Source: Defluviitaleaceae bacterium
GTDB taxonomy: Bacteria > Bacillota > Clostridia > Lachnospirales > WRAX01
Length of the DNA stretch: 40,715 bases
Assembly: GCA_009780485.1 (NCBI GenBank)
Contig: WQZZ01000006.1
Span: 1-40,715, forward strand
Direction: 5' to 3'
Below, one piece after another: positions 1 through 40,715 of this stretch (position 1 is the stretch's first letter; each line of letters starts with the position of its first letter). The translations under genes and the position numbers were made by a program. The notes under the pieces are model-generated. The model was given only the letters and a program-made list of their open reading frames with translations. It was not told where the DNA came from and did no database searches.

Positions 1-10
1 TAACACCCCC

Positions 11-58
11 AGGGGGCAGAAAAATGTCCGCAGCCGACTATTTTAGGGGGCAGAAAAA
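11..58. repeat. Short direct repeat before yugP
   Basis: AGGGGGCAGAAAAA occurs at 11-24 and again at 45-58, just upstream of the peptidase gene. No promoter is obvious in the 83 bases before that gene, so its promoter may lie outside the window. The role of the repeat is unknown. Confidence 0.5.
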
Positions 59-83
59 ATAAAACTTTGAGGAGGATAAACCA

Positions 84-800
84 ATGTTTATGTTTTTTGA
101 CTGGACAATTTTTATTCTAATACCCAGCATGATACTTGCCATGTGGGCGCAAGGTCGTGTAAGCACAAACCTGAACAAATACGCAGAAGTTGCTACCAAA
201 CGTGGACTTAACGGGGCGACAGTCGCCACAAAAATCCTTGCAGACCACGGCTTGCGTGACGTTAAAGTGGAACGCCTGCCAGAACACAAAGCATGGGGCG
301 ACCATTACGACCCCAAATCCCGCACGGTTCGCCTATCGCCCCATGTGTACGACAGCCATTCCATTTCAGCGGTGGCGGTGGCAGTCCACGAAGTGGGTCA
401 CGCAATTCAGCATGACGAGGGGTATTCTGCCCTTGCTGTCCGCACTGGCATTTTCCCTGCGGTTAAAATTTCCAGCGGGGCGGCAATGCCACTTATCCTT
501 GCTGGCTTCATCCTTGGCATGATGGGCTTCATCGCCCCAGAATGGTCTACAATACTAATAAACATCGGCATTATCTTTTTCGCTGTGACTGTGGTTTTCC
601 ACCTTATCACCCTACCTGTAGAATTTAACGCAAGCAAGCGTGCCGTTGAACTTTTAGAGGGCGGGCGTTATATCGAAGGCGAGCAAGAGGTCGCCATGAC
701 AAAACGTGTCCTATCCGCCGCCGCAATGACCTATGTTGCCGCTGCGGCTGTGGCAATTTCTCAACTTATAAGATTTTTGCTAATTGCCAATAGAAGGTAG
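84..800 (+). CDS. YugP-family membrane zinc metallopeptidase
   Basis: Predicted neutral zinc metallopeptidase of the YugP family (Zn_peptidase_2), an integral membrane protease whose substrates are poorly known. The 238-residue length fits the family. Residues 5-22 form an N-terminal membrane segment. The zinc motif HEVGH lies at residues 102-106, followed by hydrophobic spans around 127-150 and 152-178 and another near the C terminus (about 210-233). The start is ATG with GAGGAGG seven to eight bases upstream. It stands alone on this strand: the next feature downstream is a palindromic repeat and a shared terminator. Family assignment rests on the HExxH motif in its hydrophobic context and on overall sequence resemblance recalled from the family; substrate and physiological role are not inferable. 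Confidence 0.9.
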   Translation: MFMFFDWTIFILIPSMILAMWAQGRVSTNLNKYAEVATKRGLNGATVATKILADHGLRDVKVERLPEHKAWGDHYDPKSRTVRLSPHVYDSHSISAVAVAVHEVGHAIQHDEGYSALAVRTGIFPAVKISSGAAMPLILAGFILGMMGFIAPEWSTILINIGIIFFAVTVVFHLITLPVEFNASKRAVELLEGGRYIEGEQEVAMTKRVLSAAAMTYVAAAAVAISQLIRFLLIANRR

Positions 801-832
801 AAGTCAAAATAAAAAACACCCTTCTGATGAAA

Positions 833-918
833 CCGTCATTGCGAGGAGCGAAGCGACGAAGCAATCTCTTTCCAGATGACGTGAGATTGCTTCGTCGCTT
901 CGCTCCTCGCAATGACGG
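833..918. repeat. Perfect palindrome ending CGTCATTGCGAGG (MITE/REP-like)
   Basis: Two perfectly complementary 36-base arms (833-868 and 883-918) surround a 14-base loop. The outer ends read CCGTCATTGCGAGG and its complement. The same outer end, CGTCATTGCGAG, recurs on the palindrome at 34491-34583. Such CGTCATTGCGAG repeats are, as I recall, scattered through many unrelated bacterial genomes. It lies in the 3' flank of the YugP gene and could fold in either transcript. Confidence 0.85.
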
Positions 919-920
919 AC

Positions 921-949
921 AAAATGCCCTTCTTATGAAAGGGCATTTT
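921..949. terminator. Bidirectional rho-independent terminator
   Basis: The stem AAATGCCCTT/AAGGGCATTT is followed by a T run on the plus strand, suiting termination after the YugP gene. On the minus strand it overlaps the last codons and stop of the 60-residue gene at 933-1115 and also ends in TTTT, so it probably serves both convergent units. Confidence 0.75.
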
Positions 950-1115
950 TGTTTATTTCTTCATGGATTGTTTTTAATTCTTTTTGTAAGCGTTCTAGGA
1001 TTTTGATGCTTTCGCAATCTTTTGGGTTGTCATGTACGTTTATGAATTTTTTTGTTGTGATGAAGAAGTTGCCCAAAAACTCAATAAAAGCTAGGGTACG
1101 GGTTTGGTTTTCCAT
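933..1115 (-). CDS. Small protein of unknown function (60 aa) behind structured leader
   Basis: A 60-residue protein beginning MENQTRT. I do not recognise a family. It has a hydrophobic aromatic stretch at about residues 9-22 and a charged amphipathic helix at about 37-56 (ILERLQKELKTIHEEI); there is no signal peptide. The case that it is real comes from its surroundings: a consensus promoter at 1294-1322, a conserved structured leader, a ribosome site AGAGGTGA eight bases before ATG, and a terminator at its end. A second gene with the same first eleven bases (ATGGAAAACCA) and the same leader begins at 40591. After the MENQ start the two proteins share only a loose pattern (LxTIxEE-like helix), so homology is uncertain. 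It may be a regulator, a structural small protein or a regulated peptide; no function is claimed. Confidence 0.7.
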   Translation of the reverse strand: MENQTRTLAFIEFLGNFFITTKKFINVHDNPKDCESIKILERLQKELKTIHEEINKNALS

Positions 1116-1287
1116 AAGTTTTTCACCTCTTGTCTAAATTTGGTGTTGCAAATTAGACCTAGATGAGGTATAATCATCCTAGGTCGTTTTTTGGCTTTGT
1201 TTTGCACATTGGGCGGGTTGTGACTTGGTGAGGTCTCCCGCCCTATGTGCGACAATTGGAACAAAGTAGCCACGGCAGTGAACCACT
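1116..1287 (-). promoter_or_regulatory. Conserved structured 5' leader, copy A (candidate RNA switch)
   Basis: Read on the minus strand from a predicted start near 1287. Stem P1 pairs GGCT..TTGTT (1260-1271) with AACAAAGCC (1193-1201). Inside it, stem P2 pairs GCACATAGGGCGGG (1237-1250) with CCCGCCCAATGTGC (1204-1217); its loop contains ACCTCACC. Then comes a conserved AAAAAACGACCTAGG and hairpin P3 (1156-1185, GACCTAG/CTAGGTC). The 3' arm of P3 can instead pair downstream: GTCTAA with TTAGAC and ACCTC with GAGGT (1125-1169), which would bury the ribosome site. The loop of that second hairpin begins TTTGCAACACCA, identical in copy B at 40430-40590. The pairings differ in sequence but are kept between copies. 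Structure was inferred by eye, not folded by software. Confidence 0.75.
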
Positions 1288-1293
1288 ACCATA

Positions 1294-1322
1294 ATTATAC
1301 AAGGTTACATTCCTCTTGTCAA
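1294..1322 (-). promoter_or_regulatory. Strong sigma-A promoter for leader A
   Basis: On the minus strand, TTGACA (1317-1322) and TATAAT (1294-1299) are separated by exactly 17 bases. Both hexamers match the housekeeping consensus perfectly, as they do in front of leader B (40395-40423). Transcription should begin near 1287. Confidence 0.88.
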
Positions 1323-1401
1323 GAGTTTTTTTCGTGAAATGGTGCGGATATTGTCCGCCCTATTTTTGTTTGCACCAATGCCCGCCCCAACCATGTTATA
1401 C

Positions 1402-1430
1402 TTGCAAATGGCTGGCGGTTGTGATACAAT
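1402..1430 (+). promoter_or_regulatory. Promoter for YczE-like gene
   Basis: TTGCAA (1402-1407), 17 bases, TACAAT (1425-1430). A start near 1437 leaves almost no untranslated leader, placing AAAGGAG at the very 5' end of the message. Confidence 0.7.
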
Positions 1431-1444
1431 AAACTTGAAAGGAG

Positions 1445-2134
1445 TTGGCAATTATAATCGACACAAAACTTTTGCCCCAGCGGATTTTCGCTTATGTTAT
1501 GGGCTTGCTAATATTGGCTTTTGGTGTGGCATTTTCTATAAATTCAGACCTTGGGGTGTCCCCTGTAAGCTCTGTGCCTTATGTGGTGCATCATGTCCTG
1601 CCCTTTGAAATCACCGTTGGTACAGCAACCAATGTTATTTTTGTAATTTTTATCCTTTTGCAAATTGTTGTTTTACGCAAGCAATTTAAGTGGTTTAATT
1701 TGACACAAATTGTCTTTTCCACCATCTTTGGCTTCTTTTTGGATTTTGCCAGATGGGTTATGGGTGGCGACATTGCCTATGGGGGTTTGCAATTTCCCAC
1801 ATATGCGGGTCAGTTGGGTATGCTTGCCATTTCCATTGTGCTAATCGCTATTGGTATTGTGTTTATTATGGCTGGCAGGCTTGCCCCTCTGCCCCCCGAA
1901 GGTTTTGCCGCATCCATCGAAACCCGCTGGCCAAAAATCAAATTTCATGTGGCGAAAATGGCAATGGACAGCGGTTTGGTTGTTATCTCCGTTACTCTGT
2001 CGCTGATTTTCCTTGGCGAACTTATTGGGGTGCGAGAAGGCACGGTGCTTTCCGCCATTCTTATTGGCAAAATTATCCCATACATAAAAAAGGGCTTACG
2101 CCCCATTTTGATTAAACTTGAACCGACCACTTAG
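1445..2134 (+). CDS. YczE/YitT-like integral membrane protein (COG2364 type)
   Basis: A 229-residue polytopic membrane protein with about five hydrophobic spans (roughly residues 14-32, 58-76, 86-103, 118-140 and 170-190). The segment LLILAFGVAFSINSDLGVSPVSSVPYV is cut here to its signature GVSPVSSVPY, typical of the YczE group of putative transporters or permeases; the substrate is unknown. The start is odd. TTG at 1445 directly abuts the ribosome site AAAGGAG (1438-1444), too close for normal initiation, whereas ATT at 1451 has a good six-base gap. The true start may be the rare ATT codon or a later one. The gene has its own promoter at 1402-1430 and ends overlapping the stop of the convergent membrane gene. 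Confidence 0.8.
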   Translation: MAIIIDTKLLPQRIFAYVMGLLILAFGVAFSINSDLGVSPVSSVPYVVHHVLPFEITVGTATNVIFVIFILLQIVVLRKQFKWFNLTQIVFSTIFGFFLDFARWVMGGDIAYGGLQFPTYAGQLGMLAISIVLIAIGIVFIMAGRLAPLPPEGFAASIETRWPKIKFHVAKMAMDSGLVVISVTLSLIFLGELIGVREGTVLSAILIGKIIPYIKKGLRPILIKLEPTT

Positions 2135-2613
2135 GTCTTACTCTCCTTGAAAATCTGCTTCAAAAAACCGTCAGCAGCGAAAAGCACCAAAATACCGTGT
2201 TGCACAGACAAAAGGTATTGTCTTATGTACAGTTCAAAACCAGAAGACACCAAGGTTCTTGTTAATACTGGGTTATAGTCGGGCTGGGCTGCCAAAACTG
2301 CCCCAAGCACGGTGATGAAAAGATAAAATAAATAGAGTGACGTTTTGAAGGAAACCCCGCTAAGATAGTATTTTATGGCTTTCAGCAAAATGTTGCTCTT
2401 TTTTTCTAGCCTTTTGGCGATTTTACCCAAAACAAATCCTTCGACTTTTTCCCAAGCAATAAAAGCCACGATTAAAACCAAATTCCAAGTTGCAGAAGCC
2501 AGAATATTTTCCTCGCCAAATGAAACAAAAAGACCTATGGTTAAAATGAAAAAGAAATAGGCATTTATCACCGAACCCAGTATAAAACGCAGTCGCTTTA
2601 GGAAGATTTTCAC
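2131..2613 (-). CDS. Hypothetical membrane protein (160 aa)
   Basis: No family recognised. Four hydrophobic spans are visible at roughly residues 12-31, 38-54, 92-111 and 132-150, separated by a basic, lysine-rich loop (about 62-78). It begins with GTG, with GGAGGTG eight bases before it, and is the last gene of the long minus-strand block. Its stop overlaps that of the convergent YczE-like gene by three to four bases. It could be a small membrane anchor or stress protein; nothing in the sequence settles this. Confidence 0.7.
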   Translation of the reverse strand: MKIFLKRLRFILGSVINAYFFFILTIGLFVSFGEENILASATWNLVLIVAFIAWEKVEGFVLGKIAKRLEKKSNILLKAIKYYLSGVSFKTSLYLFYLFITVLGAVLAAQPDYNPVLTRTLVSSGFELYIRQYLLSVQHGILVLFAADGFLKQIFKESKT

Positions 2614-2632
2614 GGCTTCACACCTCCGTTTG

Positions 2633-3337
2633 TTATGACAACCAGTAAACCCGATGGTCGCCCATGATAAAGCCTAGTTTGTGGGCGATATGCAAAGATG
2701 TGGAATTGTTTACATTTACTTGCCCAAAAGGCACAAGTCCACGGTTTAGCTGGTGGTTGGTGATGCTTGCATAAAGCCCCGCCCCAAAACCCTTGCCTTG
2801 GTGATTGTCGAAAACCTGCAACATCCCCATGCTACCCTCGGCATGGATGCCTATAAATCCTATCATTTCGCCGTTTTCATAGCCACCGAACAATTCGCCA
2901 TCGGCAATCCGCCCCGCTAGATATTCTTCGCCTAAGTCCATGTCATAATTGGCGTGGACAATGGCTAAATCCTCCATGCTAAGGGGCTGAAAGTCCATAT
3001 TGTTAGGGGTTTTCAACAATTCTTTGCCCAAGTATGCCCCTTGGTAATTTTCCAAAATGTCCGCCTGTCCCATCTTTGCCTTAAAATCTTCAAGCATAAA
3101 ATCTTGATGGCACACAAAAAGCCCATTGCTGGGGAGGTTACGAAGCAAAACCTCCCCAATCTCATGGGTTGTGACGGACATCATATAAGCCCCGCTTTTG
3201 GTTTCGTGAAGCAACACGCCACCGTCGCTGGCGTGTAAAACCTCGGCAGTACCCCGCTTGATGGGCGAAATCATGTCAATATGTCTTATTTGGTCTTGCC
3301 CGAGGTATTCTAGGGCAATGCTACACAAATTACCCAT
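2633..3337 (-). CDS. GNAT-family N-acetyltransferase
   Basis: A 234-residue acetyltransferase. The C-terminal half carries the GNAT fold: a strand GEMIGFIGIH, then GMLQVFDNHQGKGFGAGL, which matches motif A (the acetyl-CoA pyrophosphate loop Q/RxxGxG/A), and a final VNVNNSTSLHIAHKLGF strand-helix typical of the family. The N-terminal 110 residues form an additional domain. I chose ATG 3337 (MGNLCSIALEY) over an upstream start 33 bases earlier because AAAGGGG lies ten bases before it. The substrate is unknown. The codons for NLCSIAL fall in a 21-base sequence repeated exactly at the end of buk (4693-4713). It follows the lipoprotein gene in the same direction. Confidence 0.85.
   Translation of the reverse strand: MGNLCSIALEYLGQDQIRHIDMISPIKRGTAEVLHASDGGVLLHETKSGAYMMSVTTHEIGEVLLRNLPSNGLFVCHQDFMLEDFKAKMGQADILENYQGAYLGKELLKTPNNMDFQPLSMEDLAIVHANYDMDLGEEYLAGRIADGELFGGYENGEMIGFIGIHAEGSMGMLQVFDNHQGKGFGAGLYASITNHQLNRGLVPFGQVNVNNSTSLHIAHKLGFIMGDHRVYWLS
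3311..3331. repeat. 21-bp exact direct repeat, copy 1 (inside GNAT 5' end)
   Basis: Begins TAGGGCAATGCTACAC and continues to 3331. The identical 21 bases recur at 4693-4713. The two copies bracket the lipoprotein gene at 3374-4660. Confidence 0.85.
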
Positions 3338-3373
3338 TACCAAACATCCCCTTTCTACGTAGACAACCAATCC

Positions 3374-4660
3374 TTACAAAAGTGGCTCGGTCATTCTTCT
3401 GATGGGTTCGTCTGTGTTACTGTTTACTGAATACACAGCTCTATTTGGTTGGGAAAAATAAGCAGACCAACTTTCTAATTCATCGTGTTCGTTATACCTA
3501 ACAAAAACTACCAAACGCACCCCACCGCCCTGTAATCCGTCAAAATCTACATTATCACCCATCGATTCAAAGTTGTAGCTTTCGGTGGTATACAAATCAT
3601 AGCGATATACTGGTTCTCCCCCATAAACTTGTTTAACTCTCTGCGGAGCCACTCCGAATAATATTGGCTCTACAACCTCTCTTGGCATACCCACTAGGAG
3701 TAAATCAATTATTCTATCGACGGATATAGGAGGTAGTGGCACCATGGCTTCGGTATAATAAATATAAACATTTCCATCTGCAAAATACGCCTCATATCCC
3801 ATATACCTAAGTAACGAAATGGGAAGATATGATTGGATATACGCCCCACCAGGCATATCAAATATGCTAAAAGGGTCATCTTTGCCTATGGCATTTACAT
3901 CAAACTCTGCAAGATAACCTACAGAAGAAAACTCCGCAAGACGCTCACCGTCACGAAATATCGCCGTTTGACTGCCTGCACCAAAAACTTCCCACCCCAA
4001 AATTTCAACTATATCCCACAAGAAAAATATATGTGTCGGATAATTTTCACCCTCTGCCGTAAATAATGCAGAAGAAAATGATACATCATTAACAAAAACC
4101 ATACCATCGCTAAAGTTGGGCAAAGAAAAAATGTTTTCGGTTGTGTCTGCATCTACTGTGCTGTCATGTATAGGAATTATTGGGATAAGCAGAAAACTAT
4201 TCACGACATACTCTCTTGCCTGTTCTATCATTTCGAGATATTCCAGTGCATACGTATTTTCGGGGTTGCTAAAACTCCAAGGGGAGTCTTGTGGAAAGCT
4301 AACGGTATACAAATATTCCTCTCGCTGTGCCAAAACCAACCCCATCGGGCCATCATACCCCACAGGCACTTTAGTGATTGAAAATAGAAAACCTTCATCT
4401 TCTCCAAATTCTTCTCTGGTCGCCGTGTGATAAGCACGCCAGCCCCTTGCAATTTCATTTTCAAATGAATTGAAAAAATAACTACCTTGCCATGATTGGG
4501 GAAGCTCAAATGAAAATCCCCAATCATCAAACTGCCAGAGAAAAGTTGTATTGTACTCTTCCACATAATCTTGGGAATTTTCTGTATCCTGTGTGTCGCA
4601 AGCTGTAAAAGCAAACAACGTGATTGACGCTAAAAGCAAAGCGAATAAGTATTTTTTCAT
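3374..4660 (-). CDS. Lipoprotein with copper-amine-oxidase-like stalk domain
   Basis: A 428-residue predicted lipoprotein. It has a lysine start (MKKYLF), a hydrophobic core and a lipobox LFAFTAC with cysteine at about residue 21, so it should be anchored on the outer face of the membrane. Residues about 188-310 resemble the copper amine oxidase N-terminal-like (stalk) domain common on clostridial surface proteins: two units of the pattern xxFLWDIVEILGWEV and PISLLRYMGYEAYF followed by a short strand. The remaining regions are acidic, aromatic and unassigned. Start ATG with GGGAG seven bases upstream. It sits between buk and a GNAT gene and is flanked by exact 21-base repeats, suggesting arrival by insertion or duplication. 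Function unknown. Confidence 0.8.
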   Translation of the reverse strand: MKKYLFALLLASITLFAFTACDTQDTENSQDYVEEYNTTFLWQFDDWGFSFELPQSWQGSYFFNSFENEIARGWRAYHTATREEFGEDEGFLFSITKVPVGYDGPMGLVLAQREEYLYTVSFPQDSPWSFSNPENTYALEYLEMIEQAREYVVNSFLLIPIIPIHDSTVDADTTENIFSLPNFSDGMVFVNDVSFSSALFTAEGENYPTHIFFLWDIVEILGWEVFGAGSQTAIFRDGERLAEFSSVGYLAEFDVNAIGKDDPFSIFDMPGGAYIQSYLPISLLRYMGYEAYFADGNVYIYYTEAMVPLPPISVDRIIDLLLVGMPREVVEPILFGVAPQRVKQVYGGEPVYRYDLYTTESYNFESMGDNVDFDGLQGGGVRLVVFVRYNEHDELESWSAYFSQPNRAVYSVNSNTDEPIRRMTEPLL

Positions 4661-4692
4661 AAAATTCTCCCAGTGTTTTAATAAAGGTGTTA

Positions 4693-4713
4693 TAGGGCAA
4701 TGCTACACAAATT
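4693..4713. repeat. 21-bp exact direct repeat, copy 2 (at buk stop)
   Basis: Identical to 3311-3331. Here the repeat covers the last codons and TAG stop of buk, whereas in copy 1 it is read as NLCSIAL inside the GNAT gene. Confidence 0.85.
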
Positions 4714-5806
4714 CGCTGATACCAAAACCATCCTCGGTAATATCGACCAGCTTGCGTGCCTTTTCTTCGCCACGGATAATGCGTAGGCAACCGCCTGCAA
4801 GGGCTTCCAGTTCATATTCCCCTGGCATAATTTCCACAGGGGCGATAAAACTAACTCTATCGCTGATTTCTTTGGCAAAACCTTTTGCCTTCGCCAAACC
4901 GCCCGTTATAATAATCGCATCAACCTTGCCACTTACCACGGTGGCAAGCGAGCCTATGGATTTTGCAATATTGTACGCCATGGCGGACATAAGCAACGTG
5001 GACTTTTCGTCTCCTGCCGCTGCATCATCTTCCACCTTGCGGAAATCTGTGTGACCCAGATGTGCCATAAGTCCGCCAGCCCCACGCATTTTCTTCTTCA
5101 AATCCTTTTTGGGCAAGCCAGAATCATAAAACACATTTACAAAGTCCATCAAGGGCGCACCGCCTGCACGCTCTGGGGAAAATGGTCCGTTGTCATCCCC
5201 AACAGAATCTTGCAAAATGCCCTTTTCGTATACGGACAAGGAAATGCCCCCGCCCAAGTGGGCGATGATGATGTTCATATCCTCAAACTTTTTACCCAGC
5301 TTACCAGCATGGATAATAGACTGGGCGCGAGAGTTTAACACATGGGACAAGGACTTACGCTTAATCTCTGGATAACCTGTAATTGCGGCAACCTCTGGCA
5401 GTCTGCCCGCTGCGACGCTGTCGTAAATATACGCACCGCAACCCGCTTCCTTAGCAACCAAATCCGCCATAAGTGAGCCTAAATTAGAAGCGTGACTTCC
5501 GCCCTTTTCCGCAGAAATCCAACCTTTCATTACGTCATTAAAAACATAACCGCCCGTTTCTAAAACAGGCATCAAACCGCCACGCCCCACAACGCCATCA
5601 AGGTTGGATACCTTAACGTCATGTTCTTCTAACGCCTTTAACACATGACCCAAACGAAACTCCTTTTGGCTGGGCAGGTCTGGAAACTTTGCAAGCTCCT
5701 CCCTGTCGTGTTCTACATTTATCATAAACACAGGCTCGTATTCCCGAAACAGTCCAATCTTAGTGGACGTGGAACCTGGATTAATTGCCAAAATCAATTC
5801 TGCCAT
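4703..5806 (-). CDS. buk: Butyrate kinase
   Basis: Converts butyryl phosphate (or other short or branched acyl phosphates) plus ADP to the acid plus ATP, the energy-yielding last step of acid fermentation. It belongs to the ASKHA acetate/butyrate kinase family and is cytoplasmic. The 367 residues match the usual length. Visible motifs are ILAINPGSTSTKIGLF (phosphate 1 loop), VVGRGGLMPV, SHVLNSRAQ, NIIIAHLGGGISL (phosphate 2) and IIITGGLAKAK (adenosine motif). Start ATG with TTGGAGG ten bases before. The partner phosphate butyryltransferase is 6 kb upstream on the same strand, and iorB lies two genes upstream, so an acyl-CoA from oxo-acid oxidation could be channelled here. A terminator-like hairpin ends just before its ribosome site. 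Isobutyrate or phenylacetate as substrate cannot be excluded. Confidence 0.95.
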   Translation of the reverse strand: MAELILAINPGSTSTKIGLFREYEPVFMINVEHDREELAKFPDLPSQKEFRLGHVLKALEEHDVKVSNLDGVVGRGGLMPVLETGGYVFNDVMKGWISAEKGGSHASNLGSLMADLVAKEAGCGAYIYDSVAAGRLPEVAAITGYPEIKRKSLSHVLNSRAQSIIHAGKLGKKFEDMNIIIAHLGGGISLSVYEKGILQDSVGDDNGPFSPERAGGAPLMDFVNVFYDSGLPKKDLKKKMRGAGGLMAHLGHTDFRKVEDDAAAGDEKSTLLMSAMAYNIAKSIGSLATVVSGKVDAIIITGGLAKAKGFAKEISDRVSFIAPVEIMPGEYELEALAGGCLRIIRGEEKARKLVDITEDGFGISEFV

Positions 5807-5821
5807 AATTTTTTAACCTCC

Positions 5822-5866
5822 AAAAAATAAATTGACCGCCACCGCATTTGCATGGGCGGCGGTCAA
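5822..5866 (-). terminator. Terminator-like hairpin upstream of buk
   Basis: On the minus strand TTGACCGCC (5858-5866) pairs with GGCGGTCAA (5832-5840) and is followed by TTTATTTTTT. The T run touches the ribosome site of buk, with no promoter in between, so either read-through is regulated or the hairpin protects a processed 3' end. Confidence 0.7.
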
Positions 5867-5870
5867 ATCT

Positions 5871-6014
5871 CTAAAACGGGTGCTTGTTGTATCTGCTGTG
5901 CTTATCCTTGGGGTTTTCTAAATTGTAACCACCAAAAATCAAAAACACCAACACACCGCTAACCACAGCACCGATAGCCACTAACACTTTCATAAATAGG
6001 GATTTTTTCTTCAT
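5871..6014 (-). CDS. Small single-span membrane peptide (47 aa)
   Basis: A 47-residue open frame starting MKKKSLFMKVLVAIG, with one clear membrane helix (about residues 8-28) and a hydrophilic tail ending NKHPF. It is preceded by AAAGGAGG eight bases before ATG, a near-perfect ribosome site, which is the main support that it is translated. It lies immediately after iorB, whose stop is only 14 bases upstream, and is followed by a terminator-like hairpin. No family recognised. It might be a small regulator of a membrane complex or a simple leader peptide whose translation influences the hairpin before buk. Confidence 0.7.
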   Translation of the reverse strand: MKKKSLFMKVLVAIGAVVSGVLVFLIFGGYNLENPKDKHSRYNKHPF

Positions 6015-6028
6015 AATGGAAACCTCCT

Positions 6029-6598
6029 TTATACTAATTCAAAACCTCTATCAAAAGCTTTTTGGTTCATATCCACAAATTCTGGTTTAACAAGACTTGC
6101 GATGATGGACTTCCAGTCAATGTCACCAAGCCCCATAAGTTTTGCAATTGCCCCCACAAGCAAAACGTTTTGCCCACGTGGGTTTCCGATTGCAGCAGCT
6201 TCCTTGGTTGCGTCCATCACCTTAGTGTCCACGCCTTTTTCAAGCCTGTCCAGCACGTCGGCAGGGTATTCCGCCATGCCTGCCAGCACCCCTGTGGGGG
6301 AAATTACTTGGCTGTTGACAAGGGCAACCCCGTCAGGCTTTAGATAACCTATCCAACGCAAAGCCTCCAACTGCTCAAAAGATATAAGCACGTCAGCCCC
6401 GCCTTTTTCGATAACTGGCGAATATACCTTGTCACCATAACGCACATGGGTGCTAACAGAACCGCCACGCTGGCTCATACCATGTATTTCGCTCATCTTA
6501 ACATCATATCCAGCCTTCAAAAGACCATTTGAAAGGATTTTACCAGCCAAAATCGTCCCTTGACCGCCAACCCCCACTAATAATATAGACTTTGCCAT
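6029..6598 (-). CDS. iorB: Indolepyruvate:ferredoxin oxidoreductase, beta subunit
   Basis: Beta (gamma-type) subunit of the ferredoxin-dependent oxidoreductase that converts indolepyruvate and other aryl or branched 2-oxo acids to acyl-CoA, CO2 and reduced ferredoxin. The 189 residues match IorB. The start region SILLVGVGGQGTILAGKIL is the typical glycine-rich opening, and SEIHGMSQRGGSVSTHVRYG is the family core (shown here as two adjacent motifs: GMSQRGG and STHVRYG). ATG 6598 is chosen over an upstream start because AAGGAGG lies six bases ahead of it. The alpha subunit iorA is not adjacent, as it usually is, but 2.2 kb upstream on the same strand, with three other genes between. The catalytic thiamine diphosphate and Fe-S sites are in IorA. 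Confidence 0.95.
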   Translation of the reverse strand: MAKSILLVGVGGQGTILAGKILSNGLLKAGYDVKMSEIHGMSQRGGSVSTHVRYGDKVYSPVIEKGGADVLISFEQLEALRWIGYLKPDGVALVNSQVISPTGVLAGMAEYPADVLDRLEKGVDTKVMDATKEAAAIGNPRGQNVLLVGAIAKLMGLGDIDWKSIIASLVKPEFVDMNQKAFDRGFELV

Positions 6599-6637
6599 AA
6601 TTACCTCCTTGTGTTTTTTACAATAATACAAAATTCG

Positions 6638-7483
6638 TTATTCAGAATGTTGTGAAAACCAATCGTAAGCGTGCTTGCAAAATGTCTGGCTGTCCAAGTA
6701 GTAACTATTGTGAACGCCTTTTATTTCCACAAGCTTCTTTTTGCAAGTTAGCGACTGGTAATAATCATCAAAATACTTTGGTGCAAAATACCTGTCATGC
6801 AACACCTTAAAAACCAGCGTAGGCATGGTAACGCTGTTTTTTGCCGTACTGTCATTCGCTACAAACATTTCTATTAGAGTCGTCAGTAGCCCCTTTGTGC
6901 TTGTTTTCCAGATGTCTGGAAACTTCTTTCCCAGCCCTTCATAAAAGGCGTTGTCTTCTTCGTGTCTGTACCCTTCATATTTAGGTGGTTCTAAGGATAT
7001 ACGCATGTTTGGCATAATCTTCAAAATAGGACACAAAGCCTTTGCGATTGGATATGAAAAGCCATTTAGACCGCCAACTGTGTCCCTGTAGTTGATGCAA
7101 GCGAACTGAGCAAAGCTTTTAATTTTCGTGGCGGTTGTTGCGTAATATTGTGCAAGCATCCCGCCAATGCCTGTGTTTCCATACAGGTGGATATTGTCGG
7201 AGTAATTCTTCTCCACATAAGCAACAACAGCGTCCAAATCCTGCACAATAGATTTACGTGAGAATTCTTTGGGGTTGCCGCCACTTTTACCTGTGCCAGA
7301 AAAATCAAAGGCGAATATATTGACACCATATTCCGTCAAAGGTTCGTATGCAGGTTTCATCTCCAAGGTGGTGACAATTGGGGTGTGGGTTACGATTATG
7401 TTTAGGGCATCTTTACCACTTATGAAGGCATTACAAAATAGATTTGTTGTGCCTTTGGGTATTTCTATGTGATGCCAATTCAT
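6638..7483 (-). CDS. Alpha/beta-hydrolase-fold protein, nucleophile apparently lost
   Basis: A 281-residue alpha/beta hydrolase fold protein. The strand-loop FAFDFSGTGKSGG, the region DLDAVVAYVEKNY and the nucleophile-elbow position IHLYGNTGIGGMLAQYY are all recognisable, and candidate acid and histidine residues follow in LHDRYFAP and GVHNSYY. At the elbow the usual GxSxGG reads GNTGIGG: aligned on the trailing GGM, the serine position is glycine. It may use threonine, or be a non-hydrolytic member. I chose ATG 7483 (MNWHHIEI) with GGGGGTG five bases before it; a TTG at 7528 would overlap the upstream gene. It sits between the flavin reductase and iorB genes in the same direction. Substrate unknown. 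Confidence 0.75.
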   Translation of the reverse strand: MNWHHIEIPKGTTNLFCNAFISGKDALNIIVTHTPIVTTLEMKPAYEPLTEYGVNIFAFDFSGTGKSGGNPKEFSRKSIVQDLDAVVAYVEKNYSDNIHLYGNTGIGGMLAQYYATTATKIKSFAQFACINYRDTVGGLNGFSYPIAKALCPILKIMPNMRISLEPPKYEGYRHEEDNAFYEGLGKKFPDIWKTSTKGLLTTLIEMFVANDSTAKNSVTMPTLVFKVLHDRYFAPKYFDDYYQSLTCKKKLVEIKGVHNSYYLDSQTFCKHAYDWFSQHSE

Positions 7484-7511
7484 CTCCCCACCCCCTATTT
7501 TAATTTCTAAA

Positions 7512-8102
7512 TTAAATCTTTTCACCAACCCGATAATATTTCAAGACGGAATGATAGACCATTGGGTCTGTTTTGTGAATGTCAAGCACCTTAAACCACT
7601 CCCGCATAGCTTCTTGGGATTCTGTTGGAGGTGTCAAGTCTTCATCAATATGCAAGTTGACAACTTCCCCAAAGAAAGTATGGAAATCCCCGACCACATG
7701 GGTGTGGGATAACTTACATTCAAACACGCAGTGGCTTGCGTCCAGCACTGGCACAGGGATTTTATCGCCCCACGTAAAGTCGTAAGGCAAATTATCTTTT
7801 GCACCATCCACCCCAGACACAGAACCCACGTAATTAGCCAAGGAAGCCATTTCTGCGTTGCATAGATTAACAGAAAATTCACCAGTACGCTGTATATTGG
7901 CGATGGTACGCCTAGCAGTCATGCTGACAATTATGTTTTCAGGCGGACCTGGCGTGTTGCTTACGCAAGTTATGGTGCTTAGGTTCTGCGTGCCATCCTC
8001 GTTGCGAGTTCCGACAATCCATACAGGGCGTGGCGTAATTGTCCACACCACATGGTGGAAAATGCCACCAAACGGGATTGATTGCTTTTTGATGCTTTTC
8101 AT
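7512..8102 (-). CDS. Flavin reductase-like FMN-binding protein
   Basis: A 196-residue member of the flavin_Reduct family (FMN-binding split barrel). Family features are the opening PRPVWIVGTRNEDGTQNLST, reported here as PRPVWIVGT and the NLSTIT strand, then NTPGPPENIIVSM, TGEFSVNLCN and the HTHVVGDFHTFFGEVV strand. Proteins of this kind bind FMN and act as flavin reductases or as flavoproteins of unknown electron acceptor in anaerobes. Start ATG with AAAGGAGTG about ten bases upstream. It begins 26 bases after a palindromic element that ends the preceding acetyltransferase gene. Its place between iorA and iorB might mean a redox link to ferredoxin, but this is conjecture from position only. 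Confidence 0.88.
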   Translation of the reverse strand: MKSIKKQSIPFGGIFHHVVWTITPRPVWIVGTRNEDGTQNLSTITCVSNTPGPPENIIVSMTARRTIANIQRTGEFSVNLCNAEMASLANYVGSVSGVDGAKDNLPYDFTWGDKIPVPVLDASHCVFECKLSHTHVVGDFHTFFGEVVNLHIDEDLTPPTESQEAMREWFKVLDIHKTDPMVYHSVLKYYRVGEKI

Positions 8103-8127
8103 TCTCGCCCACTCCTTTTACAACGGA

Positions 8128-8242
8128 CTTGTAACGAATTTACACTGAACCAATTTATTCGGCGTGGTAGCGACAATAGTTTTTCGTAAAAAACTATGAT
8201 ACGAGCGTCGAAATAAATTGTGTGAAGTGTTTTCGTTACAAG
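8128..8242. repeat. 115-bp palindromic element (family B), copy 1
   Basis: Terminal inverted repeats CTTGTAACGAA (8128-8138) and TTCGTTACAAG (8232-8242) enclose inner arms around CAATTTATTCG and CGAAATAAATTG and a central ATAGTTTTT hairpin. A second copy, sharing TTACACTGAACCAATTTATT and GTGAAGTGTTTTCG, lies inside rnpB (17526-17642). The element ends on the acetyltransferase gene and supplies its last codon and TAA stop (8236-8241). Confidence 0.85.
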
Positions 8243-8746
8243 GCTAATGCGTACTTTGCCACAATGTCGTCCCCATCTTCTGTTTCGCCTGCTTCCACAA
8301 AGCCAGCACCTGTAAAAAGCTTGCGTGCAACTGCATTTTCAGGCTCATAGGAAAGGAATATGGAAGCCGCTTCTATTTGCGGTTTGTCATTACGAAGGTA
8401 ATTAATAAGTTCTGTCAAAGCGGTCTTTCCAAGTCCCTTGCCTTGTTGGTTTTTATCTATCATGTAATTGGACAGATAATAAAACGGCTTGTCATTGCCT
8501 TCATACTCATCTAAATCGGTGGTTCTACATTCTACCATGGCAAAGCCCACCGCCTCTTCATCGGACATGATGGCGAGGGTAATTGGCTGGTGTCCAGTTG
8601 CCACCCAAGCAACATATGCCTGTGCAATAATATGCCTGTGCAATACCAAATACGTTTGGTGCAAGAAAATTCTCTTGGCTGTCGTGCATTTCTAAATCTA
8701 TGACATCTCCGATGTTGTCCCATGTAATAGGCTGTAATGTAATCAT
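8236..8746 (-). pseudogene. Polyamine-type GNAT acetyltransferase, frameshifted by 16-bp tandem duplication
   Basis: Two overlapping frames together make one normal acetyltransferase. The N-terminal part (from ATG 8746: MITLQPITWDNIGDVI... up to VFGIAQAY) continues, after a shift, as VAWVATGHQPITLAIM and on to MIDKNQQGKGLGKTAL (acetyl-CoA motif) and FLSYEPENAVARKLF. This order resembles clostridial spermine/spermidine (diamine) acetyltransferases of the PaiA/BltD type. The break is a perfect 16-base tandem duplication at 8614-8645; removing one unit restores a single frame of about 164 residues. A shorter product could start at internal codons but would lack the N-terminal strand. The gene ends inside a palindromic element. 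It may be a recent null allele, a slip-strand phase switch, or an assembly error. Confidence 0.82.
8614..8645. repeat. 16-bp perfect tandem duplication causing frameshift
   Basis: ATATGCCTGTGCAATA occurs twice back to back (8614-8629, 8630-8645). Since 16 is not a multiple of three, one unit shifts the acetyltransferase frame. Confidence 0.95.
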
Positions 8747-8769
8747 TTCGTTTCTCCAATTAATTTATC

Positions 8770-10530
8770 TTATTTTTTAATAATTGCGTTTACGGGGCAA
8801 ACCTGCGCACAGACCGTGCAACCCACACAGCTATGGTCAATTTTTGACACCTTGCCGTCCATTGATATGGATGGGCAACCCACTTTAATACAGGCTTTGC
8901 AACCCACGCATTTGTCATTAACTTCAAATTTATCCTTGAACAGGTTTTGCCCAAACTCTTTATACTCCGCCTCGCCCATGGGCTTTAACACGCAAGGCCA
9001 GCGGGTGATGATTATGCTGGGTTCGTCACGGTTGTATGCTGCATCCAGCACCTCACGGACGGATTTAAGGTCATTGGGATTTATCACATCCACGTGTTTT
9101 GCACCAAGGGCTTTACACACGGTTGCAATGTCCATTTCGTGGGCGGGGTCGCCGTAAGCGGAACGCCCCGTGCCAGGATGCTCCTGCTGACCTGTCATGC
9201 CTGTGATGCGGTTATCCAAAATCACGCAGATTGTTTTGGAGCGGTTGTATAACACTTCAATCAAGCTGTTGATGCCCGTGTGGAAGAATGTGGAATCCCC
9301 CATAACGCCTACAACACGGGTGTCCTTTCCGCCTTGCTCCAAAGCGATTTGTGTGCCGTGGGCAGCAGAAAAGGCAGAACCCATGCAGATAACATAGTCA
9401 ATTGCGTTGAAAGGCGGGGCAAAACCAAGGGTGTAGCAACCGATATCACCAGCAACAATTGTATCCTTGCGTTTTGAAAGCTCCACGAAAAAGCCACGGT
9501 GTGGGCAACCAGAGCAAAGAACTGGCGGGCGTGGTGGCACATCTTCGGTTTTAACATCAAGTACAGGCATTGCATCACCAAAAATAGCCTTACGCAACAC
9601 GTCTGGGGTTTTTTCGCCATATGGCGGGTCGATGCTGATGCACTCATAACCATGCTTTAGCACCCAATCTTGAATATAAGGGTCGTTTTCCTCGATTATG
9701 TAAACCTTGTCGTGACCCAACTTGTAAAATTCGTGAAGTCTTGCATCTGGCAATGGATGGGTAAAGCCTAGTTTTAGGTAAGTGGCATCCTCACCAAAAA
9801 CCTCTTTAGCAAAATTCACACACATACCAGAAGCGATAACGCCGATTTTTCCGCCCTTTTCAATATGGTTCAAAGGGGTTTTTTCAGAGAAATCCTTCAA
9901 CTTCTTCATTCTTTCTTCAACTTGCACACGCAAAGCGACGGCAAAAGCTGGTATTGGCAGGTATTTACGTACATTCTTCTCGTATTGACGATGCGGCACT
10001 TCTTCACGTGGGCTTAGTGTGACGGATGATTTGCTATGTGCCACACGGGTTGTAATACGTATCATCACAGGCGTGTCAAAGTCTTCAGACAGTTGAAATG
10101 CCGCTTTCATCATGTCCAAGCACTCTTGGGAATCAGATGGCTCCAACAATGGCACTTTGGACTGCTGGGCGTAATACCTGTTGTCCTGCTCGTTTTGGGA
10201 GCTGTGCATACCAGGCTCGTCCGCTGTTACCAGCACCATGCCTGCATTTGTGCCAGTGTATGCAAATGTAAATAGAGGGTCTGCTGCCACATTCACACCC
10301 ACGTGTTTCATAGCACAAACAGAGCGGGAACCGCCCACAGCCGCACCGCAAGCTGCCTCTAAGCTTACTTTTTCATTTGGGGCCCACTCGGCATAAATCT
10401 CCTTGTACTGCAATAAATTTACCAAAATTTCTGTGCTTGGCGTTCCTGGGTATGCCGACGCAAATTTTGCACCAGCCTCCCATGCACCTCTTGCAAGGGC
10501 TTCGTTGCCCGTCATCAAAACCTTTTCCAT
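8770..10530 (-). CDS. iorA: Indolepyruvate:ferredoxin oxidoreductase, alpha subunit
   Basis: Catalytic alpha subunit of the thiamine diphosphate enzyme that oxidatively decarboxylates indolepyruvate, phenylpyruvate and related oxo acids to acyl-CoA with ferredoxin reduction. The 586 residues match IorA. The order is: pyrimidine-binding domain (GNEALARGAWEAGAKFASAYPGTPST at the start, of which GAWEAGAKFA and YPGTPSTE are the key parts), a central domain, a CPHRG motif (CSGCPHRGFF), the thiamine diphosphate domain (GDIGCYTLG, then GVMGDSTFFHTG and ILDNRITGMTGQQ), and a C-terminal two-cluster ferredoxin (CVGCKACIKVGCP and CVGCTVCAQVCP). ATG is preceded by TAGGAGG. It follows hepT by 19 bases and precedes the broken acetyltransferase gene. 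Confidence 0.96.
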   Translation of the reverse strand: MEKVLMTGNEALARGAWEAGAKFASAYPGTPSTEILVNLLQYKEIYAEWAPNEKVSLEAACGAAVGGSRSVCAMKHVGVNVAADPLFTFAYTGTNAGMVLVTADEPGMHSSQNEQDNRYYAQQSKVPLLEPSDSQECLDMMKAAFQLSEDFDTPVMIRITTRVAHSKSSVTLSPREEVPHRQYEKNVRKYLPIPAFAVALRVQVEERMKKLKDFSEKTPLNHIEKGGKIGVIASGMCVNFAKEVFGEDATYLKLGFTHPLPDARLHEFYKLGHDKVYIIEENDPYIQDWVLKHGYECISIDPPYGEKTPDVLRKAIFGDAMPVLDVKTEDVPPRPPVLCSGCPHRGFFVELSKRKDTIVAGDIGCYTLGFAPPFNAIDYVICMGSAFSAAHGTQIALEQGGKDTRVVGVMGDSTFFHTGINSLIEVLYNRSKTICVILDNRITGMTGQQEHPGTGRSAYGDPAHEMDIATVCKALGAKHVDVINPNDLKSVREVLDAAYNRDEPSIIITRWPCVLKPMGEAEYKEFGQNLFKDKFEVNDKCVGCKACIKVGCPSISMDGKVSKIDHSCVGCTVCAQVCPVNAIIKK

Positions 10531-10549
10531 TTACTGTCCTCCTAAATAT

Positions 10550-10885
10550 TTAATCTTTTAATATGTTATTTAATTGTTCTTTAAGTTGTGGTATACTTTC
10601 GTTTACTATATCCCAAATATCTTCCCAATTTATCCCTTCGTATTCGTGGGCAATAAAATTTCTCGCATCTCTTATGGGTCTCCAAGGTATTTGATTATTC
10701 TGTTCCCTCAAATCTTCCGAAAGTTTCTTGGAAAGTTCACCAATATTTTGTATTGTTTGAGTTGTTGCCCTGTTGATTATGATATTGCTAGAAAACCCTT
10801 CCAGCGTTAAATCTTTCGTAAAGCTTCCGATTTCCTCACAATATACAATCATCTTTTGGAGAATGACTTTATCCTTGTCTTTCAT
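10550..10885 (-). CDS. hepT: HepT-like ribonuclease toxin (DUF86)
   Basis: A 111-residue all-helical HEPN protein. The catalytic motif RxxxxHxY is intact as RNFIAHEY in the C-terminal half. HepT proteins are RNases neutralised by MntA-type nucleotidyltransferases that attach AMP residues near the active-site tyrosine. ATG is preceded by GGAAAGGTG and lies inside the 3' end of the mntA gene, overlapping it by 17 bases, the common order for this pair. It is transcribed with the ptb and iorA genes. Whether the toxin is active here cannot be told, but both partners look complete. Confidence 0.88.
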   Translation of the reverse strand: MKDKDKVILQKMIVYCEEIGSFTKDLTLEGFSSNIIINRATTQTIQNIGELSKKLSEDLREQNNQIPWRPIRDARNFIAHEYEGINWEDIWDIVNESIPQLKEQLNNILKD

Positions 10886-11171
10886 AAATCACCTTTCCTG
10901 TCCGTGCAACCTCTAAGTCTGTTTTGCCACCAACAACCAAACTCCTTCTGCTGATAATGTCCATATCCACATCCAAAGTGTCGTTTATTTCCCCAAATAC
11001 GCCAAAAACTCCAAAACCTCTAATATGCGACTCCACGTCAATCACCAAGTCCACATCACTATCAGGGGTGGCTGTGCCTTTGGCATAAGAACCAAACAAA
11101 ATCGCCTTGGTTACGCCATTGGCTTCAAAAACAGGGGTCAATTTTTCGGTGATTTCTTCGATTGTTAGCAT
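10869..11171 (-). CDS. mntA: MntA-like nucleotidyltransferase antitoxin
   Basis: A 100-residue minimal nucleotidyltransferase. The motif GSYAKGTATPDSDVDL holds the GSx10DxD signature, with a third acidic residue in TLDVDMDII. In MntA/HepT systems this enzyme inactivates the HepT toxin by transferring AMP to it. Start ATG with GAGGTGA five to six bases before it. It lies directly upstream of hepT, which begins inside its last codons. The segment GFGVFGVFGE looks like a small internal duplication. The pair interrupts a run of metabolic genes. Confidence 0.88.
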   Translation of the reverse strand: MLTIEEITEKLTPVFEANGVTKAILFGSYAKGTATPDSDVDLVIDVESHIRGFGVFGVFGEINDTLDVDMDIISRRSLVVGGKTDLEVARTGKVIYERQG

Positions 11172-11189
11172 AATATCACCTCGGATTAA

Positions 11190-11600
11190 TCAAATACGTT
11201 TGACGAAAAAATGCTCAGAATAGCCATCTTCTTGGTTGGTGTAACTTCCAGCTTCTGTAAATCCCGTTGCTAGGTAAAATTCCACCCCTTGAAAGTCAAA
11301 GGTATCGGCTCGCAGTGTATTTACGCCCATTTTGACGGCACGGGCTTCCGTTTCTTCAATTAATTGCTTACCAAGTCCTTTGCCACGAAAATCCGCATCA
11401 ACCCACAGCGTAGAGATGTACATAATGCGAAAGGTTGTGATAACAGCGTTTATCCCAGCAACCAATTTGTCATTTGACACAATGCCGAGTTGTACACTGC
11501 CAGAAAGGTCTTGCTTGATATAGGCATTATCAAATTGCTCCAGTCTTTCGTCAATTTCATCCACTTGCTCTCTATTAAGTTTGATTATTTGGTAATCCAT
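11190..11600 (-). CDS. GNAT-family N-acetyltransferase
   Basis: A compact 136-residue GNAT protein. Core features are the strand IMYISTLWVDADFRG followed by the acetyl-CoA loop GKGLGKQLIEETEARA and the late pair RADTFDFQGVEFYLATGF. The substrate is unknown; the short form and the FYLATGF ending are typical of free-standing acetyltransferases acting on small molecules or protein N termini. It begins two bases after the ptb stop with GGTGGA as the probable ribosome site, so it is translationally linked to ptb. Confidence 0.87.
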   Translation of the reverse strand: MDYQIIKLNREQVDEIDERLEQFDNAYIKQDLSGSVQLGIVSNDKLVAGINAVITTFRIMYISTLWVDADFRGKGLGKQLIEETEARAVKMGVNTLRADTFDFQGVEFYLATGFTEAGSYTNQEDGYSEHFFVKRI

Positions 11601-11601
11601 T

Positions 11602-12414
11602 TTATTCCACCGCCAACGCTAACGCCATGCTGGCGATTTTCTCCTCCGCTGTTGCTCCACGTGAAACAAGCACAATCGGCACTTTTGCACCAAGGACACA
11701 ACCGGCCATAACAGCCTGTCCCATGTAAATCAGCGATTTGCCAAGGATATTGCCACTAGCGATATTAGGTGCGATAAACAAATCGGTTTCCCCAGCAATT
11801 TCGCTGTTAAAACTCTTTAACTGAGCGGACTTCTTGCTAACAGCAAGGTCAAAAGCAATCGGACCTTCCACGATGCAACTACCAAACTCGCCTGCCTTTG
11901 CCCGCTCTGCCAGCTTCTGGGCGTCAATAGTTTCCTGCATTTTCTCGCTGACGGTTTCGACCGCACACAAAGCGGCAACTTTTGGTTGCTCATAACCCAC
12001 GCTTCTCAAAAACCCAAGGGCATTTTTAAGGATTTGTGCCTTCTGCTCACCATCTGGATTTGTCACCATGCCCCCGTCAGTCACAAACATCAATTTGTGG
12101 TAGTTGGGCGTTTGAAATGCCCCCAAATGGGACATAAGCCCACCCAAACCAATGCCATTTTGCTTGTCAACAACGGCTTTCAACAGCTCGCCTGTAGACA
12201 AGCCACCTTTCATTAAAACACTGCCTTTACCCTGCTTAATCAAGTCAACGGCTTCCGTGGCTGTGCCACCAAGAACATGGTTTACCCCCCATTTTTCCTG
12301 TGCAAGGCGTAGGGCTTCCATAGACAACTCGTCCGCATTGCCCGCCAGCACAATGGTGGGTTTGTTCGCCATATTTGTCATTTTTGACTCTAGTTGTGCA
12401 AAATTTTTAATCAT
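11602..12414 (-). CDS. ptb: Phosphate butyryltransferase
   Basis: Converts butyryl-CoA (or other acyl-CoA) and phosphate to acyl phosphate and CoA, feeding butyrate kinase. The 270 residues fit the phosphate acetyl/butyryltransferase family. Characteristic segments are DLIKQGKGSVLMKGGLSTG (in brief, GSVLMKGGLSTG), LMFVTDGGMVTNPD, ALCAVETVSEKM, CIVEGPIAFDLAV and DLFIAPNIASGNILGKSL. ATG is preceded by AAAGGAG, which is part of the end of the Nudix gene. The kinase partner is about 6 kb downstream on the same strand, with iorA and iorB between. This arrangement suggests that acyl-CoA made by IorAB from amino-acid-derived oxo acids is used for ATP synthesis. Exact acyl specificity is not inferable. 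Confidence 0.93.
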   Translation of the reverse strand: MIKNFAQLESKMTNMANKPTIVLAGNADELSMEALRLAQEKWGVNHVLGGTATEAVDLIKQGKGSVLMKGGLSTGELLKAVVDKQNGIGLGGLMSHLGAFQTPNYHKLMFVTDGGMVTNPDGEQKAQILKNALGFLRSVGYEQPKVAALCAVETVSEKMQETIDAQKLAERAKAGEFGSCIVEGPIAFDLAVSKKSAQLKSFNSEIAGETDLFIAPNIASGNILGKSLIYMGQAVMAGCVLGAKVPIVLVSRGATAEEKIASMALALAVE

Positions 12415-12416
12415 AT

Positions 12417-12923
12417 CTATTCTCCTTTGTTCATCTCATAATCAACGTATTTTCTCAAGGTATCTACGTGCATGGGATAAAATTTTTCTGGTGCTTCCAA
12501 CAACATTCTTTTAACTTCCGAAACAGGTGTCCACTTGTAATTTCTAGCTTCATCCGAAAAAGACAACAACTCGCCTTCTGCTTTGCAGATAAACACAAAG
12601 ACCATTATGGGATATTCGCCTTCAAGGTTTTGCGAACAAGAAAAGGGCATGAAGTTTATAACATTATAAGAGTTTGCCTGATAAACCGTGGATGAGTTCT
12701 CCCCAAATATTTCGGTTACATCAAGTCCCGTTTCTTCTTTGACCTCTCTTTTCAGCGTGTCAAATATGTTCTCAAATTCCTGTATTTTGCCTGCTGGTAT
12801 TTCCAAAAGTCCATCTTCACTCGGGTTATTCGGTTTAACTCTTGTTTGTATAAGCAAGTTTTGTTCGCCATCAATTTCTTTAACGATTATCCCGCCTACC
12901 CCAGGAATTGCAAATCTCTCCAT
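12417..12923 (-). CDS. Nudix hydrolase (ADP-ribose pyrophosphatase-like)
   Basis: A 168-residue Nudix hydrolase. The Nudix box GX5EX7REUXEEXGU is complete, running from GKIQEFE through LKREVKEETGL. Such enzymes cleave nucleoside diphosphates linked to other groups; the preceding LLEIPAG sequence is common in the ADP-ribose pyrophosphatase branch. I prefer ATG 12923 (MERFAIPG) over GTG 12932, although the upstream TGGGTG ribosome site is modest. It lies between engB and ptb, with a two-base gap to ptb, and its last codons contain the ptb ribosome site. The biological substrate is not known. Confidence 0.88.
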   Translation of the reverse strand: MERFAIPGVGGIIVKEIDGEQNLLIQTRVKPNNPSEDGLLEIPAGKIQEFENIFDTLKREVKEETGLDVTEIFGENSSTVYQANSYNVINFMPFSCSQNLEGEYPIMVFVFICKAEGELLSFSDEARNYKWTPVSEVKRMLLEAPEKFYPMHVDTLRKYVDYEMNKGE

Positions 12924-12937
12924 AAATAACACCCAAT

Positions 12938-13534
12938 CTATTCAGTTTGTGTAAAAGTTACTTTCTCAATGGCTGTCAAAAGCTCCTCTTTACCCTGCTT
13001 AGTTTCGCTAGAAAAGGGTATCATCAGCGTGGAGGTGGGTTCGCCCAATGCTTCACGGATAATTTTCACGTGTTTTGCTACTTGGCTACGCTTTAGCTTG
13101 TCCATCTTTGTCAGCACATAGACGATGGGTATTTCATAATGCTTTAACCACTCCACCATCTGCAAATCCTGTGCTGACGGCTTATGTCGAATGTCCAAAA
13201 GTTGGATAATACCCTTTAACTGCTCTCTGTCTTTTAGGTAACCCTCAATCATCTTGCCCCAGCCAGCAATTTCTTCCTTTGGACCTCTTGCAAAGCCATA
13301 TCCAGGCAAGTCCACAAAATACATCTTGCTGTCAATATCATAAAAGTTTATTGTGCGGGTTTTCCCAGGACTTTGACTAACCCTAGCCATCGCCTTGCGG
13401 TTAATCAAACTGTTTATCAAGGAAGATTTGCCCACGTTGGAACGCCCAACAAAAGCCATCTCGGGCAACTCCACCTCGGGAAATCCTGCGGGCTTAACTG
13501 CAACCGCCGCTAGGTTAACATTAATAATCTTCAT
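12938..13534 (-). CDS. engB: Ribosome biogenesis GTPase EngB (YsxC/YihA)
   Basis: TRAFAC-class GTPase that assists assembly of the large ribosomal subunit. The 198 residues match EngB. Motifs are G1 GRSNVGKSSL, G2 region SPGKTRTINFY, G3 DLPGYGFA and G4 TKMD, with the final SSETKQGKEEL corresponding to G5. ATG is preceded by AAAAGGAAG. It is the first gene of the long minus-strand block and is divergent from the IIB-like gene. In many Firmicutes engB follows lon; here no lon is seen, and ordinary metabolic genes follow. Confidence 0.95.
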   Translation of the reverse strand: MKIINVNLAAVAVKPAGFPEVELPEMAFVGRSNVGKSSLINSLINRKAMARVSQSPGKTRTINFYDIDSKMYFVDLPGYGFARGPKEEIAGWGKMIEGYLKDREQLKGIIQLLDIRHKPSAQDLQMVEWLKHYEIPIVYVLTKMDKLKRSQVAKHVKIIREALGEPTSTLMIPFSSETKQGKEELLTAIEKVTFTQTE

Positions 13535-13535
13535 C

Positions 13536-13564
13536 TTGCATATCTTCCTTTTCTATGGTATAAT
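13536..13564 (+). promoter_or_regulatory. Promoter for the IIB-like gene
   Basis: TTGCAT (13536-13541), 17 bases, TATAAT (13559-13564). It lies in the 40-base gap between divergent engB and the IIB-like gene, with a start expected near 13571. Confidence 0.75.
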
Positions 13565-13582
13565 TAAAACGAGGTGTTAAAT

Positions 13583-13897
13583 GTGACAAAAATCTTGTTT
13601 ATATCCCCTGCCCGTAAGTCACGGGAAATGCTGGTGGCTCGTGTTATGACAGAAGCCCGCAATGCTGGCATTGAGATAGAAATTAACACAGCAACGGAAA
13701 AAGAGGGCTTGGTTCGCCTTGCCAGCGACGAAGATGTGGATATGATTTTACTTTGCCCTGGCATACGCTTTTTGCTTAACGAGCCAGAAGAAGTCAAGTT
13801 GTTACGTAAAGTCCCGATAATTATAGTGCCTAGTGACGTTTTTGGGAGCTTGGATGCGCCCAGCCTACTCCACACAATTCGCTCCATATTGATATAG
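13583..13897 (+). CDS. PTS EIIB (cellobiose-type)-like protein lacking the phosphocysteine
   Basis: A 104-residue protein with the layout of PTS lactose/cellobiose IIB proteins: an opening strand ILFIS, a helix EMLVARVMTEARNAG, the strand IEIEINTA, and VDMILLCPGIRFLL as the third strand. In true IIB proteins the first loop is CxxGMST-like with the phosphorylated cysteine; here it reads SPARKSREM, with no cysteine, so it cannot carry phosphate in the usual way. A later Cys in LLCPG is at the position that is normally G. I chose GTG 13583 because GAGGTG stands six bases before it; the earlier GTG at 13574 overlaps that site. It has its own promoter and terminator. It may be a regulatory or repurposed IIB. 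Confidence 0.7.
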   Translation: MTKILFISPARKSREMLVARVMTEARNAGIEIEINTATEKEGLVRLASDEDVDMILLCPGIRFLLNEPEEVKLLRKVPIIIVPSDVFGSLDAPSLLHTIRSILI

Positions 13898-13920
13898 ATT
13901 TAACAAATATAAGCAAGAAA

Positions 13921-13948
13921 AAGGGGTGCGGAAATACACCCCTTTTTT
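13921..13948. terminator. Rho-independent terminator, bidirectional
   Basis: AAGGGGTG (13921-13928) pairs with CACCCCTT (13937-13944), followed by TTTT on the plus strand and an equally good T run on the minus strand. It ends both the IIB-like gene and the convergent gpsA unit. Confidence 0.9.
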
Positions 13949-14933
13949 ATTCACCTTTTTTAACCCTTTGCATCAAGTCAACAACCACAGCTTTCGGGTC
14001 TTTGCCTTCAAAAAGCACTTTGTTCACTTCTTCTACAATGGGCATATCAACATTATATTTGCGTGCCAAAGCAAGGACGGTTGGGGCTGTGTTTATGCCT
14101 TCCACCGCCATGTTTACCTCGGTTAGCACCTGCTCTACGTTTTTGCCTTGGGCAAGTAGGTTGCCCCCACGCCAGTTTCTGCTATGTTTGCTGGTGCAGG
14201 TAACAATTAAATCGCCAATGCCAGATAGCCCTGCAAAAGTTTGCACATCAGCACCCATGGCGACCCCAAGGCGGGCAATTTCCGCAATTCCACGGGTCAT
14301 TAGGGCAGCCTTTGTGTTGTCTCCATAACCCAGCCCATCACAAACTCCTGCGGCAAGTGCTATAACATTTTTAAGCACACCACCAAGCTCCACACCGATA
14401 ATGTCTGTGGAAGTGTACACACGGAAATTTTCGCCACTGAAAATGTCTTGGATTTCCTTGGCAACCTCTGCACATGGTGAGGCGGCTGTTACAGTCGTTG
14501 GCAAGTTTCGGCTTACCTCCTCGGCATGGCTTGGACCTGATAGACATACGACCTTACAATCAGGGATAAGCCCCTCTAAATACTCGGTAATACGCTGAAG
14601 TGGCTCTTTAATCAATCCCTTAGAGGCATTTACAACAATCTGCCCGCTTTTTAAGTGCGGGGCAATAACCGCTATTTTTTCAGGAATATCCTTGGAGGAC
14701 AACACCACAAGCATCACATCACCGTCAGCCGCCAAAATCTCATCAGCGGTGATTACAATTTCATCAGGGATAACAACACCAGGTAGAGAGCGTTGGTTTA
14801 CCCGCTCTCTGTGAAGCATTTCCGCAAGGGGTTGGTTTGGTTCCCACATGGTGACCTTGTGTCCGTTTTTGTGCAACAAGCAAGCAAGGGCAATGCCCCA
14901 ACTTCCAAACCCTAGTACGCTGACTTTTTTCAT
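13947..14933 (-). CDS. gpsA: Glycerol-3-phosphate dehydrogenase [NAD(P)+]
   Basis: Reduces dihydroxyacetone phosphate to sn-glycerol 3-phosphate for phospholipid synthesis. The 328 residues match GpsA. The nucleotide-binding start VSVLGFGSWGIALA carries the GxGxxG pattern (GFGSWG). Further motifs are VNASKGLI, CLSGPSHAEEV, the catalytic lysine region LGGVLKNVIALAAGV and FAGLSGIGDLIVTC. ATG 14933 is chosen: GGGGGTGG stands before it, and the alternative GTG nine bases upstream is within that site. It follows the alarmone synthetase gene by 12 bases and probably shares the cheV promoter. The terminator at 13921-13948 ends the unit. Confidence 0.95.
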   Translation of the reverse strand: MKKVSVLGFGSWGIALACLLHKNGHKVTMWEPNQPLAEMLHRERVNQRSLPGVVIPDEIVITADEILAADGDVMLVVLSSKDIPEKIAVIAPHLKSGQIVVNASKGLIKEPLQRITEYLEGLIPDCKVVCLSGPSHAEEVSRNLPTTVTAASPCAEVAKEIQDIFSGENFRVYTSTDIIGVELGGVLKNVIALAAGVCDGLGYGDNTKAALMTRGIAEIARLGVAMGADVQTFAGLSGIGDLIVTCTSKHSRNWRGGNLLAQGKNVEQVLTEVNMAVEGINTAPTVLALARKYNVDMPIVEEVNKVLFEGKDPKAVVVDLMQRVKKGE

Positions 14934-14945
14934 GGTTACCACCCC

Positions 14946-15731
14946 CTACCTTATTTTATGTACCTGAGCGATGGATTGAATATCACTATAAAAGTGGTTC
15001 AAATCCTCCTCATTATTAACATTCCAAATATTTAAGAATTTGTTATACATTTCCTGTGCCGCATCCGTTTCTGATACTTGGTAAAGCTCTTGGATGCTGT
15101 GGATAATGTCCCGCACCATATCTTCTCGGCATTTGGCGGTTTTTTCCGCATCCAAAATATCCTCACGTATGGTATTTATCTCGCTGTCAAGCACATGAGC
15201 CGCCTCTGCCGCCTTAACCAGGCGTGAACTGATATTCTCAGGGATAACCCCCTTGTACTTATATCGCAAGCTATGCTCTGTAACCGCCCAGAAATTCATT
15301 GCCAAGGTGCGTATTTGAATTTCACAGCGAACAGTCTGCTTGCCAAAAGCGGTGTGTAAACCATATTCCACAACAAAATGATAACTGCGGTATCCACTGG
15401 GTTTTCTGGTGGTTACAAAGTCCTTTTCTTTCACAACCACCATATCGTCCCTTTGGCTAATCAGTTTCGTCAGTATGTGAATGTCGTCCACAAAACGGCA
15501 TATGATACGTATGCCCGCAATGTCATCAAGCTCGTCCATTATTTTGTCCAAGTTAATTTGCTTGCGATGTGCCTTTGCCAAAATGGACGGTATGCTCTTA
15601 ACCCTTGCTTCCACAGAAAATATGGGGGTGGATTTCTCCACCCGCTCAAATTGTAGGGCAAGGTTGTTAAATTTGGTTCTTAACTCGTCTGCCGCCTGGT
15701 GATACGGCAGAAGCTCTCTTTCCCATTCCAT
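14946..15731 (-). CDS. Small alarmone synthetase (RelQ/YjbM-like)
   Basis: A 261-residue RelA/SpoT-type (p)ppGpp synthetase without hydrolase or regulatory domains, as in YjbM/RelQ and YwaC/RelP. Residues about 48-165 form the synthetase domain: VKSIPSILAKAHRK, DDIAGIRIICRFVDDI, the RKPSGYRSYHFVVEY strand and CEIQIRTLAMNFWAVTEH (key part EIQIRT). The helical C-terminal part fits tetramerising small synthetases. ATG 15731 begins one base after the cheV stop and has no clear ribosome site, so translation is probably coupled to cheV. The pairing of an alarmone synthetase with a chemotaxis protein is unusual and may link stringent response and motility, but only by position. Confidence 0.92.
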   Translation of the reverse strand: MEWERELLPYHQAADELRTKFNNLALQFERVEKSTPIFSVEARVKSIPSILAKAHRKQINLDKIMDELDDIAGIRIICRFVDDIHILTKLISQRDDMVVVKEKDFVTTRKPSGYRSYHFVVEYGLHTAFGKQTVRCEIQIRTLAMNFWAVTEHSLRYKYKGVIPENISSRLVKAAEAAHVLDSEINTIREDILDAEKTAKCREDMVRDIIHSIQELYQVSETDAAQEMYNKFLNIWNVNNEEDLNHFYSDIQSIAQVHKIR

Positions 15732-15732
15732 A

Positions 15733-16647
15733 CTACAGTATATTCTGGTCAATCAATTGGACAAGACCTAGCAAGTCAGGCTTTGCAAGTTGTCCCGTCG
15801 CCCCAAGAGATTCACCTTTTACACGCATTTGCTCGTTAATAGTAGAAGAAAAGATGATAACGGGTAAATTTTTCAAAGCCTCATCATTACGGATAAGCTT
15901 TAACAACCTGTGACCGTCCATCTTCGGCATTTCCACATCGGTGATAACCATTTTAACAAAGTTTTCGATGGGTTCGCCTGTAGCTTTGAAACTTTGCAAA
16001 GCGTCCCAAGCCTCTTGACCATTTTGGAGCATGGTTAGGTTGGTGTAACCAGCCTGTCCAAGGGCATCTACAAGAGCCTTGTTAATCGCATGAGAATCGT
16101 CAGCCATCAAAATCGGCTTGTCTGACAAATCACGCCTGCCAAGCTTTGATAGCTCTTCCAATCTTATGCCAGAGTCTGGGGAAATATCCGCCAAAATCTT
16201 TTCAAAGTCCAAAATGGTGATAAGTTTGTCTTTTACACGGGCAATGCCTGTAGCAAGACCATCTTGACCGCCGTAAATTGCCTCATCTGGCTTTTCAATC
16301 ATATCCCAGCCAAGACGGTGAATTTCTTCCACGGCATGGACATGAAAAGCCGAAAAAACCCGATTAAAGTTTGTGATAATAAAAATATCTTTGGTAACAT
16401 CAGGCGATTCTGGATGTCCAAGGTAGGCGGGAAGGTTAATTAATGTCATTAGCGTCCCACGGGGATTAAAAACACCTTCTACAAATGGGTTGGCATTGGG
16501 CATTGGCGTAACCTCATGGTACTTCATAAGCTCCACAATTTTAGCTACGTTTATGCCGTAATGTCGACCATCAATGGTAAATTCTAAAATCTCCAACTCA
16601 TTGGTACCCGACTCTAAAAGTATCTCGTGCTTTCTTCTCTCTGGCAT
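15733..16647 (-). CDS. cheV: Chemotaxis coupling protein CheV (CheW-receiver)
   Basis: A 304-residue fusion of a CheW-like coupling domain (about 15-160) and a receiver domain (about 177-302). The receiver has the acidic pair in ADDSH, the phospho-acceptor Asp in VITDVEMPKMD, the conserved SSTIN and the lysine in LAKPDLL. CheV links receptors to the kinase CheA and tunes adaptation by phosphorylation. ATG is preceded by GCAGGAGG. Upstream is a clear promoter at 16691-16719; downstream the alarmone synthetase and gpsA genes follow closely. Together with the receptor gene at 31925 this points to a chemotactic cell. Confidence 0.95.
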   Translation of the reverse strand: MPERRKHEILLESGTNELEILEFTIDGRHYGINVAKIVELMKYHEVTPMPNANPFVEGVFNPRGTLMTLINLPAYLGHPESPDVTKDIFIITNFNRVFSAFHVHAVEEIHRLGWDMIEKPDEAIYGGQDGLATGIARVKDKLITILDFEKILADISPDSGIRLEELSKLGRRDLSDKPILMADDSHAINKALVDALGQAGYTNLTMLQNGQEAWDALQSFKATGEPIENFVKMVITDVEMPKMDGHRLLKLIRNDEALKNLPVIIFSSTINEQMRVKGESLGATGQLAKPDLLGLVQLIDQNIL

Positions 16648-16690
16648 GGCTACCTCCTGCTTATATTAAAAGGTATAGTTCTCTGTTCCA

Positions 16691-16719
16691 ATTATAACAC
16701 AACAAAAAGGGTTATGCAA
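16691..16719 (-). promoter_or_regulatory. Promoter for cheV unit
   Basis: On the minus strand TTGCAT (16714-16719), 17 bases, TATAAT (16691-16696). Transcription would begin near 16684, giving a leader of about 35 bases before cheV. Confidence 0.8.
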
Positions 16720-16740
16720 GACGTCCTTTGCATTTTTTTA

Positions 16741-17340
16741 TTATACTGTATCCACAATTATTTCCAAAGCCCTAACTATATAATCAAGCGACATGGAAGG
16801 TGCGTTGTTTTTGTCCAAGGCTTGCTCGGGTAGGTATGGGATGTGTATGAAGCCAACTTTTGTTTGGGGACTGTGTTTGGTGGCGTGGTGCAGGACTGTG
16901 TACATTACGTGGTTGCATACATATGTGCCTGCTGTGTCTGACACCACGGCGGGTATTTGGGCTTCTTTTAAGGCGGCGACAATTTGCTTGACTGGCAGGG
17001 TAGCGAAGTATGCGGCGGGTCCATCCACACAAATGGGTGTGTCGGTCGGTTGGTTGCCCTTGTTGTCGGGGCTTTTGGTGTCATCTATGTTGATGGCGAT
17101 ACGCTCTATGTTGATGCCAGCCCTGCCACCAGCTTGTCCTACACAAATTATTGCGCCTGGCTTCTCCGCCCTCATTTCTGCGATTAACTTATCTGCACTT
17201 TCGCCAAAAACCACAGGCAAACTCATCTTTTCAACCACAGCATCACCGATTTTGTCTGGCAGGCGTTTCACTGCCTCCCATGACGGGTTGATGGTTTCCC
17301 CACCAAAAGGCTCGAAGCCCGTTATTAGGATTTTTTTCAT
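16741..17340 (-). CDS. pcp: Pyroglutamyl-peptidase I
   Basis: Cysteine peptidase (family C15) that removes N-terminal pyroglutamate from peptides. The 199 residues match Pcp. The start MKKILITGFEPFGGETINPS (20 residues) is diagnostic. The catalytic triad is visible as Glu in AGINIERIAIN, Cys in SDTAGTYVCNHVMY and His in VGFIHIPYLPEQ. ATG is preceded by GAGAGGTG. It follows rnpB and its terminator on the same strand, so it probably has its own weak promoter or depends on read-through. Cytoplasmic. Confidence 0.96.
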   Translation of the reverse strand: MKKILITGFEPFGGETINPSWEAVKRLPDKIGDAVVEKMSLPVVFGESADKLIAEMRAEKPGAIICVGQAGGRAGINIERIAINIDDTKSPDNKGNQPTDTPICVDGPAAYFATLPVKQIVAALKEAQIPAVVSDTAGTYVCNHVMYTVLHHATKHSPQTKVGFIHIPYLPEQALDKNNAPSMSLDYIVRALEIIVDTV

Positions 17341-17361
17341 TTTTCACCTCTCATAATGTTA

Positions 17362-17393
17362 GCAAAAGCCGTGCTTAACTAACACGGCTTTGC
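17362..17393 (-). terminator. Terminator after rnpB
   Basis: AAAGCCGTG pairs with CACGGCTTT. On the minus strand it follows rnpB directly and ends in a short TTTT; on the plus strand it is followed by a longer T-rich run. The stem has about ten pairs. Confidence 0.7.
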
Positions 17394-17525
17394 GTTTTAT
17401 ATTTTTTGAGCAAGACTGTAAGCCGGGTTCTGTTCAGTCATTAAGACTTCGGCAATCATCTATCTTGGCTACACGTCACCGCATAGCTCATGCGGAGCTA
17501 CGGAAGCAGAGCGGGCAACCCTTAG

Positions 17526-17642
17526 GTTTGTAGCGGAATTACACTGAACCAATTTATTCGACGTGATAGCGACAACTGTTTCCGCAGGAAACAGTGATAG
17601 CGTGCGTCGAATAAATTGCGTGAAGTGTTTTCGATACAAACC
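17526..17642. repeat. 117-bp palindromic element (family B), copy 2, inside rnpB
   Basis: GTTTGTAGCGG at one end and CGATACAAAC at the other pair with each other; inner arms CAATTTATTCGACG and CGTCGAATAAATTG, and a central ACTGTTTCC/GGAAACAGT hairpin complete a long stem. It is homologous to 8128-8242. In the RNA it forms or extends P16/P17, replacing a normally variable arm. Confidence 0.88.
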
Positions 17643-17733
17643 AACGCTTCCTCCCTTGCATCAGGCGGGGTTTACATTTGCCACCACTGTCCCCAGTGAT
17701 GCGGTAGGCTCTTACCCTACCTTTCCACCCTTA

Positions 17734-17776
17734 CCAAGGATGATTTTTCATCCAAAGTATGAAAAATCATCCTTGG
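17734..17776. repeat. Perfect 18-bp-arm hairpin in rnpB variable arm
   Basis: CCAAGGATGATTTTTCAT pairs perfectly with ATGAAAAATCATCCTTGG around a seven-base loop. It occupies the arm between the conserved ACCGCC and GGTAAGGGTGG segments (P12 by position). The perfect pairing suggests a recent expansion. Confidence 0.8.
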
Positions 17777-17925
17777 CGGTTTATTTCTGTTGCACTTTCC
17801 CTAAGGTCACCCTCGGCAGACGTTATCTGCCGCCTTGCCCTACGATGCCCGGACTTTCCTCACCCCCAGATAGCGACAGCGGTTTGGGAGCGTAATTGCC
17901 CGTCTTACTCATATTTAATAATGAC

Positions 17926-18068
17926 AACTATATACAATTTCACACGAAGCTTGGTAGGGGCGGGTCCCGTCAACTTCTCTATTGCCCGTCCCAGTTCAAT
18001 TGGCAGTATCGCCCAAACCGAAACATTGGTGCCAGCATACATGGGACGGGCGATGCCCGCCCCTACCA
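17926..18068. repeat. TGGTAGGGGC element (family A), copy 1
   Basis: Core 17952-18068 runs from TGGTAGGGGCGGG to CCCGCCCCTACCA. Its left outer flank AACTATATACAATTT (17926-17940) matches the flank of copy 2, so the full element reaches 17926. The left part carries about 15 extra bases relative to copy 4. The right end gives the final Trp codon and TAG stop of the hybrid kinase gene (18063-18068). The left outer arm lies 16 bases upstream of the rnpB 5' end and may contain its promoter. Confidence 0.88.
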
Positions 18069-21000
18069 GCGTGCGTTAAGGTTATCAATTTCAGTTATCG
18101 CTTGTTTATAGTCACCCATTAGAATAACTTCCGAAATGCTGTTAATTGCGTCGGAAACTTGGGAAAAACCTACAAAAACCTCCAAAGCTTCTGTTGCAGG
18201 GTCTATGGCTGGCAAATCCATGGTTTCCAAGGAAACTCTTAGCTTTGCCAACGCTGATTTGAGGGCTTCTGGGTCAAAATCCCCTTGTTGCTTGTCTTGT
18301 GTGGTTTGGGTCAAATGCACCTTAACATTACCAAGCAAAGCCAACAAGCCTACCACAAAATTGCCGTGGTTTTCTCGTACAAAACTTAAATTATCAGCCT
18401 TAGAAGCCCCTTCCAGTTGCCCCGCTTGCTCTGATAATGCGGTTGCCCCTACGTTGTTGCTAGCAGACTTGAGGGCATGGATATAAATTGTATACAAGTG
18501 CCAATCATCCCGCTCTATACATTCAGCAAGCTGGGGGATTTTTGCTGTGGCTTCCTTGTGGAAAATAGCAAGTGTTTCCTGATAAATCTTATGGCTACCA
18601 CCAACACGTGACAACCCCAAATCAGCATCAATCCCTACAATATTAAATCGATTACACTGCGGTTCACCATCCTCCACTTGGTCGTCTTGCTCTTGATGGT
18701 GTTCAACTTGAATTTGTTTGTCTTCGGGTATCCATTTAACCAACAGGTCATTAAGTTTGTTGATGTCAATCGGCTTGGAGATAAAATCATCAAAACCATT
18801 TTCCAAAAACATCTCCCTTGCACCCACAATTGCATTGGCGGTGAGGGCGATAATAGGCATACTGTTACCCCCAGCACGGATTATCCTCGTCGCCTCTATA
18901 CCGTCCATGACTGGCATCATGTGGTCCATGAAAATAATGTCAAAGGTTTGGGTAAGCATTGCGTCAATAGCTTCTTGTCCGCTGGCACAGGTTGTTATAT
19001 GCGATTTATAAGGGGCGAGCAACCCACGTGCTACCATCAAATTGGTTTCGATGTCATCAACCACCAAAATTTTTGCTTCGGGGGCGTGGAAAAGCTCCAC
19101 ACGCTGGTTTTGTTGTGTGTAAATGGAATCTTCACCAGTCAGTGTCGATATAACTGGCAGGGAGTAGGCTGGCATTAACAATATGCTAATGTCCTGCCCC
19201 TTTCGGGCTTCGTATTTAGCATCATAAGAATCCGTAAGCATAACAATTTGGGGGTTTAACCCTTTGTTTTTGGCAATGGGCTGGACTTTGTAAGCCATTT
19301 CCGCTTCGGCAAAAACAAAATCCCAAACCCTATCGTACATAGCTTGCTCTAATTCGCCTTCGTTTCTTGTGATTTTGTAGGTGATGCCCAGGTCATCCAT
19401 GGCACGTGCCAAATAATTCCCAGTTAAGGCTGTACGACAAAACAGCAACACGGATTTGTCTGGGAAAGTTGGTGTTTCCCTGCTTTCCCCTGCAAGTTTC
19501 TGGGGCAAGGTTAAGGTAAACTGGCTACCCACGCCATATTTGCTGGTGGCGGTAAGTGTGCCACCCATTAAATTTACTAAATTTTGTGTTATCGGAAGCC
19601 CCAAACCAGTACCTTCTGCGTTCAAGTTCTTTTCCAAGTCAAATTGGGCAAAATCGTCGAAAAGTCTAACCAAATCACTTTCTTTTATACCAATACCTGT
19701 GTCCTTTATTTGGATGGTGAGGTTTGCCACATCATCTGTTATGTCACAGAAAACTTCGAGGGCAAAATGCCCCTCGGTGGTGTATTTTTCCGCATTGCTT
19801 AGAATGTTAAGCAACACTTGACGCATCCGCACTTCGTCCCCCATTAGCTGGTTGGGGATGTTCTTGTCCACATACACATAAAACTGGGTAAGTGGATTTG
19901 CGTGACGCATTTTAATGATACTAACAACATCATAGATGGTAGAGTGGAACAAATAAGGGGCGTGTGCAATATCCATCCTACCACTTTCGATTTTAGAGAA
20001 GTCTAAAATATCATTGACAATAGACAACAAATGCCCGCCAGAATGTTTGATGGTGGTGGCTTGGTCACGGGCTTGCTTTGGCAGGTCTTCCCGCATTATA
20101 AGCTCCGTCATGCCCAAAATCGCATTCATAGGGGTGCGAATTTCATGGGACATTTTTGCCAAAAAGTCACTTTTTTGCCTGCTGTTTTCCTCGGCAATCT
20201 CCAGCCGCTCTGCGGAGCTTCTTGCTTCGTTAAGTTGGTTCATGGTAACAAGGGTTACAGCCGTTGCTTTGCAAAACACAAACACTAAAATGCCAGCACC
20301 TGTCAGGCTTAGAGGTATTCTGAATGTAGCATCTATGAAAGTGAAGTAAAAAACATCCATTATAGAAGCAAAGAAGAAAAGTAACACGCCAGCCATGAAA
20401 ATCAACTGCTCCATATGAGGTTTACGCACTTTGGTTATAAATCTAAAAAGCACATACAAAAGACATAAACCGAAAACGCCATATGTTACGAAAAGGATAT
20501 GGGTACTCATAACCAAGACATCAGCAAACATATATGTGATGATTGTCACACCCGAAAAAATGTAGACAATACGCAGAAATGGCTTTTGAAGCACACCAGG
20601 AAAAATTCTGTTTATAATTGCTACGATAAGAGCCGCCGAAGCTGGAATACTTATATATTCGATTCGTATTTTTGTGTACCAGTCCATCCAAGGCAAAACA
20701 ACTGTAAAAATCCGCCCATCTACAAGCCCTGTGCGTAAAAACCACACCAAGCAAAACAAACCAGAATAAAGCGTTCCGTGGTTGCCCCACATAAAAAACA
20801 GCAAAAACATGACGAGGGAAAGAATAAAGAAGCCACCCACAAGAATGGCAGTGCGAAGGTCGCTGGCGAAAAAGTGTTCGCCAATTCCGCTGGTGCTTTC
20901 TCCTGCATACCAGTGTTGGTGATGTCCGCCATCTCTGTGAACAAAATTAGAGGATTGTTGAACAATCTCGATTATTCCGTCCACCGCCTGTGCCGAAAAC

Positions 21001-21452
21001 ATGACACGCCCAATGTCGGGGACTTGGGTTTCACGACATTCTCCTGGGCTTCCTATTTGGGCGACCAAAGCACCGTTTACATAAATCCGCTGGGAAAAGT
21101 GGGCAGAAACACGGCTGAAAGTGAACCATGTATCATCAGGTACCAAAAGTACCATACGGCTGGTGGCAAAGTCTAAATAAAACGTAGACCCTCGCTGTGC
21201 CTCGTCTGACCTTTGGGCGAATTCTTCTGGGTTTAGCAGGGTTTGGTCGATAACGAGAGGGTATCCATAAAGGCGGACATAATTTTCTTCAAAATCAAAG
21301 TCACGCAAGTCCCAAACACCGTTTTCACTATAGACGGCGTGGTGGGTTAGAAAAAGCGGAGTGTATAAAATAAGATATGACACACCCAAAACAATGGGTA
21401 AAACCATAAGGGGAAGCAGTTTTTTTAGGCGTTTTGCCGTGGCTGTTTTCAT
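18063..21452 (-). CDS. Hybrid sensor histidine kinase with 7TM input, two receivers and HPt
   Basis: A 1129-residue membrane kinase. An N-terminal membrane helix (about 14-32) is followed by an extracytoplasmic beta domain (about 35-190) and seven hydrophobic spans (about 195-400), the 7TMR-DISM layout. Then come HisKA with FLAKMSHEIRTPM (His about 436), HATPase with NAEKY, DTGIGI and GTGLGL, a degenerate receiver without the aspartate pair (about 665-770), a second intact receiver (ILVVDDIETN, acceptor Asp about 843 in FMDHMMP) and an HPt domain with IHALKSA (His about 992). A phosphorelay His-Asp-His within one chain is likely. Its ATG overlaps the stop of the HD-GYP regulator by four bases, so the two are co-translated and likely partners. 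The last Trp and stop come from a repeat element. The ligand is unknown. Confidence 0.93.
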   Translation of the reverse strand: MKTATAKRLKKLLPLMVLPIVLGVSYLILYTPLFLTHHAVYSENGVWDLRDFDFEENYVRLYGYPLVIDQTLLNPEEFAQRSDEAQRGSTFYLDFATSRMVLLVPDDTWFTFSRVSAHFSQRIYVNGALVAQIGSPGECRETQVPDIGRVMFSAQAVDGIIEIVQQSSNFVHRDGGHHQHWYAGESTSGIGEHFFASDLRTAILVGGFFILSLVMFLLFFMWGNHGTLYSGLFCLVWFLRTGLVDGRIFTVVLPWMDWYTKIRIEYISIPASAALIVAIINRIFPGVLQKPFLRIVYIFSGVTIITYMFADVLVMSTHILFVTYGVFGLCLLYVLFRFITKVRKPHMEQLIFMAGVLLFFFASIMDVFYFTFIDATFRIPLSLTGAGILVFVFCKATAVTLVTMNQLNEARSSAERLEIAEENSRQKSDFLAKMSHEIRTPMNAILGMTELIMREDLPKQARDQATTIKHSGGHLLSIVNDILDFSKIESGRMDIAHAPYLFHSTIYDVVSIIKMRHANPLTQFYVYVDKNIPNQLMGDEVRMRQVLLNILSNAEKYTTEGHFALEVFCDITDDVANLTIQIKDTGIGIKESDLVRLFDDFAQFDLEKNLNAEGTGLGLPITQNLVNLMGGTLTATSKYGVGSQFTLTLPQKLAGESRETPTFPDKSVLLFCRTALTGNYLARAMDDLGITYKITRNEGELEQAMYDRVWDFVFAEAEMAYKVQPIAKNKGLNPQIVMLTDSYDAKYEARKGQDISILLMPAYSLPVISTLTGEDSIYTQQNQRVELFHAPEAKILVVDDIETNLMVARGLLAPYKSHITTCASGQEAIDAMLTQTFDIIFMDHMMPVMDGIEATRIIRAGGNSMPIIALTANAIVGAREMFLENGFDDFISKPIDINKLNDLLVKWIPEDKQIQVEHHQEQDDQVEDGEPQCNRFNIVGIDADLGLSRVGGSHKIYQETLAIFHKEATAKIPQLAECIERDDWHLYTIYIHALKSASNNVGATALSEQAGQLEGASKADNLSFVRENHGNFVVGLLALLGNVKVHLTQTTQDKQQGDFDPEALKSALAKLRVSLETMDLPAIDPATEALEVFVGFSQVSDAINSISEVILMGDYKQAITEIDNLNARW

Positions 21453-22531
21453 TCTCGCCCCTCCGCCGCTGCAATTTTTTCAAATTCTGTGTGTATGGTG
21501 GCGAACAAATCTACGAGTTTAGGGTCAAAATGACTACCCCTGCCGTCTAAAATAATTTTAATGGCTTCTTCATGGGAAAACGCCTTTTTGTAAGGTCTTG
21601 CCTGTATCAAAGCGTCATAAACATCTGCGATTGCCATTATACGCCCTAGTAGGGGTATGTCCTCCCCTGATAATTTATAGGGGTAGCCATTTCCATCCCA
21701 TTTTTCGTGGTGGGAAACGGCAATAATTCTGGCATATTCCAAAAATTCGCTGTCCCTAGCCTTTTCCATAAACCTTTTTATGACAGTTTCGCCGAAAGTT
21801 GTATGGGTACGCATTTTATCAAATTCTTCGTCTGTTAGTTTGCCTGGTTTGTTCAAAATGGTGTCAGAAATAGCTATTTTACCCACATCATGCAATTGGC
21901 TGGATTGTAAAACCAAAGCGGTGTCCATTTCCCTAATCTGTTCTGCATACACGTCCCGCTCCAGCATTGCCTGCATCAACACATCCAAATACTTACGCAC
22001 ACGCACAATGTGGTTTCCTGTAATTTCGTCACGATACTCCACAAGTTCTGCCATGGTTGATAATATGGCATCTTTCATTTCTAGCACGGCGGCTGTCTTT
22101 TCCTTTACCATATGCTGTAAATTGCTGTTAAACATTTGCAATTCAAGCTTTTGGTTTTCTACCAGCAAATGTACCTCCAGCCGTTTTAGCAACAGTGGGG
22201 CAGAAAAAGGCTTTGCAATATAATCCACAGCGCCAAGGGTTAAGCCCTTTAGCTCCATGGCTTCGTCATTTAATGCAGTCAAAAATATAACAGGAATTTC
22301 TGAGGTGGCGGGGTTGGTTTTCAAGCGGGTTATAACTTCATGCCCATCCATTTCAGGCATATTAACATCAAGCAAAATCAAATCAGGGCGAACATTTTCA
22401 AGCATGACAAACAAAGCACTACCAGAATTTAGCGTGACCACATTGTAATGCCCTCCCAAAGCAGCCTTGCCAACTTTCAAATTGGTTAATTCATCATCAA
22501 CCAAAAAAATCGTCTTCCGCACTTCCTGCAT
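21449..22531 (-). CDS. Response regulator with HD-GYP c-di-GMP phosphodiesterase
   Basis: A 360-residue protein: receiver domain (about 6-125; LVDDE, acceptor Asp in LLDVNMPEMDG, Thr in LTAL, Lys in IAKPF), a coiled linker, then an HD-GYP domain (about 165-355). The HD is in SQLHDVGKIAI, the HHE in SHHEKWDGNGYP with its GYP, and IADVYDAL and RPYKKAF follow. This predicts phosphorylation-controlled hydrolysis of cyclic di-GMP. ATG 22531 is preferred over a start 33 bases upstream because GGAGG stands eight bases before it. It precedes and overlaps the hybrid kinase gene, which probably controls it. Confidence 0.95.
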   Translation of the reverse strand: MQEVRKTIFLVDDELTNLKVGKAALGGHYNVVTLNSGSALFVMLENVRPDLILLDVNMPEMDGHEVITRLKTNPATSEIPVIFLTALNDEAMELKGLTLGAVDYIAKPFSAPLLLKRLEVHLLVENQKLELQMFNSNLQHMVKEKTAAVLEMKDAILSTMAELVEYRDEITGNHIVRVRKYLDVLMQAMLERDVYAEQIREMDTALVLQSSQLHDVGKIAISDTILNKPGKLTDEEFDKMRTHTTFGETVIKRFMEKARDSEFLEYARIIAVSHHEKWDGNGYPYKLSGEDIPLLGRIMAIADVYDALIQARPYKKAFSHEEAIKIILDGRGSHFDPKLVDLFATIHTEFEKIAAAEGRE

Positions 22532-22606
22532 CAAATCAACCTCCAATTTGTCATTGTAACACAAACCAACTTTTTTTGCAATGGTTTGTTTGTAAAGAGG
22601 TGGCGG

Positions 22607-22771
22607 TTATGTTTTTATAACTAAGTCGCATATTTCTCTTATTTTGAATGTGTTATGGTATTGTTTTTTCATGCAATAAAAAGGCTGTACCGTCTGGCAG
22701 TTATATTGGTTGCTCAAAAGCTTTGCCAATGTGTTTTTGCCAGTAGCTGTGTCTCCGTTAATACCCACCAA
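22607..22771 (-). pseudogene. Fragment of a P-loop kinase (54 aa frame)
   Basis: A short frame from TTG 22771 (or GTG 22768) reads VGINGDTATGKNTLAKLL, a good Walker A loop of the uridine-kinase/phosphoribulokinase type, then stops after 54 residues. There is an in-frame stop shortly upstream, and no Walker B or lid follows. A full enzyme would need about 200 residues, so this is most likely the remnant of an N-terminal part. It lies between a palindromic element and the HD-GYP regulator gene on the same strand. A short expressed product cannot be ruled out. Confidence 0.5.
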
Positions 22772-22867
22772 AACGGGTTTGCCAGCCTCTGATTAACCAT
22801 ACTTCTTTACTCCCTGTTCTTTATTTCAAAAAAATAGACGATAAAATGCACCCATTTATTTTTGGTA

Positions 22868-23020
22868 ACTATACACAATTTGACACAAAGCTTGGTAGGG
22901 GCTGGCATTGCCAGTCCCGTGTCTGCTGGCACTTTTCTTCTGGGTCGGACGTAATCGTCTGCATAAGTGGGGCTGGCAATGCCAGCCCCTACCAGATTGT
23001 GGTGTAAAATTGTATATAGT
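22868..23020. repeat. TGGTAGGGGC element (family A), copy 2, with outer arms
   Basis: The 102-bp core 22893-22994 has ends TGGTAGGGGCTGGC and its complement, with an internal TGCTGGCACTTTTCTTCTGG segment (20 bases) shared with copy 3. Outside it, ACTATACACAATTT (22868-22881) and AAATTGTATATAGT (23007-23020) form a second inverted pair, defining a full length of 153 bp. It lies just past the stop of the aldo/keto reductase gene. Confidence 0.88.
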
Positions 23021-23041
23021 CGCCTTATTTTTTATAGATTT

Positions 23042-24208
23042 TTATTTGCGGACAAAAAAGCGTCGCATCATTTTTCTTGTAATTTTGAAACCTAGGCGGA
23101 CAGGAGCTGGTTCCATGCGTCTAGCTACCTTCTTCAAAGCCTTGCGGATTTCTATGTTTTGTGGGCAAACCTTCTCGCACTTACCACATCCGTTACAATT
23201 TCGCACGCTTTTGGTTAGCATCGCTGTGGTTGTGGCGTACATCGCCATGCCTGTGTAATATTTTTGTGCAAAACTTGTGTTGTATGCGGACAAACAGGCG
23301 GGAATGTTGATATTTTGCGGGCATGGCAGGCAGTAATTACAGCCTGTGCATGGGAATTTGTAGCTTTTACGGAAAATGCCACGCACCTCATCGTAAACTG
23401 CCAGCTCCGTGTTCGTCAGGGGGCGGAATTCTGTGGCAGAACGCACATTTTGCTCCAGCATTTCCACTGTGTTCATTCCGCTTAATGTCATGGTTATTTC
23501 TTCTTGGTTCCAAAGCCACCAAAACGCCCATTCGGCTGGGTGTTTTGTGGGGTCAAGTTTGGAAAAAGCTTCAACCCCTGCTTTTGGCAATCCTGTAGCT
23601 AACCGCCCACCTAAAAGCGGTTCCATAATAAAAACAGGAATACCCTTGGCGGCAGCAGCTTTTAGACCAGCCTCACCTGCTTGGTAGTGGGGGTCGTAAT
23701 AATTATATTGTATCATGCAAAATTCCCAGTCGTATATGTCTATTAATTTCAAAAAGTCGCTATAAATTCCATGAAAAGAAAATCCGACTTGCTTTATTTT
23801 GCCAACCGTCCTTTTCTCGTCAATCCACTTTTTGATACCTAAATCAACCAGCTTCTCCCATTGGGAAAAACTGGTTATATTGTGCATGAAATAATAATCT
23901 ATATAATCGGTTTGTAATCGCTCTAATTGTTCATTAAAAAACCTGTCAAAATCATCATAACTGTTGCACATTCCGATGGGCAACTTTGTAGAAATATAAA
24001 TGTCGCCCCGTTTGTCGTTTTTGGAAAGGATTTCACCCAGTGTTTCCTCGCTGTTTGGGTAAACAAAAGCCGTGTCAAAAAAGTTGACACCAGCATCAAT
24101 TGCACGCAAAATCATCCGCTCTGTTTCGGCGAAATCCTTAAAACGCATACATCCAAGCCCTAAAACCGACAGATGGTTGCCGTGCTTGTCTTTTCTATAT
24201 TTCATCAT
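23042..24208 (-). CDS. Aldo/keto reductase with C-terminal ferredoxin domain
   Basis: A 388-residue fusion. Residues about 1-285 form the aldo/keto reductase barrel: GLGCMRF, the catalytic Asp-Tyr region NFFDTAFVYPNSE, the lysine in ISTKLP and the histidine in YYFMHNIT. Residues about 290-365 form a ferredoxin-like region with CTGCNYCLPCPQNI and CNGCGKCEKVCPQNI, each binding a 4Fe-4S cluster. Clostridial enzymes of this type probably transfer electrons between ferredoxin and an NAD(P)H-linked carbonyl site, but the substrate is unknown. ATG overlaps the Uma2-like gene by four bases. It is the last gene of the era unit. Confidence 0.92.
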   Translation of the reverse strand: MMKYRKDKHGNHLSVLGLGCMRFKDFAETERMILRAIDAGVNFFDTAFVYPNSEETLGEILSKNDKRGDIYISTKLPIGMCNSYDDFDRFFNEQLERLQTDYIDYYFMHNITSFSQWEKLVDLGIKKWIDEKRTVGKIKQVGFSFHGIYSDFLKLIDIYDWEFCMIQYNYYDPHYQAGEAGLKAAAAKGIPVFIMEPLLGGRLATGLPKAGVEAFSKLDPTKHPAEWAFWWLWNQEEITMTLSGMNTVEMLEQNVRSATEFRPLTNTELAVYDEVRGIFRKSYKFPCTGCNYCLPCPQNINIPACLSAYNTSFAQKYYTGMAMYATTTAMLTKSVRNCNGCGKCEKVCPQNIEIRKALKKVARRMEPAPVRLGFKITRKMMRRFFVRK

Positions 24209-24798
24209 TTCTCCTCGAAAATATTCTTAAAAACATCATGAAGGCTTATTGTTAGGTCTGGGAAAATGGTGACCGTGAAATGTTCTGGCGGAATTTCTTT
24301 TCCTTCAATTTTTAATTGGTTAATCTCCTCATTGTCCAAAAGATGGTAAACGTGGGCAAAGGCAAGTGTATCGCCTTCCAGAAGGTAAATTTCCACAAGC
24401 AAATTGTTGACATCTACCAACCAATATTCTCTAACGCCAGCTTGCCCATAAACCTCTTTTTTACGACCTCTGTCATGCAATGTGGTGCTGGGCGACAGTA
24501 CCTCTACCACCAAATCTGGCGCACCATGTATGCCTTTTTTGCCCTCGTATTTGCTTTTGTCGCAAACCACGGCAAGGTCGGGGACATAGGTGTTGCCCTC
24601 TGATAAAAACACGTCTGCACCATCAACAAAAAGTCGGCATACGCTATCTTTTAGGTGATTTCCGAGGATTAATGTGAGATTTACGACTGCAAAATTGTGG
24701 TAAACCCCAGCACTGGGCGACATCATAGTAATTACACCGTCAATAATCTGGCGTTTTGGTGGGTCTTTATAATATTCTTGTCTTTGAATAACAGACAT
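24205..24798 (-). CDS. Uma2-family (DUF820) putative endonuclease
   Basis: A 197-residue member of the Uma2/DUF820 family, a PD-(D/E)XK nuclease-fold group of unclear role that is abundant in cyanobacteria and some Firmicutes. The core motifs are VPDLAVVCD and APDLVVEVLSPST, followed by KKEVYGQAGVREYWLVD. ATG is preceded by AGGAGG, which is formed by the last two Arg codons of recO, so the genes are tightly coupled. It may be inert outside its family's mobile context; no partner is visible. Confidence 0.88.
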   Translation of the reverse strand: MSVIQRQEYYKDPPKRQIIDGVITMMSPSAGVYHNFAVVNLTLILGNHLKDSVCRLFVDGADVFLSEGNTYVPDLAVVCDKSKYEGKKGIHGAPDLVVEVLSPSTTLHDRGRKKEVYGQAGVREYWLVDVNNLLVEIYLLEGDTLAFAHVYHLLDNEEINQLKIEGKEIPPEHFTVTIFPDLTISLHDVFKNIFEEK

Positions 24799-24803
24799 GA
24801 TAC

Positions 24804-25511
24804 CTACCTCCTTATAAATTCCATCGACTTTAGCTGTGCATCCACATGATAACCGAAAAACAGCAAAACCGCAGATACAAGGGCATCCAGCACATCTGCC
24901 GAAGCCCTAAAGTTAAATATTTCGTGGATTGGTGCTTTTAATATGTATTCAAGGGCAAGGAGTGCTTCCCCAGAAAATGGTATCTCACCGCATTTTTCGC
25001 AAGCGACACCATCTTGCCCAAAAAAATATTTCTGGGGAAATACGTTGTTACAACTCGAACAATTGGCTGTAATTGGCACAAACCCTTCTAGTTGCAACAG
25101 TTTGAAGGTGGAAGACGAGAAAACCAACCAAGGGTTGTAACCTCTATCCAAACGCACAAAAGCCGACAAAATAACCTTCAGCGTGTCCTCTGCCCTCATT
25201 TCTGGCAACACCATTTTGTCTGAGGCTTCCAGCAGAAAGTTGGCGACACAATAGCCGTCAAAGTCACCAGCAATGGCATTAAATGTGCGGATTTGTGATA
25301 CCTGTGTCAAGCTTAGAAACTGCCCGCCATCGTAAATCACAAATTCACAAAACGCCATTTTTGGTGCTTTAAGTTTGCTTTTTGCATTGCCTGCACCCCG
25401 TGCAAAAACCCAAATTTTGCCCTTTTGCTGTGTCAGAAGCAACAACCGCTTGCTGTTTTCTGCCGTATCAACCTCTCGCAAAACCAGACCCTTATCCTTA
25501 AATGTAGGCAT
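24804..25511 (-). CDS. recO: DNA repair protein RecO
   Basis: Mediator of RecFOR recombination that loads RecA on SSB-coated single strands and anneals DNA. The 235 residues fit RecO. The N-terminal OB fold begins MPTFKDKGLVLREVDTAENS; the C-terminal half carries a zinc site CSSCNNVFP and CEKCGE, spaced as in many RecO proteins. I chose ATG 25511, which has GAGGG five bases upstream, over ATG 25523. It overlaps the yqzL gene by 14 bases, the same neighbour order as in Bacillus. Confidence 0.93.
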   Translation of the reverse strand: MPTFKDKGLVLREVDTAENSKRLLLLTQQKGKIWVFARGAGNAKSKLKAPKMAFCEFVIYDGGQFLSLTQVSQIRTFNAIAGDFDGYCVANFLLEASDKMVLPEMRAEDTLKVILSAFVRLDRGYNPWLVFSSSTFKLLQLEGFVPITANCSSCNNVFPQKYFFGQDGVACEKCGEIPFSGEALLALEYILKAPIHEIFNFRASADVLDALVSAVLLFFGYHVDAQLKSMEFIRR

Positions 25512-25617
25512 CTTCGCCCTCATTGGGTGTATAACCCAGTTTTGTAAAGTTGCTATAATCTAAAAAGGCGTTAATGCTACCAGTTTCCATAAAGTTTTGC
25601 CATAATAGGTCTTGCAT
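25498..25617 (-). CDS. yqzL: YqzL-like small protein (39 aa)
   Basis: A 39-residue frame starting MQDLLWQNFMETGSINAFL. YqzL proteins are short, start with a similar M-x-D-x-x-W-x-x-F-x-x-T-G-x-I pattern, and lie between era and recO in Firmicutes; both pattern and position match here. The usual YqzL role is unknown. GGGGGG lies seven bases before ATG, and the last codons overlap the start of recO. It is too short for most automatic calls. Confidence 0.85.
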   Translation of the reverse strand: MQDLLWQNFMETGSINAFLDYSNFTKLGYTPNEGEDAYI

Positions 25618-25689
25618 CTGACAACCCCCCAGATGTAAATGTTTGTTCGAGTTAGGTTTTCCATTGTGGGCTATTTTATGCTGGCAATT

Positions 25690-26595
25690 CTAGTCAGTCT
25701 GGAAACCAAAATTACGCATGAAAAAGTCCGAATCACGCCAATTTTCCTTGATTTTAACCCACAATTGCAAGTTAATTTTTTCTTCGTATAATCGTTGAAT
25801 ATCTTTTCTGGAACGTGTGCCAATCTCTTTAAGCATCGCACCGTTTTTACCGATGATGATACCCTTGTGGCTATTTTTCTCGCAATAAATTGTGGCTTCG
25901 ATGTCGATAATTGGCTTGTCTGCCCGCACCTTTAGCTGGGTAATTTCCACAGCAATGCCATGAGGAATTTCCTCTTGCAACATATATAAAGCCTTTTCCC
26001 TAATCATCTCTGAAATTATAAACTTGTCAGGTGCATCTGTCATAACATCATCTGGGAAAAATTTTGGACCTGTGGGCAGATATTTAACAATGGTTTCACG
26101 CAAATCCAGCAGATTTTCGCCCTTTAGAGCCGAAATCGGAAATGTTTCATCAAATGGACAAGCATTGTTGTAGGCTTCCATAATGGGCAAAAGACGCCCT
26201 TTGTCAACCGTGTCAATCTTGTTTATCAACAGGAATTTTTTACCCGATGTTTTCGCTAAATTAGCAAGAATATCCACATCGGCGGGGTGAATGTCGCTTT
26301 TTTCCGCAGGGGCGGTCATAAACAACACTACATCACCATTTTTGACGCTGTTTTCCGCCATCTTTACCATGTTCTCACTTAGTTTATCCTTGGCAATGTG
26401 CATCCCTGGCGTGTCCACAAAAATAATTTGTGCCTCATCGGTGGTGATTATTCCACGAACAATATTTCTTGTGGTTTGGGGCTTGTTGGTGATAATTGCC
26501 ACCTTTTCCCCTAACAACGAATTTAACAAAGTAGACTTACCCACATTTGGTCGCCCAACAATAGCGGCAAAGCCTGATTTATAGTCATTACCCAT
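25690..26595 (-). CDS. era: GTPase Era
   Basis: Essential GTPase that binds the 3' end of 16S rRNA and checks small-subunit assembly. The 301 residues match Era. G1 is GRPNVGKSTL, G2 is in QTTRNIVRG, G3 DTPGMH, G4 NKID and G5 SALKGEN. The C-terminal KH domain carries KGIIIGKNGAMLKEIG. ATG is preceded by GGGAGG. It begins a unit era-yqzL-recO-uma2-AKR with its own promoter at 26628-26656. Confidence 0.97.
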   Translation of the reverse strand: MGNDYKSGFAAIVGRPNVGKSTLLNSLLGEKVAIITNKPQTTRNIVRGIITTDEAQIIFVDTPGMHIAKDKLSENMVKMAENSVKNGDVVLFMTAPAEKSDIHPADVDILANLAKTSGKKFLLINKIDTVDKGRLLPIMEAYNNACPFDETFPISALKGENLLDLRETIVKYLPTGPKFFPDDVMTDAPDKFIISEMIREKALYMLQEEIPHGIAVEITQLKVRADKPIIDIEATIYCEKNSHKGIIIGKNGAMLKEIGTRSRKDIQRLYEEKINLQLWVKIKENWRDSDFFMRNFGFQTD

Positions 26596-26627
26596 TAACT
26601 TCCTCCCGTAACTTTACAATTAATGCA

Positions 26628-26656
26628 ATTATACCATAACGATTTGGTGTTCACAA
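26628..26656 (-). promoter_or_regulatory. Promoter for the era unit
   Basis: On the minus strand TTGTGA (26651-26656), 17 bases, TATAAT (26628-26633), placing the start about 27 bases before era. Confidence 0.8.
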
Positions 26657-26663
26657 TAAAAAC

Positions 26664-27245
26664 CTACCTTTGCCCACGGCTACCTGGCTTTATGGCGGGT
26701 AATTCGCCTTCTTCACACAAAGGGCAGTTGTCGGGTTCATAAGACTCTATGGTGGTTTGGTATGCGGCAACGGTTTTTACACCAAAATCTACCGTACCTC
26801 CGCTTCGGTCAACTAGCAGAGCAACTGCCACAACTTCGCCACCAGAAGCACGTACAACTTCCATAACTTCTCGCACACTTCCGCCTGTGGTTACAACATC
26901 TTCCGCCACCAGCACCTTTGTGCCTGCGGGTATTTCAAAACCACGTCTAAGGGTCATTTTGCCGTTTTCACGTTCGCAGAAGATGGATTTTACGCCTAGT
27001 TGTCTTGCCAGCTCGTAACCCAGAACAATACCGCCCACAGCAGGGGCAACCACCATTTGGATGTTGTCTAAGTCAAGTTCGCCTTCATCGCACAAATAGT
27101 CCCCCACAATTTCTTCTGTAAGCTCTGGATTTTGCAAAACCCTTGCACACTGCATATAAAAAGCTGCATGACGACCGCTGGTCAAAACGAAATGTCCCTC
27201 TAATAATGCGTCGCAATCCCTCAAAATTTTCTCGATACGTTTCAT
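26664..27245 (-). CDS. pyrE: Orotate phosphoribosyltransferase
   Basis: Makes orotidine 5'-phosphate from orotate and PRPP in pyrimidine synthesis. The 193 residues fit PyrE. The opening GHFVLTSGRHAAFYMQCARV contains the LTSGRHAAFY region typical of the family, VVAPAVGGIVLGYELAR follows, FCERENGKMTLRRGF has the catalytic Lys-Arg stretch, and VLVAEDVVTTGGSV is the PRPP loop. ATG 27245 is chosen, with AAGGAGAG ten bases before it. A repeat element separates it from the histone-deacetylase-like gene upstream; no other pyr gene is nearby and no clear promoter was found. Confidence 0.94.
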   Translation of the reverse strand: MKRIEKILRDCDALLEGHFVLTSGRHAAFYMQCARVLQNPELTEEIVGDYLCDEGELDLDNIQMVVAPAVGGIVLGYELARQLGVKSIFCERENGKMTLRRGFEIPAGTKVLVAEDVVTTGGSVREVMEVVRASGGEVVAVALLVDRSGGTVDFGVKTVAAYQTTIESYEPDNCPLCEEGELPAIKPGSRGQR

Positions 27246-27294
27246 ATGAAACACTCTCCTTATGTATGGGTTTATTTTTCGATGCTGTTCCTAA

Positions 27295-27396
27295 TGGTAG
27301 GGGCGGGCATTGCCCGTCCCATGCCTACTGGCACTTTTCTTCTGGTTCGGACGGTATCGTCTGCATAAATGGGACGAGCAATGCTCGCCCCTACCA
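27295..27396. repeat. TGGTAGGGGC element (family A), copy 3
   Basis: 102-bp palindromic core with ends TGGTAGGGGCGGGC and GCTCGCCCCTACCA and the internal CTGGCACTTTTCTTCTGG segment, in the same orientation as copy 2. Its right end gives the last Trp codon and TAG stop of the histone-deacetylase-like gene (27391-27396). It sits directly upstream of pyrE. Confidence 0.9.
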
Positions 27397-28494
27397 GTGC
27401 CGTGGTGTGTTGGCAATCTTGTCAATGCGTTCTTTTTGATGGGGTAGCAGGGTGTTGTATGTTGTACCTGCCATAGAGTATAGAAAAGGGTCGCCCACAT
27501 CTGTGGTGATACCGCTAAGCTCCTCAATTATAGCGTGGGTACAAAAAGGGACGTAACTAGCACAATAGCCACCCTCGTGAAGTGCAACAAGTCGCCCGTG
27601 GGCGTGCTTGTCCGCTAACTGTTTCAAGGATTTTGCCATATAACGATAACCTTCGGTTGTCACCATCATACGGCTGAGGGGGTCAAAAAAGCCAGCGTCC
27701 TGCCCTGCCGAAATGATAATAAGTTCAGGGGCGAAGCTATCAATTGCAGGGGTAACGATTTTGTCGAAGGCGTATTTGTAAACAGCGTCCCCAGAGCCAG
27801 CGTAGAGAGGGATATTAATATTAAACCCCTTGCCAGCACCTTCTCCAGCATCCTCGGCATTGCCACGGTCTATAGGGTCATAACCCTCTTGATGCAGGGA
27901 TATAAACAACACACTGTCGTCACTGTAAAACGCATCTTCTGTGCCATTGCCATGGTGGGCATCCCAGTCTACAATGGCAATTTTACCGACACCAAGTTCC
28001 CGCTGGGCAACTTTCGCGGCAATTACAGCATTGTTAAAAATACAAAACCCAACACCACGGTCAGCCTCTGCATGATGCCCTGGGGGTCGTGTCAAAGCGT
28101 AAGCAGTGGTAATTTCTGGGTTCTGCACCACAGCTTTAACGGCGGTGATTGCCCCGCCAACCGACAATTTAGCAATTTCATAGGAGCCAATACCCACAAT
28201 AGCAGAATCCCCACAATCGCCCCCTGTGGTTTGGCTTAGATGCTGAACGTGTTCGATGTGTCGTCTGGTGTGGAAAAGCTCCAACTGCCCAACGGTTGCA
28301 GGGGCGGGCTTGACCCCTGTAAGCTGCTCCATCAACCCGCTTCGATGAAGCAAGTTAACCACACGTCGCTTACTTTCGGGATTTTCCACAAATCCCAGCT
28401 CCTGCACATAACCCACAGCAGGCTCGAACAATGCCCCGCCACCTGTGTTGTGCCAAAAATAACTCTCGTCGCAGATAAATGCCGTTTTTTTCAT
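27391..28494 (-). CDS. Histone deacetylase family amidohydrolase (acetoin utilisation/polyamine type)
   Basis: A 367-residue zinc deacetylase of the arginase/HDAC fold. Catalytic features are the RPPGHHAE pair of histidines, the zinc ligands in VDWDAHHGNGTED and the Asp in SAGQDAGFFDP, ending with GRLVALHEGGY. Bacterial members deacetylate acetylpolyamines, acetyl-lysine or acetoin-related substrates; none can be fixed here. ATG 28494 follows GGGGGCGTGGG; a longer frame exists upstream but lacks a better site. A promoter is at 28527-28555. The final residues RHW and the stop lie in a repeat element, so the original C terminus may have been altered. Confidence 0.93.
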   Translation of the reverse strand: MKKTAFICDESYFWHNTGGGALFEPAVGYVQELGFVENPESKRRVVNLLHRSGLMEQLTGVKPAPATVGQLELFHTRRHIEHVQHLSQTTGGDCGDSAIVGIGSYEIAKLSVGGAITAVKAVVQNPEITTAYALTRPPGHHAEADRGVGFCIFNNAVIAAKVAQRELGVGKIAIVDWDAHHGNGTEDAFYSDDSVLFISLHQEGYDPIDRGNAEDAGEGAGKGFNINIPLYAGSGDAVYKYAFDKIVTPAIDSFAPELIIISAGQDAGFFDPLSRMMVTTEGYRYMAKSLKQLADKHAHGRLVALHEGGYCASYVPFCTHAIIEELSGITTDVGDPFLYSMAGTTYNTLLPHQKERIDKIANTPRHW

Positions 28495-28526
28495 GCCCAC
28501 GCCCCCTGTTGAAATCTTGTACGACA

Positions 28527-28555
28527 ATTATACACCCCGCCCCAAACCCCGTCAA
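28527..28555 (-). promoter_or_regulatory. Promoter for the HDAC-family gene
   Basis: On the minus strand TTGACG (28550-28555), 17 bases, TATAAT (28527-28532). It faces away from the LuxR-type gene. Confidence 0.8.
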
Positions 28556-28581
28556 GGGATTTCTTGAAACCACCTACGCTT

Positions 28582-28622
28582 TAGATAGTTGCAAATATAT
28601 CTATCTTGTGGTACATTATAAT
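28582..28622 (+). promoter_or_regulatory. Weak promoter with dyad before LuxR-type gene
   Basis: TATAAT at 28617-28622 has no good -35 box at 17 bases. TAGATA (28582-28587) and TATCTA (28598-28603) form a dyad just upstream, which could bind an activator, perhaps the gene product itself. This is tentative. Confidence 0.4.
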
Positions 28623-28649
28623 TTAATCAAGATTTGAGGGGTGTTTGTA

Positions 28650-31139
28650 ATGTCGATAGGTAATATCATGCTGGAAAGACAAGGTTTGATACGCTTATTT
28701 GATGAGCTAAAGAACCATCGCATTTTGGCTGTGCAAGCCCCTGCTGGTTATGGCAAAACGGTGGCTGTGTCCCAATGGCTGGATAAAGATATGCGTGCCA
28801 AAGCAACCCTTTCTATAGACGAATACGACAACAACATCGCTGGTTTTTGCGAGCGTTTTTGTGCCACACTTCTTATGTGTCAACCACGAAACCAAACCTT
28901 AAATTCCATTGTTTCTCACCCATCGTTTCAAAATGACCCTGAAGAATTTGCGTTGCGTGCCATTTCGGCACTATCTTCCATAAAGCAGGCTGTGCTTGTG
29001 CTGGACGATTTACATTTGATTTATAACAACAAAGTTTTAGAGCTTCTTTTGGTATTTATAGGTCGTTTGCCGAAAAAATTTCAAGTGGTTCTTATCAGCC
29101 GTAGCAACCTTCCGCCAGTTTTTGCTAGTCTTTTGATAAAAGGTCAGGTTGCTCGTATTGACGCAGAGCAACTGCTGTTTACGGACAAAGAAATAACAGC
29201 ATTATTCAAAAAGCGTGACAACCAAATCACCCAAACTGAGCTAAATGATATTATAGAGCAGACCCACGGCTGGGCAATTGGCATCAACGCCTTTTTGCTG
29301 TCTGATGGGCGACCGTCTGATTACACATATGAACATCTTGGCGACTTTGTAAAGGCAAATATTTGGGAAAATTGGGACGAGCAAACCTGCGAATTTATGC
29401 TACGCACCTCATTTTTAAGAGAGCTTACACCATCTTTATGCACTGCCTTAACAGGCAACCCAAACAGTGACAAGTTTCTAAAGGAGCTTGTACAAAAAGG
29501 TGCTTTTATTACCCAGACACAAAAGAACATTTATCGTTACCACCACTTATTTCAGCAGTTTCTTAAAGAAAAGGTCAGGGAGCGAGGGCAGGGGTTTTTA
29601 TACGATATATTAAACACCGAAGGTCAATACCAACTATCCCAAGGGGATTTTTATAATGCCGTTGATTGTTTTATGAGATGCAAAAACCACGATGGCATTG
29701 CGGAATGTTTCGATTTACCAGAGCTAACAAAGCATAATATTTTGGTGGCGGAGCGTCTGTTCCCGATTTTAAGTCACCCAGAAACCATAGAGGTTGCCAA
29801 AAAACACCCACGTCTTTTGTATTTGATGATTTGGTTCGCCTGTGCCGAGGGGCGTGCAGATGATATGTTTTCTTTCATGGACGAATATTATGCCAGACAT
29901 TCTGAAATTGTAGCTAACCATCCCGCATTTGCCCACGAAATCCACTATATAAGAATTTTAGATTCCCGCATGACTCTAAGTCAAGCCCTTGATAAAATTG
30001 GCATACCCGATGACCCATCAAAATTCGTCATACATCACTGGAAAATGTCCATGCACAAACCTTTGCTACACCGTGGTATTGTAGATTATTCCCATGCTGC
30101 CACAAAGGGCGTGGTTAAATATATGGAGAGCGTGATATACCCCAAGACCGCTTGGTTGTACGGAGGGATAGTAGATATATTAGCCGAAGCTTTTACAGCG
30201 GGACTATTATATGAACAAGGCAACCTAGATGAGGCTTACGGATACGCACTAAAGGCAAATGCTGGTCTTAAAACAAGCCATTTGCCAGACACAAAGTTTA
30301 GCACCATGTCCATGCTTGCGCACATCTTAGATGCGGTGGGTAAACCTGACGAAGCGGATTTGACAATTAATTCTATATGGCAGATGATTGAAGAAACCAA
30401 GGCATATCACGCAATCCATAATTTCAAAGCACTTTCTGCACGTCGTAAATTTCTAAAGGGGGACACAAAAACCGCATGGGATTGGCTTGGAGGACAAACC
30501 CCAAGCGGTAAAGACCAAACATTACGCAGTGTTTACGCCGACTTTGTAACGTCCAGAGCATTTATAGCTGTAGAAAAATTTGACAATGCCATAATCTTGT
30601 TAAAAAAGATTTTGGGGGTTGCAAATGATTTCAAACGACCACTTGATATTATTGAAGCACAAATACTGCTATCCATTGCATACTGGAAAAAGGGCAACAA
30701 ATTCCAAAGCACCGCATTGGGTTATTTGGAGGATGCGGTGCGTGTGGCTCGCCCTTACGGTTATGTTCAAATGTTTGCAAACGATGGTGTCCAGCTTGTT
30801 GGTATGTTGCATAAGCTTGTAAACCGCATTAAGCAACAACCACAATTTATCGAAGATGGACTTTTGAGCTTTGTCAAACTGTTGTACTTAAAAGCCCGTG
30901 ACAGTCAAAGTGCCGAAGTTGTGAAGGAAGCAGACAAAAAGGCGGTTCAATTTACGGACAGGCAAAAGGCGGTGGCACAGTTGCTTTGCCAAGGCAAAAA
31001 CTATAATGAAATTGCGGAAAATCTGGGTATAAAAAAGTCCAGTGTACGTACCCATCTTACATTTATTTATAATAAACTAGATGTAACGAATGGGGTGGAC
31101 GCAGTTGCGAAGATAAATAGTATGGGATTGCTAGATTAA
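28650..31139 (+). CDS. MalT-like LuxR-family ATP-dependent regulator
   Basis: An 829-residue STAND-type transcription factor. An AAA/NACHT-like ATPase region begins with LAVQAPAGYGKTVAVSQWL (Walker A GYGKT) and has a Walker B-like AVLVLDDLHLI. The middle (about 330-750) is helical and repetitive, like the TPR sensor of MalT. The C terminus is a LuxR helix-turn-helix: FTDRQKAVAQLLCQGKNYNEIAENLGI, in short RQKAVAQLLCQGKNYNEIA, then KKSSVRTHLTFIYNKL. ATG 28650 has GAGGGGTG seven bases upstream; a GTG nine bases earlier overlaps that site. Its inducer and target are not evident. It is divergent from the HDAC-family gene. Confidence 0.93.
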   Translation: MSIGNIMLERQGLIRLFDELKNHRILAVQAPAGYGKTVAVSQWLDKDMRAKATLSIDEYDNNIAGFCERFCATLLMCQPRNQTLNSIVSHPSFQNDPEEFALRAISALSSIKQAVLVLDDLHLIYNNKVLELLLVFIGRLPKKFQVVLISRSNLPPVFASLLIKGQVARIDAEQLLFTDKEITALFKKRDNQITQTELNDIIEQTHGWAIGINAFLLSDGRPSDYTYEHLGDFVKANIWENWDEQTCEFMLRTSFLRELTPSLCTALTGNPNSDKFLKELVQKGAFITQTQKNIYRYHHLFQQFLKEKVRERGQGFLYDILNTEGQYQLSQGDFYNAVDCFMRCKNHDGIAECFDLPELTKHNILVAERLFPILSHPETIEVAKKHPRLLYLMIWFACAEGRADDMFSFMDEYYARHSEIVANHPAFAHEIHYIRILDSRMTLSQALDKIGIPDDPSKFVIHHWKMSMHKPLLHRGIVDYSHAATKGVVKYMESVIYPKTAWLYGGIVDILAEAFTAGLLYEQGNLDEAYGYALKANAGLKTSHLPDTKFSTMSMLAHILDAVGKPDEADLTINSIWQMIEETKAYHAIHNFKALSARRKFLKGDTKTAWDWLGGQTPSGKDQTLRSVYADFVTSRAFIAVEKFDNAIILLKKILGVANDFKRPLDIIEAQILLSIAYWKKGNKFQSTALGYLEDAVRVARPYGYVQMFANDGVQLVGMLHKLVNRIKQQPQFIEDGLLSFVKLLYLKARDSQSAEVVKEADKKAVQFTDRQKAVAQLLCQGKNYNEIAENLGIKKSSVRTHLTFIYNKLDVTNGVDAVAKINSMGLLD

Positions 31140-31185
31140 ATATATGACAAAGGTATATTTGTGTGGTGTTGTATATAATTTGAAA

Positions 31186-31211
31186 GGCAGGGGCTTGACC
31201 CTGCCTTTTTT
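31186..31211 (+). terminator. Rho-independent terminator after LuxR-type gene
   Basis: GGCAGGG pairs with CCCTGCC around GCTTGA, followed by six T. The remaining bases up to 31353 are A/T-rich; I see no convincing promoter or gene in them. Confidence 0.9.
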
Positions 31212-31353
31212 GTATAAAAATGCCAATGTGACTTTTATATTCGTAATAAAATCAAATAAATCACAAATAGACCCACCTAATGATGAAGTCGAAAGAGGAT
31301 TTCTTATGATAAAATCCAACAGGAGATTTTTTACGAAAGGAAGTGTTTCATAA

Positions 31354-31818
31354 TTGAATAACAAAAGGCTGGCTGATGCACTAAGCGTAACGGAAGACGC
31401 TGTTGAGGATGTATACAAAGCCATGTTCAAAGTATCACAGCAAGATAGGCAGAGGAACTGCGGTTCTTGCAGGTTCGAGATTTGCGAACAAATGGTGGCT
31501 GCCATAATCCTAGGCACGAGAAACAAAGAGGATTGCTCTCATTATATGGAGGTGCAATCAAAAGTAGACTTTCTGAAAGAAAGAAAAGCAAGGCTTTATG
31601 CACTTTTGGATTATGTTGCGGATATTTCCAAAAATTTGGAGGTCGTTGTCCGTGATGCGTGCAAGGAGGCAGAGGAACTAAACAGGCTTCAAAGCATTAT
31701 AGAAACGGCTTATTGTGATGTTGATGGCAAAGAGGATGCCATGCTAGGTTTCGCTTCTGTCGAGGAGGACATCGAAAGGCTAAGGAAATTGACCCAGATG
31801 TTTAAGCTGGGGGAATGA
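31354..31818 (+). CDS. Small Fe-S cluster protein (PF04060-like motif) upstream of receptor
   Basis: A 154-residue soluble protein. Residues 36-61 carry four cysteines spaced C-x2-C-x4-C-x16-C (CGSCRFEIC ... DC), the pattern of the 4Fe-4S domain (FeS, PF04060) seen in hydrogenase-like and corrinoid proteins. The rest is strongly helical and charged (about 70-150), likely a coiled coil. It begins with TTG, with AAAGGAAG ten bases before, and ends 106 bases before a chemotaxis receptor on the same strand. I infer a redox-responsive partner of that receptor or of the kinases nearby; this is from position only. The helical tail could be a dimerisation element. No full-length family is recognised. 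Confidence 0.75.
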   Translation: MNNKRLADALSVTEDAVEDVYKAMFKVSQQDRQRNCGSCRFEICEQMVAAIILGTRNKEDCSHYMEVQSKVDFLKERKARLYALLDYVADISKNLEVVVRDACKEAEELNRLQSIIETAYCDVDGKEDAMLGFASVEEDIERLRKLTQMFKLGE

Positions 31819-31924
31819 GCAATTACGCAACAAGTAGCTTTAAGGCATACCATAAAACGTGCTAAAGTATATGCGACAGGTTCATGGTTGGTAAAAAATT
31901 AGAATATTTTAGGAGGAATGAAAA

Positions 31925-34321
31925 TTGTTTAGGAACATGAAAATTGGGATGAGGGTAAGTTTGGGTTTTGCTGTCGTTACTGCGATTGCTGTTGTTATTG
32001 TCTTGTTTAGCTTGCGAACCATTAGGACGGTAAACGACGAATATGCAAATATAATAACGGGCGCAAGTGAAAGAGTCCAAATCATTTTGCAAATACCCAC
32101 AGAGGTTACAAACATCCGTCGAATTGCAACCACAATTGCTTGGAGAGCAGGCGACGTACAAGCCGTGTCGGGTCTGCGAACGGAATTAGATGTGGTAAAT
32201 AGTAACATAGAGGTTTTACTTGATGAGTTTAGGGCTAATATCCTTGCGGATACCTTGCTGGATGACATAGCTAGGAATAGTTACTTGCGAAGTGCAGATG
32301 AGCTGTGGGGCTTAGTCATGTATTACGAAACAAACATCAGCGTACCTGTGGTGGCTGCCGCCCTTTTAGGTGACGAAGAAACTGTTTTAACATTTGCCGC
32401 TGCGGGTGGTCCAGTTGTGGCAGGCATGACAGAGATTTACACCTACATCATCTCACGCTCCCAACAACTTGTAAGTGACACTTACAATGACCTAAACAGC
32501 ACTACAAGTACCACATGGTTTGTTATACTAATCATATCCGTTATTGGTGTGATTGTAGTTGCTACCATTGCAGTTTTAATTATTCGCTCCATTACAAAAC
32601 CTCTTAAAAAGGTTGTGCAAGCTCTTTATGATGTGTCCAAAGGTAAAGTTAATGTTAACATTGATACAAGAAATGTTAACAAAGATGAAGTTGGACAACT
32701 TTATGATTCGCTTTTGGAAATCACAAAGTCTTTGGGTATGTTAACCAAAGACTTTGATGAAATGGACGTTGCTGTGCGAAGTGGTTTGACCCATTACAGG
32801 ATTGTCGATGCCAACCTCGAAGGTGCTTTTGGCAATATTGTATCTAAAGCAAATTCTTTAATTCATGATTACGAATATATGCTCGACCTTATTTCGGAAC
32901 CATTTGCATTGATTGACAGTAAAATGAGGGTTAGGCATATAAACAAAGCAACCAGAAAGCTGATGGGTCTTGAGGATGCAAGTTGGGACAGAATTGTGGG
33001 TATGCACGTAAACGACTGTATGCACGGCGATATAGCGGGCAATCCAGCCACTTTGAAAGCTTTTGCCGATGGAAGTCCCCAATTGGAATTTGACATACAA
33101 TTGGAAGTTGGCGGGCAGATGTTAGATTTTGAATATAACTGCTTGCCCTTTAAGTACGACGACGGGCTTTCTGGTGCTGTAATTTTGATGACCAACCTTT
33201 CCCATATCAGAAGCGCACAAAGGCGCAATGAAAGGGTAAACGCCTATCAGGGCGAACGTACCAAGATTTTCAAAAGCACGCTTATTTCGGCTCTCGAAAG
33301 TGGTAATTTGGATATAAACTTCCCGAAAAGCACTTACGACGAGGACACAAAGGGGATAGCACAGGATTATGATTCTGTTGAGGAAGTTGTACACAATTCC
33401 ATTGGCACAATTAAGAGCTATGTAGACGAGATAACGGCAAAGCTTGGAGAAATTGCAGATAACAATTTTGATGTGAGTATCGACCGTGAGTATATGGGAG
33501 ATTTTAGCTCCATAAAAGATTCTATTGGTATGATTGTAGAATCTGTTGGTTCGCTTGTTTCTGAAATCCAATCTGCCACGTATAATGTGGAGGTGGGAGC
33601 GGGCGAAATAGCCCAGTCTGCACAAGTTCTAATGGCTAGTTTTGAAGAACAAGCTTCGTCAATGACAGAAGTGCGGGATGCGGTTGATGTTTTGACCGAA
33701 AAAACCCAGAAAAACGCCAATGACCTAAAATCCGCTGGTGGGCTTACCTTGGAAGTACAAAATGCCGCCGAGGATGGGGCGAAGCGTATGGAAGAAATGT
33801 CCAAAACCATGGAAGAAATAAAAATGTCTTCGGCTGAAATTGCAAAGGTTGCGAGTCTTATAGAGGACATTGCTTTCCAAACAAACCTTTTGGCACTAAA
33901 TGCTTCCGTTGAAGCTGCAAGGGCAGGGGAGCATGGTAAGGGCTTTGCCGTGGTGGCAGAAGAAGTGCGTAGTTTGGCGAGTAGAAGCTCTGATGCTGCA
34001 AAGAATGCGGCTGAAATTATTGCCAAATCTATTGAACGTGTGGACGGCGGGGTGTCGAAATCTGCACAGACAAAAGAAGCGTTGGATGGCATCGTAAAAA
34101 TGATGACCAATGCAACCACGGTTATGAGTGGTATAGCCCAAGTTTCTGGGGAGCAAGCGGAGGAAATAAGCCGAATTCAAAAAAATATTGATGCTATCTA
34201 CAGTGCCTCCACAGAAAATGCCGAGGCGGTACAAAGCAAAGCATCCGTTAGTGAGGAGCTTTCAGGGCAAGCGAATATGCTTATGGCTTTGGTGGATAGA
34301 TTTAGGATTGGCAAAAAATAA
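31925..34321 (+). CDS. Methyl-accepting chemotaxis protein with PAS-like domain
   Basis: A 798-residue receptor. Membrane helices lie at about 11-29 and 197-217; between them is a helical four-helix-bundle sensor (about 30-195) facing outward. Then come HAMP (about 218-270), a PAS-like domain (about 315-430, with [20 protein letters not shown]), a second HAMP-like linker and the signalling domain whose hairpin tip reads [21 protein letters not shown] (the core [20 protein letters not shown] is 20 residues) followed by [12 protein letters not shown]. It starts with TTG behind AGGAGG. No pentapeptide tether for CheR is visible at the C terminus. It links to CheA through CheW/CheV (cheV at 15733). 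The ligand is unknown. Confidence 0.95.
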
Positions 34322-34418
34322 AGCAAACGGATTGCTGTGAATTTATGGGTCTACCCCTGACCCACATTAAGTATGGTTTGTATGAGGTCGTAAACGACCG
34401 TCTAAAAACTATAAAATG

Positions 34419-34447
34419 TTGACAGGACAAATTAATTCTGCTATAAT
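34419..34447 (+). promoter_or_regulatory. Strong promoter for the giant hybrid kinase
   Basis: TTGACA (34419-34424), 17 bases, TATAAT (34442-34447). The leader of about 160 bases that follows contains the palindrome at 34491-34583. The preceding bases 34322-34418 hold only a short GGTCGTAAACGACC hairpin near 34386. Confidence 0.85.
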
Positions 34448-34490
34448 ATGATTTGTAATAATATGATATTCACAACATAACGAATTAGAC

Positions 34491-34583
34491 ATCGTCATTG
34501 CGAGCCTAAACCGCACCCTATCTTAACGACAAACCCTAGATTTTTGGGTTAAGAGGGTTGTGGGTTAGGCTCGCAATGACGAT
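34491..34583. repeat. Palindromic element ending ATCGTCATTGCGAG, in kinase leader
   Basis: ATCGTCATTGCGAGCCTAAAC (ends at 34511; first 20 bases are ATCGTCATTGCGAGCCTAAA) pairs with the complementary end at 34563-34583; inner arms continue with a few mismatches to a TAACGAC...GGGTTAAG loop. It shares its outer end with 833-918. It would form a long hairpin in the 5' leader 34 bases before the kinase start codon. Confidence 0.85.
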
Positions 34584-34616
34584 AACGAGGTTTTCATAAT
34601 GAGGGGGTACAATAAT

Positions 34617-37600
34617 ATGAAAAACCGAATTACTTTCGGTTTGGTTGTTGCGATGATAATGGGCATATCCATGCTCATTACTGGATGTGCAGGTCAGCCT
34701 CAGCAGGGCGTGTGGTTTGACACTTTCAGGGACATTCCTGGTGTTACACAAGAGCATATCGAGGCTATCGAGCATCTCAGAGAACAACATGACTATTTTG
34801 TATACGCCATGTTACCAAATGACGAAGCTTTTTTAGCGACAAACGGCGAGGTTCTCGGATTTGCAGCTCATATGAGCAATTGGCTTACAGAAATATTTGA
34901 CATCCCCTTCATCCCCACAATTGTCGAATGGACGGAGCTAATTGAAGGGCTGGAAAACGGCGACATACATTTTACGGGACAACTTACCCGCACCGATGAG
35001 CGGGAGCTTATCTACGCCATGACCGACCCCATTGTTCAGCGTTCGCTTACCATAGTTAGGGCGGTTGATGCCGAGCCGCTTTGGGACATCGTGGCAACCC
35101 GCCCGCCCCGTTTTATTTTTTATGCTGGCACAGTAACCGCTGGCATTTTAGAGAGTGCAAACGCCTTTGACTATTTTGAAGCCATTCACGTATATTACCC
35201 CGATGAAGTGGCCAGGTTGCTTCTAAATGGCGAAGCTGACGGTTTCATTGGTGATGGCGCACAAACCCTTTCCATTGCCTTTCCAGATTTTGTGGTGCAA
35301 CCTCTATACCCATTTGTATTTGGCTCCGCTTCTTTTTCTGCCCAAAACGAAGATTTATTTCTTTTGGTAGAAATAGTCCAAAAAGCTATGGAAAATGGTG
35401 GACTATCCATTTTGGCAGGACTATACTCGCAGGGTATAGAAGACTTTATGCGTCACAGGTTAGATTTGCTGCTTACCGATGAAGAAAGGGAGTTTATAGC
35501 AAACAACCCAGTGATACAAGTGGCACCACAATTTTACACCTACCCCATATCTTTCTTTAACAGATTCGAGCAAAGTTACCAAGGTATGGCTTTTGATATT
35601 TTGCATCAAGTGGAAGTTTTAACGGGATTACAATTTGAAGCACAGTACAGACATGGTGCAAGGATGCACGGTGTTATAGATTTGCTTGAAGCTGGAGAGG
35701 TGTCTGTTGCCATTGGTTCTTTTCGTCCTGAAATAGCTGCCGAAATGCCCGAAGGCATTTTATTTTCAAACCCCTTTTTTGCAGACCATTACGCAATGCT
35801 ATCTCGCTCAACTTTACCAAATATTGGTGTTAATGAAGTTATGTACACACGGGTTGGCGTGGTTACAAACACCATATATGAAACCCGATTTAACACACTT
35901 TTTCCAGACCACATAAATTTACTGTTATATCCCGACTTGGACACAATGTTCGATGCCCTTTATAACGGTGAAATCGACCTTGCATTTACCAGCCACAGCA
36001 GGCTTTTGCGTTTGACTAACTTCCATGAGTGGGTGGGCTTTAAGGCCAATATCATATTCGACGAACCCTATGACGTTATATTTTGCTTAGCGGAGGATGA
36101 GCATCTTCTGCTTTCCATCATCAACAAATCCCTGATGGTGATTGATACAGAATCTATTGTAAACGAATGGATGGGCAGAACCTTCGATTACACAACCATG
36201 CTGGCACAGGCACAACGCCCATGGTTTATTGGCATCATAGTCTTACTTGTTTCCGTACTTGCCCTATCAGCCGTTTTGGTAAATATACAACGCAATAAAG
36301 GGCGTGAGTTGCGAAAGTTGGTTTCCGAACGCACATCGGAACTGGAAGCGAGCATGGCAGAACTCAAGGAAATTGAGGAGTTAAACAGTTTAATTCTTAC
36401 ATCTTCGCCTTTTATTGTGAATATATGGGACGACACCCCAAGCCTTGTATCCACCAGTCAGCAAGCGGTGGAGATGTTTGGGCTTGACAACCAAGAACAG
36501 TATATCCAGCGTTTTCCAGAACTTTCCCCTGAGCATCAACCCTGCGGAACACCTTCTGGCGAAAAGGCAATAAACTTCGTCAAACAAGCTTTTGACGAAG
36601 GGCGGTCTCAATTTGAATGGATACACCAAAACCTAAATGGCGAACCCATACCAACAGAAGTTACCCTTGTGCGTTTTACCCGTAAAGGCAAGTATTTTGT
36701 TGCCGCATATACGGTTGATTTGCGACCCATAAAAGCCGCCCTTGAAAGCGAGCGAGAAGCGCATGAATTAACCCAAACCATTATTAATTCTGCACCTTTT
36801 GTAATAAATTTGTGGGACGATAATAGAAACCTTATATCAACAAGCCAACAAGCATTGGAGCTATATAATGTTTCAAGCGAGGAGGAATACATCAGGTATT
36901 TTCACAAGCTCTCCCCAAAGCATCAACCCTGTGGTGGTCTTTCGGAGGAGCTTGTTTCCGTACGCCTTAACGAAGCATACGAAAAAGGTTATTCTCGTTT
37001 CGAGTGGTTACATCTTACGTCGGAAGGCAAGCCCGTCCCAACAGAAATTACCTTAGTGCGTTTTGAAAGACGTGGCAAACCAATGATTGTTGCCTTTACC
37101 ACGGATTTAAGCATGGCTAAAGAAGCCATGCAAAGAGAGCGTGAGATGGAGCTAAAACTACAGGAGCAAGAGGTAAACGACCGCATCCAGCTTATGTTCG
37201 ATGATGCCCCTATGGCTGTAAACATTGTTGATGAAAACGGCAAGCTTGTTGACTGTAATGTAAATGGTGCGAAAATGTTTGGTTTTTCCGATAAGGAAGA
37301 ATTTATTGTTAGATTTAGGGAAGATGCCATGTCGCCTGAATATCAACCCTGTGGTTTATTGTCGAGGGAAAAATTCTTCCTAATGCTTAATGAAACCGCT
37401 GAAAACGGATATGTCCGTTTTGAATGGATGTGTATAGATGCAGATGGCGAGGAATTACCCACGGAAGTAACCACGGTGCGGATTGCTTATGAGGATACCT
37501 ATCAAGTGGTGGCGTATATCCGTGATTTACGTGAAATCAAAGCAAGCTTGGAAAAAGAGCAAGAAGCGATAGGACTTCAAAAGCAAATTTACGAATCAAA

Positions 37601-40166
37601 CCCCATCCCGTCAAGTTTGTGGAGCATGGAGCTGGAGCCTATGGACTGTAACGATGCTTTAGTCAAGCTATTAGGGCTGTCCAGCAGAGAAGGCTTTTTC
37701 GCAAATTTCCTTGAATTTAACCCGCCCACCCAACTCGGAGGGCTACCTACATTAGACGCAATTAAGGAAGCGGGTACGAAGACACTAGAAAACGGCTCTC
37801 ACCGTTTTCCGTGGACGTTTTTGGGTGCTGATGGTGAAGAAATACCTGGTGAAGCAACTGCTGTGTTCATAGATTCTGAAGATAAGAAATATCTTTCGGT
37901 ACACTTTATTGACATGCGACCCATTTATGCCGCCATGGAAAGGGAGCGGGAAGTTAATGAAATGGTTAGCACACTTTTGGAAACCGCCCCGCTGTTTATC
38001 GAAATTTGGGATGAGCAATTGAATTTAGTTGATTGTAACAATAAATTTTTGGAGATTTTTGGGTTGTCAAGTAAAGATGAGCTTTTTGAGAAATACGACG
38101 ACCTTTCTCCAGAATACCAGCCCTGCGGTATGACTTCGGAAGACAAGCTTAACGAACTTTTGAATCAGGCTTTGCAAGGACACCATGCCACATCCGAGTG
38201 GATGTCCCTTGACGCAAATGGCGAAGAATTGCCCCTTGAAACCACCTTTGTATATTTCACCCGTCAGGGCAGACGAAGCATAGTTGGATACAGCCATGAT
38301 TTGCGTCAAATTAAAAAGGCGATGTCGGAAATGCAACGCATAGAGGTGGCGGAGGAAAGCAATAGGGCAAAAAGCAGATTTTTAGCTAGGATGAGCCACG
38401 AAATACGCACGCCAATTACAGCGGTTATGGGCATTTCAGAAATACAATTGCGGAACACGGACCTGCCCCCTGTGGTAGAGGAGTCTTTTGCCAAAATTCA
38501 TAATTCGTCTGGTATGTTGCTAGGAATTATAAATGACATACTAGACCTTTCCAAAATTGAGGCGGGCAAAATGACTTTGTTGTGCGAAAAATACGCCGTG
38601 TCACATATGATTAATGATGTTGCCCACCTTCATTTTACGTTTGCGGGAAGCAAAAACATTGAGTTTCGTATAAATGTAGATGAAGATTTGCCAACCCATT
38701 TGATTGGCGATGCCCTTCGTATCGGGCAAATTATGAATAATATAATTTCTAATGCGTTTAAGTATACAGAATCTGGTGCTGTTGAACTGTCTTTGAGTTG
38801 CCAGTTGGATGGATTGCTAGAAAATCACGCAACCCTCGTTGTTTCCGTTAAGGACACGGGCATGGGTATGACTTCCCAGCAGTTGGATGAGTTGTATAGC
38901 GATTATACACGCTTCCACGAGAAATACAACCGCAATATAGGTGGCACAGGGCTTGGTATGTCAATTGCATACAGTCTACTACAAATGATGGATGCCCGCA
39001 TCGAAATTACAAGCGAGGTGGGCAAAGGCACAAATGTTGTCATGTACATACCGCAGGAAGTTGCTGGAAGTGAGGTTTTAGGCAAAGAAAAGGCACAGAA
39101 ACTGCAACGATTTGATGTGGGCGAGCGTAATTCCTCTAAAAGATTTGATTTTACACCAGAACCCATGCCTTATGGTAGTGTGCTGGTTGTTGATGATATT
39201 GAAGCTAATTTGTATGTGGCACAGGGTCTGTTGTCTTTTTACGACCTTAATATCGAAACCTGCGAAAGTGGGTATGAGGCGATAGAAAAGGTTAAGGGGG
39301 GCAAGGTTTACGACATTATATTTATGGACCAAATGATGCCTGGCATGGACGGCACCCAAACAATGCTGGAGCTGAGAGGTATGGGTTATACCCATCCTAT
39401 AGTTACGCTAACGGCAAATGCCCTTATAGGTCAGGCAGAGGTGTTTATGAAAGAGGGCTTTGATGGTTTTATTTCCAAGCCCATTCAGACAAGGCACCTA
39501 AATACTATTTTGGTTAAACATATACGGGATAAACAGCCGAAAGAAGTTATCGAAGCCGCCAAGGCATCAAGGGGTGATTTAAGGCATTTAGGTCAAGTTG
39601 ACATCAATGGCTTTCAAAATGACGCTGGGTTGATTGAAAAATTGCGGGGAGATTTTGCGAGGGGTCAAAAAAATACGCTTCGTGATTTGACTGGGGCATT
39701 GGATGCGGGCGACATAAAAACCGCCCATCTGTTGGCACATTCCCTTAAAGGTTTGGCTGGGCTAATTGGCGAAAACTCTTTGGTACAAATATCGGCTGAA
39801 GTGGAGCGTTTGTTGGCATCTGGTGAAACGCCATCGGTTGAACAGTTAAATGCTTTGGGGGTTGAATTGACAAGGGTGCTTAATGGCATAGGCAAGCCTA
39901 TGATTGATGCACCAACCAATGACGAGGAATTCGACAAAGATGCCACTATGGTGATACTTGAAAAACTTGAACCTTTGTTAAGGTCACGCAGTACAAACTC
40001 TGTTGATTTGGTTGAAGAACTTCGTCACATTCCAGAAGCCGCTGTATTAAACAGGCAAATTCAGTCCTTTGATTTCGGGGCGGCATTAAAAACCCTGAAT
40101 GTTCTAAAGGCAATTCTGAAGAACGATAATATCGCTTTAATGACCATTCACATCCTCAACAAATGA
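34617..40166 (+). CDS. Giant hybrid kinase: two solute-binding domains, five PAS-like repeats, receiver, HPt
   Basis: An 1849-residue sensor. An N-terminal signal with lipobox MLITGC (Cys about 24) precedes two SBP_bac_3-like solute-binding domains (about 45-285 and 305-530), then a membrane helix (about 535-555) and a coiled coil. Five PAS-like units (about 592-1235) follow, each near 125-130 residues, ending DLRxIKAAxE-like; units 1, 2, 3 and 5 carry SPEHQPCG-type motifs and unit 4 FNPPTQLGG. Then HisKA (MSHEIRTPI, His about 1261), HATPase (NAFKY, DTGMGM, GTGLGM), receiver (VVDDIEAN, Asp about 1571 in FMDQMMPG) and HPt (AHSLKGL, His about 1708). ATG 34617 follows AGGGGG; the earlier ATG lacks a site. 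The lipobox plus helix implies two anchors. The final codons are a unit of a tandem repeat. Confidence 0.93.
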   Translation: MKNRITFGLVVAMIMGISMLITGCAGQPQQGVWFDTFRDIPGVTQEHIEAIEHLREQHDYFVYAMLPNDEAFLATNGEVLGFAAHMSNWLTEIFDIPFIPTIVEWTELIEGLENGDIHFTGQLTRTDERELIYAMTDPIVQRSLTIVRAVDAEPLWDIVATRPPRFIFYAGTVTAGILESANAFDYFEAIHVYYPDEVARLLLNGEADGFIGDGAQTLSIAFPDFVVQPLYPFVFGSASFSAQNEDLFLLVEIVQKAMENGGLSILAGLYSQGIEDFMRHRLDLLLTDEEREFIANNPVIQVAPQFYTYPISFFNRFEQSYQGMAFDILHQVEVLTGLQFEAQYRHGARMHGVIDLLEAGEVSVAIGSFRPEIAAEMPEGILFSNPFFADHYAMLSRSTLPNIGVNEVMYTRVGVVTNTIYETRFNTLFPDHINLLLYPDLDTMFDALYNGEIDLAFTSHSRLLRLTNFHEWVGFKANIIFDEPYDVIFCLAEDEHLLLSIINKSLMVIDTESIVNEWMGRTFDYTTMLAQAQRPWFIGIIVLLVSVLALSAVLVNIQRNKGRELRKLVSERTSELEASMAELKEIEELNSLILTSSPFIVNIWDDTPSLVSTSQQAVEMFGLDNQEQYIQRFPELSPEHQPCGTPSGEKAINFVKQAFDEGRSQFEWIHQNLNGEPIPTEVTLVRFTRKGKYFVAAYTVDLRPIKAALESEREAHELTQTIINSAPFVINLWDDNRNLISTSQQALELYNVSSEEEYIRYFHKLSPKHQPCGGLSEELVSVRLNEAYEKGYSRFEWLHLTSEGKPVPTEITLVRFERRGKPMIVAFTTDLSMAKEAMQREREMELKLQEQEVNDRIQLMFDDAPMAVNIVDENGKLVDCNVNGAKMFGFSDKEEFIVRFREDAMSPEYQPCGLLSREKFFLMLNETAENGYVRFEWMCIDADGEELPTEVTTVRIAYEDTYQVVAYIRDLREIKASLEKEQEAIGLQKQIYESNPIPSSLWSMELEPMDCNDALVKLLGLSSREGFFANFLEFNPPTQLGGLPTLDAIKEAGTKTLENGSHRFPWTFLGADGEEIPGEATAVFIDSEDKKYLSVHFIDMRPIYAAMEREREVNEMVSTLLETAPLFIEIWDEQLNLVDCNNKFLEIFGLSSKDELFEKYDDLSPEYQPCGMTSEDKLNELLNQALQGHHATSEWMSLDANGEELPLETTFVYFTRQGRRSIVGYSHDLRQIKKAMSEMQRIEVAEESNRAKSRFLARMSHEIRTPITAVMGISEIQLRNTDLPPVVEESFAKIHNSSGMLLGIINDILDLSKIEAGKMTLLCEKYAVSHMINDVAHLHFTFAGSKNIEFRINVDEDLPTHLIGDALRIGQIMNNIISNAFKYTESGAVELSLSCQLDGLLENHATLVVSVKDTGMGMTSQQLDELYSDYTRFHEKYNRNIGGTGLGMSIAYSLLQMMDARIEITSEVGKGTNVVMYIPQEVAGSEVLGKEKAQKLQRFDVGERNSSKRFDFTPEPMPYGSVLVVDDIEANLYVAQGLLSFYDLNIETCESGYEAIEKVKGGKVYDIIFMDQMMPGMDGTQTMLELRGMGYTHPIVTLTANALIGQAEVFMKEGFDGFISKPIQTRHLNTILVKHIRDKQPKEVIEAAKASRGDLRHLGQVDINGFQNDAGLIEKLRGDFARGQKNTLRDLTGALDAGDIKTAHLLAHSLKGLAGLIGENSLVQISAEVERLLASGETPSVEQLNALGVELTRVLNGIGKPMIDAPTNDEEFDKDATMVILEKLEPLLRSRSTNSVDLVEELRHIPEAAVLNRQIQSFDFGAALKTLNVLKAILKNDNIALMTIHILNK

Positions 40167-40252
40167 AACGACCATTCACACCCCAAACAAATGATATGAC
40201 TATTAACATCCTCAACAAATGATATGACCATTGATATCCTCAACAAATGGTA
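40141..40252. repeat. Four tandem 28-bp repeats at the kinase 3' end
   Basis: Units start at 40141, 40169, 40197 and 40225, each like TGACCATTCACATCCTCAAC followed by AAATGATA. The first unit codes the kinase ending MTIHILNK and its stop; three lie downstream. The last unit runs into the TGGTAG end of the next element without a gap. Confidence 0.92.
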
Positions 40253-40350
40253 GGGGCGGGCATTGCCCGTCCTAGTTCGATTGGCAGTATTGTCCAAACC
40301 AAGTCACTAGTGCCAGCTAGACATGGGACGGGCAATGCCCGCCCCTACCA
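40248..40350. repeat. TGGTAGGGGC element (family A), copy 4
   Basis: 103-bp palindromic element with ends TGGTAGGGGCGGGCATTGCC and complement. Its middle (GATTGGCAGTATTGTCC) matches copy 1 and is inverted relative to copies 2 and 3. It begins in the last 28-bp unit and ends 44 bases before the promoter of leader B. Confidence 0.9.
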
Positions 40351-40394
40351 GGATGAGTGGTTATTAATATTGAAGTGCCGTTGTTAAAAAGTGC

Positions 40395-40423
40395 TTGACA
40401 ACGGTTAGATTTTCGTATATAAT
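40395..40423 (+). promoter_or_regulatory. Strong sigma-A promoter for leader B
   Basis: TTGACA (40395-40400), 17 bases, TATAAT (40418-40423): a perfect consensus, as for leader A. Confidence 0.88.
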
Positions 40424-40429
40424 GGCGAT

Positions 40430-40590
40430 ACGTGCTGGTTTTTCTGCAAAGAAAAAACGCAAGACAGGTTGTCGAAATTGAAACCTCACACCTGTCTTGC
40501 ACACAACCAGCCGAAAAAACGACCTAGGTGTATTATACACCACTTAGGTCTAATTTGCAACACCATTTTTAGACCTAGGAGGTGAACCAA
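40430..40590 (+). promoter_or_regulatory. Conserved structured 5' leader, copy B (candidate RNA switch)
   Basis: P1 pairs GCTGGTT (40434-40440) with AACCAGC (40505-40511). P2 pairs GCAAGACAGGT (40459-40469) with ACCTGTCTTGC (40490-40500); its loop ends in ACCTCAC. After AAAAAACGACCTAGG comes P3 (40521-40550). The 3' arm of P3 can instead form a stronger hairpin (40538-40584): CACC with GGTG and TTAGGTCTAA with TTAGACCTAG, closing a loop that begins TTTGCAACACCA and covering the ribosome site AGGAGGTGA. Every element of leader A is present in order, with different stem sequences, which supports the RNA structure. Confidence 0.78.
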
Positions 40591-40715
40591 ATGGAAAACC
40601 AGTACACAAACAACAACATAAACCACCGTAGCATGATGCAAACAGACATGTGGACACAGCTATTCGACTTAATAACAAGACTTGTAACCATCGAAGAAAA
40701 CCTATACGGCAAGAA
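40591..40715 (+). CDS. Small or N-terminal protein of unknown function, cut by window end
   Basis: Starts MENQYTNNNINHRS with AGGAGGTGA six bases before ATG and continues as an amphipathic helix (WTQLFDLITRLVTIEENLYG) to the end of the window, 41 residues in, without a stop. The first eleven bases equal those of the gene at 933-1115. Total length and family are unknown. Its asparagine-rich start and helix give no clear match. Confidence 0.65.
   Translation, partial: MENQYTNNNINHRSMMQTDMWTQLFDLITRLVTIEENLYGK

Follow-up and report, generated by a model that had tools for sequence, protein, structure and literature searches.

A multi-copy family of convergent-promoter elements in a Defluviitaleaceae bacterium, proposed as cis-antisense RNA switches that each have their own recognition loop

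Two structured leaders near opposite ends of the window (the whole stretch of 40,715 nt that was analysed, contig 6 of a draft genome of 2,043,854 bases in 169 contigs) belong to an amplified family, in which each copy is probably a cis-antisense RNA switch with a private recognition loop. The host is a gut-type bacterium with ∼74 copies of the element in its 2.04-Mb draft genome. In the proposed mechanism, a sense promoter would drive the leader and, usually, a small gene, and a reverse promoter inside hairpin P3, ∼150 bp downstream, would fire backwards to give an antisense RNA covering the 5′ part of the leader. This RNA is predicted to fold into a strong P2 (and P1) hairpin whose tip presents a recognition loop of ∼20 nt. 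Once the loops had kissed and the two RNAs had paired along their whole length, the cognate sense transcript alone would be silenced, so that many paralogous genes could be kept off independently of one another. Direct occlusion of the ribosome site is unlikely, because the antisense start would lie upstream of it, in P3; the more likely routes are premature termination, a collision between polymerases or cleavage by RNase III. Both promoters, the hairpins P1, P2, P3 and P4, the strand bias of P2, the hypervariability of its loop, the constrained genes and the spread as a unit can be read from the sequence; from these we infer that both transcripts would be made and would pair, that pairing would repress, and which step it may block.

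Leaders A (1116-1322, minus strand) and B (40395-40590, plus strand) were found where the earlier note had placed them, both strands being read. In each, the perfect TTGACA-N17-TATAAT sense promoter ascribed to it is present, as are the stems P1 and P2, one nested in the other, the block GGTCTAATTTGCAACACC and the start ATGGAAAACCA. The difference in paired bases is also as described (GGGCGGG/CCCGCCC in leader A, GACAGGT/ACCTGTC in leader B). Copy A is organized as follows.

1317..1322, minus: sense promoter -35, TTGACA (sequence)
1294..1299, minus: sense promoter -10, TATAAT, at N17; predicted sense start near 1287 (sequence)
1260..1266, minus: P1 5′ arm, CTTTGTT (stem analysis)
1237..1250, minus: P2 5′ arm, GCACATAGGGCGGG (covarying helix)
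1218..1236: P2 apical loop, 19 nt, hypervariable (as measured in the AbrB class), proposed private recognition loop
1204..1217, minus: P2 3′ arm, CCCGCCCAATGTGC (covarying helix)
1195..1201, minus: P1 3′ arm, AACAAAG (stem analysis)
1156..1185, minus: P3 hairpin, GACCTAGGATGATTATACCTCATCTAGGTC, overlapping the antisense promoter
1169..1174, plus: antisense promoter -10, TATAAT, at N17 (sequence)
1146..1151, plus: antisense promoter -35-like, TTGCAA (TTGACA in other classes) (sequence)
1132..1158, minus: P4 hairpin, GTCTAATTT/AATTTAGAC, directly upstream of the ribosome site
1124..1129, minus: Shine-Dalgarno, GAGGTG (sequence)
933..1115, minus: gene, 60 aa, MENQ-type small helical protein

The antisense start of copy A is predicted near 1181, directed into P1/P2. 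A palindromic repeat (CATTGCGAGGAGCGAAGCGACGAAGCAATCTC, window 837-920) lies just 3′ of the gene. Copy B has the same parts.

40395..40400, plus: sense promoter -35, TTGACA (sequence)
40418..40423, plus: sense promoter -10, TATAAT, at N17 (sequence)
40434..40440, plus: P1 5′ arm, GCTGGTT
40459..40469, plus: P2 5′ arm, GCAAGACAGGT (covarying helix)
40470..40489: P2 apical loop, 20 nt, hypervariable
40490..40500, plus: P2 3′ arm, ACCTGTCTTGC (covarying helix)
40505..40511, plus: P1 3′ arm, AACCAGC
40521..40550, plus: P3 hairpin
40532..40537, minus: antisense promoter -10, TATAAT
40555..40560, minus: antisense promoter -35-like, TTGCAA, at N17
40545..40577, plus: P4 hairpin, TAGGTCTAA/TTAGACCTA, having bases in common with the P3 3′ arm
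40577..40582, plus: Shine-Dalgarno, AGGAGG (sequence)
40591..40715, plus: MENQ-type gene, incomplete at the contig end

The residues encoded by the incomplete gene are the first part of a complete 68-aa protein on another contig (L022). An inverted repeat (GGTAGGGGCGGGCATTGCCCGTCC) occupies 40249-40351 of the window and is dispersed beside many copies of the element.

The conserved 3′ block of the element (P3 plus a TTTGCAA or TTGTCAA box) reads on its reverse strand as a sigma-70 promoter aimed at the sense promoter. It takes the form TTGACA/TTGACT/TTGCAA-N17/18-TATAAT, occurs in every class and is kept across classes with differing P3 sequences. The sense promoter is near-perfect too (-35 TTGACA in 64 of the 74 own copies), and the two promoters converge at a distance of ∼150 bp. 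The earlier note had treated the 'invariant' blocks as a signal of the leader only, a view that gives way to that of an embedded antisense promoter: a reverse -10 box of at least 5/6 at spacing 17/18 is found in 87 of 114 copies versus 2.7 (maximum 8) in shuffles, this box and its spacing being the real test because the hexamers helped to anchor the copies. In the 74 copies of the host genome, the reverse -35 is TTGCAA (32), TTGACA (32) or TTGACT (10), the spacing is 17 (31) or 18 (43), and the -10 is TATAAT (46), TAGAAT (10) or close to these, reaching at least 5/6 in 69. The relatives have TTGACA as reverse -35 in 36 of 40 copies and a -10 of at least 5/6 in 20 of 40, some of them (G012) having weak boxes. 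The TTGCAA of the A/B class matches the consensus at only 4/6 and is its own reverse complement. No terminator common to the antisense RNAs emerged: one that overlaps the sense -35 is present in 19 copies versus 13.8 expected, not clearly above shuffles, and is striking in L106, L096, L004 and copy A. Two gene-less copies, L025 and L027, bear in their 5′ part a forward CCTAGGTGGTGTATAAT box that resembles the antisense promoter and gives tandem forward promoters; in L027 it is a palindromic promoter of the TTGCAA-N17 type.

The multi-copy family suggested in the earlier note exists on a larger scale than claimed. A leader 18-mer allowed up to three mismatches has 28 sites in the host genome versus 3 for the reversed control, and further classes were recovered by covariance model and pattern searches. 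After removal of duplicates and orientation of the copies by covariance model, required since the element is promoter-symmetric, 74 copies in the host genome and 40 in relatives make a total of 114. The relatives are six genomes of the host's own bacterial family (G001, G002, G005, G008, G012 and G015), and among 295 genomes of the host's order the tail pattern is confined to that family, save for one match by chance in G180, around which there is no element. In named genomes the pattern matched only by chance, inside a coding sequence. Comparison with Rfam 15 gave no match of the leaders to any family at the gathering threshold, in line with the earlier statement that neither a known riboswitch nor a T-box was recognizable, and relaxation to E≤10 gave weak unrelated matches only.

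In many pairs of copies, similarity sets in ∼10-30 nt ahead of the sense -35 and ends ∼35 nt beyond the gene, so that the unit duplicates as a whole. Contig 14 of the host genome (L171, L172) holds a prophage with terminase, portal, head-tail adaptor, tape measure, holin and endolysin genes and with several copies of the element, one directly before the head-tail adaptor gene. The elements on the IMG/VR contig IMGVR_UViG_2820537337_000003 look identical to those of contig 14, and leader B had no match in plasmid and phage records.

The conserved structure proposed from two copies holds for P1 and P2, which covary, and not for P3, which is mostly conserved in sequence within the A/B class because it is also the promoter of the other strand. 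In an alignment of 24 copies (P1, P2 and P3), 83.4% of pairs are standard, where shuffles give 77.9 ± 0.6 and slid versions 27-39%. Double-changed cells number 50 versus 16.6 ± 3.4 in shuffles. The signal comes from P1 and P2, in which both partners have changed in six and seven pairs, respectively; P3 is almost constant in this class.

An A·C mismatch on the sense strand is a G·U pair in the antisense RNA. The P2 fold appears to be kept mainly on the antisense strand, since interior mismatches in 83 distinct P2 stems are of the A·C type (28) rather than of the G·U type (4); these stems were seeded from Watson-Crick pairs only, as allowing A·C everywhere over-paired the A/C-rich leader. Many of these A·C pairs occur at one position (GGGCGG/CCACCC), common by descent, which is C-G, U-A or C·A depending on the copy and U·G once. 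Counted by eye as likely independent events, they amount to roughly 11 A·C versus 4 G·U, and to ∼10 versus 3 outside that position (by eye and without a tree). Imperfect pairs are neutral in P1 (4 G·U versus 3 A·C) and lean to the sense strand in P3 (9 G·U versus 5 A·C), which the antisense RNA would hold only in part. P2 is more stable as antisense than as sense RNA in 102 of 112 copies (mean -24.5 versus -21.1 kcal/mol), an edge partly due to the A/C-rich sense strand, which alone favours the antisense. In gene-bearing copies, P4 lies between the reverse -35 and the ribosome site and its sequence differs among copies (arms CTTCTTGTCAA/TTGACAACAAG, TTGTCAAGCA/TGCCTGACAA, GTCAAGCAA/TTGCTTGAC and GTCTGA/TCAGAC). 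P3 and P4 are mutually exclusive through common bases in the A/B class and not in all other classes, so that a simple riboswitch-like toggle is not general.

The P2 apical loop is ∼20 nt long in nearly all copies and its tip differs in almost every one. In the four closest pairs of the AbrB class, synonymous differences of 0.08-0.11 accompany loop differences of 0.33-0.52 (L083/L102, 0.080 and 0.33; L024/L111, 0.096 and 0.36; L104/L114, 0.105 and 0.36; L089/L104, 0.106 and 0.52), and the P1 3′ side together with P3 differs by 0-0.18; gene conversion of the gene and P3 could exaggerate this contrast with the loop. Over 22 pairs, loop identity is 0.57 versus 0.49 for shuffled loops, at a gene identity of 0.89. 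The motif YUNR is enriched on both strands in the central 10 nt of the loop (0/500 shuffles), with frequencies of 0.62 versus 0.29 (sense) and 0.70 versus 0.52 (antisense). For loop-loop antisense systems, YUNR in the recognition loop of either RNA is described as ubiquitous, and mutations of the loop as giving rise to new incompatibility groups (PMC4485353).

Behind most copies lies a small gene that is under purifying selection. The cargo comprises AbrB/MazE-fold proteins (PF04014), single or in tandem and in several genera, MENQ-type helical proteins, secreted proteins with Cu_amine_oxidN1, a zinc-ribbon-like membrane protein and others without an assigned family. Median dN/dS is 0.22 for MENQ and 0.11 and 0.29 for two AbrB classes. 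In Pfam, the AbrB-type proteins match PF04014 MazE_antitoxin, weakly MraZ and nothing else, with no match to a SymE protein family. The MENQ proteins have no significant match in Pfam, where Rop is also without a match, nor in PHROGs or PADLOC. The predicted structure of one MENQ protein is a two-helix hairpin (AF2, mean pLDDT 84) whose best PDB matches are Rop variants, at a non-significant E of 1.3 or worse, so that likeness to Rop is a lead only. About 17 copies of the host genome have no gene behind them, which is why the element is not only a leader; most end in an intrinsic terminator, and the same is seen in G012. What stands of the earlier reading is a structured, multi-copy RNA family foreign to Rfam and placed before small genes; what does not is a one-strand leader of the riboswitch or T-box kind.

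The element resembles type I toxin-antitoxin and plasmid antisense control systems and belongs to no family tested. An antisense RNA with its own promoter is a mark of type I toxin-antitoxin systems, and such a promoter can be read from the sequence (good reverse -10 in 87/114), the antisense RNA itself being predicted. In the E. coli type I system SymE-SymR, the gene encodes a small protein of the AbrB/MazE fold and is faced at its 5′ end by a cis-encoded antisense RNA (PMC1891008). The same arrangement is predicted here; however, the SymR promoter is inside the coding sequence and that of the element in the leader, the proteins match MazE_antitoxin and not SymE, other copies have unrelated cargo, and there are ∼70 copies. 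With plasmid copy control (ColE1 RNA I/RNA II with Rop, R1 CopA/CopT, pT181) the element shares opposed promoters, a stable antisense hairpin, the YUNR motif and, as proposed, a recognition loop that sets specificity; unlike these systems, it is chromosomal and in ∼70 copies, with no replication gene seen and no Rop match by sequence. TTGGCA occurs at several sense tips and nearly matches TTGGCG, the loop sequence of loop-loop attenuator chimeras (PMC3753616). The element is similar to Gram-positive type I systems (Fst/Ldr and those of B. subtilis) by its small-gene families, predicted cis-antisense RNAs and predicted convergent transcription. It differs from them in RNA architecture and in its main cargo classes, which are not short membrane peptides as those toxins are. 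Hairpins ahead of the ribosome site in a structured 5′ leader are also a feature of riboswitch and T-box leaders, but the element has no Rfam match, no conserved ligand core and a convergent antisense promoter.

Antisense RNA control is mostly known from single plasmid or toxin loci. A broader and more tentative reading is that of ∼70 mutually insulated chromosomal antisense-RNA switches on one scaffold, with loops diversified under selection against cross-talk. These switches would control families of AbrB-type regulators and of helical hairpin proteins that resemble Rop, and copies without a gene would act in trans as decoys or antitoxins. If true, ∼70 copies with their own loops on a common scaffold would be a natural experiment in the evolution of RNA pairs without cross-talk, a question that synthetic biology studies with small hand-made sets. 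Dozens of AbrB-type regulators and small proteins without assigned function would be tied to antisense control, and the loop-specificity hypothesis would be directly testable by loop swaps.

That the element is a cis-regulatory leader working through the sense RNA only, with ligand or protein sensing, translation controlled by P3/P4 and a reverse promoter that is a by-product of P3, is unlikely. The covariation of P1/P2, the position of P4 directly before the ribosome site in gene-bearing copies and the bases common to P3 and P4 in the A/B class are compatible with it, but it has to accommodate a hairpin whose tip is its most variable part, where a conserved ligand-like core is missing, P2 imperfections of the antisense type, ∼17 gene-less copies, and two hexamers recurring at 17/18 spacing across classes with different P3 sequences. 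Control at the DNA level, through interference between convergent promoters, with the P3 palindrome as an operator for the encoded AbrB-type proteins and with inert RNAs, is very unlikely. AbrB-fold proteins are usually DNA binders, P3 is a dyad that overlaps the reverse promoter and varies by class, and L027 bears a similar palindromic promoter facing forward; this account nevertheless leaves unexplained the conserved RNA hairpin, its hypervariable loop of constant length and the strand bias of its imperfect pairs, and many cargo proteins are not AbrB-like.

A low probability is likewise given to a dispersed MITE-like repeat or promoter cassette that spreads as a unit, carries genes along as passengers and has no regulatory role. 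High copy number, the frequent position at contig ends, similarity that in many pairs ends just outside promoter and gene, nearby palindromic repeats and copies in a prophage would all suit it. Covarying stems, P4 with the ribosome site and cargo under purifying selection show instead selection on function, and where similarity boundaries were examined, no terminal repeats common to the copies were noticed beyond the promoter boxes. The antisense switch with a private loop is the preferred reading.

In eight copies (L061, L070, L075, L133, L134, L154, L009 and L021) the Shine-Dalgarno is kept and ATA, ATT, ATC or GTT-like triplets stand in place of ATG; these may be lost starts or unusual starts, and L009 and L021 have in common the peptide IIDVDKI, read from ATC. 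The gene-less copy L079 (contig 7 of the host genome) lies upstream of a gene resembling aspartyl-tRNA synthetase. Elsewhere in the window, 17403-17911 (minus strand) encodes a bacterial class A RNase P RNA (Rfam RF00010, 277 bits).
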